From contig NZ_AOCK01000002.1 in assembly GCF_000348945.1 (NCBI RefSeq), positions 1 to 64,000 on the forward strand: a stretch of DNA of 64,000 nt, in the 5' to 3' direction. How positions within the stretch are numbered: the first letter of the stretch is position 1; each line of letters starts with the position of its first letter. Source of the stretch: Paeniglutamicibacter gangotriensis Lz1y. Its GTDB lineage: Bacteria > Actinomycetota > Actinomycetes > Actinomycetales > Micrococcaceae. Below, piece by piece: positions 1 to 64,000 of the stretch. Position numbers and translations under genes: made by a program. The notes under the pieces are model-generated. The model worked only from the letters and a program-made list of their open reading frames with translations. It had not been told where the DNA came from and did not search any database.

Positions 1-231
1 AGATCTTCTCCACGTTGACCAGGGACTTATAGGTCCGCACGGCCTCGGGCGCGTCCATGGCATCACTGGGGAGGTTGGTGCGGACGACATAGATCCCGTC
101 CAAGTCGGCCTCCCGTTTGATGGATTCGGTGTTGCGGGCGTAGGCGAATGTTTCGTCGGTGATGGTGAGGTTGAAGTGCTTGGCCATGTTGTAGGTACCG
201 ACGATTCTCCCGACTGCGCTCGTCAAGTTTT
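1..231 (-). pseudogene. IS1634-family transposase fragment
   Basis: The minus strand reads an open frame that includes MAKHFNLTITDETFAYAR, then DGIYVVRTNLP and AVRTYKSLVNVEK. This DGIYV.RT...AV..YKSL.VE pattern is typical of the C-terminal half of IS1634-type DDE transposases. The frame is open at the window edge, so the C-terminus lies outside. On its 5' side it stops at the end of the neighbouring IS3 element at 232, so the N-terminal part is missing and the gene is a remnant. Assignment to the family is by remembered motif similarity only. Confidence 0.65.
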
Positions 232-257
232 TGAGACAGTTTGATTGATTTTTCTTC

Positions 258-564
258 TTACGCCGCTATCGGCGTGGGCAGGTTCTGGTATTCGGCCAGG
301 GCCCTGGCCGGAGGCAATCCCTGGTTGTTACTGTGCGGCCGACGCCTGTTGTACCAAGACTCGATGTATTCCATGACCGCCGTCCGGGCGGACAGATGGT
401 TCGGAAAATTGTAGTGGTGATACATCTCCGTCTTGAGGTGGGAAAAGAAATTCTCGGCCACGGAATTGTCCCAACAAACACCGGTCAATCCCATCGACTG
501 GGTGACATTGTTCCCGGCGCACCACTTCTGGAAATCTCCGGAGGTGTATTGCGCGCCACGATCG
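258..564 (-). pseudogene. IS3 transposase orfB, C-terminal part (disconnected)
   Basis: Read from 564 down, the minus strand continues the interrupted orfB: DRGAQYTSGDFQKWC, then GVCWDNSVAENFFSHLKTE, then YNRRRPHSNNQGLPPA. The Glu in NSVAENFF is the third catalytic DDE residue of IS3 transposases, and WYN.RRPHS is their usual C-terminal signature. The frame ends at 258. This piece lacks its own start and is separated by about 3.4 kb from the N-terminal part at 4012-4602, so the transposase cannot be made as one chain. Confidence 0.85.
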
Positions 565-566
565 GA

Positions 567-588
567 ATTAAGCCGAATTCGGCTTAAT
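567..588. repeat. 22-bp perfect palindrome at the left RIT end
   Basis: A perfect inverted repeat centred on GAATTC, with arms ATTAAGCCGAA and TTCGGCTTAAT. It lies between the IS3 target sequence and the left terminal repeat, and has no counterpart at the right end. Its arms resemble the TTAAGCCGAG core of the terminal repeats, so it may be a partial extra end or a recombinase binding site. Confidence 0.7.
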
Positions 589-620
589 AGCGATTATGCC
601 GAGGAAACCGTTAAGCCGAG
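587..620. repeat. Left terminal inverted repeat of the RIT element
   Basis: 34 bp matching the inverse of 3986-4019 at 32 positions. Shared blocks are ATAGCGATTATGCCGAG and TTAAGCCGAG, separated by a 7-bp stretch with both differences. A second inverted copy of the TTAAGCCGAG block follows near 675-685, so this end can form a long stem of about 80 nt. Confidence 0.8.
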
Positions 621-726
621 TTTGGCGAGTTGTTCCTTGTGATCCCGGGGCTGGTCGCCTATTCCTCGGCTTAACGTTCCGGCCTAATCTGAGGTGTATC
701 CATGCTCCTAACGGAAGGACAAGGCA

Positions 727-1929
727 ATGGATACGACAGTTACGGCCATCGGAGATGTCGTTGTGGCAGCGTTGGAAGACGCTGGCTACATGCGCTCCAC
801 GATCGGCCAATATCGCAAGTCCATCAAGTGGCTCGGCGTCCTGGCCGAGGACCAATACGGCCAATACACACTCACCTTGGGCAAGAAGTTAGCCTCCATG
901 ACCATCAGCCCCCGGAGTGGCAAATACAGTGCCCAGCGTCATTTCGATTATGGCCGGCTGGTGTGTTTGTTCGACTCGTACATACTCACCGGCACCGTGG
1001 ATCTGTCCATGCGGCCCCGTGCATTTCAGAAGGAAAAGCCCAACAGTCCGGAATTTTCAGGGCTGCTGGATTCATGGTCTCAAGACTTGGAGCAAAGGGG
1101 CCTGGCACCTGCCACGCAAACCTGTTTTGGCGGGTTGGCTTGCGAGTACTTGCTGTTTCTAGAATCTGACGGAGTCTCCTCATGGGATGCGGCCGACGGG
1201 GCCAGCGTCCTGGGATTCCTTGAATCCCTGCGTGACCGGTGGGCTGCAACGAGCATGTGGTCGGCAGTTTCAAGCTTCCGCCCATTCCTGAAATTCACGC
1301 AGCGAACCGATCTGCTCGATGCGCTGGCATTGGCCCGCACCAAACGACACCATGGCATCATTCCCATGATCGATTCCGAAGTAGAACGGCAAGTTGTTGA
1401 CGCTTGCCAACACGGTTCAGTCTCGGCCCGGGATGCAGCGATTACCCTGCTCTGCCTGAGCACTGGCCTGCGCGCATGCGATATCCATAGCCTGCAGTTG
1501 ACGGATATTCATTGGCGGGAGGGCACGATTGGGCTGGTGCAGCAAAAGACGGGCAACCCGTTAACGCTGCCGCTACTACCTTTGGTCCTCACCAAGCTTG
1601 CGCAATACGTGCTCGAGGATCGGCCCGATTCCGATGCCCATGAAGTGTTTTTGAGGCTGAAGGCCCCACACGTTGCCTTGAGTGATCATGCGTCGATCTA
1701 CGTGATCGTCAACAAGGTATTCCACTCTTCGGGAATGGAAGATGTGAGGGTTGGAACGAGGTCCCTTCGCTACAACGCGGCGTCCAAATTGTTGCAGGCG
1801 GGAACCGCATTGCCCACGATTTCAGCGATCTTGGGCCATGCCCACAGCGACTCGACCAATGTGTATTTGAGCGTGGACACCGAACGGCTACGCTCCTGCA
1901 TTCTTCCTTTGCCGGGAGCTAGATTGTGA
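727..1929 (+). CDS. Tyrosine recombinase, first gene of the RIT trio
   Basis: A 400-residue tyrosine site-specific recombinase (phage-integrase family). The N-terminal half is a SAM-like core-binding domain. The C-terminal catalytic domain has the first Arg in STGLRACDIHSL (about residue 250), a second-Arg box RSLRYNAAS in place of the common HxLR, then LGHAHSDSTNVYL with the active-site Tyr. The start has a good GGAAGG ribosome site 8-10 bases upstream. Its stop overlaps the start of the next recombinase, so the three are translated together. By analogy with RIT elements, the trio probably acts jointly in transposition. The codons are intact. Confidence 0.9.
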   Translation: MDTTVTAIGDVVVAALEDAGYMRSTIGQYRKSIKWLGVLAEDQYGQYTLTLGKKLASMTISPRSGKYSAQRHFDYGRLVCLFDSYILTGTVDLSMRPRAFQKEKPNSPEFSGLLDSWSQDLEQRGLAPATQTCFGGLACEYLLFLESDGVSSWDAADGASVLGFLESLRDRWAATSMWSAVSSFRPFLKFTQRTDLLDALALARTKRHHGIIPMIDSEVERQVVDACQHGSVSARDAAITLLCLSTGLRACDIHSLQLTDIHWREGTIGLVQQKTGNPLTLPLLPLVLTKLAQYVLEDRPDSDAHEVFLRLKAPHVALSDHASIYVIVNKVFHSSGMEDVRVGTRSLRYNAASKLLQAGTALPTISAILGHAHSDSTNVYLSVDTERLRSCILPLPGARL

Positions 1930-2888
1930 TGGGCAGGTTTGAATTCACCAGTGTGTTCTCCCCGGAACTACGGCTGTTTCTTGCGTTCAAGGAAAGCATG
2001 GGTTGCAACGGCGCATCACGCATCTACTACCTGAGAAGTTTTGATGCATACTGCACGGAACATAACGTGCGCTCTTTTGACCGGGAAGCCATCGAAAGTT
2101 GGGTGCGCTTCAAGAAGTCATCCCAACCAGGGTCCAGCCCGTCGTGGATGTCATACATCAGGGATCTCGGCCGTTGGATGCGCACCCACGAAAACCCCGA
2201 CGCGTATGTGCTTGCCGAATCCTGGAAAAGCGAGTTTTACCGCCCTCATCCCTATTTGTTGAGTCGCAAGGAAATCGATGCTTTCTTCGGATCCGCTGCG
2301 GATCTTCAGATCGCTTCTCCGTGGCGGTGGCAGTCCGTAGCGTTCTTTGGGCTGATGCAGTCGTGCGGGCTACGGACCTGCGAAGCCCGAAGGCTTCAGC
2401 TCCAAGATGTCGACCTCACCGCAGGGTTCATCGACGTCTTATGGTCCAAGGGCAACCGGAGCCGGCGATTGCCACTGAATGATCAGCTCATCGATGTCCT
2501 TGCCGATTGCGACAGGATATCCCGGCAGCAATTCGGGCAACACCGTTCCGCTTTCTTTGTCTCCTTGACCGCAGCGCCGGTAGATCCGGCCACAACCGGT
2601 GTCATGTTCAACAGGATCTGGAACCAGGCAGGCTTGCCGTTACCCCTCGGTGGGAAGCAACCTCATCCATACTCTTTTCGACATCACTTTGCCTACGCGA
2701 ACATCGAACGGTGGATGGCCGAGGGCCGGGATATCAACGCGATGATGCCCTACCTTTCCCGCTATATGGGGCATGCAACGCTGGACAGCACGTTTTACTA
2801 CATTCACACATCACCGGACTTCATGGATGGGTACGCAACACTCGTGAAGGAAGGCCAAGGAATGATTCCCGAGGTGGGATTCGCATGA
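1926..2888 (+). CDS. Tyrosine recombinase, second gene of the RIT trio
   Basis: A 320-residue tyrosine recombinase. Catalytic signatures are SCGLRTCEARRLQL (first Arg), PYSFRHHFAYANI (the H-x-x-R-like box is SFRHHFA) and the C-terminal LSRYMGHATLDSTFYYIH with the nucleophilic Tyr. GTG at 1926 and ATG at 1929 are both possible starts. It overlaps the first recombinase by 4 bases and the third by 4 bases, the usual translational coupling in RIT elements. It is complete and shows no defects. Confidence 0.9.
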   Translation: MMGRFEFTSVFSPELRLFLAFKESMGCNGASRIYYLRSFDAYCTEHNVRSFDREAIESWVRFKKSSQPGSSPSWMSYIRDLGRWMRTHENPDAYVLAESWKSEFYRPHPYLLSRKEIDAFFGSAADLQIASPWRWQSVAFFGLMQSCGLRTCEARRLQLQDVDLTAGFIDVLWSKGNRSRRLPLNDQLIDVLADCDRISRQQFGQHRSAFFVSLTAAPVDPATTGVMFNRIWNQAGLPLPLGGKQPHPYSFRHHFAYANIERWMAEGRDINAMMPYLSRYMGHATLDSTFYYIHTSPDFMDGYATLVKEGQGMIPEVGFA

Positions 2889-3923
2889 AACGCACGCCGC
2901 AAGAACCAACATCCAACTTCTGGGGCTACGCCCGGAACTACCTTCATGACTATCTGCCCAACGTGAGGGCCATGGCGCCACGCAGCATCGAGTCCTACCG
3001 CATCAGCCTGGAAAACTACGTCAACTACCTGGTCACTGAGCAACATGTTCACCGCCAAGACATCAGCTTCGATCACTTCGAGCGGCAATTCTTGAAATCA
3101 TGGCTGGCCTGGATGCAACAGGCCAAGAAATACCAGCCCGCCACCATCGGATTGCGCCTGAGCGCGGTCAAAGCCTTCCTACGGTTCGCCTCCGCTGAAG
3201 ACCTGACAATGGTCGCGGTTTATCAAGCAGCCAAAAACATCAAGGCCCCGGCCCAACCGCGCAAACCCATCGAATACCTGCAGGAGAACGAGACAACAGC
3301 AGTTCTCGCTGCTTTCGACGGCAAGGACTTGAAGTCACGCAGGAACCGCATGCTGCTGATCCTGCTCTACGACAGCGGCGCTCGCGTCGGTGAGATCCCG
3401 AGGCTCACCCTTGATGATCTGAAGCTGGAAAAGCCAGCCCATCTGACCTTGACCGGTAAAGGAGCCAAGAGCCGTACCGTGCCCTTGAGAGAAAACGGTT
3501 GAGCATCTCATGGTCTATCTGGATGAGTTCCATGCGCGAAGCGCAGCTCATCGCGCAAATTTCCCCTTGTTCTATAGCTGGCACCGTGGACAAGCGATTG
3601 CTCTTTCCAGCGATACGGTTGCCGCAGTGCTCAAGAAAGCCGGAACGCTTGGCCGTCAACACTGTCCCTCAATTCCAGGGAACCTTCACTGCCACATGTT
3701 GCGGAAGACCAAGGCCATGGACCTCTACAAGCAAGGTATCCCGTTGCCGCTCATCATGCAGCTGCTCGGGCACGAAAGCATGAGCACCACCTCAGCGTTC
3801 TATGCCTTTGCGACCCTCGACATGATGCGAGCAGCCATGATTGCCGCCACGCCGGCAATCAGCGAGGCAAACACCGAGCTGTTCAGCGAAGACAAGCTTC
3901 GACTGCTCTATTCGCTGAAATAG
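2885..3923 (+). pseudogene. Third RIT recombinase, broken by a frameshift
   Basis: The first frame runs from ATG 2885 (MKRTPQEPTSNFWGY) through the first-Arg box YDSGARVGEIPRL and ends at a TGA at 3500-3502. The rest of the protein is in another frame: [15 protein letters not shown], then [17 protein letters not shown] (H-x-x-R box), then [17 protein letters not shown] with the catalytic Tyr. Joined, the product would be about 346 residues, normal for this position. Two bases appear missing (or one extra) near 3490. No slippery heptamer with a clear stimulatory structure was seen, so mutation is more likely than programmed frameshifting. Confidence 0.8.
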
Positions 3924-3985
3924 CAAAAGCGTTAAGCCGCGGAATGGGTTGGAAACCCCTGAGCCATAAGGGGTGACTTCCCAAG

Positions 3986-4019
3986 CTCGGCTTAACGTTT
4001 TTCTCGGCATAATCGCTAT
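3986..4019. repeat. Right terminal inverted repeat of the RIT element
   Basis: Inverse of 587-620 with two mismatches. Its outer eight bases are also the IS3 target codons for His-Ser-Asp, so the repeat and the target overlap. The opposite-orientation partner GCGTTAAGCCG lies at about 3929-3939, giving the same paired arrangement as at the left end. Confidence 0.8.
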
Positions 4020-4602
4020 GGAAAATTACGCCGTCGGCGGCCAGCCTCCCATGCGTCCGGGCCATGGCCATCGCGTCAATGATCAACGGCGTACGCATGT
4101 TCGAGGACATGGACCAACCGACGACCATGCGCGTGGCCAAATCGATCACCGTGGCCAGATACAGCCACCCTGAGCCCGTCTTGAGGTACGTAATATCGCC
4201 CACCATCCGGGTCCCGGGAACCACGGCGGTGAAATCGCGTTTCCCGTGTTCGTCGAGCATGTGGTTCCTGATGTGTTCGGTCCGCGCCTCGGGGTCATTG
4301 ACCGTGGTCGTCTTCCAGGCCCGCATCCGCCGGGATCTGAGCCCGCACTCGTTCATGATGGACCCCACGGTCCCCGCCGCGACCTTGATGCCCTGGTTGT
4401 TGAGGATCTTGGTCAGCTGGTCACGCCCGGCCATCTGCTCGCTGTTCTCGAACTCCCGCTGGACGGCCACACTGAGTTCCGCGTGCCGGGACGCGGTCGG
4501 CGTCAACCCGGCCGGCTGCGCCCACCGGTAAAACGAGGCCCGGGAAACCCCGAGCCGCTGGCACATCCACGCGATCGGAAAATTGGCCTTCTGTTGCCAC
4601 AT
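4012..4602 (-). pseudogene. IS3 transposase orfB, N-terminal part
   Basis: It starts at 4602 with MWQQKANFPIAWMCQRLGVS and reads through GDITYLKTGSGWLYLATVID (first catalytic Asp in GDITY) to GVIFHSD (second Asp), where the RIT element begins. After this point the frame runs into RIT sequence and stops at 3883. The last third of the protein, with the catalytic Glu, lies at 258-564 beyond the insert. In the intact IS, orfB would be made as an OrfAB fusion with the upstream orfA. Confidence 0.88.
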
Positions 4603-4619
4603 AAAAGCGAAGTAATCCG

Positions 4620-4910
4620 CTACAGATGCTTCGCGGCAAAGAAGGCGCTGGCTTTTCCCAAGAATTCATTTTCCTTCTTCAACGCTGCGTTCTCGGCCTG
4701 CAGGGCCCTGTATTTGGCCCACTCCACTGGGCCCGGCTCATCTGCCCCGGCGCCCGGATGCTCAGTCTTCCAAGCCCTCACCCAATTACCAAGGGTTCCA
4801 TCCTTGATACCCAACTCCGCGGAAACATCTGCCAGGGAACGACCCGAGGAAATAACCAGTTCAACGGCACCGGCCTTGAACTCTTCACTGAAACTACGAC
4901 GATCTGACAT
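4620..4910 (-). CDS. IS3-family transposase OrfA
   Basis: A 96-residue protein with the usual OrfA plan: a helix-turn-helix region (FSEEFKAGAVELVISSGRS, then LADVSAELGI and GNWVRAWK) followed by a leucine-zipper-like stretch (YRALQAENAALKKENEFLG) for dimerisation. It is intact and sits upstream of orfB in the same orientation, offset by one frame, as expected for OrfA/OrfAB production by frameshifting. It cannot support transposition alone because orfB is split. Confidence 0.9.
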   Translation of the reverse strand: MSDRRSFSEEFKAGAVELVISSGRSLADVSAELGIKDGTLGNWVRAWKTEHPGAGADEPGPVEWAKYRALQAENAALKKENEFLGKASAFFAAKHL

Positions 4911-4939
4911 GAAGCAAATTCTCCTAGACCCTGTCTCAG

Positions 4940-5527
4940 ATCACCATACGGGCGCACTACACCAGCAATGTTGCCACATCACTGGTAGTCGGAGGACCGA
5001 ACATCACCGAGGGCGCGTCAAGGCCCATGCGGTTCGACACTACGCCGACCATGCTGGCGATCGCGGGGGTCAATAGGAACTTCCTCGACATTCCAGTGCC
5101 GGGAACCGGATACCTGCAATTGGATGCGGCAATCATGCTCAAGCTGCCAACATCATCCACGCCGCTATACGCCGACATCCAGGGCCAGTTTGCCATTGGA
5201 CCCCGCCCCTCGGCCGGCGGTTCAGTCCCCGTCCATGGCCAATCGACGTTTGCCCAGCAAATCTCGAAGCACTCCACGGACGTTGGGTGCCGGGTGACCC
5301 TCAACCTGTCCGGCTGGTATTTCGTAGATGCACCGAAGCCTGTCAGGGTGCAAGTGCAAGTGCAATTGGCGAAGCGTGCGGGAACCTCAGCTAGGGGTCC
5401 AAGCCCAGCGGCTACACATGGCGGCTATCTGGCACCCAACCTCAGGTGTTGCCACCCGCCCGCTGGTTACGACCACCCTCTAACCAACATGTCTGCATGG
5501 GCCTCAGCAAATGGCGTGATGCCATGA
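4940..5527 (+). pseudogene. Truncated unknown gene, 3' part
   Basis: An open frame runs from the right end of the IS3 element to a TGA at 5527. It contains ITIRAHYTSNVATSLVVGG, then MLAIAGVNRNFLDIPVPGTG and LKLPTSSTPLYADIQGQF. There is no start near the IS boundary, so the 5' part was probably removed by the insertion. The stretch before about residue 120 reads like a beta-rich secreted or structural protein. The tail (VRVQVQVQLAKRAG onward) looks like low-quality coding. No family is recognised, and an ATG at 5027 could serve as a fortuitous start. Confidence 0.35.
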
Positions 5528-5580
5528 GTGCCGTAGTCACGCAATGACCACGGCGGATGGGGTGGCCATATACTAAGACG

Positions 5581-6963
5581 GTGACTGCCAACAAGCCGCT
5601 ACTGACGCTGATCATTGTAATCGCAGTGATTACTCCGATTGCCGTGGCCAATCCCTCCGCCACGATGATGGTGTTTCTCGGCATCGCCGGCATCGCCCTG
5701 CTGTATTTCTTAGGCGACTGGTGGCGGCGCGTCTGGGTGATGACGCTCATCGCGCTTATGGCTGGCGTGTCCCACATCGAGGCCATTGCTTCATACGGCA
5801 GCCTGGCTAAGATTGCTGCCCTCGGCGTTTTGGCGGTGACCACGTGGCTGACCACACGGCGGATAAGGCCCGTCAAACCGAAAAGTATCCATAAGGCCAT
5901 ACTCCGGGCGTTGGCATTTACCGCCGTGTTTGCGGCTGTGTCTACGGTCTGGTCCGAAAGCAAAATGGAAACCGCTATGCAGGCTGTCACCTTCGCGGTC
6001 TTTGTCTACATCATGAATCGGCTCAGTCGCAGACGGTGGCGATTTGCCGGAAAGCTCGGGCACGATATTGGAGCGACCTACGGTGTAGGGCTCTTGTTCG
6101 TCGTTATCGGACTAGCTATGGCAGCGACGAATTCCGGGGACGCGATCCTCTGGTACAACGGACGTCATCAGGGTTTCTTCAACAACCCGAACCAGCTCGC
6201 CATGATCGCTGCACTCACTTTCACTCTGGGTATCGGATACGCCGCTTACCGAAAGTCCTGGATTGTGTGGCTGACTCTCGCGGCGCCGCTGGCCGCCATC
6301 GCGTTCTCGGGGTCGCGGACCTCCCTGGTGGCCGCCGGCATTGCGGTTTTGTGGATCATCGTTCGCGGCAGCTTCCATCGAATCCTTTGGGCTTCCATAC
6401 TTGGGACGGCGTCAATCTTGATCGCACTGCTGATGAGCGCGGATCCGTTCAGCGCCACGGTTGAAAGATTTTCTGAGAATGAGGGAGGTGATGTTCTCAA
6501 CCAGAGGACGGACATTTGGGATCACGTTTTCGTGACCCTCGAAACTCATGGCATGGGTATTGGCTGGGCAGCGACGCCCACGTTCTTGGAAGCGGAATCC
6601 TCTGTGGGGCTGAACCCAACTGTTCTGAACTCTGCCCACAACTCCTACGTTCAAATGTTGTTCGAGCTCGGATGGCTGGCCGTGCCGCTTGCGCTGTTCT
6701 TCGTTGGGCTTCTGATCGCAGTTGCGTTCAGAACGCCCGTGCGAGGGCTGGATGTTGGCTTGACTGCAACCGCTGTCGTCGGATCTCTTATCCATTTGAG
6801 CGAGTCGGCGATCTTCGGGTTTGGGCAGCCCTACCCGTACATGTTCTGGATAGCGGTCGTTGGGGCTGTCGCCCCATTGGTCCGGCCACCAGGCGAGCTG
6901 GTCACGAAAACTGTCATAGAGCCACCGAAGCTCACTTCGCGGCTACGAGCAGAAGCCGAATAG
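5581..6963 (+). CDS. O-antigen ligase / polysaccharide polymerase (Wzy_C family)
   Basis: A multi-spanning membrane protein of about 460 residues with roughly ten hydrophobic segments and a Wzy_C-type central region (GRHQGFFNNPNQLAMIAAL, then SRTSLVAAGIAVLWI). The periplasmic-type loop includes GMGIGWAATPTF and SAHNSYVQMLFELGWL, a hallmark of O-antigen ligase/polymerase proteins. It probably polymerises or ligates lipid-linked repeat units outside the membrane. The start is taken at GTG 5581, where the hydrophobic N-terminus begins; ATG 5557 is possible. It stands alone, but could supply the polymerase missing from the capsule operon at 22-34 kb. Linking it to that operon is inference. Confidence 0.8.
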   Translation: MTANKPLLTLIIVIAVITPIAVANPSATMMVFLGIAGIALLYFLGDWWRRVWVMTLIALMAGVSHIEAIASYGSLAKIAALGVLAVTTWLTTRRIRPVKPKSIHKAILRALAFTAVFAAVSTVWSESKMETAMQAVTFAVFVYIMNRLSRRRWRFAGKLGHDIGATYGVGLLFVVIGLAMAATNSGDAILWYNGRHQGFFNNPNQLAMIAALTFTLGIGYAAYRKSWIVWLTLAAPLAAIAFSGSRTSLVAAGIAVLWIIVRGSFHRILWASILGTASILIALLMSADPFSATVERFSENEGGDVLNQRTDIWDHVFVTLETHGMGIGWAATPTFLEAESSVGLNPTVLNSAHNSYVQMLFELGWLAVPLALFFVGLLIAVAFRTPVRGLDVGLTATAVVGSLIHLSESAIFGFGQPYPYMFWIAVVGAVAPLVRPPGELVTKTVIEPPKLTSRLRAEAE

Positions 6964-6973
6964 TGGTCAATGT

Positions 6974-7003
6974 GAAGGCCCTCGCCGATTGGCGGGGGCC
7001 TTC
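6974..7003 (+). terminator. Stem-loop downstream of the Wzy-like gene
   Basis: GAAGGCCCTCGCC pairs with GGCGGGGGCCTTC around a GATT loop, with one G-T pair, ten bases after the stop codon. There is no clear T-run, so termination is probable but may be weak. Confidence 0.55.
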
Positions 7004-7234
7004 ATCGTACCCAGCCAACCCACCTATCTGCCGGATAAGTTTGGCGGGGAAATCGTTGGGGAAGGAATCGGGAACGGAAAATACTCTGCGGCTAGCGGAC
7101 GTGCAGCAGTCATCCGCTGGGCAGGCCCGGCAGGCAAGCCCGTGTTCAAGCCCGCTGACTCCAGGCACCTGTCATTCCACAGCCTGGGCAGGCGCGGACG
7201 GCGTCGTGCCGCACCCACCCTCCTGACCACCAAT

Positions 7235-7271
7235 GGCGGGCAAGTCCTCAGACAAACAGGGCTTGCCCGCC
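7235..7271. terminator. Stem-loop between convergent genes
   Basis: GGCGGGCAAG (7235-7244) pairs perfectly with CTTGCCCGCC (7262-7271). It lies between the convergent Wzy-like and ATP-grasp genes and could end transcription from either side. The rest of 6964-7311 shows no coding sequence. Confidence 0.5.
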
Positions 7272-7311
7272 AGCCTTGGTGAGGGCCGGCTCCGCTAGTT
7301 AGCCTCTCGGT

Positions 7312-8175
7312 TCAGACCTTAGAGCTCAGTGGCAGCGTCCAAAAAGATCCAAGCCACTTGTCGAACTCGTCGTCGCTATACCGACCCATCCCGCCCGTTG
7401 GGTAGGGGGGGATCTCCCCGAAATAGATCCCATCCGGGACGTCATAGAGATCAACCCGGATGAAGTCATACCCTGCCCCGATTTCGGTGGCAATTCGAAG
7501 CATCTCTTCGAGACGGTCTGGTCGGGGGGCTGGCGGCGCAAGTTGCGCCAGCCCCTGCGTCACCTCCAGTGGCTCCCATTCGGGCGTGTAGAACCTGCGC
7601 CGAACACCATCAAATCGGGGGGTGTCAGTTTGGACTAGGCGGACGGTTCCGTCGAATACGAAGAATCGAAGGTCGTTGGGTGAATCCCCGTTCGGTGTGG
7701 GGATCCTCCTCTCCAGAAAGTAGCCTGGTTCGGATTGGCCGTAGGCCCACTCTCCCTGAACTTTATACTGATCCATTTGCTTCCACTGCGAAACCGACTC
7801 AACACTGACATTGGACGAGCGCAGGGGGCCTGACCCAAAGGCTAGGTAGCCCGAACCCTCGCGGGGCTTCAACACCCATTCGCAGCCCCAGTCAACGTCG
7901 AGAATGTCGGCGATCCCCTCGCCTTGCCAGATCGTTTCGGGGACCTTCGCCGAGCTGGCACTCGTTGCGTGCGCTTTCATCGCAAGCTTGTCACCGCCGA
8001 TAGCGATGATCTGCCTTCGGTCATGCAGAACGCGCCACTGGATCTTGTCGAGGAAAGTTACCGGGTGCTTCGCGATTGGGCGGCGAAAATAGCGAAAGTA
8101 CAGCAATTCGCGTCGCAGCCGAAGAGGCAACCTGGAGACGACGATGCTGCCAGCCTTCTTCACATGCCGGTTCAT
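7312..8175 (-). CDS. TupA-like ATP-grasp protein
   Basis: 287 residues, similar to the TupA-like ATP-grasp family found in teichuronopeptide and capsule loci. Visible features are FLDKIQWRVLHDR near the N-terminus, an ATP-binding segment WVLKPREGSGYLAFGSG at about residues 105-120, and the metal-binding end FIRVDLYDVPDGIYFGEIPP with Asp and Glu. Such proteins probably ligate amino acids or modify sugars on surface polymers using ATP. It converges on the Wzy-like gene and has no operon partner. The substrate cannot be read from sequence. Confidence 0.75.
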   Translation of the reverse strand: MNRHVKKAGSIVVSRLPLRLRRELLYFRYFRRPIAKHPVTFLDKIQWRVLHDRRQIIAIGGDKLAMKAHATSASSAKVPETIWQGEGIADILDVDWGCEWVLKPREGSGYLAFGSGPLRSSNVSVESVSQWKQMDQYKVQGEWAYGQSEPGYFLERRIPTPNGDSPNDLRFFVFDGTVRLVQTDTPRFDGVRRRFYTPEWEPLEVTQGLAQLAPPAPRPDRLEEMLRIATEIGAGYDFIRVDLYDVPDGIYFGEIPPYPTGGMGRYSDDEFDKWLGSFWTLPLSSKV

Positions 8176-8673
8176 CGGGGCTCCACCCCAAGTAGTTGGG
8201 CCTCAACCAAGGAGGCTTCTCCAGCTTCCACTCGTAGATGAGAATGGCCCTGCCAGCGGTCAGAATGATCAAGCCAGGTGGCCAAGCGGCCCACGGCTCT
8301 TTGAATGGACGCGAGAATCCGCATGCGAGTAGTCATGGAATAACCCTACCAAGGTAACGATCTGCCTAGATTGTGCATTCAACGAGTACATGTGGATAGG
8401 CCAATGCTGGGCCGAAGTGCCCTCGATGAAGCGAGAGTGAATCGACGTCGTCAAGTTTTGAGATCGTGTCGAAGTGTTCGGGATGCCGTGCCGCACCAGC
8501 TATCGCGCGGCCTCACGTCCCACCCGACATCGAAACGGGCCGATACATAAGTTGGAGCATTGGCGCCAGTCGAGGACGGCAGGTGAGATGATTTCCGTTG
8601 GAAAGCTATGAGCGAATATTTGCCACGTCGTGCGCGGCCCAACCCGGTAGAGGTTGAACGGGGGAATAGGGCG
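8176..8673. other. Non-coding gap
   Basis: About 500 bases between the ATP-grasp gene and nnrD/E. Short open frames here have no recognisable motif, ribosome site or codon bias. It should hold the promoter of the ATP-grasp gene. Nothing else is supported. Confidence 0.5.
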
Positions 8674-10209
8674 TTAGAGTCCCAGGTCCCGTGCCGCACG
8701 TGGGAGCTCAACAAGAAGATCCACGGCGCTGATCGTTCCCTCGTCCGCGGCCAAAGCGCCGGCGTGGGCGTGGATTAATGCTGCGGCCGCGGCAAGATCG
8801 GTCAGCCTGTGCATGTGGGCGGCGATGTCGGCTGCGGCCGAGGTAGTCGGGAGGTTCGCGGCAGCCAACAAGGTGCCCAAGATTCCGGTCAGGACGTCCC
8901 CGCTGCCGGCCGTGGCCAGATCCGGGGTGGCTGCATGCACTATCAAGGCGTACCCGTCCGGCGCGGTGCAGATGGTCGCCGAGCCCTTGAGCAGGACCAC
9001 GCAATCGTAGGCCACGGCCGCCCAACGGGCCCAACGGATCGGATCCGCGGCGATGTCCCGGGAGCTGACTCGCACCCCAGCCTTGGCCAACAGCGCGTTA
9101 AGTTCCCCGGCGTGTGGGGTGAGGATGCGCAGCTGGTGGTGTTCGCCGGGCTCCAGCATGGCAAGCGCACCGGCGTCGATGACGCAGGGATTGTTGGCCG
9201 AGAGGATCTGGTTGAGGTGCGTGCGGGTCTCGGCGGTGTCTTCCAGGCCGGGACCGATAGCCCAGGCCCCGATCTTGGTGGCGCCTTCGCGCTCGTTGCG
9301 GCGGTTGCGTGCCAGCAGGAGGGTGAGTTCCTCGCCCTCCAAGGGGACGGCTTCGGGAACCTGAGTGGTCAATGCCGTGGCCACGTTGGCTGGAACCATG
9401 GTGCGCAGCAGGCCCAATCCGGTGGACACTGCGGCTCTGGCGCTGAGTACCGCGGCGCCAGGGTACTTTGCTGATCCTGCCAGCAGGCCCAGCACCCCAC
9501 GCTGGTACTTGTGCTTGCCCGCAGCGGACCAATCCTGGGCGCGGTCAAGCAGCAGCGACAGGTCATCGCCCTGCACCACCCAAGCCTCCGGCTCGGGCAG
9601 GTGCCCTGCAAGACCCAAATCGGTGACCTGAATGCGCCCGGAGACCAGGTGCCCGGAGCCCACGACCAAACCGGTCTTCAAGGCACCAAAGGTGACGGTC
9701 CGATCGGCAGGAATCACCGAATCGACGGCGGCCCCGGTGTCGGCGTTGACGCCGCTGGGAACATCGCAGGCCAGCACCGGGATATCGCGGGGGATGACTG
9801 GAAGCTGCACACCGGGACGCAGCCCGGTGCCGTATGCGGCATCAATGAGCAGATCGCAACCCTCGAGCAGCCCCTCTAAGCGCTTGGCGGCCGCGGTACG
9901 GCCTCCGGCGCGTGCCAGGGCCGCGAGCCCTTCTGGGTGTGCTTGGGAAGCGAGCAAGACCGCGGTGACCGCTACTCCGCGCTTGGCCAAGGCAGCCAAA
10001 GCAAATAGTCCGTCCCCGCCGTTATTTCCCGGACCGACTAAGGCCACCACCCGGGAACCATAGAGTCGCCCGGCATGTTCCTTGAGCATCAGTACCGCCT
10101 GATGCGCGAGCGCAGCGGCGGCCCGTCGCATCAAACCCAGGTCTGTGGCATCGGCCAAAAGCTGGAGCTCTGCATCTCGAACGTGGGAACCTGCATAGAC
10201 GGGGATCAT
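8674..10209 (-). CDS. nnr: Bifunctional NAD(P)H-hydrate epimerase / ADP-dependent dehydratase
   Basis: A 511-residue metabolite-repair enzyme that restores damaged NAD(P)H hydrates. The N-terminal YjeF_N epimerase domain (about 1-215) has GPGNNGGDGLFALAALA, DAAYGTGLRP and CDVPSGVNADTG. The C-terminal ribokinase-like dehydratase domain has GLLAGSAKYPGAAVLSA, TPHAGELNALLAK, LKGSATICTAPDG and ATAGSGDVLTGILG with the catalytic Asp. The start is set at ATG 10209 (MIPVYAGSHVRDAE), because the preceding 14 codons are not typical of the family. It lies just downstream of acpS on the same strand, a common actinobacterial pairing. Confidence 0.93.
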   Translation of the reverse strand: MIPVYAGSHVRDAELQLLADATDLGLMRRAAAALAHQAVLMLKEHAGRLYGSRVVALVGPGNNGGDGLFALAALAKRGVAVTAVLLASQAHPEGLAALARAGGRTAAAKRLEGLLEGCDLLIDAAYGTGLRPGVQLPVIPRDIPVLACDVPSGVNADTGAAVDSVIPADRTVTFGALKTGLVVGSGHLVSGRIQVTDLGLAGHLPEPEAWVVQGDDLSLLLDRAQDWSAAGKHKYQRGVLGLLAGSAKYPGAAVLSARAAVSTGLGLLRTMVPANVATALTTQVPEAVPLEGEELTLLLARNRRNEREGATKIGAWAIGPGLEDTAETRTHLNQILSANNPCVIDAGALAMLEPGEHHQLRILTPHAGELNALLAKAGVRVSSRDIAADPIRWARWAAVAYDCVVLLKGSATICTAPDGYALIVHAATPDLATAGSGDVLTGILGTLLAAANLPTTSAAADIAAHMHRLTDLAAAAALIHAHAGALAADEGTISAVDLLVELPRAARDLGL

Positions 10210-10284
10210 CTTCTCAGAATACCCAACAGGGCACGCTATTTCCTGCAGCATCGGGGGCGAGGTGCGTCCCGATCTGCCGATGAC

Positions 10285-10635
10285 CTAGCGTTCGGCCACG
10301 ACCATGGCCGTGGCCAGATCTCCGTCGTGGCTCATGGACAGGTGCCAATGCACCACGCCCTTGCGCTGTGCAGCTTCGGCCACCGATCCGTCGAGTACCA
10401 CGTAGGGGTCGCCCGCGGCATCCTTCTGGATCCAGCAATGCTGCCAGTTCATCCCCGATGGAGCACCCAGTGCCTTGGCAATGGCTTCCTTGGCGGCAAA
10501 ACGTGCCGCTAGGGATCGGACATGCAAGTCACGCTCGGTAGGAACAAAAAGTCGTTCACGCAGCGCCGGGGTGCGCTTCAGCTGTGCCTTGAAACGAGAC
10601 ACCAGAACCACATCAACACCAATTCCCACGATCAT
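10285..10635 (-). CDS. acpS: Holo-[acyl-carrier-protein] synthase
   Basis: A 116-residue enzyme that transfers 4'-phosphopantetheine from CoA to apo-ACP. The start [15 protein letters not shown] carries the conserved GxDxxxxxR Mg-binding Asp. The second signature, [15 protein letters not shown], contains the F-AAKEA-KALG motif with the catalytic Glu and Lys. [16 protein letters not shown] is the usual C-terminal SxSH box. A longer upstream frame to 10767 exists, but its extra residues do not resemble the family. It is followed by nnr after 75 bases, in one probable transcript. Confidence 0.95.
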
Positions 10636-10791
10636 GCCTTCGAGTTTATCGTGCAATGTGTGCGCTCCCGGAGCCACCTGCCAAATAACCCCGTCATTCT
10701 GTGGTTCGGCTCTGGTCGGTGACGCGCACAGGTCGTACGATTCAAAGACCCACCCGCAGGTGTGCACTCCAGGCAGCGAAAGGCAGCAACC

Positions 10792-11355
10792 ATGAACGAA
10801 AACCCGCCAGATGAGCGCTCATGGGCGATCGCGCTGCTGCGTGATGGCTTCACCAGGGTGCATGAAGGCATCGAAGGGCTGCTGGCTGAGGCCGATCCGC
10901 GGATGCTGGGATTCCGCACCGGTCCCAATTCCAACTCCGCGGCCTGGCTGCTCTGGCACCTGACCCGCGTCCAGGACGACCACTTCGCGCACCTGGTGCA
11001 TGCGTTGGACCCCGGGTCGTCCACCGAGCAACGCTGGATCGAGGGCGACTGGGTTTCACGCTTCGACCTGCCCTACTCCCGGTTGGACACCGGTTACGGG
11101 CACACCAGTGAGCAAGTCGCGGCCATCGGGATGCCCGGGACCGGGAACCTGCGTGGCTACCATCAAGACGTCCACGAGGAAACGCTCAAGGTCTTAGGCT
11201 CGTTGTCCGAAGCAGACCTGGGCGTGGTCATCGACACGCACTGGGATCCTGCGATCACGGTGGCCATGCGGCTGATCAGCGTCTTGGAGGACACCACCTC
11301 GCACCTGGGCCAGGCCGAGTTCCTGCGTGGCGTGTATGCAGATCTCGGACACTGA
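10792..11355 (+). CDS. DinB-like (DUF664) protein
   Basis: 187 residues of the DinB/YfiT four-helix-bundle superfamily. Helix signatures are [21 protein letters not shown], with the first His, and [18 protein letters not shown] with the C-terminal His pair region. Together with [10 protein letters not shown] these suggest a three-His metal site. Actinobacterial members often act as mycothiol-dependent S-transferases. That role is possible here but cannot be told from the sequence. Start ATG 10792 follows AGGCAGCAAC. It is divergent from acpS and monocistronic. Confidence 0.8.
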
Positions 11356-11381
11356 AAACCCGATCTTCACTTAACTCCGAA

Positions 11382-11425
11382 GCGGCGCCGGTGCCCACCC
11401 GCAAAGGGGTAAGCACCGGCGCCGC
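11382..11425. terminator. Stem-loop between DinB-like gene and glmS
   Basis: A perfect 13-bp stem (GCGGCGCCGGTGC with GCACCGGCGCCGC) with an 18-base loop lies between convergent genes. It lacks a T-run but is well placed as a bidirectional terminator. Confidence 0.6.
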
Positions 11426-11454
11426 CGGATGGTGAAGCGTTTGCGGGCCGGGTC

Positions 11455-13326
11455 CTACTCGACGGTGACCGACTTGGCTAGGTTGCGCGGCTGATCGACG
11501 TCCAGCCCCTTGGCCGTGGCCAATTCGCAGGCGAAGAGCTGCAGCGGCACGGTTGCAAGCAGCGGCATCAACAGGACCGGGGTCTCCGGAACGTAGAAAA
11601 CGAACTCGGCGAACTCGCGTACCGACTCGTCGCCTTCCTCGGCGATGACCAGGGTCTTGGCGCCGCGGGCGCGGACCTCTTGGATGTTGGATACGACCTT
11701 GGAGTGCAGCGAATCGCGGCCACGCGGCGAGGGGACAACCACAAAGACGGGCTTGTCCTGTTCGATCAAGGCGATCGGTCCGTGCTTCAGCTCGCCGGCG
11801 GCAAAGCCTTCGGCGTGGATGTAGGCGATCTCCTTGAGCTTCAGGGCGCCTTCCATGGCTACCGGGTAGCCCACGTGGCGGCCCAGGAAGAGCACCGATT
11901 CGGTGTCCTTCATGGAGCGTGCAAGCTCCTTGATATCCTCGGCGCGGTCCAGGATGTCCTGGATCTTCGCAGGGATTTTACCCAGGTCCGCCAGGATGTC
12001 CTTGATCTGGCCGCTGAACAGGTTCCCGCGCAACTGACCCAGGTACAGGCCCAGGAGGTAGGTGGCGGTGATCTGTGCCAGGAATGCCTTGGTGGAGGCG
12101 ACGGCGATTTCCGGACCGGCGTGGGTGTAGAGCACTGCATCGGATTCGCGCGGGATGGTGGAGCCGTTGGTGTTGCAGATGGACAGGGTCTTGGCGCCCT
12201 GTTCCTTCGCGTAGCGCACGGCCATGAGCGTGTCCATGGTTTCGCCGGACTGCGAGATCGAGACGACCAGGGTGTTGGAGTCAACGATCGGGTCGCGGTA
12301 GCGGAACTCGTGGCTCAGCTCGACCTCGACCGGGATACGGCACCAGTTCTCGATGGCGTACTTGGCAACGGATCCGCCGTAGGCAGAGGTGCCGCAGGCC
12401 AGCACAACGATCTTGGTGACCGAGGCAAGCTCCTCGGGGGTGATGCGCAGCTCGTCGAGGGTCAGGCGGCCAAAGGCGTCGGAGCGGCCAAGCAGGGTGT
12501 CTGCCACGGCGGCGGGCTGGTCGAAGATTTCCTTTTCCATGAAGGAATCGAAGCCGCCCTTTTCGGCGCTTGCTGCGTCCCAGTCGACGTGGAATTCCTT
12601 GCCCTCGGCGGGGTTGCCGTGGAAATCTGTGATGCTGTGGGCATCGGGGGTGATGGTGACGATCTGGTCTTGGCCCAGTTCCACCGCACGGCGGGTGAAG
12701 TCGATGAAGCCCGAAACATCGGAACCCAGGAAGTTTTCCCCGTCGCCCAGACCCAGGACCAGCGGAGAGTTGCGGCGGGCTGCCACAACAACGCCGGGGT
12801 GATCGGCGTGCACGGCCAGCAAGGTGAAGGCACCTTCGAGCTGGCAGGCGGTCAATTCCATGGAGCGGGTGAGGTTGCCCTCGCCGGCACCGCGGTAGAT
12901 GGAGCCAAGTAGCTCCGCGGCGACCTCGGTGTCGGTATCGGAGATGAATTCAACGCCGTCGGCGCGCAGCTTGGCCTTGAGCTCGGCAAAGTTCTCGATG
13001 ATGCCGTTGTGGATCATGGCCAGGTTGCCCTCGTCGGCGAGATGAGGGTGGGCGTTGGCGTCGGTTGGTCCACCGTGGGTGGCCCAACGCGTGTGTCCGA
13101 TGCCGGTCAAGGCTGCGGGCAACGGATCTGATTCAAGCGCCCCGACAAGGTTGGCCAGCTTGCCGGCCTTCTTGCGCGAGTCGATGCCGGAGTCCGTGAC
13201 AACAGCCAATCCGGCCGAGTCATAGCCCCGATACTCCAGACGCCGAAGCCCCTCGAGAATCACATCGAGCGCGCCATGATTGGCCGCGCGTCCAGCATTA
13301 CCTACGTATCCAACAATTCCACACAT
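11455..13326 (-). CDS. glmS: Glutamine-fructose-6-phosphate aminotransferase (isomerising)
   Basis: A 623-residue enzyme making glucosamine-6-phosphate, the entry to UDP-GlcNAc for peptidoglycan and for the sugars used in the capsule genes of this window. It starts MCGIVGYVGN, where Cys2 is the glutaminase nucleophile. The GATase domain (1-230) has GHTRWATHG and HNGIIENF. Two SIS domains follow, with CGTSAYGGSVAKYAIE, SQSGETMDTLMAVRYA and GRHVGYPVAMEGALKLKEI. The C-terminus DQPRNLAKSVTVE is the standard GlmS tail with the catalytic Lys. No glmS ribozyme was recognised upstream. Confidence 0.97.
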   Translation of the reverse strand: MCGIVGYVGNAGRAANHGALDVILEGLRRLEYRGYDSAGLAVVTDSGIDSRKKAGKLANLVGALESDPLPAALTGIGHTRWATHGGPTDANAHPHLADEGNLAMIHNGIIENFAELKAKLRADGVEFISDTDTEVAAELLGSIYRGAGEGNLTRSMELTACQLEGAFTLLAVHADHPGVVVAARRNSPLVLGLGDGENFLGSDVSGFIDFTRRAVELGQDQIVTITPDAHSITDFHGNPAEGKEFHVDWDAASAEKGGFDSFMEKEIFDQPAAVADTLLGRSDAFGRLTLDELRITPEELASVTKIVVLACGTSAYGGSVAKYAIENWCRIPVEVELSHEFRYRDPIVDSNTLVVSISQSGETMDTLMAVRYAKEQGAKTLSICNTNGSTIPRESDAVLYTHAGPEIAVASTKAFLAQITATYLLGLYLGQLRGNLFSGQIKDILADLGKIPAKIQDILDRAEDIKELARSMKDTESVLFLGRHVGYPVAMEGALKLKEIAYIHAEGFAAGELKHGPIALIEQDKPVFVVVPSPRGRDSLHSKVVSNIQEVRARGAKTLVIAEEGDESVREFAEFVFYVPETPVLLMPLLATVPLQLFACELATAKGLDVDQPRNLAKSVTVE

Positions 13327-13475
13327 GAAAAAAAGAGTACCGCGCTGCAGGGGGCCACCGATACATTATTGCCCCTCGATGGGCATAAAAATTTTGTGGG
13401 CATAAACATAGCCCCAAAGCATGGCCAAAACATGAAGTTTGGGAATATAGGTGGGTTGTTGGCACAATTCAAGAC
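13327..13475. promoter_or_regulatory. Divergent promoter region, glmS and coaA
   Basis: 149 bases between divergently transcribed glmS and coaA, clearly richer in A+T than the flanking genes. It contains two copies of GGGCATAAA (about 13381-13389 and 13398-13406). It must contain both promoters, but no confident -35/-10 pair was assigned. Confidence 0.45.
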
Positions 13476-14435
13476 GTGAATGGACAGCGCGCGGTCGACT
13501 ACAGTGCAACACCCTTTGTCGAATTGGACCGCCAGACATGGGCAAGACTGTCCAACGAGCTTAAGCAACCACTCGACGAAGCGGACCTCCGCAGGCTCAG
13601 CGGCCTCGGTGAACAGCTCAACCTTGCGGAAGTCCGCGAGGTCTATTTGCCGTTGTCGAGGCTTTTGAACTTGTACGTCCAGGGTGCAGCCTCCTTGCAC
13701 CAGGCGACCAATACGTTCCTGGGTGAAAAGACCCGCAGGACTCCCTTTGTGATCGGTGTGGCAGGCTCCGTGGCGGTGGGAAAATCCACGACCGCACGCG
13801 TGCTCCAAGAGCTGCTGCGCCGCTGGCCAGACACCCCGGATGTCCAGCTGATCACCACCGATGGGTTCCTGTATCCAAATGCGGATCTGGAGAAGCGTGG
13901 CATCATGCACCGCAAGGGCTTTCCTGAATCCTATGACCGCCGCCGGTTGCTGCGCTTTGTCTCGGAGGTGAAATCCGGGGCCCCGGAGGTCCGTGCCCCC
14001 TGGTATTCGCACCTGAGCTACGACATCGTGCCGGGCAAAGAAGTGGTGGTCCGTTCGCCCCAGGTCCTGATCGTCGAGGGGCTCAATGTCCTGCAGCCGG
14101 CTCGTGCCCGGCTCGACGGCACTGCCGGTCTGGCCTTGAGCGACTTCTTTGATTTCTCCGTCTATGTCGATGCCCGCACCTCGGACATCGAGGAGTGGTA
14201 CATCCGCCGCTTCATGAAGCTTCGCTCGGGCGCATTCTCTGACCCCGCGTCATATTTCCACCGCTATGCCTCCCTCAGTGATGATGAGGCCAGGGAAACC
14301 GCTCACGGAATCTGGAAGCGGATCAACGAGCCCAATTTGCGTGAAAACGTGATTCCCACCCGCGGCCGGGCCCAGCTGGTACTGAGCAAATCTGCCGACC
14401 ATTCGATCCGCCGCATGCTACTGCGCAAGATCTAG
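13476..14435 (+). CDS. coaA: Pantothenate kinase, type I
   Basis: A 319-residue kinase for the first and rate-limiting step of CoA synthesis. The P-loop is [19 protein letters not shown] at about residues 90-108. Family signatures are [32 protein letters not shown] and [11 protein letters not shown], then [26 protein letters not shown] and RASLSDDEA-like residues near the end. The GTG start at 13476 gives the expected N-terminus ([11 protein letters not shown]). It is divergent from glmS. Confidence 0.96.
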
Positions 14436-14528
14436 AATCAAAATGCGATCGGTGAACGGTTAGAAAACTTTTTGAAAACACCGGTTCATTACCTATTGAC
14501 CAGTGTCATTGTGTGCAAAGCTTGGCTC

Positions 14529-14927
14529 ATGCTCAAAGGATTCAGAGATTTTATTATGCAGGGCAACGTTGTTGACCTTGCTGTTGCCGTTGTCATTGGT
14601 GCCGCTTTTGGTGCCGTGATCAATTCATTGGTTGAGAACATTCTCATGCCACTGATTGCAGCCCTGGTGGGTGCGCCGAACTTCGACAACTTCCTCCTGC
14701 TCACCCTCGGTGACGGAGTGGAAATCAAGTTCGGTGTATTCCTGACCGTTCTGGTGAACTTCATCCTGATCGCGGCTGCCATCTACTTCATCGTCATTGT
14801 GCCGATGAAGAAGCTCACCGAAATGCGCCAGGCACGCTTGGGCATCGAAGAGCCCGAAGAAGAAATCGACCCGCAGGTAGCCCTGCTGGCCGAGATCCGC
14901 GACGAACTGCGCAACCGCACAGTCTAA
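14529..14927 (+). CDS. mscL: Large-conductance mechanosensitive channel
   Basis: A 132-residue homopentameric channel that releases solutes on hypo-osmotic shock. The start is MLKGFRDFIMQGNVVDLAVAV, matching the family N-terminal helix and first transmembrane segment. TM2 is FGVFLTVLVNFILIAAAIYF. The charged C-terminal helix follows (EEPEEEIDPQVALLAEIRDEL). A longer frame from 14472 adds 19 residues not seen in the family. Confidence 0.95.
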   Translation: MLKGFRDFIMQGNVVDLAVAVVIGAAFGAVINSLVENILMPLIAALVGAPNFDNFLLLTLGDGVEIKFGVFLTVLVNFILIAAAIYFIVIVPMKKLTEMRQARLGIEEPEEEIDPQVALLAEIRDELRNRTV

Positions 14928-14962
14928 TTCGCAACGCACCTTAGAGTGCGATTACCAACAGT

Positions 14963-14999
14963 GCCCCGGTAGCCCGATCCGATGATCGGACACCGGGGC
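14963..14999 (+). terminator. Stem-loop downstream of mscL
   Basis: GCCCCGGT (14963-14970) pairs with ACCGGGGC (14992-14999), with an inner GATCCGATGATC pairing possible. It is followed by TTGTCATGT. A probable rho-independent terminator. Confidence 0.6.
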
Positions 15000-15153
15000 G
15001 TTGTCATGTCCGGGGGGGGTCTTGTCGACCGCGGGACCCCGGTGTGAAGGTGTGCCAATGGGACAAGCAGCACCCAGAGGATGGGATGATGGGTGGGTGA
15101 GTGCACAATCAATCCCTCAAACCCAAACGACACCCCATATTCCGGCGGAGACA

Positions 15154-16299
15154 ATGACGTCATCCTGGGAACGGCGTGCCGTGATCGATCTGGCCAACAT
15201 CCGCGAAAACGTGAAACGGGTCGGCGAGCTCGTCGCCCCGGCAGCGATCATGGGCGTCGTCAAAGCCGATGGCTACGGGCACGGGGCAATCGCCGTGGGC
15301 CGGGCCGCTGTGCAGGCCGGTGCAACGTGGCTGGGCTGCGCCCACGTCACCGAGGCCCTGAAAATACGCGATGCCGGGATCGAGGTTCCCATGCTCGCCT
15401 GGCTGCACACCCTGGACACCCCTTTTGCCCAGGCAATCTCCGCCAACATCGATCTGGCGGTCTCGGGCTGGGAACTTGACCACGTGGCCAGGGCCGCCCA
15501 AGAAGCAGCTCAACCGGCACGTGTGCACCTGAAGATCGACACCGGCCTCGGACGCAACGGCAGTGCTCCGGCCGATTGGGAAACCCTGCTGGATCGCGCC
15601 TCGAGCTACCAGGACGAGGGCCTGATGCGTGTGGTGGGGGTGTTCTCCCACCTGGCGGTGGCCGACGAACCCGAACGCCCGGAAACGGACGAGCAGCTCG
15701 AGGCCTTCAACCAGGCGGTTGCGCTCGCCGAAGATGCCGGCTTCGACCTCGAGGTCCGACACATCGCCAATACCCCGGCGATCCTGAGCAGACCCGACTC
15801 CCACTACGACCTGGTCCGCCTGGGCCTGGGCATGTACGGGATGAGTCCCTTCGTCGGCGAAGAGCCCGAACGCTATGGACTTCGCCCGGCCATGACCCTG
15901 ACCAGCCGGATTGCGAACGTGAAAAAGGTTCCCGCCGGCTCCGGGGTGGGCTATGGCCTGCGGTACCACACCAGCGAGGAGACCTATCTGGGACTGGTCC
16001 CGATGGGTTACGCCGACGGCATCCCGCGCAGCGCGCTTAATGCCCCGGTGAGCATCAACGGGAAGACCTATCTGGTGCGCGGCACCATTGCCATGGATCA
16101 GTTCGTGGTGGATCTGGGACCGGACATCGATGTCGAGGCCATGCTGGGTTCCGAGGTCATCCTCTTTGGCCAGGGCGGCCCTTCCATCACCGAATGGGCC
16201 GATGCGGCAGGGACCATCAACTACGAAATCGCCACCCGGGTATCGCCACGGGTCCCACGCCGGTGCGTGGAAGGCACCTGGGGTGAATCGGGTGAGTGA
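15154..16299 (+). CDS. alr: Alanine racemase
   Basis: A PLP enzyme converting L- to D-alanine for peptidoglycan. The PLP-lysine motif is VVKADGYGHGAIAVGRA near residue 32. HLKIDTGLGRNG, the SHLAVADEP region and GSGVGYGLRY, with the catalytic Tyr, follow. VRGTIAMDQFVVDLG is the usual C-terminal domain motif. ATG 15154 (MTSSWERRAVIDLANI, 381 residues) fits the family length. GTG 15097 would add 19 residues and cannot be excluded. It overlaps tsaE by 8 bases, starting a tight alr-tsaE-tsaB-rimI-tsaD operon. Confidence 0.93.
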   Translation: MTSSWERRAVIDLANIRENVKRVGELVAPAAIMGVVKADGYGHGAIAVGRAAVQAGATWLGCAHVTEALKIRDAGIEVPMLAWLHTLDTPFAQAISANIDLAVSGWELDHVARAAQEAAQPARVHLKIDTGLGRNGSAPADWETLLDRASSYQDEGLMRVVGVFSHLAVADEPERPETDEQLEAFNQAVALAEDAGFDLEVRHIANTPAILSRPDSHYDLVRLGLGMYGMSPFVGEEPERYGLRPAMTLTSRIANVKKVPAGSGVGYGLRYHTSEETYLGLVPMGYADGIPRSALNAPVSINGKTYLVRGTIAMDQFVVDLGPDIDVEAMLGSEVILFGQGGPSITEWADAAGTINYEIATRVSPRVPRRCVEGTWGESGE

Positions 16300-16840
16300 A
16301 GCCAACCTCGCCGTTGAGCTGGCGATCGAAGATATCTCCGGCACCCGTGGCTTCGCCCGACGCCTCGGCACCATCATGAAGCGCGGGGATCTGGTGGTGC
16401 TCACCGGAGAGCTCGGCGCAGGAAAAACGACCTTTACCCAGGGCCTGGGAGTGGGCCTGGGAGTGCGGGAAGGCATCATCTCGCCCACCTTCGTGATCTC
16501 CCGTATCCACCCGGCTCTGGGCGACGGTCCCGATCTGGTGCATGTGGACGCCTACCGGTTATCCAGTGCCGCCGAGCTCGAGGATCTGGACCTGGAGGCA
16601 AGCATGGGTGATTCCGTCACGGTGGTGGAATGGGGAGCCGGCAAGGTCGAGGCGTTGAGCGACTCGCGCCTCGAGATCGTGCTGCTGCGCCCCGGCGCGG
16701 TGGAAAACGACCAGGAGCTGGTCTTCGACTTCGAATCCGGCGACGACGACGAGCCACGCACCATCCAGCTCGCGGCGGTTGGCCCACGCTGGGTCAACGA
16801 CCCGGCACTGGCCCAACTGCTCAACGACTTCACAAGCTAA
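16292..16840 (+). CDS. tsaE: tRNA t6A synthesis ATPase TsaE
   Basis: 182 residues. The P-loop is LTGELGAGKTTFTQGLG, followed by the TsaE-typical IISPTFVISRIHP and VHVDAYRLSS, and VVEWGAGKVE as the W-G-K signature. TsaE is the ATPase partner of TsaB-TsaD in placing threonylcarbamoyl on A37 of ANN-decoding tRNAs. It starts at GTG 16292 inside the end of alr. The acidic C-terminal stretch (FDFESGDDDEP) is longer than in the smallest homologues. Confidence 0.94.
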   Translation: MSEANLAVELAIEDISGTRGFARRLGTIMKRGDLVVLTGELGAGKTTFTQGLGVGLGVREGIISPTFVISRIHPALGDGPDLVHVDAYRLSSAAELEDLDLEASMGDSVTVVEWGAGKVEALSDSRLEIVLLRPGAVENDQELVFDFESGDDDEPRTIQLAAVGPRWVNDPALAQLLNDFTS

Positions 16841-16856
16841 AGGAAAAGGCACCACC

Positions 16857-17528
16857 ATGCTGCTACTGGCCATCGACACCTCAGCCAACGCCTCCACGGC
16901 GCTGCTGCGCTCCCGTGGCACGGTGATCGAGGTGCTCGGATCCTGCACCTCCGAGCGCGGAAACGACCACTCCGAGGTCTTGGCCTCAGCCATCGAATCG
17001 CTGCTGGCCGATGCGTCAGGGCAACGGCCCGAGGCAATTGCCGTGGGCGTGGGCCCCGGCCCGTTCACCGGGCTGCGCGTGGGCCTGGCCACTGCCCGCA
17101 CCCTGGGCTTCGCCTGGGACGTGCCGGTCCACGGGGTGGTGAGCCTGGATGCCATCGCCCTTGAAGCTGCGGCGGATAACCCCGAAACGGATTTCGTCGT
17201 GGCCATCGATGCACGGCGCAAGGAACTGTACTGGGCACGTTATTCCTCCTCCGGACTGCTGATGGATGGCCCGCACGTGAGCGTGGCCGAAGAACTTCCC
17301 GCCCTGCCGGTGTACGGGGCAGGCGCAGGGCTCTACGCCGAGAGGCTGGTCGCTAGCGGCGCCACGGTCGTTGCGGAATTCGCCGACGCGCACCCCGGCG
17401 CCGTGGCGCTGGGCACCCGGGCATTACGCGCCCTGGCCAGCGGCGAAGCGCTGGAAGGCACCGAACCGCTGTACCTGCGCGAATCCGATGCAAAGGTGCC
17501 AGCGGTGATGAAGGGCAAGCTGCTATGA
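16857..17528 (+). CDS. tsaB: tRNA t6A synthesis protein TsaB
   Basis: A 223-residue Kae1-like ASKHA protein that forms a dimer with TsaD. The N-terminus LLLAIDTSANASTALL and the segment GVGPGPFTGLRVGLATARTL are diagnostic. AIDARRKELYWARY follows. It lies 16 bases after tsaE, preceded by AAAGGAAAAGG, and overlaps the rimI start by 4 bases (ATGA). Confidence 0.95.
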   Translation: MLLLAIDTSANASTALLRSRGTVIEVLGSCTSERGNDHSEVLASAIESLLADASGQRPEAIAVGVGPGPFTGLRVGLATARTLGFAWDVPVHGVVSLDAIALEAAADNPETDFVVAIDARRKELYWARYSSSGLLMDGPHVSVAEELPALPVYGAGAGLYAERLVASGATVVAEFADAHPGAVALGTRALRALASGEALEGTEPLYLRESDAKVPAVMKGKLL

Positions 17529-18009
17529 GCCGACACGAGGCCAATCCGGCCCCCGCAGGATTCCTCGTCCGTGACATGCTGCTCTCCGACATCGATGAGG
17601 TCTGGGAGCTGGAGAAGGCATTGTTCCCGGCTGATGCGTGGCCGCGGGAGATGTTTGTGGGCGAACTGGAACTGGCCGACACCCGCAGCTATTGGGTGGT
17701 GCTGAAGGACGGCAAGACCGTGGGCTATTGCGGCTTGATGTGCGTGTTGCCGTTGGCCGATGTGCAGACCATTGCCGTGAACCCGGCGCAGGAGGGCCAC
17801 GGAATCGGCACACATCTGCTGCGCCTGATGATCAATGCGGCGCAAGAGAGCAACGCCACCGACCTGTTGCTGGAGGTCAGGGAGGACAACCCCCGGGCCC
17901 GGGGCTGTATGAACGCCATGGATTCGAATCCATCCACCGCCGTGCCGGGTACTACCGCGACGGTGTGGATGCGATCATCATGCGCAAGACGCTCGCCACT
18001 GCTCAGTAG
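17525..18009 (+). pseudogene. rimI: RimI N-acetyltransferase, frameshifted near its C-terminus
   Basis: A GNAT-family N-alpha-acetyltransferase (ribosomal protein S18 type). The first frame gives FLVRDMLLSDIDEVWELEK, YCGLMCVLPLADVQTIAVNP and the acetyl-CoA loop QEGHGIGTHLLRLM up to EVREDNPRARG. There the frame is lost. The expected continuation LYERHGFESIHRRAGYYRDG and DAIIMRKTL is in the next frame, ending at 18009. One base (a C before TGTATGAACG, about 17906) seems missing. As written, translation continues to 18046 with unrelated residues, losing the conserved Tyr of LYE. Either a real mutation or a sequencing error at a G/C run. Confidence 0.85.
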
Positions 18010-18093
18010 GCGGGTGTGCCGGGGAAGATGCGGGGGACCGGACTAGATCGTCCGCTTCGCCCAAACGGGGGCAGAAGCCCTAAAATTGGTTCC

Positions 18094-19167
18094 ATGTCCC
18101 TTTCTGCACCGCTTGTTCTTGGCATTGAATCCTCCTGTGATGAAACCGGGGTGGGTATCGTGCGCGGCACCGAGCTCTTGGTCAACGCCGTGGCCTCCTC
18201 CATGGAAGAGCATGTGCGCTTTGGCGGGGTCATCCCCGAGATCGCTTCGCGGGCACATTTGGACGCCTTCGTCCCCACGCTGTCGGCCGCACTCAAAGAG
18301 GCGGGGGTGTCCCTGGCGCAGATTGATGCGATCGCGGTGACCAGCGGCCCGGGCCTCTCCGGAGCGTTGATGGTCGGAGTGTCGGCGGCCAAGGCATTGG
18401 CACTGGCCACGGGCAAGCCGCTGTACGGGATCAACCACTTGGTGGCCCACGTGGGCGTGGGCGTGCTGGATGGGGGCGCCCTGCCCGAGAACCTGGGGGC
18501 CCTGCTGGTTTCCGGCGGGCACACCGAGATCCTGCAGGTTAATTCGCTCACCTCGGATGTGCGGCTGCTGGGTGCCACCATCGACGACGCCGCGGGGGAG
18601 GCCTACGACAAGGTCGCCCGGCTGCTGGGACTGGGTTACCCGGGAGGTCCGGTGATCGATGCCCTGGCCAAGGAGGGGGACCCCAAGGCCATCCGCTTCC
18701 CGCGCGGACTGACGCTGCCCAAGTTCATCGGGACCGCGCAGGAGCCGGGCAAACACCGCCACGACTTCTCCTTCTCCGGGCTCAAGACCGCTGTGGCACG
18801 CTGCGTGGAGCAGTACCAGAAGCGTGGCGAAGAGGTGCCGGTGGCAGATATTGCCGCAAGCTTCCAAGAAGCGGTGGTGGACGTGATCACCGCCAAGGCT
18901 GTGCGCGCCTGCACCGAGCACGGATTGAATAACCTACTGCTCGGCGGCGGGGTGGCGGCCAACTCGCGGCTGCGCGAGTTGTTGGCGGCCCGCTGTGCAT
19001 CGGCGGGCATCACCCTGCGGGTTCCACCGCGCAACCTGTGCACCGATAACGGTGCGATGGTTGCCGCCCTGGGCTCGCAACTCGTCTCCGCAGGCGTCGC
19101 ACCGACCGGCTTGGGATTCTCCACCGACTCCGGGCAACCGGTGAGCTTGGTATCACTTCTCGCCTAG
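18094..19167 (+). CDS. tsaD: tRNA N6-adenosine threonylcarbamoyltransferase TsaD
   Basis: A 357-residue catalytic subunit of t6A synthesis (Kae1/Qri7 family). It begins [17 protein letters not shown] and has the metal-binding [12 protein letters not shown] with both His. Further signatures are [59 protein letters not shown] and [15 protein letters not shown] 18094 matches the family start; the frame to 18016 is an upstream extension. It is the last gene of the operon and is followed by a strong terminator. Confidence 0.97.
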
Positions 19168-19191
19168 GAAAACCAAAAAAGCCTTGACGCG

Positions 19192-19237
19192 AAAAGGGGG
19201 GTGGACGGGATTTTTCCCCTCCACCCCCCTTTTTTTC
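19192..19237 (+). terminator. Strong intrinsic terminator after tsaD
   Basis: AAAAGGGGGGTGGA (19192-19205) pairs perfectly with TCCACCCCCCTTTT (19220-19233), extended outward by GCG/CGC, and is followed by a T-run. The A-run on the other side makes it likely bidirectional, serving the convergent glutamate-cysteine ligase gene. Confidence 0.9.
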
Positions 19238-19261
19238 GCTTCGGAGCTGTTGTTTGCCCCC

Positions 19262-20404
19262 TCAGGCTCGGTGCATGCGGCGGACGTTGTCCTTCACGAT
19301 CTCGTGGAGGTTGCCGTTGTGTGCCGCGGCGATCTTGTGCTGCCACTGGTAGCCTGCACCGCCGCTGATGATGCGTTCTACATCGGCGAGTTCGGCGCTG
19401 CAACCCAACTTCTCGGCCACCGGGGCCAGACGAACGAGCTCCTGGAGTAGGTGGTCGGTGACCAGCATTTCGTCGCCCGCGGCGTTGAGGATGATGATGG
19501 CCTCCATGCCGTAGCGCGCGGCGCGCCATTTGTTCTCTGTGCGGAACCACGGCGGCATCACATCGATGGTGCCGCCGTTATCCAGGGTCGTGGACATGTC
19601 GTCGACCAGGCATTGGGTCAGCGCCGCGATCGCACCGATGTCCTGCAGCGAGGACAACCCGTCGGAGATGCGCATCTCCACGGTGCCGAAACGCGGGACC
19701 GGTCGCACATCCCACCGAATTTCGGAAATATCGTCGATGACGCCGGTATGCATCATGTCCGCCACATAGGCTTCGTAGTCCTCCCACTGCTCAAAGTGGT
19801 ACGGCACCCCGGCGGTGGGCAGTTGCTGGAACATCAGGGCGCGGTGCGAGGCGTAGCCGGTGTCCTCACCGCCCCAGTAAGGGCTGGAGGCGCTGAGTGC
19901 CTGGAAGTGGGCCTGGTAATTGATCAGCCCGTCGACGATCGGCAGGGCCTTATCGCGTGAGTCGAGCCCCACGTGGACATGCACCCCGTAGATGACCATC
20001 TGCTGTCCCCACCATTGGGTCCGGTCGATCATCTTGGCGTAGCGGTCCTTGTCGGTGACCGGCTGCAACTTCGGGGGAGCGAACGGGTGGGAACCGGCGC
20101 AGTACAGGTCCACCTCCATGGGGTCGGTGACCTCGCGGACGGCAACCAGATTCTCGTGTAATTCGGCCTTGGCCTCGGCCACGGTCTCGCACACGCCGGT
20201 GACGATTTCGACGGTGTTCAGCAGCAGCTCCTGCTTCACATGAGGATGCTCATCATCAACGCCCAAGGACCCATGGTTGATATTGAGCTGGGCCAACACC
20301 TCGTTGGCCACCGATCGAAGGTCCGAAGTGTGCCGGTCAACCAGCGCGACTTCCCACTCCACACCAAGCGTGGACTGGCGTGATGATGCGAAATCAATGT
20401 GCAT
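19262..20404 (-). CDS. Glutamate-cysteine ligase, GCS2 / YbdK type
   Basis: A 380-residue carboxylate-amine ligase of the GCS2 family. The N-terminus MHIDFASSRQSTLGVEWEVA contains the G-x-E-x-E metal site. GSHPFAPP, YGVHVHVGLDSRDKALP and RFGTVEMRISDGLSSLQD are family signatures. Members ligate Glu and Cys (gamma-glutamylcysteine), although the real substrate in bacteria without glutathione is uncertain. ATG 20404 is chosen; the longer frame to 20443 adds 13 unlike residues. It is convergent with tsaD. Confidence 0.9.
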   Translation of the reverse strand: MHIDFASSRQSTLGVEWEVALVDRHTSDLRSVANEVLAQLNINHGSLGVDDEHPHVKQELLLNTVEIVTGVCETVAEAKAELHENLVAVREVTDPMEVDLYCAGSHPFAPPKLQPVTDKDRYAKMIDRTQWWGQQMVIYGVHVHVGLDSRDKALPIVDGLINYQAHFQALSASSPYWGGEDTGYASHRALMFQQLPTAGVPYHFEQWEDYEAYVADMMHTGVIDDISEIRWDVRPVPRFGTVEMRISDGLSSLQDIGAIAALTQCLVDDMSTTLDNGGTIDVMPPWFRTENKWRAARYGMEAIIILNAAGDEMLVTDHLLQELVRLAPVAEKLGCSAELADVERIISGGAGYQWQHKIAAAHNGNLHEIVKDNVRRMHRA

Positions 20405-20566
20405 CAGACCTCCATGTTTCCGGCAGCAAGCCACCCCTATCAAATACTTTCAGCCAGTCTATCGAGCTAAACAAGGTCATTGGTGCCATGGGTGGGAGGC
20501 CGGGGCGCTGGCCCGTGCTGTTGCCGGAAGCCTGTGTGCCGCCCCCGGGTGCCCGCGGCCGGGGGA

Positions 20567-21832
20567 TCAGACGACGGGTTCGACCTCGATGGCCAGGCGG
20601 GTGTCGCCCACGCGGGTGAGGATCAGAGTGGCCTTCTTTTTCGCGTCGCGTCCGTTCCCGGCCAAGAGGATCTTGCGCAACTCCTCCGGTGTGACGTCCA
20701 TGCCGCGCTTCTTGATGTCAAGCACCCCGATGCCCTGGGCCTTGACCCACGAGCGCAGGTTCTTCACATGGTAGGGGTGGACCGCCACGACCCTGTAGGC
20801 CTTGGCCAGCGGTGTCTTCACCGGATCCTTGGTGCTGAAATAGGCAATGTGCGGGTCAATCAGGTGGCCGCCGGTGATTTTGAGCAGCTCATCGATGAGC
20901 CCGGAGCGGATCACCGCGCCGTCGGGCTCGTGGATGTATTCCTCGATTTTCCCCACCGGAACATCCCCGCGCAGGGCCGCGTGCGGGTCGAAATCCACGG
21001 TGCTGCTCACCTCGGTGGCCCCATGGGCTTCGATGACCAAGGCCGCACGTCGGATTCCGGGGCGGGCCAGCGGCCCGAACCACAGTGCCGCTTCAACCAC
21101 ATCCCCATTGATCGAGACCCATTGGATTTCGCAATTGGCAGGCAGCGCATCGTGGGGGATACCCGGACCCATCTTCACCCCGACGGCCAACCCACGGTCG
21201 GCCAGCGACTCGACGAAGGACAGCGGCGGAGAAAAAGCCTCCGGGTCGAAGATCCGCGACGTGCCGGAGGTGTCCGTGGTGCGGCGGGCCGGATCGAGCC
21301 AGACTCCATCGAAACCGGTCAAATCGAACTCGGTCGCATCCATGTTTACGACCTTGGCGGTCGGCCAAGGCATGAGGTTCAAGGTGGCGGCAGCTGCGGT
21401 GGTTTCATCCATTTCCACGGCCGTCACCTCGATCTCGGCACTGGCAAGCGCGAGCGAATCGGCGCCAATGCCGCAGCCGAGGTCGGCGACCTTCGTGATG
21501 CCCGCCCGGGTGTAGCGCTGGGCATGCAAACCGGCGAGCTTGAGGCGTGTGGCCTGTTCGAGGCCGGCCTGGGTGAAGACCATGGTGTCGGCGAAGGGGC
21601 CGAACTTGGTGCGGGCCTTGAAGCGCAGCTCGCTCTGCTGCACCACTGCTGTCACCAGATCGGTGGGGTGCCCGGCCTTGCGCAAACTGAGGTTCAGTTG
21701 CAGGGCCGCTTCCTTGGTGCCGGCCGAGGACGGATCCACGGAGTTCAACAGCGTCCAACCCGCGGGGGAGAGGATATGGGCGAGGTGTGATGTCGCGGCC
21801 GATTGGCCGGCGTCGGAAGAGGAGGAAGCCAT
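20567..21832 (-). CDS. Class I SAM methyltransferase with THUMP-like domain
   Basis: 421 residues. The central Rossmann methyltransferase motif is VADLGCGIGADSLALASA, followed by VTAVEMDETTAAAA (motif II) and GVWLDPARR (motif IV, with the catalytic DP). The C-terminal quarter (YRVVAVHPYHVKNLRSW, then GVLDIKKRGMDVTPEELRK) matches the actinobacterial 'THUMP-like' domain. An RNA substrate is likely, but which base is modified is unknown. It lies upstream of the GCS2 gene on the same strand. Confidence 0.85.
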   Translation of the reverse strand: MASSSSDAGQSAATSHLAHILSPAGWTLLNSVDPSSAGTKEAALQLNLSLRKAGHPTDLVTAVVQQSELRFKARTKFGPFADTMVFTQAGLEQATRLKLAGLHAQRYTRAGITKVADLGCGIGADSLALASAEIEVTAVEMDETTAAAATLNLMPWPTAKVVNMDATEFDLTGFDGVWLDPARRTTDTSGTSRIFDPEAFSPPLSFVESLADRGLAVGVKMGPGIPHDALPANCEIQWVSINGDVVEAALWFGPLARPGIRRAALVIEAHGATEVSSTVDFDPHAALRGDVPVGKIEEYIHEPDGAVIRSGLIDELLKITGGHLIDPHIAYFSTKDPVKTPLAKAYRVVAVHPYHVKNLRSWVKAQGIGVLDIKKRGMDVTPEELRKILLAGNGRDAKKKATLILTRVGDTRLAIEVEPVV

Positions 21833-22234
21833 GGGATCAAGCCTAGCCGCGGGTACGGACTTTCCGACGCATCATCTGGCTCGCGCGGGCGTTGGCTGTC
21901 GGCAAGTACGTAGGGCGGAAACATCGAGCAAAAAAGTCGCTACGCAATATTTGGGCGGGTTATCGATTGGCTCAGAATCTACACGATGAAATATATTCAG
22001 TGCGGGCTTCATGGAATGACAGCTAAATTCCAAGAAGCATTTCTGGTGAGCTATGTTGTGCGGGAGTGAAAGCACCCAACGGTGACAAAACAGATGCAAG
22101 CGTCATTTGGGCTAATTTCGACCACCCGATTTTCAAACTGACGTCACGGTTGATATTGTGACCTTGTTCGTGGGAACTACTTTCTCAGGAGCTACGACCC
22201 CACATGGGGTCGGTACTGCTGGGGGAAGATAAAA
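21833..22234 (+). promoter_or_regulatory. Leader of the capsule operon with a 16-bp palindrome
   Basis: About 400 non-coding bases between divergent genes. GACCCC (22196-22201) and GGGGTC (22206-22211) form a palindrome around ACAT. It ends about ten bases before the GGGGGAAG ribosome site of the first capsule gene, so it could be an operator or a hairpin that hides the translation start. No confident promoter hexamers were assigned. Confidence 0.4.
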
Positions 22235-24121
22235 GTGGATTCAGAATCAGCGCGCGCCCGCAAGACGGCGGAGCCGGATGCAGCACGGTGGAGCCCACCA
22301 CAATCGAGTCGACACCGAGATCGAAGTCGACAGGTCGTCTTTGATCTGTTGGCGTGGGTCATCGCACTCTACCTCGGGACGATCTTCCGCTATGAACTGC
22401 GGTTGAATGAAGTCGGATTCGTTCAGATACTTGTTGTTGGACTCTGCGCAGCGGCGCTGCATTTGATCCTGGCTTGGATGCTCGCGCTTTACAGCGGCAA
22501 ATTCACCTACGGCACATTTGATGAGATCAGGGTGCTTGTATACGCGGTGCTACTAGGGGGCTCAATTGTCACCCTGCTAATGTTCGCATTCGGAAACTAC
22601 TGGGATGTGCCGCGAAGCATCGGACTTATCGGCACGCCGATTGCGCTCCTGTTCATGTGCGGTATTCGATACGTCCAGCGCATCGCCAGTGAACGGCATA
22701 TGAGGCCCGACGAGACCGCGCTTCCCACCATTATTTACGGTGCGGGTTATTTGGGCGAAACGCTGGTGCGTAGGATGCTCACGGACTCCAACACCGCGTA
22801 CCGCCCCGTGGCCTTGATTGATGACGACCCTGCCAAGTCCAACCTTCAGATTCGCGGTGTACCGGTCAGGGGAGGACTTGATTCCCTGGCCGAAGTCGCT
22901 GGCAAGACCGGCGCCGTGGAACTGATCATTGCTATCAACTATGCGAATGCAGCACTTGTCCGATTGATCTCAGACACAGCGACTGAAGCCGGCCTCAACG
23001 TGATGGTGATGCCACCACTAATCGACGTATTGGCAGGTAAGACGAAGCTTTCGGATCTTCGAGACCTCTCTATCGAGGACCTCATTGGCCGGCACCCCGT
23101 TGACACCGAAGTCGAATCCATCGCAGGTTACCTGGCCGGAAAACGAGTCTTGGTCACCGGAGCCGGAGGTTCCATCGGTTCGGAACTTTGTTTGCAAATA
23201 AGCAAGTTCGCTCCTTCTGAACTGATCATGCTGGATCGCGATGAGACTGGCCTTCAAGGCGCTCAACTCAGGACCGCTGGGCACGGGCTCCTACATACGC
23301 GCGATGTGGTGCTTGCTGATATCCGTGACACAGAAGCGTTACAGAAGATTTTCGAAGAGCGCCGCCCGGATGTCGTATTTCATGCTGCTGCACTTAAGCA
23401 TCTTCCGATGTTGGAGCAGTATCCGGACGAAGCTTGGAAAACGAACGTTCTCGGAACACTAAATGTTCTTCGTGCTGCACAAGCCGCAGATGTCGAGACG
23501 TTTGTAAACATCTCAACTGACAAGGCAGCGAATCCCACCAGCGTTCTTGGCCATTCGAAACGAGTCGCCGAAAAGCTAACAGCATGGATGGCCGAAGAAA
23601 CCGGGAAACCTTATCTTTCGGTCAGGTTCGGGAATGTCATTGGTAGCAGGGGATCCATGTTGCCGACATTTCGTTCCCTAATCGAGGCGGGCGGACCCCT
23701 CACGGTGACTCATCCTGATATCACGCGATACTTCATGACCATTCCTGAAGCCTGTCAACTAGTGGTTCAGGCCGGAGGAATCGGGCGAGCAGGGGAAGTG
23801 CTCATCTTAGATATGGGCGAGCCAGTGAAAATTCTCGATGTAGCCCAGCGCATGATTGAAATGTCGGGCAAAGACATCGAAATTGTGTTCACTGGGATGC
23901 GGGAGGGCGAAAAGCTCCACGAGGAGCTCATTGGTTACGGGGAATCGGATAGTCGTCCCTTCCATCCGCAGATCTCCCATGCCGACGTCAGCTCGATACC
24001 TCCGGAACTGGTTACCAAGTCTTCGTGGGGGCTACGTCTTCACACGGACTATTCCACCGGAAGAGAGCCTAACGCCGACGTGGGTCGAAGCACGCTATCT
24101 GGTGTGGATGCTGGTGAGTAG
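22235..24121 (+). CDS. Membrane-bound nucleotide-sugar 4,6-dehydratase (PglF/WbpM/CapD type)
   Basis: 628 residues. Four N-terminal transmembrane segments (about 30-140) precede a first Rossmann-like domain (IIYGAGYLGETLVRRML). The catalytic SDR domain has the NAD site VLVTGAGGSIGSELC, then DVVFHAAALKHLPMLE, STDKAANPTSVLGHSK with the active-site Lys, and VRFGNVIGSRGSM. Family members convert UDP-GlcNAc to UDP-4-keto-6-deoxy-sugar, the first step to diacetylbacillosamine or similar. The GTG start follows GGGGGAAG. It begins an operon with the aminotransferase at 26050 and the PglC-like transferase at 27210, which supports this reading. Confidence 0.9.
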   Translation: MDSESARARKTAEPDAARWSPPQSSRHRDRSRQVVFDLLAWVIALYLGTIFRYELRLNEVGFVQILVVGLCAAALHLILAWMLALYSGKFTYGTFDEIRVLVYAVLLGGSIVTLLMFAFGNYWDVPRSIGLIGTPIALLFMCGIRYVQRIASERHMRPDETALPTIIYGAGYLGETLVRRMLTDSNTAYRPVALIDDDPAKSNLQIRGVPVRGGLDSLAEVAGKTGAVELIIAINYANAALVRLISDTATEAGLNVMVMPPLIDVLAGKTKLSDLRDLSIEDLIGRHPVDTEVESIAGYLAGKRVLVTGAGGSIGSELCLQISKFAPSELIMLDRDETGLQGAQLRTAGHGLLHTRDVVLADIRDTEALQKIFEERRPDVVFHAAALKHLPMLEQYPDEAWKTNVLGTLNVLRAAQAADVETFVNISTDKAANPTSVLGHSKRVAEKLTAWMAEETGKPYLSVRFGNVIGSRGSMLPTFRSLIEAGGPLTVTHPDITRYFMTIPEACQLVVQAGGIGRAGEVLILDMGEPVKILDVAQRMIEMSGKDIEIVFTGMREGEKLHEELIGYGESDSRPFHPQISHADVSSIPPELVTKSSWGLRLHTDYSTGREPNADVGRSTLSGVDAGE

Positions 24122-24178
24122 CAGCGTCTGCACTACGATTTCCATCTCAACCATCCCAAATGCGACGAAAGGTTCTCG

Positions 24179-26050
24179 GTGAAGATCGGTATTCTGAGCC
24201 AATGGTATGACCCCGAGCCGGGCCCGGCAGCGCTACCCGGTGTCCTTGCGCGGGAGCTTGCTCGTCGCGGACACGAAGTTAAGGTGTTGACGGGATTTCC
24301 GAACTATCCCACTGGACAGCTTGCTGAGGGCTATCGAATAAAACCACGCATGGTGGAGAACTTGGATGGCGTTGAGGTGACTCGTACCGCGCTGATCCCG
24401 AACCACAGCCAGTCGGGCATCGGACGAATTTTGAATTATGGATCGTTTGGAATCACAGCGGCGATACTAGGCGATCGTGCCTTGAAGGATATCGATGTTC
24501 TGTGGGTCAATTATTCACCAATCACGGTTGCACTACCTATGTTCGTTCAAAGGGCTCGACGCACACCAGTAGTTTGCGAAGTGGCAGATTTATGGCCGGA
24601 TACCATGTTGGTGGCGGGCCTGACTGGTGCCAGCCGTCTAACTACTGTCACTGAGCCTCTTTTGCATGTATGGACCAACGCTATGTACCGCGCCTCACGG
24701 TATGTGGTACATATTGCTCCAAGTGTGGGGAGCGTTCTTCAAGCACGTGGAGTACCGATCGAAAAAATCCGCTTTATTCCGAAACCTGCGGAGGAACAGC
24801 ACTTCCATCGCAATGGAAAATCTTTGCGAGCTGAGATGGGAATAGATGATAAAGACATCGTAATTCTCTATGCCGGTGCAATGGGAGCCGCGCAGGATCT
24901 GTCGAGTCTAGTTTCCGCCGTAGGCCTGACTCGGGATTCTCGGCTTAGATTGATCTTGGTCGGCTCTGGGACAGAAGAAGCCACGTTGAAGACCCTTGCC
25001 GCGGACGATCCGCGTGTGATGTTCCTGGGACGTCGGCCTATGGACCAAATGGCAGATTTGCTTGCAACGGCGGATGCAGCGTACATCGGCTTGGCTGCTC
25101 ACCCGCTGTCGCGCATGACAATGCCAAGCAAAACGCAAACTATCCTTGCAGCAGGGAAGGCGTCCATTGTCGCAGCTGAAGGTGATGTGGCAGATGTAAT
25201 CGCAGGAGCAGGAGCAGGTTACGTTGCTGCAAGCGGGGATCCGCAAAGCATTGCATTGGCCCTCGCCGAAGCGCTTTCCGACGGACGGCAGGCCTTGGCC
25301 AGCATGGGTCTCCGGGCCCGTGAAGAGTACGATCGGCGCTATAGCGTTTCCACGACCACTAATGCGGTGGAGAAGCTACTCATGGAGGCGGCTTCCACTT
25401 CAACGATCCCACCCATCAATTCACTTGCATTTCGAAAAGACGAAATTGACACGGTTGCCGCTTTGCACATGAAGGCCTTCCCGGAATTCTTCCTTTCCAA
25501 ACTTGGATTGCCCTTCCTGAGACAGTTCTACGCGGGATTCCTAGACGACCCAACAGCGGTAGCTGTCGTCGAGCGAGATACTGAGGGGCGTCCGGTAGGT
25601 GTGGCCGTCGGCAGCACGGAACCAGAAGGCTTCTTCCGCCGGCTACTGAAGAATCGTTGGCGCGGATTCGTCGGAGCAAGCATCGCTTTCGGTCTTCAAA
25701 AACCGTCCGCCATTCCCAGGCTAATCCGTGCAGTCAACTACCGGGGAGATTCACAGATAAATGAGCCAGGTGCCCTGCTCAGTTCCATTTGTGTGGATCC
25801 AGAGTCCCAGGGAACCGGAGCAGGAGCACGGTTGCTCAGCTCATGGACTTCAAATGCAAGAAGCCAAGGCGCACAGAGGGCCTTTTTGATGACCGATGCC
25901 CTGGATAATGATGATGTGCGTGCCTTCTACGAGCGCCGCGGTTGGACAGTTCACGACACGCATACCACCCGTGAGGGCAGAATTATGGTCAAGTATTTGC
26001 TTGATCTATCTGACTATGCCAATACCCAAAAAGACGAGACAGGAAAATAG
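24179..26050 (+). CDS. Fusion of GT4 glycosyltransferase and GNAT acetyltransferase
   Basis: 623 residues in two parts. Residues 1 to about 405 are a WbuB-like GT4 glycosyltransferase: MKIGILSQWYDPEPGPAALP at the start, EVADLWPDTMLVAG, YAGAMGAAQDLSSLV, then PSKTQTILAAGKASI near the nucleotide-binding Glu region. Residues about 420-623 are a GNAT domain: FRKDEIDTVAALHMKAFPEF, the acetyl-CoA loop SICVDPESQGTGAGARLLSS, and MTDALDNDDVRAFYERRGW. The chain is continuous with no internal start signal. In context, the GNAT part could N-acetylate the amino sugar made by the dehydratase and aminotransferase on either side. This is inference: the classical PglD is a different fold. Confidence 0.88.
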   Translation: MKIGILSQWYDPEPGPAALPGVLARELARRGHEVKVLTGFPNYPTGQLAEGYRIKPRMVENLDGVEVTRTALIPNHSQSGIGRILNYGSFGITAAILGDRALKDIDVLWVNYSPITVALPMFVQRARRTPVVCEVADLWPDTMLVAGLTGASRLTTVTEPLLHVWTNAMYRASRYVVHIAPSVGSVLQARGVPIEKIRFIPKPAEEQHFHRNGKSLRAEMGIDDKDIVILYAGAMGAAQDLSSLVSAVGLTRDSRLRLILVGSGTEEATLKTLAADDPRVMFLGRRPMDQMADLLATADAAYIGLAAHPLSRMTMPSKTQTILAAGKASIVAAEGDVADVIAGAGAGYVAASGDPQSIALALAEALSDGRQALASMGLRAREEYDRRYSVSTTTNAVEKLLMEAASTSTIPPINSLAFRKDEIDTVAALHMKAFPEFFLSKLGLPFLRQFYAGFLDDPTAVAVVERDTEGRPVGVAVGSTEPEGFFRRLLKNRWRGFVGASIAFGLQKPSAIPRLIRAVNYRGDSQINEPGALLSSICVDPESQGTGAGARLLSSWTSNARSQGAQRAFLMTDALDNDDVRAFYERRGWTVHDTHTTREGRIMVKYLLDLSDYANTQKDETGK

Positions 26051-27213
26051 TGGAACAACAGGCGTTTCTTCCGTTTGCACTGCCAGATATCACCGAGCGG
26101 GAAATTGAGGCGGTCGTTGAATCCATGCGTTCTGGATGGGTAACGACTGGGCCCAAGACCGCTGAGTTTGAAAAGACGATGGCGACCTTCCTGGGCGACT
26201 CGGAACTACACTGTGTTGCCGTGAATTCCGCGACCGCAGGTTTGCACCTCGCCGTGGAAGCGCTGGGCCTGGGCCCTGGCGACGAAGTACTAGTTCCCAC
26301 TTGGACTTTCACCTCGACAGCCGAAGTGGTTCGATACGTTGGGGCAACGCCTGTCTTTGTTGACGTCGAAGAATCGACTTTGAACATAGATTTCGACGAT
26401 GCAGAATCCAAGGTGAATGCCAATACCAAGGCGATCATGCCGGTCCACTTCGCAGGCCACTCGATCTCCGCAGATCGGATCGAAAAGTTCGCTTCTCGTC
26501 ATGGCCTTAAAGTGGTCGAAGATGCCGCCCATGCTTTCCCGGCCACCAATGGCTCGTCTATGGTTGGAAACAGTTCCAGCGATGCCGTTGTTTTTAGCTT
26601 CTATGCAACCAAGACGATTACCACAGGTGAGGGTGGCCTCTTGGTAACTCGCAATGCGGATCTTGCCCAGCGTGCCCGGACGATGCGACTTCACGGGATT
26701 AGCCGCGATGTTTTCGCACGCTACACCTCTAAGGTTCCTGCATGGCGCTACGACGTAGTAGCTCCAGGTTTCAAATACAACATGACTGATATTGCCGCAG
26801 CTATGGGTGTCGTTCAGTTGTCTCGTGCGGAAGAGATGCGTCAGAATCGCGAAGCGATCGCAGAACGATACTTTGAGGCTTTTGCCGGTCTCCCAATCGG
26901 CCTTCCGGAATCTGGACAGGGTTTGCGACACAGCTGGCACTTGTTTGTACTGCGGGTTGGAGACGCCGCCCCCATCGATCGTGATAAATTCATTGAGGAC
27001 TTGGCAGGTCTCGGAGTAGGAACGAGTGTGCACTTCATTCCACTTCACCGGCACCCATACTGGCGCGAGACCTACAACCTCTCAGCCTTCGATTTCCCCA
27101 TTGCCGAACGCGCCTTCGAGCAGACCGTTAGCTTGCCGATATTCTCGAGCATGACTGAACAACAAGTGGATCGCGTGATTAACGCCGTCAAGAAGGTTTT
27201 GGCGCCAGCATGA
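26050..27213 (+). CDS. PLP-dependent sugar aminotransferase (DegT/DnrJ/EryC1/StrS)
   Basis: 387 residues. Family signatures are FALPDITEREIEAVVESMRS with SGWVTTGPKT, the VEDAAHAF box (PLP-ring Asp), and SFYATKTITTGEGGLLV, where the Lys of ATKT carries PLP. KYNMTDIAAAMGVVQL and HFIPLHRHPYW follow. It probably transfers an amino group to the 4-keto sugar from the dehydratase at 22235, as PglE does. The GTG start overlaps the stop of the fusion gene, and its stop overlaps the next start (ATGA), so the operon is tight. Confidence 0.92.
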   Translation: MEQQAFLPFALPDITEREIEAVVESMRSGWVTTGPKTAEFEKTMATFLGDSELHCVAVNSATAGLHLAVEALGLGPGDEVLVPTWTFTSTAEVVRYVGATPVFVDVEESTLNIDFDDAESKVNANTKAIMPVHFAGHSISADRIEKFASRHGLKVVEDAAHAFPATNGSSMVGNSSSDAVVFSFYATKTITTGEGGLLVTRNADLAQRARTMRLHGISRDVFARYTSKVPAWRYDVVAPGFKYNMTDIAAAMGVVQLSRAEEMRQNREAIAERYFEAFAGLPIGLPESGQGLRHSWHLFVLRVGDAAPIDRDKFIEDLAGLGVGTSVHFIPLHRHPYWRETYNLSAFDFPIAERAFEQTVSLPIFSSMTEQQVDRVINAVKKVLAPA

Positions 27214-27815
27214 AACGGCTTTTTGATTGTGTAGCTGCAGGTGCGGGACTGATTTTGGCTTCGCCGGTTTGCGCCATCGCGGCGATCTTAGTTCGAGCAA
27301 CGTCCCCAGGGCCGATACTCTTTCGGCAAGAACGAGTCGGTCTCGACGGGAAGCATTTCAACATCCGCAAATTCAGAACCATGCAAATCGACCACGGGGG
27401 ACCATCCGTTTCCACCGCGTCAGACCACCGGATCACTGGCGTGGGACGAGTATTGAGAAAATCGAAAATCGACGAACTCCCTCAGCTGCTTGACGTGTTG
27501 CAGGGAAGCATGTCGCTCGTTGGACCTCGCCCAGAAGTCCCCAAGTATGTGGACCTCTGGCCAGCTCATCTGCGCGACCAGATACTTAGCGTCCGGCCGG
27601 GAATAACAGACCCCGCCTCGATCGCTTATCGCAATGAAGCTGATGAGCTGGAAAAAGCTGTTGAGCCGGAACGCTACTATGTGGACGTAATCCTGCCTCG
27701 AAAGGTTGAGATGTATGCAAAATATGTTCGTGAACAGTCGTTTGCCAGCGACCTACGAATTTTATTAGCGACTGCTCGATCATTAGGTCCAGCAAATGAT
27801 CGTCGTAAGCCTTGA
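27210..27815 (+). CDS. Undecaprenyl-phosphate sugar-1-phosphate transferase (PglC-like)
   Basis: 201 residues, the short monotopic form of the bacterial sugar transferase family. One N-terminal membrane segment (RLFDCVAAGAGLILASPVC) leads into RATSPGPILFRQERVGLDGK, FRTMQID, KSKIDELPQLLDVLQGSMSLV, GPRPEVPKY and VRPGITDPASIAYRNE. It would load the first sugar, likely the diamino sugar made by the preceding genes, onto undecaprenyl phosphate and so start each repeat unit. Confidence 0.93.
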   Translation: MKRLFDCVAAGAGLILASPVCAIAAILVRATSPGPILFRQERVGLDGKHFNIRKFRTMQIDHGGPSVSTASDHRITGVGRVLRKSKIDELPQLLDVLQGSMSLVGPRPEVPKYVDLWPAHLRDQILSVRPGITDPASIAYRNEADELEKAVEPERYYVDVILPRKVEMYAKYVREQSFASDLRILLATARSLGPANDRRKP

Positions 27816-27837
27816 TATGTTGATGAATGGAGACTCA

Positions 27838-28881
27838 GTGAACGAGCAGAACTTGGATATAAAGGTGCCGGAATCAGTTCTGATTACCGGGGGGACCGGT
27901 AGCTTTGGCCACCGAATGGTGCGGCATCTTCTTGATACGGGATCCGGCCGGGTTCACGTACTGAGCCGAGATGAAGCCAAACAGGATCAGATGCGTCACG
28001 ACCTAGGTGACGATCGCATCCGCTACTTTATCGGTGACGTCAGGGATTACGATAGCGTCGTAGCAGCGACGCGCGGGGTGAGCCACGTTTTTCATGCGGC
28101 CGCCCTAAAGCAGGTACCGTCAGCCGAGTTCTTCCCGATGCAAGCGGTCAAAACCAACGTCCTAGGCAGCCAGAACGTCATTCGTGCCGCCGAAGCAGAA
28201 GGCGTGGAATCCGTAGTTTGCCTTAGCACTGACAAAGCCGTTTATCCGGTCAATGCAATGGGAATGACGAAGGCGCTAATGGAGAAAGTGGCGCAAGCTC
28301 ATGGACTCGAAAACCCCAATGCTCGCACCACTGTATCGTGCGTACGTTACGGAAACGTCCTTTATTCGCGAGGCAGCGTAGTTCCGCTCTTCATCGCCCA
28401 GCTCAAGCAGGGCAAACCGATCACGGTAACCGATCCGAACATGACTCGTTTCATGATGAGCCTGGACCAAAGCGTGGACCTGGTGACCTATGCATTCACC
28501 CACGCAGAGCAGGGAGACTTGTTCATTCGGAAAGTTCGCGCCTGCACGGTTGGTGACCTGGCCACGGCGGTCAGCGAACTGTTTGAACAGCCAACAAAAC
28601 TTAAAGTCATCGGGACCCGGCATGGGGAGAAGCTTTCCGAGCAATTGGCCACGCGTGAAGAACTGGCGCGTGCCTTTGACCACGACACCTATTTCCGTGT
28701 GACCGCGGACAAGCGTCAGCTGAACTACAAGGCATTCTTTGAGCAGGGGCAAAAAGAGGTCAGCGTCTATGATGACTACGACTCTCATACGTCTAGTCGG
28801 ATGAATGTTGACGAGACAAAGGAATTGTTGCTCAGTTTGCCGGAAGTACGACGTGAGTTAGAGGGATGGGCCGCGCGATGA
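27838..28881 (+). CDS. capE: UDP-GlcNAc 4,6-dehydratase / 5-epimerase (CapE type)
   Basis: An SDR enzyme of about 347 residues. The NAD site is VLITGGTGSFGHRMVRHLL, then HVFHAAALKQVPSAEFFP, LSTDKAVYPVNAMGMTKALM (M-x-x-x-K in place of Y-x-x-x-K, as in CapE/FlaA1) and VRYGNVLYSRGSVVPLF. It makes the 4-keto-6-deoxy intermediate of L-sugars. The start is placed at GTG 27838 after ATGGAGAC; a longer frame from 27796 overlaps the previous gene. It is followed by capF and capG homologues in overlapping order, which fixes the pathway as UDP-L-FucNAc synthesis. Confidence 0.9.
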   Translation: MNEQNLDIKVPESVLITGGTGSFGHRMVRHLLDTGSGRVHVLSRDEAKQDQMRHDLGDDRIRYFIGDVRDYDSVVAATRGVSHVFHAAALKQVPSAEFFPMQAVKTNVLGSQNVIRAAEAEGVESVVCLSTDKAVYPVNAMGMTKALMEKVAQAHGLENPNARTTVSCVRYGNVLYSRGSVVPLFIAQLKQGKPITVTDPNMTRFMMSLDQSVDLVTYAFTHAEQGDLFIRKVRACTVGDLATAVSELFEQPTKLKVIGTRHGEKLSEQLATREELARAFDHDTYFRVTADKRQLNYKAFFEQGQKEVSVYDDYDSHTSSRMNVDETKELLLSLPEVRRELEGWAAR

Positions 28882-29978
28882 GGATGGTACTTACAGGGGC
28901 CGGGGGGTTTCTTGGGTGGCATACGCAACTCCGCGCGTTTGCGACGAATGGCATTACCCTCGATCGCTTGAGTCTCCGCGAGAGCTTTGACGCCAGCGGC
29001 GCCAGTACCGTGCTGAATGGTGCCGACCGAGTTGTCCACATTGCTGGTGTCAACCGCGGAACAGACGAAGAAGTCGAGAATGGCAATATCCATCTCGCTG
29101 AACAGCTCGTAGCTGCGCTAAAGGCGACTCAACAAAAGCCTCGAACAGTCGTCTATGCTAATTCCATCCAGGCCACGTTGGATAATCCGTATGGCCGGGG
29201 CAAGCAAGGCGCCGCAGAGATCCTTAGAGCCGCATGCGACCAACTCGGTATCGTATTGCTGGATCTCAAGCTACCCAATTTGTTCGGGGAAGAAGGAAAG
29301 CCGAAATATAATTCAGTGGTTGCCACATTCGCTCATCAGGTGGCAACCGGTTCAACACCTGTAGTTGCCGAGGACAGGGAGTTGACGTTGATGCATTCGC
29401 AGGAAGCGGCCCGGCTCTGCCTTGAAGCAACCACCGAGCTGGAAATGGAGACCGCAGCGGTCAGAATCCTCAGCGTTTCTGAGATTGCTCAGACGTTCAT
29501 GGAATTTCACAGGCACTACGTGGTCGGCGAGCTGCCCGCCCTAGCAGATACCTTTGCACGTGATCTATTCAATGTCTACCGCGCGGCCGTCTTCAAGCAT
29601 CGCCCGGTGATAAAGTTCGAAACGCGAGCAGATGACCGTGGGTATTTGGTGGAAACCATGAAAAGTCACGGAGGTGAGGGCCAGACTTTTTTCTCCACCA
29701 CAAAGTCGGGTATAACTCGCGGCGACCATTTCCATCTGCGCAAGATCGAGAGATTCGTCGTTCTGAGCGGTGAAGCCACTATACGACTGCGAAAAATGTT
29801 CACAACCGACGTTCTTGAGTTCGCTGTCAGCGGGTGTAAGCCGGTGGCTATCGACATGCCCGTGGGATGGGTCCACAGCATCACCAATACAGGCAAAACG
29901 GATCTTTTCACGCAGTTTTGGACTAACGAAATATTCGATTCGTCCGATCCCGACACCTTTTACGAGAAAGTTCTGTGA
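28878..29978 (+). CDS. capF: Bifunctional capsular reductase/cupin CapF
   Basis: 366 residues with two domains. The N-terminal SDR reductase domain has LTGAGGFLGWHTQLRAFATN and ADRVVHIAGVNRGTDEEVE, then PRTVVYANSIQATL and YGRGKQGAAEIL. The C-terminal cupin (about 250-366) begins FETRADDRGYLVETMKSHGG and has SGITRGDHFHLRKIERFVV, with the metal His residues, and PVGWVHSITNTG. CapF reduces C-4 and epimerises C-3 in UDP-L-FucNAc synthesis. The start ATG overlaps the capE stop. Confidence 0.93.
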   Translation: MRMVLTGAGGFLGWHTQLRAFATNGITLDRLSLRESFDASGASTVLNGADRVVHIAGVNRGTDEEVENGNIHLAEQLVAALKATQQKPRTVVYANSIQATLDNPYGRGKQGAAEILRAACDQLGIVLLDLKLPNLFGEEGKPKYNSVVATFAHQVATGSTPVVAEDRELTLMHSQEAARLCLEATTELEMETAAVRILSVSEIAQTFMEFHRHYVVGELPALADTFARDLFNVYRAAVFKHRPVIKFETRADDRGYLVETMKSHGGEGQTFFSTTKSGITRGDHFHLRKIERFVVLSGEATIRLRKMFTTDVLEFAVSGCKPVAIDMPVGWVHSITNTGKTDLFTQFWTNEIFDSSDPDTFYEKVL

Positions 29979-31120
29979 ATACCTTGAGCACCCGTTCCAA
30001 ATTGAAAGTCGTGACCGTCGTTGGGACCCGGCCAGAGATCATTCGTCTATCATGTGTCATCCAGAGGTTGGAAGAGGCTACCGAGCATGTCCTGGTCCAC
30101 ACTGGTCAGAACTATGACTATGAATTAAACGGTGTCTTTTTCGAGGACCTTGGGCTACGTCGTCCCGACCATTTCCTCGAAGCTGATACATCATCGCTTG
30201 GTGCGGTTCTAGGTGACGTCTTGAAAGGAACTGAACGCATCCTGATCGAGGAAAAGCCAGACGCAATGGTGGTTCTAGGAGATACCAACAGTTGCATTTC
30301 CGCACTTATAGCCAGACGTATGAAAGTGCCTGTTTACCACCTTGAAGCGGGGAACCGGTCCTTCGACCCCAACGTCCCCGAAGAAATCAACCGACATCTG
30401 GTGGATCACGTCAGTGACTATAACCTTGTCTACACCGAGCACTCGCGACGCAACCTACTTTCCGAGGGACTCCACCCGAAGAACATTCTGTTGATGGGGT
30501 CGCCGATTGCAGAAGTACTTGCGACGTATGGCGGTGCAATACGAGAATCCAGTATTCTCGAAGACCTGAGACTCACTCCCCGACGTTACCTGTTAGCAAG
30601 TGTTCACAGAGAAGAAAACGTAGACCGGGCAGATCGTTTGCGTTTAGTGCTGGATTCGCTCCAGGCTGTTGCAGAGGAACGGGACATGCCAATCCTAGTG
30701 TCAACTCATCCGCGAACGAGACAACGGATAGAGAAGTTTGGTCTCGAATATGGTTCAAGGATCAAGCTTCACAAACCGCTGGGATTCCTTGACTACAACA
30801 AGCTTCAAATGGAAGCACACTGCGTGATCTCTGATTCGGGGACGATCTCGGAAGAATCCACGATGTTGGGCTTTCCCGCCGTGACACTTCGGGATGCCAT
30901 CGAGCGACCAGAAGCCCTAGATACCGGTGGGATCATAAGTACGGGTCTGACGCCGGGCGATGTGGTGGATGCGGTTCAACTGACTGTCCGCCAACATGAG
31001 GTTGACGGACCAGCAGTTGTGCCTTCTGACTATCAGATTCAGGACTCATCACGCCGTGTGGTCAATTTCATTCGTTCCACTGCTCGAACTCATCATGCTC
31101 GTCAGGGAATACGGATATAG
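29975..31120 (+). CDS. capG: UDP-N-acetylglucosamine 2-epimerase-like enzyme (CapG/WecB family)
   Basis: 381 residues with the GT-B-like fold of non-hydrolysing 2-epimerases. Motifs are VVTVVGTRPEIIRLSCVIQR at the start, LVHTGQNYDYELNGVFFED, VVLGDTNSCISALIARRM, VYHLEAGNRSFDPNVPEEIN and SDSGTISEESTMLGFPAVT. Placed directly after capE and capF, it most probably performs the last C-2 epimerisation to UDP-L-FucNAc (CapG role), rather than making UDP-ManNAc. It is the last gene before an AT-rich gap. Confidence 0.93.
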   Translation: MNTLSTRSKLKVVTVVGTRPEIIRLSCVIQRLEEATEHVLVHTGQNYDYELNGVFFEDLGLRRPDHFLEADTSSLGAVLGDVLKGTERILIEEKPDAMVVLGDTNSCISALIARRMKVPVYHLEAGNRSFDPNVPEEINRHLVDHVSDYNLVYTEHSRRNLLSEGLHPKNILLMGSPIAEVLATYGGAIRESSILEDLRLTPRRYLLASVHREENVDRADRLRLVLDSLQAVAEERDMPILVSTHPRTRQRIEKFGLEYGSRIKLHKPLGFLDYNKLQMEAHCVISDSGTISEESTMLGFPAVTLRDAIERPEALDTGGIISTGLTPGDVVDAVQLTVRQHEVDGPAVVPSDYQIQDSSRRVVNFIRSTARTHHARQGIRI

Positions 31121-31435
31121 AGTTGGGAAATAATAAAATCATAAAAACACTCTATTCAATCCATTTTTCGTAGTATCTTTATGACGTCAAAATTTCATGC
31201 AACAATGCGAGAGGTTTGTAATAACGCATTTAGAAGCACAAAAATTTTGATTCTTTATAATAACAATTATTTTATAGGACTCTAACTAAAAGACCTCCAG
31301 TTAGAATCGAAGTCGAGCATAACCATGTGGTTTGACAATATATATTCGACCGATCTTAAACGATATATGTCACTCGTTGTGTATAATGAATATTTTCATA
31401 AATAAATTATAATTTTGAAAGATTGATGAACGCAA
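31121..31435. other. AT-rich intergenic block inside the capsule locus
   Basis: About 315 bases, dominated by A/T runs, between capG and a glycosyltransferase, in strong contrast to the surrounding high-GC genes. No open frame with a recognisable product was found. It probably contains a promoter for the downstream pair, and marks a junction where a gene block of different origin was joined. Confidence 0.5.
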
Positions 31436-32566
31436 ATGAAAATTGCCATTCTGTGCACAGGATTTCCGCCAGCGTATTTGGGGGGTGGTCCTATTAGGAC
31501 AATAACCGCCATGTTAACTTGGGCGGATCCGCGGCACGACGTCGTGGTTGTCACCAACAATTTTGACGTGGGCTCGCCGGAACCGCTCGTGGATCTGACT
31601 GACAGGTGGCATAAGTGGGGCATGGCTAACGTCAAATATCTGCCACGAGGGATGAAAGGTCTGATTCGAGGCATACGCACAGTATTTCGTTCTCGCCCCG
31701 ATGCCATTTATGCGAATAGCTTCTTTAGTCCTCGATTTTCAATCGTATTTCAGATCCTCAATAAAGTCAATAGATATTCAGTTTTGGTAATCGCGCCGCG
31801 TGGAGAGCTTGATCCAGGTGCCCTAGCACAAAAAGCTGTCAAAAAACGTGCTTATATCGCTTTGTCTCGCGCGCTAGGAATAACACAGAACGCTATTTGG
31901 CATGCTTCATCTACTCTTGAACTAAAGAATATAGAAATGGCTTTGGGACACAAAGTTCGAAGCATAGTCCGTGAAAATGACACCCTATTACCCGAGCAGG
32001 CCTTGCCAGCTAAAGAGCCCGGAAATACTTTGAGTCTCGTAAGTCTTTCTCGAATTTCGCGGAAAAAGAATATCCATGTTCTTCTGATTGCTCTTTGCGC
32101 AGTCAGAGAAGTGGTCAGTCTTGACATCATTGGTCCGGCTGAAGACGAGAGTTACTTTGCGGAATGTCAGGAAATCGTCCAGCGGCTTCCTCCCAACATT
32201 CACGTTCGCTTCGTTGGATCAATCGAGGCCCCACTCATAGTTGATCGTCTGAACGGCTACGATCTCATGGTGTGCCCGACATCGGGTGAAAACTTTGGGC
32301 ATGTCATTGCAGAGAGTCTGGCGGCTGCGTGCCCTGTCATGTGCGCCGATGTGACACCGTGGACTAAAACTCTCCGTACTGGGGGAGGCGTTATTGTAGA
32401 CACCCATGACCATATTGGATGGGCGCAGAGCATTACTGAATACTCCCAGGGGGGTGCCGCATTTTGGCGGGAACGTCGTGAAGAATCAAGACGGGCCTAT
32501 TCAGCTTGGACAGCGGGCCGGACTGAGCCACACTTTTTCGACTTGCTTGAGAATGAGATCTTGTGA
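31436..32566 (+). CDS. Glycosyltransferase, GT4-like
   Basis: 376 residues. The N-terminus MKIAILCTGFPPAYLGGGP carries the GG-P donor/acceptor loop of GT4 enzymes. The C-terminal Rossmann domain has LVSLSRISRKKNIHVLL, IIGPAEDESYFAECQ and GYDLMVCPTSGENFGHVIAE, the last containing the E-x7-E-like nucleotide-sugar motif. It is lower in G+C than nearby core genes. It overlaps the flippase gene by 4 bases. It probably adds one sugar to the lipid-linked repeat unit. Confidence 0.88.
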   Translation: MKIAILCTGFPPAYLGGGPIRTITAMLTWADPRHDVVVVTNNFDVGSPEPLVDLTDRWHKWGMANVKYLPRGMKGLIRGIRTVFRSRPDAIYANSFFSPRFSIVFQILNKVNRYSVLVIAPRGELDPGALAQKAVKKRAYIALSRALGITQNAIWHASSTLELKNIEMALGHKVRSIVRENDTLLPEQALPAKEPGNTLSLVSLSRISRKKNIHVLLIALCAVREVVSLDIIGPAEDESYFAECQEIVQRLPPNIHVRFVGSIEAPLIVDRLNGYDLMVCPTSGENFGHVIAESLAAACPVMCADVTPWTKTLRTGGGVIVDTHDHIGWAQSITEYSQGGAAFWRERREESRRAYSAWTAGRTEPHFFDLLENEIL

Positions 32567-33798
32567 ATTCTAGAGGCGTACGAAGCATGGCGCTCCAAGT
32601 AAAACGTGGGCTTTCGAGCAGATACTTTCGGGCGATCATAGTCTCTGGATTGGCCAGCCTCGCGCCGACAATTGTGACATTGGCATTGGCCAGATCTGGG
32701 ACGTTAGACCCGCTGGGACTATTTGGGGCGATGTACGCAGTCTTCTTATTGGTCCAACAGCTAATGAGGGACATGTTCGTAAACGCCTTCTTGGCTCATA
32801 AACCGTCGATTGTGGATCAGAGGCTTAAAGCAGGTGTGGTATCGCTGGCGGGATTGGTCGTCGCCGGCTTATTGCTTCTCATTTCCATGCCAATGCAATC
32901 ATTGCATTTTGCGGTTCTTGGTGCTTGTCTCCACGGAATATTGCTTGGATCTTACTTTCGCACCCTTGATCTGAGCTTGGGCAACGGCCGATCAGCGTTA
33001 ATGCAGGAAATGGCGGTCTTTTGCTCGGTACTAGTCGCAGGTATCGCGTCCGTTCTGTATGGAACCAGTGGATTCTCCGTTGTGATTACATGGGCGGTGT
33101 CCTACGCGCTGGTGGGTTATATCTCTAGCTGGAAGGCGAAACTCCGGGTAGTACCACGGTGGGAAATGACACCACAAGAATCCCGAACTGGCCGTGGGTT
33201 TGGGTTCCAAGGCTTAGTAGGTTCGGGTTCCGTTCACGTGTTGACATTGCTACTAACCACGGTATCGACTGCAGTGGTCGGCGTATTTCGAGTCAGCAGT
33301 ACATTGCTGGGGCCCGCTAATCTGATTAGCAGTGCATTGCAACCGATCCTAATCGGTTCTCTTTCTGACGGAAACGGCCCCCGGACAATTGCTGGGGGTG
33401 CTGCAGTCGATTGGCCACGTGCAAAAGTATCCGCTGTAGTACTTCCGGTGGTTGTATCTCTAGTTTGTCTGGCACTATTGGGTGTGGGCTCTTTTTGGGG
33501 CGCCCTTCTATTCCCTGGCTTATGGGAAACGGCATCCCCAATCGTTGCTGTGATGTTTTGGGATGTCATTATTGTCGCAATTGGCTTGGTTCCTCAAACA
33601 ATCCACCGAATCACGTGGGCAAGTAGGCCTGCGTTGCTGATAAGTATTCTGAGTGCTTCAATTCGTATTCCAGCTGTGCTAATTGGGGCCGTGGTTTTTG
33701 GAGCCATCGGTGCCGCATATGGATTCTTAATTGTTACAGTAATAAATACTGCTTTACTTTGGTTGTCATGTCTTCGTTTGATTAGAAATAAAATATGA
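32563..33798 (+). CDS. Polysaccharide repeat-unit flippase-like membrane protein
   Basis: 411 residues with about twelve hydrophobic segments, for example FRAIIVSGLASLAPTIVTLA, GVVSLAGLVVAGLLLLISMP and VSAVVLPVVVSLVCLALLGV. Size, topology and position behind a glycosyltransferase suit a Wzx-like exporter of undecaprenyl-linked repeats (MVF/MATE superfamily). Sequence motifs in this family are weak, so the call rests mainly on topology and context. Alternatives are a polymerase or another transporter. No ligase-type loop was seen. Confidence 0.65.
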   Translation: MNSRGVRSMALQVKRGLSSRYFRAIIVSGLASLAPTIVTLALARSGTLDPLGLFGAMYAVFLLVQQLMRDMFVNAFLAHKPSIVDQRLKAGVVSLAGLVVAGLLLLISMPMQSLHFAVLGACLHGILLGSYFRTLDLSLGNGRSALMQEMAVFCSVLVAGIASVLYGTSGFSVVITWAVSYALVGYISSWKAKLRVVPRWEMTPQESRTGRGFGFQGLVGSGSVHVLTLLLTTVSTAVVGVFRVSSTLLGPANLISSALQPILIGSLSDGNGPRTIAGGAAVDWPRAKVSAVVLPVVVSLVCLALLGVGSFWGALLFPGLWETASPIVAVMFWDVIIVAIGLVPQTIHRITWASRPALLISILSASIRIPAVLIGAVVFGAIGAAYGFLIVTVINTALLWLSCLRLIRNKI

Positions 33799-34275
33799 AA
33801 TAAAACTAAGTGTGCATTATCGTAATCTAAAGCAACGTGATTATGGCTTAAAATACTTTTTGTAGGAATTGAACTTATAATCGCATTTTAATGATAACTT
33901 GACTTGATGTTGTTATAACCGCAAGCTTCGATTGAATATCAAGAGGGATGCTTGCATTTCCATGAAGAACGGTCGAGGATCCTGCTCAGTAGTGGCGGCC
34001 AGAGCGGGTGAAACTTAAAGTGATGTCCCGAGAGAATGCATGCCAACTGCGCGGATAACCGCGGCCAAGTCGGCATATTTGACATTACATTTCGGCAAGC
34101 TTTTGGACTATAAGTCATCGATGGCGCTTCGATTGGAACAATGTTTTTCGGAACCTGGACAGATCATCGTCAGGCCGGAGCTCACTTGGTGTCGTATGAA
34201 TTTTTGTATACCGCAGTCTGATGATGAGAATCGACTTCGGTTCATCAAGTGGCGTTACCGCGGAGTAGAAGACGT
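33799..34275. other. AT-rich non-coding gap after the flippase
   Basis: About 480 bases. The first 180 are very A+T-rich, and composition then returns towards normal. A short frame at 34040-34285 has no ribosome site or family motif and is not accepted. Nothing else is supported. It may be what remains of a gene at the end of the capsule operon. Confidence 0.45.
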
Positions 34276-34875
34276 TCACACCTGAGTTGCATGGGCCAGT
34301 TCAAATTCGACGATTGTCCTGAGTGAAGGTAGTAATTCGTCCACCATGCGTTCGTAGACCGCATCGTTTTGCCGATAGGGATCAACGACATCCATGCTTC
34401 CGCTGAGTTTCATTCGGGCGGAGTGGCGATTTAGGGGAGCAATCTTGAGAAGTGTCACCCATCGTTCCAAAACCGCTGCAGGCCGATTGCCACTTGGGAA
34501 CGATACGCTTGAATTTGCCATCAATTCAACGAGTACAGCAGCAAATTCACGGATCGTGTATGTGCGCTTTAAGAGCTTGGGACTTAGCTGAACAATTTGG
34601 CTACGGTGCGCGTCGGTCAGCGCAAGTACGAGATCGACTTCACTCGCCATATCAGACGTTAGTTGACGTGCCGAGAATCCATCGGCCGAGATTCCAATGT
34701 CTCTAAGTTTGTTTGACGCGCGATCGTCCATCTGATGTCCGGCCAATGCATGCGTTCCTGCACTTTGAATATCGAACGATCTAGGTGAGAGGCGGTTCAA
34801 TTCGGATTGAAGAAATAGTTCGGCATAAGGTGATCGGCAAATGTTGCCGGTGCAGACTGTGAGGATCCTGATCAT
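34276..34875 (-). CDS. Low-molecular-weight protein-tyrosine phosphatase
   Basis: 199 residues. The P-loop is VCTGNICRSPYAE (C-x5-R-S) at residues 8-20, and the general-acid loop is VVDPYRQNDAVYE near residue 170. QSAGTHALAGHQMD and TSDMASEVDLVLALTD are also typical. In capsule loci such enzymes dephosphorylate the tyrosine cluster of the BY-kinase (here at 38220). The gene is opposite in direction to the capsule operon and the kinase. It is slightly longer than the common 150-residue form because of an insert around residues 120-160. Confidence 0.9.
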   Translation of the reverse strand: MIRILTVCTGNICRSPYAELFLQSELNRLSPRSFDIQSAGTHALAGHQMDDRASNKLRDIGISADGFSARQLTSDMASEVDLVLALTDAHRSQIVQLSPKLLKRTYTIREFAAVLVELMANSSVSFPSGNRPAAVLERWVTLLKIAPLNRHSARMKLSGSMDVVDPYRQNDAVYERMVDELLPSLRTIVEFELAHATQV

Positions 34876-34970
34876 GACTTGATCTTAGCCAATCCGGCAG
34901 GCCTTTCATCGAAGGTAACGAGTGAGCCGTCGCAAAAAACGACGGCGTTTGCCCTTGGATTCTAGGGGTC

Positions 34971-36834
34971 GTTGCAACACCAGTGTTCAGCTAGCTATAA
35001 GTAAACCACGAAGTCGTTCGGCAGGGCTATCCCAGCCGAGCGACCTGCGCGGACGGTTGTTGAGTCGCTGCTCAACGAATTTGAGGTCCGCCGGACCGTG
35101 GACCGACAGGTCGGTGCCCTTGGGGAAGTATTGGCGCAGCAGCCCGTTGGTGTTTTCGTTGGAGCCGCGCTGCCAGGGGCTGTGCGGGTCGCAGAAGTAG
35201 ACATTTATGCCGGTGGCGATGCCGAAGCCCTTGTGGTTGGCCTTTTTCACGCCTTGGTCCTAGGTCAGTGACCCGCGCAACTGCGCCGGGAGGCTGCCCA
35301 TGGTTTTGATCAGCGCATCCCGCACCGTTTCGGCTGTGTGGTCCCCGTCCAGGTGGACCAGCATGACGTTGCGGGTTTTGCGTTCCACGAGGGTGACGAT
35401 GGCCGATCCGCTATGGGCTCCAACCGCCAAATCCTCTTCCCAGTGCCCCGGGATTGCGCGGTCTTCGACCTCTGCGGGGCGTTCGGAGATGTTGACCATC
35501 GGGTCGCGGAATCGGCTGGCGCGTTTTTCGGGGCTCTTATGTTTTTTGCGATAGGTGCGTCCGGTGCACAGGGCTGGCTTGGCCGCACGTCAGAGCCCGC
35601 CGCGAGACGGCACATAGATGGCTTGGTAAATGGTTTCGTGGGTCGCGCGCATCCGGAGGTCATGGGGGTGGTCCTTGATGAGGCAGTTGGAAATTTGTTC
35701 CGGGGACCAGTCTTCCTTCAGCATCTTCTCCACGTAGTCCCGCAGCGGGCCGGGTTCCGCCAGCTTGCTGGACTTGAAGCGGGCCCTGCGGCCGGCCGCA
35801 GCCCGGTGGGTGCCGTGGGATATGTACCCGAGCTTCGGATGCCGGTTCCGCGCAATCTCGCGGCTGATCGATCCCGGGCAGCGGCCCAGCTCCCGAGCGA
35901 TCGCCCGTTGCGAATCGCCCCGGGACAGCATATCGGCGATGGTTTCCCACTCTTGCACTGACAGGTAGCGGGAGCTGATCTCCTGTTCCACGACAGCCAA
36001 CGGCGTCGGGTGTGGCGAGCCTGCAGGAATGCCGAGCGGAGCGTACGTGGACGTATTTTCTTGCTCCGTAAAAGATGTAGTCACCTCAAGGTTATACGCC
36101 AGCGGAGGCGTATCCGGGTAAACGTACCGCCCATCGATCTTCACCATGCCGTCGTCCCAGCGCTGCCCGGTCCTCGAGACCACTCCGACGCTCGTTGCCG
36201 CTTCCTGACGGCTGAGTCCCAGCGCGCGCAGACGCAGGTATTCTTCCTTCCGTCCCGGAATCACCTTCGGCTTGGACTTGCCGTGCTTGCGAGCCCAGTT
36301 GAAACACGTGCTGCGGTTCAAGCCCAGCCGGGCGGCAGTGCCGTCCACGGAGTCCAGCTCGGCCAGTACGACGAAGAACTCATCCTTCTGCGCCTGTGTG
36401 TACTTGCGCGAGGGTCCCTCTGCTCGTGGCTTTTTATCCACGGCGCCGGACTTATATGCCCAGTCGAAGGCTGTCGGCACGGGCATTCCCACTTCCCTGG
36501 CTGCCGCACTGATGTTACCCAAACGGTCTAGAGCAACCAGGAATTGATCCCTGTCATCCTGCGTGAATTACCGTTTGGTGTTTCCGGCGGAGAACCCGGC
36601 GGCACGGGCCCAATCGTAGCCGGTGGGCCGCGGTATCCCGATGTCCCGGGCAGCCTTGGTGACACTGCCCCAACGTTCCAGTGCGTCAAAGAAACGGTTC
36701 TTGTCCGCTTGCGTATAACTACGGGGCTTGGGGCCACCTACGGCGACAGGCGCGGAACCCAATTTTTTCCTTAGAGGCAATTTTTTCCTTAAGGAAAGAT
36801 CTTGAATTGATTCGTCGGTCACGTTCGTTGCAAC
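34971..36834 (-). mobile_element. IS30-family element, decayed
   Basis: A single transposase-coding region of IS30 type (34987-36822). GTTGCAAC occurs near both ends (34971-34978 and 36827-36834) and may belong to the terminal repeats, but the outer ends could not be fixed. Its insertion appears to have removed the 5' part of the transposase gene that starts at 36844. Confidence 0.6.
34987..36822 (-). pseudogene. IS30 transposase with three in-frame stop codons
   Basis: One uninterrupted reading frame of about 610 codons contains TAA at 36568-36570, TGA at 35590-35592 and TAG at 35260-35262, and no frameshift. Repeated helix-turn-helix segments come first (GSVTKAARDIGIPRPTGYDW, then NISAAAREVGMP and GTAARLGLNRSTCFNWA). 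Next comes the IS30 HTH (SRGDSQRAIARELGRCPGS) and the DDE core: HWEEDLAVGAHSGSAIVTL, LT*DQGVKKANHKG, and FCDPHSPWQRGSNENTNGLL with the catalytic Glu. The TGA probably replaced an Arg CGA and the TAG a Trp codon. No functional transposase can be made. Confidence 0.9.
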
Positions 36835-36843
36835 TCCCGGAGA

Positions 36844-38038
36844 ATGGGGCGTCGGACCGATGGCTGGAACTCAAGCGCCAACGTCGATCCCTTGTTCATG
36901 GTCATGGCAGAGCCCAGCGCCTCCCTGGTTTCGGAGCTGAAGAAACTCGTCTCCCAGTTGCGGAAGATCATTGGCGATGAGCGCCGGATGCTGGTCGGGT
37001 TTCGACCGTGGCGGTTGATCCCCAACGCTCTTCGCCCACATGCACGCTGCAGGCTTTGACGTGCTCACCTGGCGCAAAGGCAGCACCCCGGACATCAACG
37101 AATCCGTCTTCTCCCCGGTGACCGACATTGATGACCATGGCACCAAGAACATGTGGCATCGGGTGGCCGATACCGAGGTAGAGGTCCTGCTGAACGCCAA
37201 GACCGGAGAGAGCTTCAGGATGAGGCAGGTCTCCCAGGGCGTTCCTTTGACCAAGGGTGAAGGAACTCGCCAGATTCATATCCTCACCACCCTCGATACC
37301 CAGAAAACGATGGATACCGCCGAGGTCTTTTATCGTATGGCGGCACGGTGGCGGCAAGAGAACTACTTCCGCTTCGGACGGGAACGCTGCGCCCTGGACG
37401 CCCATGACTCCTATGTCAGCACTGAAGTTGATCCGCTACAGTTGGTACCGAATCCTGCCAAGACGAAAGCGAAGCTGGTGCTGCAGAACGCTCGAGCGCA
37501 ACGGGATGCTGTTGATAACACGGTTACGTCCACGCTGCTGACGCTCACCACTCCAGGGTCCGGCGCCAAGGGCCTCACGATCACCAACCAGATGCATAAC
37601 GACATCAATGCACCCCTGTTCAAAGCTGAGAATGCACTCAACAAAGCCGAGGATGCGCATCAGCAGTTGGCTGCACGCGCGCCCTTGGGTGAAGCTCGTC
37701 CCGGTGCCCAAGTCTTGGATACCGAGATGAAGCGGTTCACGCACATCATCCGCATGGCCGCGTTCAACACCGCCGTGATCTTGGCTCGGGAAGTTCGGGT
37801 CAATACCGGCTATAAGAGGGCCGATCGGGAAGCGTATAACTTGGTGCGAAAGATTTTCACCCAGCAGGGCGATATCGATCCGAGCGTCCCTGGGTACTTG
37901 ACGATCACGTTGGATCCGATGCCGACCATGCGTGAAACCGTTGCCGTGCAGGAACTATGTGAGAGTCTGACCGAGACCCAAACCCGGTACCCGGGCACCG
38001 ATCTGATCCTGCGATTTGGCATCAAGGAACGGCTTTGA
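36844..38038 (+). pseudogene. Putative DDE transposase, 5'-truncated and frameshifted
   Basis: The 3' two-thirds of an actinobacterial transposase. The long frame 37040-38038 reads MHAAGFDVLTWRKGS, HILTTLDTQKTMDTAEVFYR, then MAARWRQENYFRFGRERC and RYPGTDLILRFGIKERL. Upstream, in another frame, SELKKLVSQLRKIIGDERR fits the same protein. Between them, GFDRGG and SPTLFAH are rejoined only by a one-base shift near 37003 and by reading a TGA as Trp. The start is cut at the IS30 boundary. Related 3' fragments occur at 45130-45800. Confidence 0.75.
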
Positions 38039-38219
38039 GTTGATCGGAATTAACTCGGGTCAAACTTTCCAGTCCAGACCCCTGAGGCTATTCAGCACAA
38101 AATGGGCATCTTGCCGCGTCAGGGGCAGAATGTCCATAAAATGCGTCAATTCCAGCTAAGATTGGAGGAAACCCCTCAGGCCTTTTCGGCTGCGCGCAAA
38201 TAAACCGGGAGCACTATCA

Positions 38220-39857
38220 GTGGAACAGCTTGAAGAAAATGTAGCCGATGGTCCGGATTTGAGGCAGTATCTGCGTACCTTTCGCACGTTTTGGAGGAGC
38301 ATCACCAGCATCGTCCTGGTAGCAGTCATCTGCGCCTTCGGTTGGACCTTGACACAGCAGCCTCTATATTCTGCGTCAGCATCCGGTCTTGTCATCGCTA
38401 CTGGAGCTGACACCGCAGCCTTGGCCCTGTCAGGTGATAGTTTGGCGAAGTCGCGAGCAATTAGCTACAAGAGCATTGCTGCCACTCGCACGGTCGCAGA
38501 ACGAGTCCGAGAAGAGCTGAAACTCGATGCAAGTGCCGAGCAGCTCCTGGGGCAGCTCGAAGTTGAACTTCCTACCGGAACCGCCGAGGTGCGTTTGAAG
38601 ATCATCAATGCGGATCCGGTTCTGGCTCAGAAAACCGCAAACGCCTGGGTGGACGCCCTCGCGGAACAGGTCACGGAAATTGAATCCGGATTTGCCAGCG
38701 GATCGTCGAACGACGAATCAATCGTTCAACTCGTTCCACTGGTGGATGCTGAAGTTCCGACATCGCCGGTATCGCCCAACACGAAGCTCGCTCTTGCTCT
38801 AGGTGCGGTACTCGGACTGGCGCTCGGTGCCGGCTTCGCATTGCTTCGGCAGCATATGGACCGTCGGGTTCGCTCCGTGGAGGATCTTGAGAAACTGGGC
38901 ACCTCGGTCATCGGCACTATCCCGCTGGACCCGCGCTTGGTGAAAAACCGCACGACCGTCGAGACCGGGGCCTTGGACCATGATGATCGTGCCTCTCACC
39001 CGTATGCAGAGGCACTGCGCGAGCTGCGTACCAACCTCACGTATGTTGATGTCGACAAGCCGGCACGGGTCATCCTCGTGACTTCTTCGGTGCCGGGCGA
39101 AGGCAAGTCTTCTGTTGCTGCGAACTTGGCCATCGCCATTGCGTCCACCGGACGGCCAACGATTCTTATAGATGCAGACTTGCGCCGCCCAGTGGTGACG
39201 GATATCTTCGGTCTGCCCGGCGGAGCGGGTCTCACCGACGTACTGAGCCAACAGGCAACACTGGACGATGTTTTGCAGCCCTACGGTCCGATCCCCACAT
39301 TGTCGATTCTTGCTGGAGGGCGGATCCCCCCGAACCCGTCAGAACTCTTGGGATCTCAGGCAATGCTGTCATTGCTGGATGACTTGAGTCGTGATGCCTT
39401 GGTTCTAATCGATGCGCCCCCGCTTCTTCCTGTCACTGATGCCGCAGTCTTGGCCAACTTTGTCGATGGGGTCTTGGTCGCCGTCAAGGCGGATTCGACC
39501 TCCACGGATGAAGTAGCCAAGTCGTTGGGCAACCTAGACAAGGTGGGTGCGAATGTACTGGGGTTCGTCCTGAACCAGGTGCCGACCAAGGGTGCGGGAG
39601 CTGCCAACTACGGTTACTACGGCCAGTACTACTACGCGGCGGCGCTGCCCGAAAAGGGCAAGGGGAAGAAGCCCAAGACCAGCCGACGCCTCAAGAATGC
39701 CGTTCCGGTGGATGCGCCAAGGCGCGTGGGAGAGCGTCAGCAGTATTCCTACAATGGCGAGACCGTGCAGGACGCCGACACCACACACATTCAGGCCGAT
39801 GCACATTTTGATGATGTGTTAGCGACAAGAGCTGACATGCGCCACCTACGGCGCTAG
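38220..39857 (+). CDS. Wzz-type chain-length regulator fused to BY-kinase
   Basis: A 545-residue polysaccharide co-polymerase/tyrosine autokinase. A Wzz domain lies between transmembrane segments at about 28-48 and 190-208. The cytoplasmic kinase has Walker A SSVPGEGKSSVAANLAIAI, Walker A' ILIDADLRRPVVTDIFG and Walker B ALVLIDAPPLLP. The Tyr cluster NYGYYGQYYYAA (about residue 465) is the autophosphorylation site. It controls polymer length and export through cycles of phosphorylation, opposed by the phosphatase at 34276. It starts at GTG 38220 and ends before a clear terminator. Confidence 0.93.
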   Translation: MEQLEENVADGPDLRQYLRTFRTFWRSITSIVLVAVICAFGWTLTQQPLYSASASGLVIATGADTAALALSGDSLAKSRAISYKSIAATRTVAERVREELKLDASAEQLLGQLEVELPTGTAEVRLKIINADPVLAQKTANAWVDALAEQVTEIESGFASGSSNDESIVQLVPLVDAEVPTSPVSPNTKLALALGAVLGLALGAGFALLRQHMDRRVRSVEDLEKLGTSVIGTIPLDPRLVKNRTTVETGALDHDDRASHPYAEALRELRTNLTYVDVDKPARVILVTSSVPGEGKSSVAANLAIAIASTGRPTILIDADLRRPVVTDIFGLPGGAGLTDVLSQQATLDDVLQPYGPIPTLSILAGGRIPPNPSELLGSQAMLSLLDDLSRDALVLIDAPPLLPVTDAAVLANFVDGVLVAVKADSTSTDEVAKSLGNLDKVGANVLGFVLNQVPTKGAGAANYGYYGQYYYAAALPEKGKGKKPKTSRRLKNAVPVDAPRRVGERQQYSYNGETVQDADTTHIQADAHFDDVLATRADMRHLRR

Positions 39858-39870
39858 TCGGTTTGACACG

Positions 39871-39917
39871 AGGGCGTTCGTACCAAGAACAATATTTTCT
39901 TGGGACGAACGCCCTTT
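39871..39917 (+). terminator. Intrinsic terminator after the BY-kinase gene
   Basis: AGGGCGTTCGT and CCAAGAA pair with TTCTTGG and ACGAACGCCCT, giving an 18-bp stem with one mismatch, followed by TTTTA. It is also usable by convergent transcription. Confidence 0.88.
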
Positions 39918-40018
39918 TAGTTTCAAAACTGATCTTGTGAGGAAGCCGAACGGCAGCCAGCCACCCGGCGTTGCATCGGTAACCATCTCCGATTGAACGC
40001 GGGGGAGTGCGCGCGATC

Positions 40019-40864
40019 TCAGATGCGCCCCTGCAGGGCCGCGTAGTAGCCATTCAGGTACCCGGTAGTGGTGGGATGCAAGTTGAATGGATCTTCGAGG
40101 TTTCCCACGTTGAAATAGATCCACGGCCTGTTCGCCCCGAGTCCGTGGTTGTTGAAGGCACCGGTGACCGAGATAAATTTCGCATCCGTATGTTTGGTTG
40201 CCTTCTTGATGGACCGGTTCAGTGCGTCACCGAGCTTGTTCAAGGCCCTGGCATGTTTGGCGGAGATCAGTGCTTGGTCTCCGTTGGAGGTGGCGAAGAG
40301 TCGCGGGTAGCCCAGGACCAGGATCTTGCCGCGGGTGGCCCTGTCGATCTTCCGCAGTGTTGCGTGTGCCGATGCACCCACAGCGGGGATGGCCTGCCGG
40401 CCCAGACGCAGGGCGGCATCGCAGTCAGCAACGGTGCCCATGGTGTTGCAGGCAAGGACGAGGCCCTTGATGTCCAGATCGTTGGCGCCGAGAGTCAAGG
40501 TCACCAGTTCCGCCTTGGCCAGGTAGGGAGCCACCAACGGCAGCGAAGCGGCGATGTCCGTGGTGGTGGCTCCGGCGCAGGCGGCATTGACCGTGAGGTT
40601 GACCCGATGACTAGCGTCCAGCATCGTGACGTGTGTGGGTCCGCTGCCTTGGAGACAGTCGGGTACGGGACCAGCGACTAGCGTCCCGGATCCGAAGCCC
40701 GCCGAGTAGGAATCACCGAGATTCACATAGTCGATGGTCCTCGAATGCGTTTTGTGTGGAGAGTGGTACGCGGTGGCCGGCGCGATGCCGGTCAAGGTGA
40801 GGGCAAGCGCGGCGGCGCCGGTGCCCAGGAGAGTGAGAAAACGGAGGGATCTGTTGCGAGCCAT
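40019..40864 (-). CDS. Secreted SGNH/GDSL hydrolase
   Basis: 281 residues. A signal peptide (basic MARNRSLR, hydrophobic LGTGAAALALTLTGIAPA, cleavage near ATAYHS) precedes an SGNH esterase/lipase domain. Block I is NLGDSYSAGFGSG with the nucleophilic Ser, block III is TLGANDLDIKG, and block V is DPFNLHPTTTGY with the Asp-His pair. Cys residues at conserved spacing suggest disulphides, as in Streptomyces-type lipases. It faces the BY-kinase gene and is probably monocistronic. The substrate is unknown. Confidence 0.9.
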   Translation of the reverse strand: MARNRSLRFLTLLGTGAAALALTLTGIAPATAYHSPHKTHSRTIDYVNLGDSYSAGFGSGTLVAGPVPDCLQGSGPTHVTMLDASHRVNLTVNAACAGATTTDIAASLPLVAPYLAKAELVTLTLGANDLDIKGLVLACNTMGTVADCDAALRLGRQAIPAVGASAHATLRKIDRATRGKILVLGYPRLFATSNGDQALISAKHARALNKLGDALNRSIKKATKHTDAKFISVTGAFNNHGLGANRPWIYFNVGNLEDPFNLHPTTTGYLNGYYAALQGRI

Positions 40865-41399
40865 GGGAAAGCCCTATCTCAAGATGGCGGTGCACGCTGT
40901 GGCGCACCGGTCCAGGCCCGAATGCACGGGCGGCAAATGACGCACACGTATATCCCCGTGTACGTGGGTGGCGCACCCCCAAGGTCTTGCCACCGACCGT
41001 CCTCGAAAGAACGTGGAACGGCTCAGCTGACGGCGTGCCGGCACCCTGGCCAGCGCGTATAACCAATCGTAAGGGCCGTGGGTCGCGGAATACAGTGTTG
41101 TGGGCGATTGAGATGCGCCGGCTACTGCCAGCGGCACACCTGGTGGGCAAGGCACCACGAGGTGTCGGGTCATACGGCGTGCGTGGATCCGGCAGGTGCG
41201 GAATGGAAATCCTGTTCTGAAGTTACAATAGGGATTTGCCCCGGAACCACGGGTATAGGCACGCGTGTAGCGCCCGCTTTCAGGAACGAAAATGAGGCGA
41301 GTAAACACGGTAGCCCAAATGAGGGTCCTGACCCGACAATGTCATAAGAGATCAGTAGGGTTTGAGAGACAGAATCATTTCGAGGTCCGGAGGAAGTCA
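40865..41399. other. Non-coding region before the TIR-like gene
   Basis: About 530 bases with no supported gene. It includes the SGNH hydrolase promoter. TGCCCCGGAACCA occurs at 41238-41250 and again at 42523-42535 next to the ISAs1 end, so the TIR-like gene is bracketed by a 13-bp direct repeat. Confidence 0.4.
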
Positions 41400-42314
41400 G
41401 TGGGAATCAGTTGGCCAGTAGTTAGCTCAAACGGCGGAAACATGGATGAGGCAGGCCAGCAGGAGATGCGAGCCCTTCTAGACGAGTTCGGAGATGTCAT
41501 TGCCCTACAGCTCAGATATCTCGGACTTCAGCCTCACACTTCACCTGTATACAGGCCATTTTCCTTAGTTGTCCTTCGAGACAGAGAAAAGGTATTAGCG
41601 GGATTTAGCCCAGCATCTGGGGTGTCTCAACTTAGTTGGCTGGACGAGTCTAGCCAACGGTTCGCACCAGTTGCGATGGTCGAGCTCCTCAAGAACCAAC
41701 TTGGCTGGGAGGTCAGTGCTGTAGTCACTCTGCCCTTACCCAATGATCCTAGACGCTCCGAAAAGATTGAAGCGGCAGCTACTGTTCACACAAAGGAGAT
41801 TGAAACGTTGAACGCACTAGGGAAGCTCGGCGACATCGGGCACGTTCGTCACCTAGAGAATGATCTTATGAGATTCCTTGAGGATCACCCAGAGCCCAGC
41901 CGAAACGTCTTCATTATGATGCGATTCAGCGACACTCCGCAGATGAAGCAGATCCACGATGCAATTGTTGCTGGTCTCGCAGAACATGGAATGAACGCAG
42001 TCAGGGCCGACGACCGTGACTACACAGGGGAACTGTGGTCCAATATCGAGGTCTATCTAACCGGATGCCAGTACGGAATTGCAGTCTTTGAAGACATCGA
42101 GCTCCGTGATTTTAACCCGAACGTCTCGCTAGAGCTGGGATACCTCATGGGCCGGGGGAAACGAACTCTCCTACTCAAGGAAAAGAGACTCCCGAAGATT
42201 CCATCGGACGTTGTCCACCGGCTCTACAAGGAGTTCGACGGCTACGACATCGAGAACTCCATTCGCCGGGAAGTGGGACAGTGGATTAGCAGGGATCTCA
42301 GGTTGCAGTTCTAG
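41400..42314 (+). CDS. TIR-like (Cap12-type) domain protein, putative defence effector
   Basis: 304 residues. The C-terminal domain (about 160-304) resembles the predicted nucleotide-binding TIR-like family (CAP12/PCTIR type): NVFIMMRFSDTPQMKQIHDA, RADDRDYTGELWSNIEVYL, FEDIELRDFNPNVSLELGYL, with the Glu of SLELG in the place of the NADase catalytic Glu, then GRGKRTLLLKEKRLP. The N-terminal 150 residues are not recognised. GTG 41400 is preferred because of GGAGGAAG six bases upstream; ATG 41442 is an alternative. Such proteins often deplete NAD during phage infection. That role is inference. Confidence 0.75.
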   Translation: MGISWPVVSSNGGNMDEAGQQEMRALLDEFGDVIALQLRYLGLQPHTSPVYRPFSLVVLRDREKVLAGFSPASGVSQLSWLDESSQRFAPVAMVELLKNQLGWEVSAVVTLPLPNDPRRSEKIEAAATVHTKEIETLNALGKLGDIGHVRHLENDLMRFLEDHPEPSRNVFIMMRFSDTPQMKQIHDAIVAGLAEHGMNAVRADDRDYTGELWSNIEVYLTGCQYGIAVFEDIELRDFNPNVSLELGYLMGRGKRTLLLKEKRLPKIPSDVVHRLYKEFDGYDIENSIRREVGQWISRDLRLQF

Positions 42315-42532
42315 GACTGCCTAACGTCATCGCAATGACGGAAGTGAACACAACGAAGGCCCCAGAAACAGCGATTAGTATAAAGGCAACACGGTTTCCC
42401 ACATGCCAGATGCCACAATCCAAGATTCCAGTGGGCCATCATGAAAGGCATGACTCAACCTACGATCTACCGAACCGAACCTATGGCCACTCGTGCTTTC
42501 GCCTGAAGAGTCGTTAGAGATCTGCCCCGGAA

Positions 42533-43838
42533 CCAGGGCGTCTGCAAAGTCGCGGATGGGCCCGCCCGTCTTAATATGTGAGACCCAAGCGGTGAATCAG
42601 GCAGCAGCTTTTAAAGGACAGGAGCTCCTGTTAAGCATGTGAATATCAGCCCACATGTTTCAACAGGAGTTCCTTCGTGCAATCTTCCCATCTGCAAGCC
42701 CTTGTTGACCAATTTTCCGCCGGCGAGCCGATCCTTGTGGATCCTTCTCGCGTGCTGGCGGCATTGGCGCAGCTGCCGGATCCCCGGGCCAGACGAGGGG
42801 TGCGTTACCAATTCGCCCACCTGGTCCTCATCATGCTGTGCTCTGTGTTCGCCGGGGCGAGGACCCTGGTGGAAATGGCTGAGTGGGCCGCAGACACCGC
42901 ACGGACCGAGCTCGCTTCCTGCGGGATCGGCGCACCGCATGCCACCATCTTGGCACGGGTCTTCGAGCAGCTTGATTCGGACGCCTTCGACTAATGGTCG
43001 CCGACTGGGCGCAAGGCCTCGGCTGACCGGCAGCCATCGCGGTGGACGGGAAGAAAATGCGCGGCGCCAAGAACGGCAAGGGAAGCCGCGTCCACCTACT
43101 CTCGGCGATCGACCAGGACACCCACGCGGTGCTGGCTCAGGTAGCGGTCGGTGAGAAAAGCAACGAGATCGCGCAGTTCCCGGTACTCATGGACCATTTT
43201 CGGTCCCTGACAGATGTGGTGGTCACAGCCGACGCCCTGCACACTCAGACCTGCCACGCCCACTACCTTGCAGGACGCGGGGCACACTACATTTTCACCG
43301 TGAACGCGAATCAACCCACGCTGTTGAAACAGCTTTCCGAGACGCCTTGGGAGCAGGTTCTAACCGGAGATCGCAGCAGCGCCAAAGCCAACGGCCGTCA
43401 GATCATCCGCACCATCAAATGCGCCACCCTCAGCCCTTGCATCAAGTTCCCCCACGCGCTCCAGGCCATGCAGATCACCCGGAAATCCAGCCCCGTAGGC
43501 AGCAAGAAGTGGCATCTTGAAACCGTCTACGCGGTCACCTCGCTGCCGGCCTACCAGGCGAGTTCAGCCCAGCTGGCAAGCTGGGTTCGCGTCCACTGGG
43601 TAATTGAGAACAGTCTCCACTGGAGGCGGGACGTCCTCTTCCAAGAGGACAACCACCAGGCGCGCAACGGCGAGACGCCACGGGTGAGGGCCATCCTGCG
43701 GAACATCGCCATCACCATACTTAAATGCCTGGGCCACAAGAACCTCGCCAAGGTCACCCTGCACCTGCGGAACCACCCGGGCAAGATCCTCGACATGATC
43801 AAATTCAGCTCACGCTGACGACTTTGCAGAAGCCCTGG
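42533..43838 (+). mobile_element. ISAs1-family insertion sequence, inactive
   Basis: The terminal inverted repeats are CCAGGGCGTCTGCAAAGTCG (42533-42552) and its near-inverse at 43819-43838, with 18 of 20 positions matching. One broken transposase gene lies between. The size of 1.3 kb fits the family. No direct repeat was evident immediately outside the ends. Confidence 0.85.
42677..43818 (+). pseudogene. ISAs1 transposase, frameshifted with an internal stop
   Basis: The N-terminal frame from ATG 42677 reads LAALAQLPDPRARRGVRYQF and FAGARTLVEMAEWA, typical of ISAs1 (H repeat) transposases, and ends at TAA 42992-42994 after LDSDAFD. The next frame gives VADWAQGLG, a TGA at 43024-43026, then AIAVDGKKMRGAKNGKG (first catalytic Asp), VVTADALHTQ (second Asp), YIFTVNANQPTLL and HWVIENSLHWRRDV (Glu). 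Two lesions, one frameshift and one nonsense codon, separate the halves. Confidence 0.9.
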
Positions 43839-43885
43839 GGGCACCCACGCATGCCCAAACTCCCGGGCTGGGATACATTAATTTA

Positions 43886-44899
43886 ATGGACACTCAGGAT
43901 GACAACAAAAAAATTGAGAATAGCTACCTTGACGAGACTTGGACGCCGGAAGGTGATGACGATTGGAAGCCCAACGAAGGGCTGATTTGGCATTATACCA
44001 ACGGTCACGCGTTGGGGAATGTTCTTGGTAAACACGAGCTATGGGCGAGTAGCACCGCATTCATGAACGACCGTGAAGAAAGGCAACTTGCAGATAAGTA
44101 TCTCGTCTCTGCTAAGAAGAAGCACGGTTTGGAACTCCCATGGGAACTGGGGGAATCCGGCCATTGGGCTGAAGAACACACATTTTATGGACAGAGTAAT
44201 GAGCGGTTCCTCCTAAGCGCGTCCCGCAACGGGGATTCGCTCTCAATGTGGAGAGGATATGCCGGCACTGGCAGCCAGTCGTTCGCAATTGGATTGGAGC
44301 CGTCTGCCGAACTTTGCATTTTGGATCCTTCAACAGGAGATAAGTCTGCAAGAGATTATGTGGCGCGGTTTTCGCCGTGGGCCCTAGACAAATGGTGGGG
44401 CGAGGATATTTATCCGGACGTATCAGGTTGGTTCCCCGTTGTGTATGATCAGGACAAGTCGAAGAATCTAGCCGAGAATGCAATTAAGTACTTGGCAGAT
44501 GCCCTAACCGGGCATCGGGCGTTTGAATCGGATATCGACGCAGGCCATCTCTATGACGCGGCATACGACACTACTGAAAAGCTCCGTAATCGCATAAAGC
44601 ACCATGGCTTTCAAGATGAGAATGAAGTGCGCATCGTTGCTTCGGCAGATACGCCTCTTCTTAAATTTCGTTCAGGACGATGGGGAATGATTCCATACAT
44701 CGTATTAACCGGAGTGAAGAATATGGGTGAGAATAAGGTCGTTCAGAATCCATATAAGCTCCCAATTAGAGAAATTCGTATGTCACCTACTCCTGTGGAA
44801 GACCAGCAATCCTCACGACGAAGTCTTGAAGCGCTGCTGAAGTCAAATGGCTACCAAGATGTTAAAGTAAGCGTCTCGGAAACACCTTTTAGAGAATGA
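43886..44899 (+). CDS. DUF2971-family protein
   Basis: 337 residues of the DUF2971 family: IWHYTNGHALGNVLGKHELW, SSTAFMNDREERQLAD, LLSASRNGDSLSMWRGYAGT, and later HGFQDENEVRIVASA. The family signature is Y-T/Y-S near the start, a FMND motif, S.WR.YA, and a C-terminal E-x-E-x-R. The function is not established; members are frequent in accessory and defence islands. It is separated from the TIR-like gene only by the ISAs1 element, so the two may once have been neighbours. Base composition is lower in G+C than core genes. Confidence 0.8.
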   Translation: MDTQDDNKKIENSYLDETWTPEGDDDWKPNEGLIWHYTNGHALGNVLGKHELWASSTAFMNDREERQLADKYLVSAKKKHGLELPWELGESGHWAEEHTFYGQSNERFLLSASRNGDSLSMWRGYAGTGSQSFAIGLEPSAELCILDPSTGDKSARDYVARFSPWALDKWWGEDIYPDVSGWFPVVYDQDKSKNLAENAIKYLADALTGHRAFESDIDAGHLYDAAYDTTEKLRNRIKHHGFQDENEVRIVASADTPLLKFRSGRWGMIPYIVLTGVKNMGENKVVQNPYKLPIREIRMSPTPVEDQQSSRRSLEALLKSNGYQDVKVSVSETPFRE

Positions 44900-45129
44900 G
44901 TTAGCCTGTATTCACCGTTCCGCCTGTGGCCGCAGTTTGATCTTGGCGGTCGGAGGCGGTTTGATTTTTTGCGAGCGGGTGCGGTGCCGGCCTGCCGGCT
45001 GTTGTTCTGCGATGGTTTCGTGGATTCGCCAGGTCATTCAGGACTCTGATCCGTCCGGGGGAGGTCCAACGGCGGCGGGTTCAGGGGTCCTGACTGGTGT
45101 TTGAGTGGCGTTAATTAGCGGCAACTCAA

Positions 45130-45362
45130 TGTTGCTCTTTGATAATGAATTACAGGATGGGGCCGGTGCGCGAGTCTCTGGGTGTCGGGTGTGGGTCGCG
45201 GCGAGGCTCTGGCAACGTTTGGACCCCGCGATGATTTCCCGACTGGTCGTCATCAGATCCCGCATGATGCGCAGGAAGCCCGGCTGGGTGCGGTCGATGT
45301 CGCCAGAATTGCGTGAAGACCTGCCTCAACAAGTTGTGTGCTTCAAAGTCAGCGCGCTTGTA
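45130..45362 (-). pseudogene. Transposase 3' remnant, copy C
   Basis: The minus strand reads YKRADFEAHNLLRQVFTQ, matching YKRADREAYNLVRKIFTQ of the transposase at 36844-38038. It then continues after a frameshift with PGFLRIMRDLMTTSREI and QSLAATHTRHPETRAP, matching the last 50 residues of that protein. It is heavily decayed and has no start. Confidence 0.6.
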
Positions 45363-45419
45363 CCAGGACTCTGGGTATGGTCGCTTGAGTCGAGTGAATT
45401 CGTGTCGGCTTAGAGCCGT

Positions 45420-45800
45420 TCCTTGATGCCGAATCGTAGGACCAGGTCGGTGCCCGGATACCGGGTTTCGGTGCCGGTCAGGCTCCAGCAAAGTTCGGCC
45501 ACGCCTTGGTTTCCCGCATGGTCGGCATCGGATCCAAGGTGATCGTGAGATGCCCCGGAACGCTCGGGTCAATGTCGCCGGGCTGGGTGAGGACCTGGCG
45601 GACCAGGTTGTGGGTTTCATTTTTTGCCGCCCGATATCCGGTGCTGAGCCGGACCTCCCGTGCAAGGGCCACCGCGGTGTTATAGGCTGCCATGCGCAGG
45701 ATATGGGTGAAGCCTTTCATCTCCAGATCCAGAACCTGCTGGCCGGGCAGCACCTGTCCCAAAGGCAATCTTGTCTCCAACGACTGGTAGGCATCTGGCG
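45420..45800 (-). pseudogene. Transposase 3' remnant, copy B
   Basis: The minus strand reads RLPLGQVLPGQQVLDLEMKG, FTHILRMAAYNTAVALAREV and PGDIDPSVPGHLTITLDPMP. It shifts frame near 45478 and ends ETRYPGTDLVLRFGIKERL. This is the C-terminal quarter of the same transposase family as 36844-38038, better preserved than copy C, which follows it directly in the same orientation. The rest of 44900-46400 shows no supported gene. Confidence 0.7.
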
Positions 45801-46401
45801 CCACGCGGAGACCGGATGCGCCGACACCTTTAGCTTGAGCCCCTCGCATCGTAGGGGCTACCTGTGGTGAGCCTAGCGGACACGGTAATCTGGATGGCCA
45901 CCCCACGTTCGCAAACCCACGCCGGCTCGAAACTCCCTGTCCTGCGATCGCGTAGCCGGCCAATCGAGGCGACCGCTCAAGCGACCAACAGCCTGCCATT
46001 GTCAGCCTGGGCCGGCCACACGGTAACCACAGGCAAGTATGAAAGGGGAAAGTGAAGGGACTCTGTGTGAGTAGTTTGAGCGTGGCTCCATGCTGTGCGT
46101 AGAAGTAACCTGCGGGATTCTTGGGCATTGAAGCGTCGGTCGGGTTGATGTTGGCCCTTGGTCGAACCCACATACGCAGGGCAGGGAGGGAGGGTCTTGT
46201 TATCGAATTTGGTGAGGGAGCATCTGTTTCCAACTCTTCTGCTCGGGGAGGGCTTGCAATCCCGGCGCTGTTCCTTGCAGATGATGATCGCTCGAAAGTG
46301 GCTGGACCCGTGGTGGGTAACTCCGTACGCACCTGCCCCCACCTTAACTGTGGCGCGAGCCCAAAGCGGTGTTGACGCCGGGTGACGGTCATGATCGTGC
46401 G

Positions 46402-46665
46402 GTGCTGGTACTTACTCGGAAAATCGGAAAAGGGAAGGAATAGGTCCTTGTTCGCGAGGATATGGTGCTGACTATCCTCGATGTCAAGGGCGATTCGCTC
46501 AGGATTGGATTCAAACCCCGCGGCATCAAGGGCCAGCGGGCCGAGACATTGGCAGCGGTGACCGGGGCAAACCAGCAGGCAACGGCCGCCGCTAACGAAT
46601 CCGCCGAGGCCGTGCTGCATGTCCTTTTGCCGGCCGCTTCCGCTCTTGGTGCGCCGAGCGCTTAA
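46402..46665 (+). pseudogene. csrA: Carbon storage regulator (csrA) remnant with internal stop
   Basis: The frame from GTG 46402 reads VLVLTRKIGKGKE, a TAG at 46441-46443, then VLVREDMVLTILDVKGDSLR, IGFKPRGIKGQRAE and LAAVTGANQQATAA. This parallels CsrA (LVLTRK.GE...I.DDIV.T.L...GD.VR.GI.APRGI.V.RAE). It has a few extra residues after LTRK, a stop, and the loss of Ala before PRG. CsrA is an RNA-binding post-transcriptional regulator, found in actinobacteria mainly with motility genes, which are absent here. A downstream start (ATG 46462) would give only a fragment. Confidence 0.65.
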
Positions 46666-46677
46666 AAAGCGACGCAA

Positions 46678-46704
46678 TTAGCACTCGCCTTGACCGAGTG
46701 CTAA
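46678..46704. promoter_or_regulatory. CIRCE operator (HrcA binding site)
   Basis: TTAGCACTC, nine bases, GAGTGCTAA: a perfect match to the CIRCE inverted repeat bound by the heat-shock repressor HrcA. It overlaps the predicted -35 box of the groES promoter, so HrcA binding would block RNA polymerase. Confidence 0.97.
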
Positions 46705-46718
46705 TGGTTGCCTAAAGT
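46690..46718 (+). promoter_or_regulatory. groES-groEL promoter
   Basis: TTGACC (46690-46695) and TAAAGT (46713-46718) are separated by 17 bases. The -35 box lies inside the CIRCE spacer. The leader to the groES start is about 120 bases. Confidence 0.6.
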
Positions 46719-46843
46719 CAGTGGTGGCGCTTGTTGATTTCAGCAGGCGTCGGAAGCCTGAGGTACACCAGCTGGCACCGCGACGACGGTTGGTATCACC
46801 CAAACGGCCCGTAAACCATTGGCACTCACGCAAAGGAGAGACG

Positions 46844-47140
46844 ATGTCCGTCTCCATTAAGCCTCTCGAGGACCGCATTGTCGTCCAGCCGCTCGAAGCA
46901 GAAACCACCACTGCTTCCGGTCTGGTCATCCCCGATTCCGCGAAGGAAAAGCCGCAGGAAGGCAAGGTCGTGGCCATTGGCCCCGGTCGTGTCGATGACA
47001 ACGGAAACCGTGTCCCGGTCGACGTAGCCGAAGGCGACGTCGTCATCTACTCCAAGTACGGCGGAACCGAAGTCAAGGTCGGCGGCGAAGAGTACCTGGT
47101 ACTCTCCGCACGCGACGTCCTGGCCATCGTCGTAAAGTAG
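46844..47140 (+). CDS. groES: Co-chaperonin GroES
   Basis: A 98-residue GroEL cap protein. It starts [20 protein letters not shown], includes the mobile loop [18 protein letters not shown], and has [20 protein letters not shown] near the end. ATG 46844 follows AAAGGAGAG at ideal spacing. Upstream codons of the longer frame from 46721 are leader sequence. It is controlled by CIRCE and followed by groEL after 60 bases that include a hairpin. Confidence 0.98.
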
Positions 47141-47150
47141 TTTTCCTCAT

Positions 47151-48814
<1,664 letters not shown>

Positions 48815-49049
48815 GCACGAGTCATGCGGTAGCTTCACCACGGATGGCGCCGTCGGAATCTTGGTCCAGGACCCCTCTTGGGGGCCTGGGCCCGGAGACC
48901 GGCGGCGCCCTTCGTTTGCCCCGGGCCGCTCCAGCAATAGCGACTGCCGGAACGCTGTTGTAACGAAATAATAACGCCCTTTGCTAGGCTGGGGTGCTAG
49001 GCCCGATGATCCGGGCCTACACTCGTAGCAACGTTTTCAGGATATATAG

Positions 49050-51152
49050 ATGTCTCAGTCCACCTCTGCGCCCGTTTTGGCGGGGCGGAACCACTCGCCG
49101 AAGACTAAGCCCCCATCGAACTTCAGGCCCGAACTTCAGGGCCTGCGAGCGTTGGCGGTCGTCTTGGTGATGGTCTACCACGTCTGGTTCGGCCGGGTTT
49201 CTGGCGGCGTGGATGTCTTTTTAATGCTCTCGGCGTTCTTCCTGACCGGCGGATTCATCCGCAAGGTTGAGGCAGGGAAGCCGCTGGCGCTGGTGACCTA
49301 CTGGCTCACGGTCTTTCGCAGGTTGCTGCCCGCCGCGGTGCTGGTGCTGGTTGCCGTGATCGGTGCCAGCGTGGCCCTGCTGCCCAAGGCCCGGTGGAGC
49401 TCCATCATGGAGCAGATCACCGCGAGCCTTTTCTACCGACAAAACTGGCAGCTCGCCGCGGACTCGGTGAACTACTACGCTGCGGACCACACCACTGCGA
49501 GCCCGCTGCAACACTTCTGGTCACTGTCCATCCAAGGCCAGATCTTCATTCTTTGGCCGCTGCTGCTGGCCGCGGGTCTGGTGCTGACCAAGGCTCTGGT
49601 CACCCGCTTCCCCGCAGTGAACTACCGCGGTGTGATGGGTGCGCTCTTCGGTGCGGTATTTATCTCCTCGCTGGCCTACTCGATCCATATCACTGCCACC
49701 GCCCAGGAATGGGCCTATTTCGACACCGGTGCCAGGCTGTGGGAGTTCGCACTGGGATCACTGATCGCGGTGTATCTTCCGCTATTGGCCCGGCTGCCCG
49801 CGGCACTGAGTGTGCCGCTGGGCTGGGTGGGCCTGGCCGCAATCGTCAGCTGCGGCATGCTGCTGCAGGTCGAACACGAATTCCCCGGATACCTCGCGCT
49901 GTGGCCGACGCTGGCCGCGGCATTCATCCTCATGGCCCCGCAGAACGCCTTCGGCGTGCAGCGGGTGCTCGCGCTGGCCCCGCTGGTCAAGCTCGGGGAC
50001 ATCTCCTACGCGCTGTATCTCTGGCACTGGCCGGTGATGATCTTCTTCCTGGTGGAAACCGGTGGAGAGGAAATCTCCTTCGGCGCAGGCCTGGGCCTCA
50101 TGGCCGTCTCGCTGCTGCTGGCCTGGGCCACCACCCGCATCGTCGAATCCCCGATGCGTTCCTGGCAGTGGCTCTCGGCCAAGCGCCGCCGGGTGGGGCT
50201 CAGCATCGCCGTGCTGCTCTCGGTGGTTCTGATCCCGCTGGGCGGCTGGGAACACCAAGTAGCCGCGGAGGAAGGTCGGGCCGCCGCCCAATCGGAATCC
50301 GATAATCCCGGTGCCCAAATACTTCGTCCCGGGTTCACCGCCGAACCAAGCGCCGACGCCCTGATGATTCCGTTGACCAGCAAGCTGGAAGATGAATGGT
50401 CTAACTACGGGGACGACTGCTCGGGGTCTTGGGCTCCGAGTGCCCCGGAAATCGAACACTGCCAGCAGGGCGGGGACCCTGACGCCGAAAAGACCATCAT
50501 GCTGGTGGGTGACTCGCATTCCCAACACTGGAGCGGGGCGGTGGACCTCATGGCGCAAAAGCAGGGCTGGAACTGGATCCTGCTGACCAAGCCGTCCTGC
50601 CGGTTCGGCGGTCCCTCCCCGACCCGCGGCGATGCCTGCGGAGACTTCAACCAGGCAGCGGGCCAGTACGTGGTGGAACACGACCCCGATGCGGTGCTCA
50701 CCGTCGGTACCTTCACCGTCCTGGGCGAAGACGATGAGGGCCGGAGCCCCGGCGAGCAGGAGCATGTGGTGCCCGACTACCAGGCGGGGATCAAGCCCCT
50801 GCTCGAGGCCGGGATCCCGGTGGTGGCACTGCGCGACACCCCACGCTTCACCACCCCGGTGCCCGATTGCGTCGATCGCTTCGGTGCCGAGTCCGAGCAA
50901 TGCAGTATCCCGGTTTCCACATTGATGGCCGAGACATCTCCGCTGGATGCCTTGGTGGCCAGCGGGGAACTGGGGGAGAATTTCTCCACCATGGACATGA
51001 CCGACCAGCTTTGCCCGGATGAAACCTGCAGCCCCGGCATCGGCAATGTGCTGATCTACATGGACCGTTCCCACCTCACCAGCACCTATGTCCGGACCAC
51101 CGCAGCGGTCTTTGAAAAGCGATTTCTCGCCGCCCTCGACCCGGCCAACTGA
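49050..51152 (+). CDS. Acyltransferase-3 / SGNH surface polysaccharide O-acetylase (OafA-like)
   Basis: 700 residues. The N-terminal integral-membrane acyltransferase-3 domain (about 20-385) begins NFRPELQGLRALAVVLVMVY, with the active-site region VYHVWFGRVSGGVDVFLMLS and about ten membrane helices, including ISYALYLWHWPVMIFFLVE. A linker leads to the C-terminal SGNH domain (about 470-700) with IMLVGDSHSQHWSGAVDLM, nucleophile Ser in GDSHS, and YMDRSHLTSTYVR, the D-x-x-H pair. Such proteins move acetyl groups from the cytoplasm to surface glycans. It is a single gene between groEL and guaB. Confidence 0.93.
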   Translation: MSQSTSAPVLAGRNHSPKTKPPSNFRPELQGLRALAVVLVMVYHVWFGRVSGGVDVFLMLSAFFLTGGFIRKVEAGKPLALVTYWLTVFRRLLPAAVLVLVAVIGASVALLPKARWSSIMEQITASLFYRQNWQLAADSVNYYAADHTTASPLQHFWSLSIQGQIFILWPLLLAAGLVLTKALVTRFPAVNYRGVMGALFGAVFISSLAYSIHITATAQEWAYFDTGARLWEFALGSLIAVYLPLLARLPAALSVPLGWVGLAAIVSCGMLLQVEHEFPGYLALWPTLAAAFILMAPQNAFGVQRVLALAPLVKLGDISYALYLWHWPVMIFFLVETGGEEISFGAGLGLMAVSLLLAWATTRIVESPMRSWQWLSAKRRRVGLSIAVLLSVVLIPLGGWEHQVAAEEGRAAAQSESDNPGAQILRPGFTAEPSADALMIPLTSKLEDEWSNYGDDCSGSWAPSAPEIEHCQQGGDPDAEKTIMLVGDSHSQHWSGAVDLMAQKQGWNWILLTKPSCRFGGPSPTRGDACGDFNQAAGQYVVEHDPDAVLTVGTFTVLGEDDEGRSPGEQEHVVPDYQAGIKPLLEAGIPVVALRDTPRFTTPVPDCVDRFGAESEQCSIPVSTLMAETSPLDALVASGELGENFSTMDMTDQLCPDETCSPGIGNVLIYMDRSHLTSTYVRTTAAVFEKRFLAALDPAN

Positions 51153-51192
51153 CTTCTGAACCCCGTGTTGGACTCGGCTGGCAGGCGCGTAG

Positions 51193-52797
<1,605 letters not shown>

Positions 52798-52813
52798 GAC
52801 TTCCTCGTGACCC

Positions 52814-52860
52814 AAGGCCCCGGCCGTGCCCCGCTTGCGGAAGGTACCGGGCGGGGCCTT
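52814..52860 (+). terminator. Terminator after guaB
   Basis: AAGGCCCCG (52814-52822) pairs with CGGGGCCTT (52852-52860), 17 bases after the stop. Confidence 0.7.
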
Positions 52861-53448
52861 TGGGCCCTCTGGTGAGGACGCGGACTATACCCCTTCGGTG
52901 GGTCGAATAATCGGCTACAAACCATCGATGGATGATGGATTCCCCTCGATTGGCTTAACTTCCAATGCAATAGGTAGGCTTACGTGGTTGGTGCTGTTAC
53001 CCCCAAGTACGGCATCACGATCGGAGGAAACCGGCTACCCCCAAGTGCCGGTCTCTTCCCTAGGAGTTACGCCGCAGACCCCAAGCTGCGCGTGCTTCGG
53101 GCAGGAGCCTGCTGAGTTATCGCGGGCTCCTGCCTTTTTCAGATTGATGCTTTCTGCCTCCGCCTGACGGTGCAGAGTGTTTGTCATCCGGAACACCAGA
53201 TTTACTGTTATCAGGCCTTGCTTGTCCCTGGGATCATCCTCAGGACGGCGCCAGTAGCTGTCAGCGGGTCCCGGGTTCCGTGATGCGGCTGGTCGCAACA
53301 GTGGACCCCATCGGGCCAGCGACTTGACCTTGCCCGGAGGATCCCTGCCAGCGGGCGCACCCTCGCCGAGCTGAAGAGCCACTACTTGTTCGCTCGGCGC
53401 ACCGCCTGATCCCAAGGATTCGAACCCTCCCGATGACACGATGACCGT
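52861..53448 (+). other. Non-coding region, possible small RNA ending at 53139
   Basis: No gene is supported. A perfect 10-bp stem (GGCAGGAGCC 53100-53109, GGCTCCTGCC 53125-53134) followed by TTTTTC is a clear intrinsic terminator with no coding sequence before it since guaB, which already has its own terminator. The preceding 150 bases contain CCGGC...GCCGG and other pairings, and TTGGCT/TAGGCT near 52950-52980 may be a promoter. The combination suggests an untranslated RNA. No known family was recognised. Confidence 0.35.
53100..53139 (+). terminator. Intrinsic terminator without an assigned gene
   Basis: A 10-bp perfect GC-rich stem, 15-base loop and TTTTTC. See the surrounding region for the transcript it may end. 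Confidence 0.75.
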
Positions 53449-53940
53449 CTACGGCAAGGGCGGTGGGTTGCTGCGCACATACTCTGCCGGCGCGGTGCCG
53501 GATGACGGCGCTCCCGGCGGGGCATCGCGGTGCTGATCCCACTTTCCCAGCAGCAGGAAAAGACCGGCTCCGGCTCCGGCGCCAAGGGTGTTTGCCACCA
53601 CGTCGAACACCGATGAGAACCGTTCGGGCAAAAAGATTGCCTGGCCGAGCTCGATGAGCACCGAGGCACCAAGGCCTACTGCCACGGGAAGCCACCATGT
53701 CCTGCTCCAGACCCCGGCGAGGTATCCCAACGGCATGAACAGGACGATATTCGCGGCAAACTCGATCGTGTTGTATCCGATGAACCCCGGCATGCCGTGG
53801 GTCTGGAGCCACGTGATGACGGTGGTGAGGTTTCCGCTCATCGGGCGGTCCACCGGCGTCGGCCAAAAGGCGATGGCCATCAGCGCCGCGAGGTAGAGTG
53901 CGGCAACGCCTACGGCGACACGGACATGGGGTTTGGTCAT
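53449..53940 (-). CDS. VanZ-like membrane protein (copy 1)
   Basis: 163 residues of the VanZ-like family. The motif FWPTPVDRPMSGNL follows the first membrane segment (VAVGVAALYLAALMAIAFW). IEFAANIVLFMPLGYLAGVW and LIELGQAIFLPERFSSVFDV are the core signatures with the conserved N, P and E/D residues. The start is MTKPHVRVAV at 53940; the frame to 53982 adds 14 residues. The role is unknown; VanZ itself gives low teicoplanin resistance. A close paralogue lies at 62930-63511 on the same strand. Confidence 0.85.
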   Translation of the reverse strand: MTKPHVRVAVGVAALYLAALMAIAFWPTPVDRPMSGNLTTVITWLQTHGMPGFIGYNTIEFAANIVLFMPLGYLAGVWSRTWWLPVAVGLGASVLIELGQAIFLPERFSSVFDVVANTLGAGAGAGLFLLLGKWDQHRDAPPGAPSSGTAPAEYVRSNPPPLP

Positions 53941-54156
53941 CAGGCTCGAATACTCGTGACGGGTGTTGGAAGCGGGCCCCATGCCGCCGGGATGGTGCGG
54001 CCCACGGCCCAGTTTACGCCAGAGGGTGGAACCCCGGTTTCGTCAACTTTAAGTCGGCCATTAAAGCGCTAAGAATCAGGCCACCTGGGCTCGGTGTCGT
54101 GCCCTTTCAGCTTTAGTGTCTTCCGCCCCAACTGTTGATAGTCGGAACGTCAGCCA

Positions 54157-54327
54157 TGGAGGGCCAGTTCTCGTAGCATGGACCGCTCGCCGTGCTGGCA
54201 TGCCGGCTGGTCCGCGGAAAGCACCAAACCATGTTCCACGCAGGCAGAGGCGCCACCCTTGGGCTGAAGCAATTGCACCGGCATGGCTTCATGATGACCG
54301 TTGTGGCACCTAACACCGTTCGCGCAA
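54157..54327 (+). pseudogene. Decayed duplicate of the guaB 3' end
   Basis: The plus strand aligns base by base with the last 220 bases of guaB (52580-52797). GAGGGCCAG, then CCGCTC, CTGGTC, ACCATGTTC, GAGCTGAAG (here GGGCTGAAG) and TTCATGATGACCGT all occur in order, and the match ends with CCGTTCGCG at the guaB stop region. About 45 bases are missing in the middle, and no frame is open. It is a remnant of a second IMP dehydrogenase gene or of a partial duplication. Confidence 0.7.
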
Positions 54328-54461
54328 GGCACCATCACGAGCGAGGCCCCTGCCGTGTTCCTCCGCAACGGGGGAGATGCGGACGGAGCCAATGCCATGA
54401 CCAACCCATCGTTGGTGCCTGCCGGGCAGTGTCCACCCGAGAAGCGGAATGTGGCACTAGC

Positions 54462-55994
54462 CTATAGGCCTTGAATCAACAGCTCCGAGAATCCGGCGGA
54501 GTCCACCGGATGTGCGTAGTAGAATCCCTGTACCGTGGTGAAACCCATGGCTTTGAGCTTCGCCGATTGCCCGGCGGTCTCCACGCCCTCAACGATGCAC
54601 TTGAGATTACAGGCAGCAATCAGGTCCGAGATGGCGCGAAGAAACGATTCCTGGGTCGAGTCTCCGGCAATGCCATCAACCAGTGACTTATCGATCTTGG
54701 CTCCGGCGACGGGCAACTGCCGCAGGTAGCTGATGGAGGAGTATCCGGTGCCGAAGTCGTCGATGAAGACCTCGACGCCCATTTTCTGCAGGGCCAGCAG
54801 CGTATAGCGGTGCAGGTTGTCCCCGGACATCAAGCGGTTTTCGGTGATTTCCAGGCACAGGACGCTGGCCGGCAAATCGTGGTGGCGCAACGCCGCGAGC
54901 ACGGCGTCGGCAAAACGCAAGTCATGAAGTTCACGCGAGGTGACGTTGAGATGGACCTTGAAGGCGTTGGTGACGAGTCCGGCGGTGCGCCACATCTTCA
55001 CGTCCTCCAAAACCCGGTCCAGCAGGTATTCGGTCAGCTCCCCGATCATGCCTGATTCTTCGGCAGTGGGCAGGAATTGGTCTGGCCGCACCAAGCCGTG
55101 GCCGGTGCGCTGCCATCTCACCAGGGCCTCGGCACCGATGATCGACTCATCCTCCAGGCAGATCACTGCCTGGTAGGCGGGGAAGAACTGCCCGGCGCCC
55201 AGGGCCTGCCTCAGGTCCGCCAGCATGTCGGCCTTTTCGCGCCGCTCAAAAAGCATGAAGGGCTCGAACTCGACCACCTTTTCGACGCTCGAGCGCTTGG
55301 CCACATACATGGCCGTGTCCGCTTCCAGCACCAAGCTGTCGGGGGAGTGGCTTTCGGTGGCCTTGGCTATGCCGAGGCTCGCGCCGGGAGTCAGATGGAT
55401 GTTCTCGACGACCATATCCGTATTCATGGCTTCAACGATGCGCCGACCCACAGTGGTCGCGCTGTATTCGGGCAGGCGCACCAAGACCGCAAATTCGTCG
55501 CCGCCCAGGCGCGCCACGATGTCCTCGGTGCGCACACAACTGCGCAGCCTGTCGGCCAGCTGGCACAGCACCTTGTCGCCCACCGCATGGCCGTAGGTGT
55601 CGTTGATGCTCTTGAATGCGTCCAGGTCCAGCAGCAGCAAGATCGGGGCGGGATCACCGGCCCGGCTGGCTGCCAGTGATTTCTCGATCTCACTCATCAA
55701 GGCCGAGCGATTGGCCAGCTGGGTCAACGGGTCGGTGTAGGCCAGCAGGGCCATTTGGTCGTGGGCCGCCTCAAGCTGCCGGGTGCGTTCGGCCACTCGA
55801 CAATCCAGGGTGGAATACGTCGTCTCCAGTTCGGAAGCCATGGCATTGATCCCCATGATGATGGCATCGATTTCGTCGCGCTTGTTGCTGGGGTGAAGCA
55901 CCGTGTCGAAGTCCATGTCTGCGATCCTGAGGATGGCATCGACGATTTGTGGAATGCGGGGTTCATCCGGCATCGAGGGCCCGGAGTTAGGCAT
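54462..55994 (-). CDS. GGDEF-EAL protein (cyclic di-GMP turnover)
   Basis: 510 residues, cytoplasmic. A helical N-terminal segment (about 20-80) with NAMASELETTYSTLDCRVAE looks like a HAMP-style coiled coil. The GGDEF domain (about 85-245) has DPLTQLANRSALM, DLDAFKSINDTYGHAVGDK and RTEDIVARLGGDEFAVLV, so both the active site and an RxxD I-site are present. The EAL domain (about 255-510) has GAEALVRWQR, HLNVTSREL, CLEITENRLM, VFIDDFGTGYSSISY, KIDKSLV and VEGVETAGQ. Both domains look catalytically complete. It overlaps the STAS-like gene and is third in the GT2 operon. Confidence 0.93.
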   Translation of the reverse strand: MPNSGPSMPDEPRIPQIVDAILRIADMDFDTVLHPSNKRDEIDAIIMGINAMASELETTYSTLDCRVAERTRQLEAAHDQMALLAYTDPLTQLANRSALMSEIEKSLAASRAGDPAPILLLLDLDAFKSINDTYGHAVGDKVLCQLADRLRSCVRTEDIVARLGGDEFAVLVRLPEYSATTVGRRIVEAMNTDMVVENIHLTPGASLGIAKATESHSPDSLVLEADTAMYVAKRSSVEKVVEFEPFMLFERREKADMLADLRQALGAGQFFPAYQAVICLEDESIIGAEALVRWQRTGHGLVRPDQFLPTAEESGMIGELTEYLLDRVLEDVKMWRTAGLVTNAFKVHLNVTSRELHDLRFADAVLAALRHHDLPASVLCLEITENRLMSGDNLHRYTLLALQKMGVEVFIDDFGTGYSSISYLRQLPVAGAKIDKSLVDGIAGDSTQESFLRAISDLIAACNLKCIVEGVETAGQSAKLKAMGFTTVQGFYYAHPVDSAGFSELLIQGL

Positions 55995-56448
55995 CTGCCA
56001 GCAGGAATGCCAAGGCGTCCTGTCGCCTCTCGGTGTAGGTGTGTCGACGCAGTGGATCGATCTTGCGTGCGAAGAACCGGGCCAGGACGCGGTCGGTAGG
56101 CCCGGCGCCCAGCAAGGCGATGCGGATGCCCCCCGTCACGGAATTGAAGATGCGGGAAACTTCTGCATCAACCCTGTCCAAGCCGCAGATGTCGATCAGC
56201 AGGTACTTGATCCTGTGTTCGAGTCGGGTGTTGGCAGTAGCCAGCAGCCCCGTGACCGTGGGGACAGTGAGTTCGGTGTGGGGCTTGAAACTGATCTCGA
56301 GCAATTCGTTGGTGTGGAACGTGAGTTCCGCGTGCTCGGATTCCTGGGTCCAAACCACGTGAGGTTCGGCGGAGGGGGTCACCGGGGCAAGGACTATGGA
56401 CCCGTTCATGGTTCCAGTGCCGACGTCGAGGGAGGGGACGGTCTCCAT
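55987..56448 (-). CDS. Small STAS-like protein
   Basis: 153 residues. The alternating pattern in the second half (LRVEHRIKYLLID-like: TRLEHRIKYLLIDICGLDRV, then FNSVTGGIRIALLGAGPTDR and VLARFFARK) resembles STAS/SpoIIAA-like folds of anti-sigma-factor antagonists. No phosphorylatable Ser/Thr site is certain. METVPSLDVG at 56448 is taken as the start, directly after the GT2 stop. Its end overlaps the GGDEF-EAL start by 8 bases, so the three are co-translated and probably act in one pathway. The exact role is unknown. Confidence 0.6.
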   Translation of the reverse strand: METVPSLDVGTGTMNGSIVLAPVTPSAEPHVVWTQESEHAELTFHTNELLEISFKPHTELTVPTVTGLLATANTRLEHRIKYLLIDICGLDRVDAEVSRIFNSVTGGIRIALLGAGPTDRVLARFFARKIDPLRRHTYTERRQDALAFLLADA

Positions 56449-56450
56449 GG

Positions 56451-58727
56451 TTACTTGACTCCGATTCGTTTGCGGCGATCGTCTTTTCCACGTAGGTCTC
56501 GATCTAGTCGGCGGTCGCCCTGGTACAGCAAGGTCGACCAATCGGTGTTCTCCGGTGTAGCCACAGGGTAGGGGACCTTGGCCGTTTTGGCTTTTTTGGG
56601 CGCGATGAAGAGCCAGTTGACGACACCAAGAGCCATATCGACGATCGAGTTCTTGAAACCAATGTATGCACGAATGGCGTAGAGGGCCAGCACGGAGTTC
56701 AAGGCGGCAAATGCAACATTGCCCCAGTTGCTGTCCTGGAAATCACGCCACATGGTGAAGAGCGAGAAGATGACGATCAGATAGGGGATGACCACATAAA
56801 GTCCCGGCGAGGCGGTTCGGTTGCGGACCTTGGGTGTCCTGACAAAAGGAATCTTGTCCCCGGTAAATGCCTGTTCCATCGACTTGAGGACACCTGCCAT
56901 GTTCACCGGCAGGAGAATCAGGTTGAATCCGTAGATGCGGAAGATGTCGCTAAACCGATGACCGCTGTCGCGCAGGTCGCTGCCCATGGCGATGAAGTAG
57001 GGCAGTGCCGCCGCAAAGATCAGTGGGCTGAGCAGCCGACCGTCATAGGGGTAGGCCAAGAGGAAGATCAAGCCAACGCTGGCCCAAGCAATCGATGACA
57101 TGTAGTTGACCCGCAGTAGCACCTCACGCAATCCAATGCGCTCATTGCGGCGTTTGCGTTCATTGATCTGCCGGCCAAACTTAGGAAGGATCAACAGCCC
57201 GCCGTTGGCCCACCGGCGACGCTGAACCACTAGGGAACCAAAATCGGGGGGAGTCGCACTGTAGCTGAGTCGCTCGGGGTAGTTGGACAAGGTCCAGCCG
57301 AAGGTTCCGAGGTCGATACTCGACTCGGTGTCCTCGATGACGGTGCGATCCTGGATGTAGGTTTGGATTTCGTAACCGCCGACGGTGGCGGTTTGGCTAA
57401 TATCCAGCAAAGCCTGTTTGCGGATGACAGCATTTGCCCCGACCCAGAAGGTGGCGTTGTAATGGGTCTTTCCTTGGTGCAGGATGTGCTGGATATCCGT
57501 GGTGGCACCGGCAAGGCGTTCGATGCGGGTGGGCGCGCCGCGGAAGGAAGAATAGGGGGTTTGGGTCACGGCCACGCGGGAGTTCTCCTCGGATTCGAGA
57601 AAGTAGACCAGGCGCAGGCAATAGTCACGCAGCAACAATGAGTCGGCGTCCAACGTGAGCAGGTATTCGGAGTCCGGGATATCCAGGATCTTGACCGCTT
57701 CTGCGGTTTTTTGCGCTGGATCCAGGGCACGCAGGACCTCGATGTCCCCCCGCTGCTCAACCAGCCACTTTTGACCCATGAGGGAGATGTAGGCGTTGAG
57801 GTTCATGGCTTTGTTCACTTCTTGGGAGAGGTTCGCGTATTTCTTGCGTTCAAACGTGTGCATCTGTACGGAGAAAATGCGCACCAACCGCAGATGAAAT
57901 TCTTCGAGCCGGTAGCTGTCCGGTGAATCGTTTTGTGCGGCGGCCGCTTTAAGCGCCAACAACGTCAGGCGCAGCTCACGTGCCAGGCCCATGATGACCG
58001 AATCGACGAAGAACTCGTCTACATGGTCCTCGACCTTTTCGTTGGCAGCCATGTCCTCGAGCCAGGTCGCGGCCGCCTCATAGGCAACGATCGTGGTGGC
58101 CAGCATTTGCGGGGACGAAGCTCCGGCCTCGCGTTGTTGGCTGAAGAGGGTGTGCGAGGCCTGGGCAGCGTTGAGGGCAGGCTCCAAGTCTCTTTGGATA
58201 TTCGAGGCCAGATCGCGGGTTTCCTGTAGTTTTGCCAGGACCTCGGGATCTTGGGGGTAGGGATTGTCGTCCACGAGCAAAACCACATGCAGGTTCGTGA
58301 ATTCCTGCAAGGCGACTGACCAGAGCGTCTTTCTGACCACTGACGGTTCCTCGGCATAGCTGGGGACCAACGTCGTGATCGACTTGTCATAGGAACGGAA
58401 GTGCCGGTCCAGCTCGCCGCGGGGCACACGGCGGTGCTGGGAAAAGCGCAGAAGCGCTCCCTGCCTGGCGATGAGGTACATCAACGCAGAGAAGGTCAGC
58501 AAGGTGACCACGGCAAGATACATGGCGGCCTCGAAACGGAACCGGAAGCCGGCATCCGGATTGTCTGCCAGTTGTCGCATGATCGTGCTGATCACGTAGC
58601 CAACCCAAGCCAGGATGGTTGTCACAATCGCAATGCGTCCCCATGCCATTTTTCGGCGCGAAGGAATCGGGTGAACTATCGATAGTGGTTCGGATCGCTT
58701 CTCAGCTCCCCATTGCCGCTTCCGCAT
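56451..58727 (-). CDS. Processive family-2 glycosyltransferase (cellulose-synthase-like)
   Basis: A membrane protein of about 758 residues. Two N-terminal helices (about 30-90) precede a large GT2 domain with TTLVPSYAEEPSVVRKTLWS, VVLLVDDNPYPQD (first Asp pair), LLTLDADSLLLRDY (DxD), DRTVIEDTESSIDL (TED-like base) and SLVVQRRRWANGGLL, the Q-x-x-R-W of processive synthases. Several C-terminal helices follow. An insert of about 150 residues after the first Asp motif, mostly helical, is unusual. No PilZ domain was seen. It heads an operon with the STAS-like and GGDEF-EAL genes, which suggests c-di-GMP control. Confidence 0.9.
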   Translation of the reverse strand: MRKRQWGAEKRSEPLSIVHPIPSRRKMAWGRIAIVTTILAWVGYVISTIMRQLADNPDAGFRFRFEAAMYLAVVTLLTFSALMYLIARQGALLRFSQHRRVPRGELDRHFRSYDKSITTLVPSYAEEPSVVRKTLWSVALQEFTNLHVVLLVDDNPYPQDPEVLAKLQETRDLASNIQRDLEPALNAAQASHTLFSQQREAGASSPQMLATTIVAYEAAATWLEDMAANEKVEDHVDEFFVDSVIMGLARELRLTLLALKAAAAQNDSPDSYRLEEFHLRLVRIFSVQMHTFERKKYANLSQEVNKAMNLNAYISLMGQKWLVEQRGDIEVLRALDPAQKTAEAVKILDIPDSEYLLTLDADSLLLRDYCLRLVYFLESEENSRVAVTQTPYSSFRGAPTRIERLAGATTDIQHILHQGKTHYNATFWVGANAVIRKQALLDISQTATVGGYEIQTYIQDRTVIEDTESSIDLGTFGWTLSNYPERLSYSATPPDFGSLVVQRRRWANGGLLILPKFGRQINERKRRNERIGLREVLLRVNYMSSIAWASVGLIFLLAYPYDGRLLSPLIFAAALPYFIAMGSDLRDSGHRFSDIFRIYGFNLILLPVNMAGVLKSMEQAFTGDKIPFVRTPKVRNRTASPGLYVVIPYLIVIFSLFTMWRDFQDSNWGNVAFAALNSVLALYAIRAYIGFKNSIVDMALGVVNWLFIAPKKAKTAKVPYPVATPENTDWSTLLYQGDRRLDRDLRGKDDRRKRIGVK

Positions 58728-59060
58728 TTCCAGGTTCCCGACCCGGCCGTCACTATCAGTTTTATTCAAGACTGTTCTGCTCCCCAGCAAGTCAACGTGC
58801 GCGCTAGGCGGTCTGATTGCCCCCAATGCACTTGTGATCCTGATCCTAGCGTATGATCCTTGCGTGATCAGTATTGTGAAATCGAAAGTTGCACTCAAGG
58901 TTTGCTCAAGTTTTGCCTAAGATTCACGCAAGTTTATTATGTAAATGAATCTATATATTAATTATTTCTATTTATTTTTATGGTAGTTTAAAATCTATAT
59001 TGTGTCTTGCTGTGGGATGTGTTGGCAGGGGGCGGAAACTGATTAAGAATTGAGTTTAAT
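58728..59060. promoter_or_regulatory. Divergent control region of the GT2 operon and GH18 gene
   Basis: About 330 bases between the two start codons. The part from about 58910 to 59010 is extremely A+T-rich, unlike the genes around it. Both promoters must lie here. Such an AT-rich block is a plausible site for a nucleoid protein (Lsr2-like) or other regulator, but no specific operator was recognised. Confidence 0.5.
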
Positions 59061-60626
59061 GTGTCTAACTTGACCGGCGGCAGGCGCCTTTCACTGATCC
59101 GCGTCTTCATTGTTGCTGTGGTGATCGCCGGATTAGTGGGGGGCGGAATGTACCTGTGGAATACGAACCGCGATTCGGCTACAGCTGCCGACACGGGGCG
59201 CTGGTATGGCTCCTATGTGGACGCGACTTCGACGCCGTTCTATCCAATTGCGGAAAATGTCGCGCAAGGGCAAAGAGTGGTCCTGGGGTTCGCCGTGGCG
59301 GATCCCAAGGACGCATGCGTGAATTCATGGGGCGGCTACTACTCCATGGACAGTGCCAACGAGACGTTCGACCTGGATCGCAAAGTGGCTCGCGTGCGAG
59401 AACAAGGCGGGGAGATCGTCATTTCTTCCGGCGGGCTGAATAACGACGAACTCTCCACCGCCTGCACCGACGAACAGAAGATCATTGCCGGATATGAGTC
59501 GTTCCTTCAACGATACGATTCCACCACGCTCGATCTGGATGTCGAAGGAAACGACCTTGAGGATTCTGCAGCTTCCCTGCGGCGTGCCTCTGCGGTGGCT
59601 GCTCTTCAAACCCGTGCCAAGGATGCAGGGAAGCCCTTGGAAGTCTGGGTTACCCTTCCTGTCGATACCAGGGGTCTGACCGAGTCCGGCCTGGGCGAAG
59701 TCAAGCGGCTCCTTGAAGGCGGTGTGGACCTGGCGGGAGTGAACCTGATGACGATGAACTTCGGGGCTACGCGCGCCGCGGGCGACAGCATGGCAGCGGC
59801 GTCGGAGCAGGGGGCACGCAGCGCCCACGCGCAGCTCAAGGCGCTGTACGGCCAGTTGGGACGAGAGATGGGGGACCAGACACTGTGGACGAAGATCGGT
59901 CTCACTCCCATGATCGGCCAGAATGACCTGATGGGCGAGGTGTTCACGTTGGATGATGCCAAGGCCTTGAAGGATTTTGCCGTGACCACTGGCGTAGGCC
60001 GGATCTCGATGTGGTCGGCGAACAGGGATGTGGACTGCGGGCCCAACTTCCCGGATCTGCAACGGGTATCGAACAACTGCAGCGGAACCAGTCAGGAAGA
60101 CGGTGCTTTCGCCAGCCTGCTCGCGGCCGACCTGGACTCCTCCGGCGTCCCGGCGAAGGCAAACCCCTCACCAGTTGAGGCCCCCGTGGAGACGGCCATC
60201 GTCGATGACCCCGCGAAGAGCCCTTACCCGGTATGGAACGCCGAAGCTGCATACCCGAAGTCGGAGCGTATCGTATGGCGCGGCAACGTTTACGAAGCAA
60301 AGTGGTGGACTCAGGGAGAATCCCCGGATCTTCCGGTCAGCGATGTGCGCGCGGCGGCTTGGAAGCTGATCGGCCCGGTGCTTCCCGGCGACAAGCCCGA
60401 GGAGCCGGTCAAGGTGCCGGCAGGAACGTATCCGGCCTGGACGGGCGGAAAGGTCTATGAGAAGGGCGATCGGATCGTGTTCGACGGCCGGATTTTTGAG
60501 GCCAAGTGGTGGAACGAGTCGCAGAATCCCGACGCCGCGGTGCAAGGCGCCGTCGATTCACCGTGGTCTCGCCTAAGCAACGAGCAGGTCAAGAACATCC
60601 TCAAGGAGACCAAGAAGACGTCGTAA
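59061..60626 (+). CDS. Membrane-anchored GH18-like protein with two carbohydrate-binding repeats
   Basis: 521 residues. An N-terminal anchor (LIRVFIVAVVIAGLVGGGMY) is followed by a GH18 chitinase-like barrel: VVLGFAVADPKDACVNSWGG, EIVISSGGLNNDEL, TLDLDVEGNDLED with the D-x-D-x-E catalytic motif, and VNLMTMNFG. At the C-terminus are two ChiC/CBM5-12-type repeats, YPVWNAEAAYPKSERIVWRG with YEAKWWTQGESP, and YPAWTGGKVYEKGDRIVFDG with FEAKWWNESQNP. It probably hydrolyses or remodels a beta-linked amino-sugar polymer, possibly the product of the divergent GT2. The GTG start is assumed. Its end overlaps the convergent TPR gene by 26 bases. Confidence 0.88.
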   Translation: MSNLTGGRRLSLIRVFIVAVVIAGLVGGGMYLWNTNRDSATAADTGRWYGSYVDATSTPFYPIAENVAQGQRVVLGFAVADPKDACVNSWGGYYSMDSANETFDLDRKVARVREQGGEIVISSGGLNNDELSTACTDEQKIIAGYESFLQRYDSTTLDLDVEGNDLEDSAASLRRASAVAALQTRAKDAGKPLEVWVTLPVDTRGLTESGLGEVKRLLEGGVDLAGVNLMTMNFGATRAAGDSMAAASEQGARSAHAQLKALYGQLGREMGDQTLWTKIGLTPMIGQNDLMGEVFTLDDAKALKDFAVTTGVGRISMWSANRDVDCGPNFPDLQRVSNNCSGTSQEDGAFASLLAADLDSSGVPAKANPSPVEAPVETAIVDDPAKSPYPVWNAEAAYPKSERIVWRGNVYEAKWWTQGESPDLPVSDVRAAAWKLIGPVLPGDKPEEPVKVPAGTYPAWTGGKVYEKGDRIVFDGRIFEAKWWNESQNPDAAVQGAVDSPWSRLSNEQVKNILKETKKTS

Positions 60627-61632
60627 GCCGAGCCGGCAACGCGTAAGTCGCGCCTTCCACTGTCTTTTTAATACGGGTGGCGTGGTCGCGTTCCCGTTCA
60701 GCCGCTTCGGTACGCCCCAAAGCGTCGAGGACCTGTGACCACAACAGGTGCACCGAGGCATCCTCCGGCGCACCACCGGCATCGGCATCAACCAGCGCCT
60801 TTTCCAACAAGGAGGAAGCCTGCTCGAGATCGCCGTTGGCCACATGCCATCGTGCCCGGGTTCCGGCCAGTCCCAGGAGCTCCACTGCGTTGCCTCCGAT
60901 GATGTCGTAGGCCAGCCGGGCACGCAGAATACAGTCGTCGGTGCTCTGGTTGGCAACGCCGGCCTGCAACTGCACATCGGCGCTCGCATTGTTGAACCGC
61001 GCCCACATATGTATGTCGTTGATTTGCTGTAATTTGTCGGCCGCCCGCTGATGATAGGAAAAGCCGTCGGTCACATGGCCTTTCGCAAAGGCGAGATTGC
61101 CCAACGTCCAAAAACCCTGCCCGGCCACCAAGGTGTCCTCAACATGTTCCAAGGTGCGGGACAAAGGGTGGTGGATGGCCCAGGCCTCGTCGGTCTTGTC
61201 CGCCTCGACCAAGCACGCAATTATTCCTTGGTAGGCCTCGGCGCGGGCGTGATGGCTGTCCTGGATGGTTTCCATAACGGCCAGGGCCGTGCGTGCGGTG
61301 TCCACTGCTTCGTCGTGCCGAGACTGGTTTCGCAGGGCAGCTGCACGCAGGATCAAGACCTGGACCTTGAACAACAGGTCGCCTTGCATTCGGGGGAAGT
61401 CGAGGATTGTTTCGGCGGTTTGAAACGCGACGGCATACGCACCGGTCAGGATCTGGCTTTTTCCCATGTCGTAAAGGAAGTCGGATTCCTTGGCTTGATC
61501 ACCCAGTGCCCCGTAGAGGCGGGCACACTCCGCGGCTGCTTCCAACACCTGCTGCTGATCCCCTGCGTTGCGGATACTGCGGTGGTGTGCTTCCGCTTTG
61601 GCGGCGAGGAATTGAAGTGAACGGTGGGGCAT
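60601..61632 (-). CDS. TPR-repeat protein, putative peptide receptor
   Basis: 343 residues, almost all helical, with several TPR-like units, for example ECARLYGALGDQAKESDFLY, HDEAVDTARTALAVMETIQD, GFWTLGNLAFAKGHVTDGFS and ARWHVANGDLEQASSLLEKA. No helix-turn-helix or enzyme domain is visible. Length and all-TPR build are like Rap-type receptors of the RRNPP family, in which secreted peptides re-enter the cell and bind the TPR groove. It is divergent from the small peptide gene at 61865, 232 bases away, which is the usual neighbour arrangement of such pairs. MPHRSLQFLAAK (61632) is chosen as start. The receptor function is inference. Confidence 0.65.
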   Translation of the reverse strand: MPHRSLQFLAAKAEAHHRSIRNAGDQQQVLEAAAECARLYGALGDQAKESDFLYDMGKSQILTGAYAVAFQTAETILDFPRMQGDLLFKVQVLILRAAALRNQSRHDEAVDTARTALAVMETIQDSHHARAEAYQGIIACLVEADKTDEAWAIHHPLSRTLEHVEDTLVAGQGFWTLGNLAFAKGHVTDGFSYHQRAADKLQQINDIHMWARFNNASADVQLQAGVANQSTDDCILRARLAYDIIGGNAVELLGLAGTRARWHVANGDLEQASSLLEKALVDADAGGAPEDASVHLLWSQVLDALGRTEAAERERDHATRIKKTVEGATYALPARLTTSSWSP

Positions 61633-61864
61633 GACCTCAATTATGCTCCATGTGGCCCCGGGCGCTTCCACCGCTTCCTTTCTCCGGGAGTCGTGGAACG
61701 GACGAGATAACAGGCGACACCAAAATTTTGCTGGTGAATCCATCTCTCATAAGTGCAAGTGAGACGTATAATAGGCCCTTGGGGTTGCCGACCTGTTTGA
61801 GGGTGCGGGCATTACGGGCACCGCCCCGATCACTCGCCCGAATACCGATTGAGATGGAGAATAC
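61633..61864. promoter_or_regulatory. Divergent promoter region of TPR and peptide genes
   Basis: 232 bases. TATAAT at 61767-61772 is a perfect -10 box for the peptide gene, with no good -35 at 16-18 bases, so transcription may need an activator. The leader would be about 85 bases, ending at GATGGAGAATAC before the ATG. The TPR gene start is preceded by TTGAGGTC. Confidence 0.5.
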
Positions 61865-62080
61865 ATGAAGAAGATCCTGGGTTCGGCCCTTGCCGCAATG
61901 CTTCTTGCCGGTGCAGTGGTCGTTGGCGGAGCCTCCGACATTGTGCAGCCCGACAGCAATTCGGCGCAGAGCGTTGGCATCGTCAAGCCCTTGGGCGGAA
62001 ACAACAACTGGCCCTTGCGCGAAGTGTCGCCGGCGGGCGGCATCAGCACCATCGCGGGAAACAACAACTGGCCGCTGTAG
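61865..62080 (+). CDS. Secreted pre-peptide with duplicated GNNNWPL, candidate signal
   Basis: 71 residues. MKKILGSALAAMLLAGAVVV is a clear signal peptide (two Lys, hydrophobic core), with cleavage likely near GGAS. The remaining 45-48 residues contain KPLGGNNNWPLREVS and end TIAGNNNWPL, so the heptapeptide GNNNWPL occurs twice, the second copy being the exact C-terminus. Pre-peptides of the Phr type have this build: export, then release of a short C-terminal peptide by proteases. The gene has a GGAG ribosome site, a perfect -10 box and its own strong terminator. It faces away from the TPR gene. Alternatives are a small exported peptide with another role. Confidence 0.75.
   Translation: MKKILGSALAAMLLAGAVVVGGASDIVQPDSNSAQSVGIVKPLGGNNNWPLREVSPAGGISTIAGNNNWPL
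61997..62017 (+). repeat. First GNNNWPL-coding repeat
   Basis: Seven codons beginning GGAAACAACAACTGGCC, the same 17 bases as at 62057-62073. The last codons use different synonymous bases (CCC TTG against CCG CTG), so the amino acid repeat is kept despite silent changes, which suggests selection on the peptide. Confidence 0.85.
62057..62077 (+). repeat. Second GNNNWPL-coding repeat, at the C-terminus
   Basis: Seven codons directly before the TAG stop at 62078-62080, encoding the same heptapeptide as 61997-62017. Confidence 0.85.
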
Positions 62081-62146
62081 GTTCCACACGCTTCGGTCAA
62101 GGCCGATGCTACTTCGGTTAGCTCTGATTTCTTCATGAGACGCCGG

Positions 62147-62197
62147 AGGACCGCTGATTCCGCGATTCTCCTGGAATCAGCGGTCCTTGCGTTTTTG
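62147..62197 (+). terminator. Intrinsic terminator after the peptide gene
   Basis: AGGACCGCTGATTCC (62147-62161) pairs perfectly over 15 bp with GGAATCAGCGGTCCT (62173-62187), loop 11 bases, followed by TGCGTTTTT. It shows that the short peptide gene is a separate transcription unit. Confidence 0.9.
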
Positions 62198-62929
62198 GGA
62201 CGTGACGGTGGCGGCCGTGTCGCCGCTCGGTGCGCCGGGTTCCACTGCCGAAATGCCTGTTCTGTCGTCTCGAACGGGCTCTGCGGCATGCCGTAGCTAT
62301 GCCGCGAGGTGCCCGTGACTCCAGTGCTGGCGCGGCCGGGTGAAGACTCCATGAAGGAGGAAGAACAAGGATGGTTCGGGTGCCACTTGGGCGGCCATCA
62401 TCTTCTTGCGTCGGGTGGTGCCAATGATCTTCCCGGCAATCCAAAACGGCCGGTAGTGTCAACGCGGCTAGTTCCAGGCTGCCGCCCGACGTCGGAGTTC
62501 CGGTCCTGGTGGTCCAAAGCTCCGACGATGTCGTCACCCGGAGCATGTAGGGACATATCTGGAAGCGGCCCTCCCCGACAGCACCTTGGTTCGGCTTGAG
62601 GCCATCGGGCATGTCCCGCAAAGCAGCGCGTCCGAGCAAGCTGCCTCCGCCATCTCGACCACCTCAGCCCGACATGAGCCAGAGATCCGCCGAGAACCTC
62701 CGCTTTGGACGACTCTTCGAGTAGGGGCCCGACGACGATGGTTGGACGACGGATGAAGGCGCGCTCGGGTCGTGGGGGACCACTCACCGTGCCGGAATGC
62801 AAATACTCAATGAAAAGGCAGTGCGCGCACTTGCGTCGTCGCGGGTTGTTGCAGGATCTATGCCAACCCGCTCGGGCAGACTGCCACCGAATTTCCGTGC
62901 ACATGTCAGTGACACTGAAGCGGGGGCCA
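62198..62929. other. Region without recognised gene
   Basis: About 730 bases. Open frames on both strands lack ribosome sites, family motifs and consistent codon bias. It may hold decayed DNA. Confidence 0.45.
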
Positions 62930-63511
62930 TTAGTGCCGGTCGTCATCACGTTGGTCCATGGAACACACCTGGGGTGCGATGTCCCGGCACCGATGTCCTC
63001 GAAGGGCGCGAACCGACGAGGAGTGGGTGTGTACGGTGCTTTCGCGATCGGGTTGAGCACCTGTCCCAGGTCGGTTGCCGGAGCCCGACAGCCGTTGGTG
63101 TCGCCTGTGCGTGGCGTTCACCAGTGTAAGGATGAGCGCGCCGAGGACCGCACCCATGGTGTTGGCCAGGATGTCCAGGAGCGAGGCGACCCTATTCGGC
63201 AGTATGAGCGCCTGGCCGTGCTCGATGATGCACGACGCAGCGAAGCCCGTGGACAATGCGTGCCACCACTTCCCGGTCCACGCGGCCGCGATGTAACCGA
63301 AAGGCGTGAAAAGCAGGATGTTCGCGCCGAATTCGATGTTGTCGTAACCGATGAACGAGGGCATGCCATGTGCATGCAGCCACCCGATGACGTTGCCCAA
63401 GCTACCGCTGACCGGACGATCCACGGGGGTCGGCCAAAAAGCAATCGTCGCCAAGACCAAGAGGTAGGCAACGGCAACGATCACGGTGAAGCGGAGAGGT
63501 TGTTTGGACAT
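62930..63511 (-). CDS. VanZ-like membrane protein (copy 2)
   Basis: 193 residues, start MSKQPLRFTVIVAVAYLLVL. It shares long stretches with the copy at 53449: IAFWPTPVDRPVSGSLGNVI, HAHGMPSFIGYDNIEFGANI and LLFTPFGYIAAAW, then CIIEHGQALILPNRVASLLD, where EHGQ replaces ELGQ. The C-terminal 55 residues (from about THRRHQRLSGSGN) are Arg/Ser-rich, unlike copy 1, and may be read-through into non-coding DNA after loss of the original stop. Function unknown. Confidence 0.8.
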   Translation of the reverse strand: MSKQPLRFTVIVAVAYLLVLATIAFWPTPVDRPVSGSLGNVIGWLHAHGMPSFIGYDNIEFGANILLFTPFGYIAAAWTGKWWHALSTGFAASCIIEHGQALILPNRVASLLDILANTMGAVLGALILTLVNATHRRHQRLSGSGNRPGTGAQPDRESTVHTHSSSVRALRGHRCRDIAPQVCSMDQRDDDRH

Positions 63512-64000
63512 TTCGCTCAGTCGGGGTGGGGAACCAAGTTGCGGCGCGGCCGAAAAAGAGTGGCGCGGCGCCATGGTCATTCTACGGCAGGACACAGCAT
63601 ACAAGGAGCGCTGGTATCGAATCTCTTAGCCCCTATGCGGCCCATGCCAGATGCAACATGAATGCTGCGACAAACGTAGCCGGCACGGGGGAGTCCATCC
63701 AGGGCAACGCCAAACCCAGCCCGCCGTATGGCCGGTGCCGGGTTGGGTGTTGCCCGCGACCCCATTCCCGGCACGCCGCGGCAACGATGCAGCCGAGAAA
63801 CTTCGCGGTCCTGCCGACGACGCCGACGGTGACCGCGAGACAACCATCATCGACCGAATCCTGGCCCTCCGGATGGTGCCCCTTGGCCATCGAAGCTATT
63901 CCCGACCCGAAGCATGCAAGGCAAGGGGCTGGCCGCAAATCACCAGGTCCTGATGCCGGAAGCCGGGGAGACCTTCACGGCATCCAAGTCCTAGGCGACG
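63512..64000. other. End of window, no recognised gene
   Basis: About 490 bases. It contains the presumed promoter of the VanZ-like gene. Short frames on both strands have no motif or start signal. A gene cut by the window edge cannot be excluded. Confidence 0.4.

Follow-up and report, generated by a model that had tools for sequence, protein, structure and literature searches.

We analysed a 64,000-nucleotide stretch of the Paeniglutamicibacter gangotriensis Lz1y genome (the window), in which the gene of a protein built of tetratricopeptide-type (TPR) repeats lies divergent to a small gene for a peptide with a signal-type start. The features of the locus are as follows.

54462..55994, minus strand: HAMP-GGDEF-EAL protein (domain matches), proposed output partner
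55987..56541, minus strand: 184-aa ORF between the GT2 and GGDEF-EAL genes; weak DUF7793 match, below the curated cut-off
56451..58898, minus strand: GT2 glycosyltransferase, cellulose/PNAG-synthase-like (Pfam; BcsA, E 1.6e-9)
59061..60626, plus strand: GH18-type chitinase-like protein with CBM5/12 (exochitinase 9buf, E 1.4e-43; CBM_5_12, E 1.8e-12)
60601..61632, minus strand: TPR-only protein, 343 aa, proposed cytosolic peptide receptor (ORF, alignment, model)
61767..61772, plus strand: TATAAT, the peptide gene's probable -10 box
61773..61864, plus strand: conserved leader of the peptide gene (orthologue comparison), with ribosome site GGAGAA at 61856-61861
61865..62080, plus strand: pre-peptide ORF, 71 aa, proposed exported signal precursor
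61865..61936 (end approximate), plus strand: Sec-type signal sequence, read from the sequence as MKK and then a hydrophobic stretch
61997..62017, plus strand: first GNNNWPL copy (sequence, orthologue comparison)
62057..62077, plus strand: second GNNNWPL copy, stop codon directly after (sequence, orthologue comparison)
62147..62194, plus strand: the peptide gene's intrinsic terminator, with a 15-bp stem (sequence, fold test)

The two ORFs, their divergent layout, the two GNNNWPL copies with the second directly before the stop codon and the peptide gene's own ribosome site are all as an earlier sequence-only reading had described them. The signal-type start of the pre-peptide reaches a hydropathy maximum of 2.15 from residue 4, and from it we infer export. 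Across six orthologues, dN/dS is 0.07 in the repeats, which are held, versus 0.50 in the linkers, which drift, and 0.22 in the signal part. The repeat is thus more than a chance occurrence, since no other part of the peptide is as constrained, and the conservation of the C-terminal repeat, set beforehand as a test, is borne out. The TATAAT box stands as a hexamer, and its assignment as a -10 box is supported by the five compared orthologues, which have TAGGAT, TAGAAT or TAGCAT (all TANNAT) at the corresponding position; the promoter scan, on the other hand, called no sigma-70 site there and recognized no -35, and eight TATAAT hexamers occur in the window versus 5.1 expected. A riboswitch in the conserved leader was considered and dropped, as nothing between 54 and 64 kb matched Rfam at an E of 1 or less. 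The claimed terminator has a perfect 15-bp stem (62147-62161 paired with 62173-62187, loop of 11) followed by TGCGTTTTT, with a fold z of -5.5 and 0 of 200 shuffles equally good. It is not a conserved element, because only L096 of the five orthologues has a similar stem and fold (z -4.0, 0/200). L092 and L094 carry a different hairpin of 11-12 bp, the 150-base stretches being no better than shuffles (z -0.2 and -1.3), and L093 (z -1.7) and L095 (z 0.4) show no 3' fold better than shuffles.

We aligned the TPR protein with 30 relatives, which begin near 61632; were translation to start instead at 61743, where an in-frame ATG lies, the product would have 380 aa. Its description as all-TPR agrees with the AlphaFold model (mean pLDDT 91.9), in which helices run from residue 2 to 329; the Pfam TPR_12 match falls narrowly under the cut-off (29.9 versus 30.1 bits). 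No membrane-helix-like hydrophobic stretch is found in the protein (19-residue hydropathy maximum 1.19), and Pfam gives no match to a helix-turn-helix (HTH). In the model, invariant Trp and Asn residues on alternate helices suggest that a peptide may be bound in the groove. A search of its own genome with profile A2 (E of 1e-5 or less) found this protein as the only relative.

The peptide-TPR arrangement reaches beyond Paeniglutamicibacter. A divergent, signal-bearing ORF with one to six copies of a Trp-Pro motif accompanies the TPR gene in 73 of 79 scorable named relatives, although this and our other locus counts overstate independence because many loci are close relatives, the HTH loci described below most of all. 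Under a strict rule, which left out four of the 79 loci near a contig end, a peptide ORF lies upstream in 64/75 loci versus 2/75 in the matched downstream stretch. Peptide homologues with E below 1e-6 occur in seven other same-genus genomes, and the TPR gene adjoins divergently in all seven. The two genes are therefore found together both in the named loci and within the genus, the outcome of a second test set beforehand. The system is absent from at least six same-genus genomes, and the receptor stands without a recognized peptide in six of the 79 loci (L099, L101, L102 at 1029, L113, L138 and, at a contig edge, L162). The motif table, which omits two loci at contig edges (L148, which has no ORF there, and L162, which is short), has a peptide in 80 of its 85 rows. 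In a further comparison over 28 loci, 15 have windows that extend past the end of the locus; the 13 complete ones give 5 versus 0.

A sister branch of receptors carries an added N-terminal HTH, found by Pfam in 18/18 members of its alignment (A2); for flank counts, HTH and TPR-only loci were split by sequence pattern, with Pfam run on the A2 members. Peptide motif types follow the receptor clades in a shuffle test whose shuffles ignore relatedness, and this match shows shared inheritance and is not proof of specificity. The GNWPD motif occupies 30 HTH rows and three TPR-only rows, and GLWPY is found in L129 and also in the distant L098 and L123.

The sequence-only reading had likened the pair to the Rap-Phr or TprA-PhrA systems of the RRNPP family. 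The layout part of this claim holds in 73/79 loci. An adjacent gene, an exported-type pro-peptide and an active part at or near its end, as in RRNPP systems, are present in gene layout and sequence, and the window protein is predicted to be cytosolic and made of TPR-type helical repeats, as RRNPP receptors are. TprA-PhrA is the more distant analogy, because TprA has an HTH and the window protein does not. Searches by sequence do not assign the protein to a curated RRNPP family: none of its Pfam matches at an E of 1 or less is an RNPP model, and no RRNPP chain, Rap included, is among the 45 PDB sequence matches of the window profile. In the structure list for the window model, Rap and NprR are in the top 20, beneath LGN and APPBP2 rows; for the HTH model, Rap appears from rank 8, NprR at 15 and AimR from rank 31, with APPBP2, APC/C and MalT higher. 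The best 50 VIA-align rows for the window model contain no PlcR, Rgg or AimR, which excludes nothing. We rejected fold alone as proof of RRNPP identity, since LGN, APPBP2, APC/C and other TPR proteins outrank the RRNPP receptors and the fold does not identify function. We read the pairs as an actinobacterial peptide-signalling family that, by analogy, would work like the Firmicutes RRNPP systems but that sequence does not place among them.

The closest known systems include PlcR-PapR, NprR-NprX, AimR-AimP and TprA-PhrA, from Firmicutes and their phages. Receptors of the Rgg/PlcR/NprR/PrgX/AimR/TprA type have an N-terminal HTH, which the window protein lacks and the sister branch has; the latter matches PlcR through its HTH part. 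Rap is the nearer analogy for the window receptor, which has no HTH. Rap receptors likewise lack a DNA-binding domain and act on proteins, through an N-terminal three-helix bundle to which response regulators bind. The window model begins with repeat-like helix pairs; ten Rap rows in the structure list align from chain residue 41-44 (six), 4-9 (three) and 101 (one). Two papers describe an exported-precursor gene adjoining the Rap gene, as in the window, and internal signal copies that occur (PMC9765709, PMC11343458). In contrast to Rap-Phr of Bacillus, the window peptide gene is divergent, the signal is of Trp-Pro type and the neighbour is a GGDEF-EAL enzyme. Among TPR-like regulators, the NsdA family (NCBIfam NF053720) is matched by the class-level HTH-TPR relative L192 with E 1.3e-12 at 48 bits, under the cut-off of 75; no match was reported for L115, L107 or L096. 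To our knowledge, no peptide partner has been described for NsdA.

The neighbour, which the earlier reading had not mentioned, is conserved. A GGDEF-EAL gene is present in the fetched flanks of 43/46 TPR-only loci, through three gene arrangements, versus 0/33 HTH loci. In the window genome the single GGDEF match and the single EAL match both fall in the HAMP-GGDEF-EAL protein, whose HAMP-like start has no membrane helix evident by hydropathy. The GH18-type gene is convergent with the TPR gene and overlaps its end by 26 bp; the adjacent GT2 scores far under the cut-offs of NCBIfam CelA and PgaC.

On this evidence we rather favour a peptide-signalling module whose TPR-only branch probably passes its signal to cyclic di-GMP and the exopolysaccharide cluster. 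The peptide would be exported by Sec and cut outside the cell, each precursor yielding two short Trp-Pro peptides (NNNWPL or GNNNWPL, approximately). An oligopeptide permease would re-import them (the 12 SBP_bac_5 matches in the genome are candidate importers), and the cytosolic receptor would bind them in its groove. Having no DNA-binding domain, the receptor would target a protein. The likeliest candidate is the HAMP-GGDEF-EAL enzyme encoded nearby, which would set cyclic di-GMP and through it the adjacent GT2/GH18 cluster. In the sister branch, the N-terminal HTH would give a direct transcriptional output. For comparison, RpfR is a GGDEF-EAL enzyme that binds its fatty-acid signal itself, whereas in the window the proposed signal is a peptide and its proposed receptor a TPR protein distinct from the enzyme. 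RpfR of Burkholderia, which responds to BDSF, has been described as a receptor in quorum sensing that is tied to exopolysaccharide synthesis (PMC9684580), and the link proposed here via GGDEF-EAL would be analogous.

Linkage is not contact, and the receptor could act on another protein. It is possible, though we think it unlikely, that the signalling is genuine and its output is not cyclic di-GMP, the target being for example a response regulator, as for Rap, and the GGDEF-EAL gene being co-inherited with the exopolysaccharide cluster; in Paeniglutamicibacter-type loci that gene lies about 4.6 kb off, past the chitinase, GT2 and DUF7793-like genes. Against this stand its retention with TPR-only receptors and absence from the HTH loci. 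Moreover, 44 loci have at least one of these neighbours, and in 30 of them GGDEF-EAL occurs without a chitinase or GT2 match in the fetched flank. A soluble partner would also fit the GGDEF-EAL enzyme, given its HAMP-like start and lack of an evident membrane helix. We consider it improbable that the peptide acts outside the cell, with Trp-Pro ends binding, for instance, the GT2-cluster polysaccharide and the TPR protein serving only as a local cluster regulator: the GT2 gene and the GH18-type gene with its chitin-binding-type module do adjoin, but HTH-type receptors, too, are accompanied by a peptide of this kind, with such genes in 0/33 flanks, and motif types follow receptor clades. Hardly credible is a RiPP or bacteriocin precursor with the TPR protein as maturation or immunity factor, since, despite tandem core repeats and Trp-rich ends such as occur in RiPP precursors and a weak TPR-level NCBIfam match (E 0.00037, 18.7 bits versus a cut-off of 1125) to HaaT, the TPR protein of a cyclophane RiPP, the five neighbours examined at 54.4-63.6 kb (GGDEF-EAL, DUF7793-like, GT2, GH18-type and VanZ) include no modification enzyme or dedicated exporter and the DNA-binding domain of the sister receptors suits a regulator.

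A mobile element was also rejected: relatives of the window TPR protein are absent from phages (E 1e-3) and plasmids (E 1e-4), and none of the 45 pattern matches in viral contigs was confirmed with alignment A1. So was a defence role, for which the PADLOC matches go no further than a generic TPR or HTH level.

Published work places peptide signalling via TPR receptors in Firmicutes, and Actinobacteria are said to signal typically by small molecules (PMC10075063). No actinobacterial RRNPP-type pair is among the open-licence literature matches listed, judged by title and start of abstract, with preprints and most subscription journals outside this scope; a search of that literature for GNWPDPM, NWPDPM, GNNNWPL, NNNWPL, IGWWPN and WPDPM returned one unrelated veterinary paper. 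The conserved pair, often with a cyclic di-GMP (biofilm-type signal) enzyme, points to a form of chemical communication so far undescribed in these bacteria. It is a tentative thought, just short of an even chance in our estimate, that Actinomycetes have their own large peptide-pheromone family and that in Micrococcaceae one branch lost the DNA-binding domain and became the sensor subunit of a cyclic di-GMP enzyme. The signals of such a family would be Trp-containing and its receptors HTH-TPR proteins, and a peptide quorum signal would pass straight to a second messenger. The HTH-less branch offers a direct test of whether cyclic di-GMP can be reached by such a signal via a protein partner, and the genetics would be unusually clean, since the genome has a single GGDEF-EAL protein. 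If the proposal is true, the Micrococcaceae, bacteria of soil and plants, would gain a testable short-peptide language, with hints of it across the class.

The proposed receptor, its divergent pre-peptide and the adjoining cluster are arranged as follows.

61865–62080, plus strand: pre-peptide, 71 residues
60601–61632, minus strand: TPR-only protein, 343 residues, proposed receptor
59061–60626, plus strand: GH18-type chitinase-like protein
56451–58898, minus strand: GT2 protein
54462–55994, minus strand: HAMP-GGDEF-EAL protein

The two genes are conserved as a unit. Among 295 family genomes, peptide homologues (E below 1e-6) were found in seven besides its own, all of the same genus, and in all seven a divergent TPR homologue adjoins the peptide match on the same contig. 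In the remaining seven of the 15 same-genus genomes no TPR relative reaches E 0.001, and peptide matches are no better than E 0.11. In G025, a genome of another genus, a TPR homologue adjoins a weak peptide match (E 0.006). TPR relatives occur in 143 of the 295 genomes, own counted (E up to 0.001), and beside many of the 30 best the same layout recurs with different Trp-Pro motifs. To 80 named loci with receptor relatives (L-numbers), 79 of them scorable, we applied a strict rule: a signal-like start, WP with no more than three residues after it, divergent orientation and a distance within 1.2 kb. The rule selects a peptide in 61 of the 79 loci, and 12 of the 18 misses hold one on inspection, the last copy ending some residues before the end or the receptor start having been placed too far upstream. 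A divergent peptide thus accompanies 73 of the 79 (raw counts, kinship ignored). None was recognized in L099, L101, L102 (receptor at 1029), L113, L138 and L162; L162 lies at a contig edge, and the second receptor of L102 does have a peptide. As a control, the strict rule selected 64 of 75 loci upstream versus two of 75 in an equal downstream stretch on the same strand and none on the other, and a relaxed rule 72 versus nine, with unequal numbers of ORFs scanned (537 upstream, 280 downstream). Elsewhere in these loci the strict rule was satisfied 32 times in 7484 ORFs, some being real second pairs. The L147 record, titled Vibrio cholerae strain 35D, carries an Arthrobacter-type receptor, peptide and GGDEF-EAL gene and is probably mislabelled or contaminated.

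Within the peptide, dN/dS is 0.07 for the two repeats, 0.22 for the signal sequence and 0.50 for the linkers (six orthologues including the window; pooled pairs, small numbers). One copy in orthologue L093 reads KNNNWPL, and copy number ranges from one (L096) to six (L131). The L131 precursor has six ATGWWPN copies and that of L170 five AIGNWPDPM. In L159, L166 and L119 the precursor contains just one copy or stops at WP, their close relatives having a further or full repeat, and these three are possibly in decay. Mapped on the receptor tree, the core of five residues requires 26 changes, whereas 200 shuffles gave a mean of 45 and a lowest value of 42; for the TPR-only rows that have a peptide (47) the values are 22, 34 and 30. 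Motif and receptor thus travel together, which does not demonstrate specificity because the shuffles disregard relatedness. Exceptions are GNWPD, in 30 HTH rows and three TPR-only rows, and GLWPY, in L129 and the Glutamicibacter rows L098 and L123. L100 and L128 each have two receptors, and in both DDWPH accompanies one receptor clade and GNWPD the other; the L102 member of the DDWPH clade is without a peptide. The branch linking the window's clade to the rest of the tree is long and its placement uncertain.

The sequence-only reading was accurate as to the two ORFs, the doubled GNNNWPL, the stop directly after copy two, the ribosome site, the TATAAT box and the 15-bp terminator stem, all present in the window. 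The TATAAT box alone is weak evidence of a promoter, since the window holds eight such hexamers versus 5.1 expected and the promoter scan called no sigma-70 site there. It is supported by five orthologues (L092–L096), in which TANNAT stands at the aligned place, 3′ of a CAGGTGAG-like element. Much of the 92-base leader (61773–61864) is conserved between the window and the orthologues; it is longer than a ribosome site requires and has no Rfam match. A strong terminator fold, judged against shuffles, is present in the window and L096; in the four other orthologues it does not reach significance. The TPR gene shares 26 bp (60601–60626) with the convergent chitinase-like gene, and the last 15 residues of its protein, of low model confidence, extend past the ends of the nearest relatives. 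At 31001–35000, G+C falls to 0.42–0.52, compared with 0.52–0.56 in the 9 kb before and 0.54–0.63 in the 10 kb after; the stretch, with several TATAAT hexamers, is perhaps a foreign segment.

Two receptor branches are distinguished by sequence pattern, HTH-TPR in 33 of the 79 loci and TPR-only in 46. HTH-TPR proteins are mostly annotated at 421–476 residues, all 18 members of A2, the alignment of this branch, have the HTH by Pfam, and the HTH rows fall into a single clade, with one change on the receptor tree. Outside the family the TPR-only profile has four matches in three genomes, which, where checked, align to the HTH-TPR profile from its first positions; on this unrooted tree, that suggests a loss of the DNA-binding domain in the TPR-only branch. 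The pair probably works like RRNPP systems, and we do not file it as a member because curated RRNPP models give no match to the window protein, its 45 PDB sequence matches include no RRNPP chain, and the fold comparison is inconclusive, other TPR proteins ranking above Rap and NprR. The HTH branch is nearer by virtue of a PlcR-like HTH, but the RNPP_C match falls short of the threshold and AimR superposes loosely on the model (rmsd 9.8).

Of 28 HTH-TPR loci outside the family, 13 carry a divergent secretory ORF that has Trp among its final eight residues, and four carry such an ORF downstream. Restricted to the 13 loci whose scanned stretches are complete, the counts are five versus zero. Endings include GGSWPT and DISWP (three repeats each), SIGWVYPG, GWNHPG and GGIWCC. 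This pairing is a lead rather than a result, because in many of these receptors the match falls mainly within the first part of the profile, and the HTH contained in the profile favours HTH proteins in the search. The HTH-TPR relatives of other actinomycete families that have such divergent ORFs, in some cases with a Cys pair, are L082, L083, L178, L182, L185, L190, L192 and L194–L199, and the peptides may form one class-wide family.

A homologue of the window GGDEF-EAL protein lies in 43 of 46 TPR-only loci versus none of 33 HTH loci (flanks up to 6 kb each side; raw counts, kinship ignored). The three without are L100, where chitinase and GT2 are present and the flank ends; L138, also without a peptide; and L158, a contig edge with a weak partial match. 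Relative to the receptor, the gene is downstream in 26 loci, upstream in seven and beyond the chitinase and GT2 genes in ten; in six, taking the first possible starts, a 4-bp overlap of the receptor and GGDEF-EAL frames is possible. The G025 receptor is about 26–30% identical, and that genome retains the window's order of receptor, chitinase, GT2 and GGDEF-EAL; genome G200 has the GGDEF-EAL gene on the opposite side of the peptide. The window genome has one GGDEF and one EAL match, both in this protein, and a search with the A2 profile (E up to 1e-5) finds just the receptor there. In the genus, all eight receptor-bearing genomes have EAL and GT2 within about 7 kb of the receptor. Five of the seven receptor-less genomes have neither; G111 has EAL and no GT2. 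In G219 (88% complete) both lie on a 6.3-kb contig, which breaks off at the distal end of the chitinase gene, the point at which the receptor would come next. Among 35 GGDEF-EAL proteins scanned (the window's and 34 locus ORFs, of which one is truncated and another is a second gene in L106), GGDEF occurs in 34, DDFGxG in 34, the ExLVR-type EAL signature in 32 and the narrower VEGVE pattern in only three. The window's GGDEF-EAL protein would suit a soluble sensory partner, because it has a HAMP-like start and no membrane helix is evident by domain search or hydropathy.

We propose that the precursor is exported by Sec and cleaved outside the cell to a short Trp-Pro peptide, which would be imported via one of the 12 candidate binding proteins for peptide import in the window genome and bound by the TPR groove. 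This peptide–receptor part is very probable. The bound receptor may then alter GGDEF-EAL activity, and the resulting c-di-GMP change would act on the GT2/GH18 polysaccharide cluster; the statement as a whole, from peptide signal to polysaccharide, we consider somewhat favoured. In the HTH branch the output would instead be on transcription.
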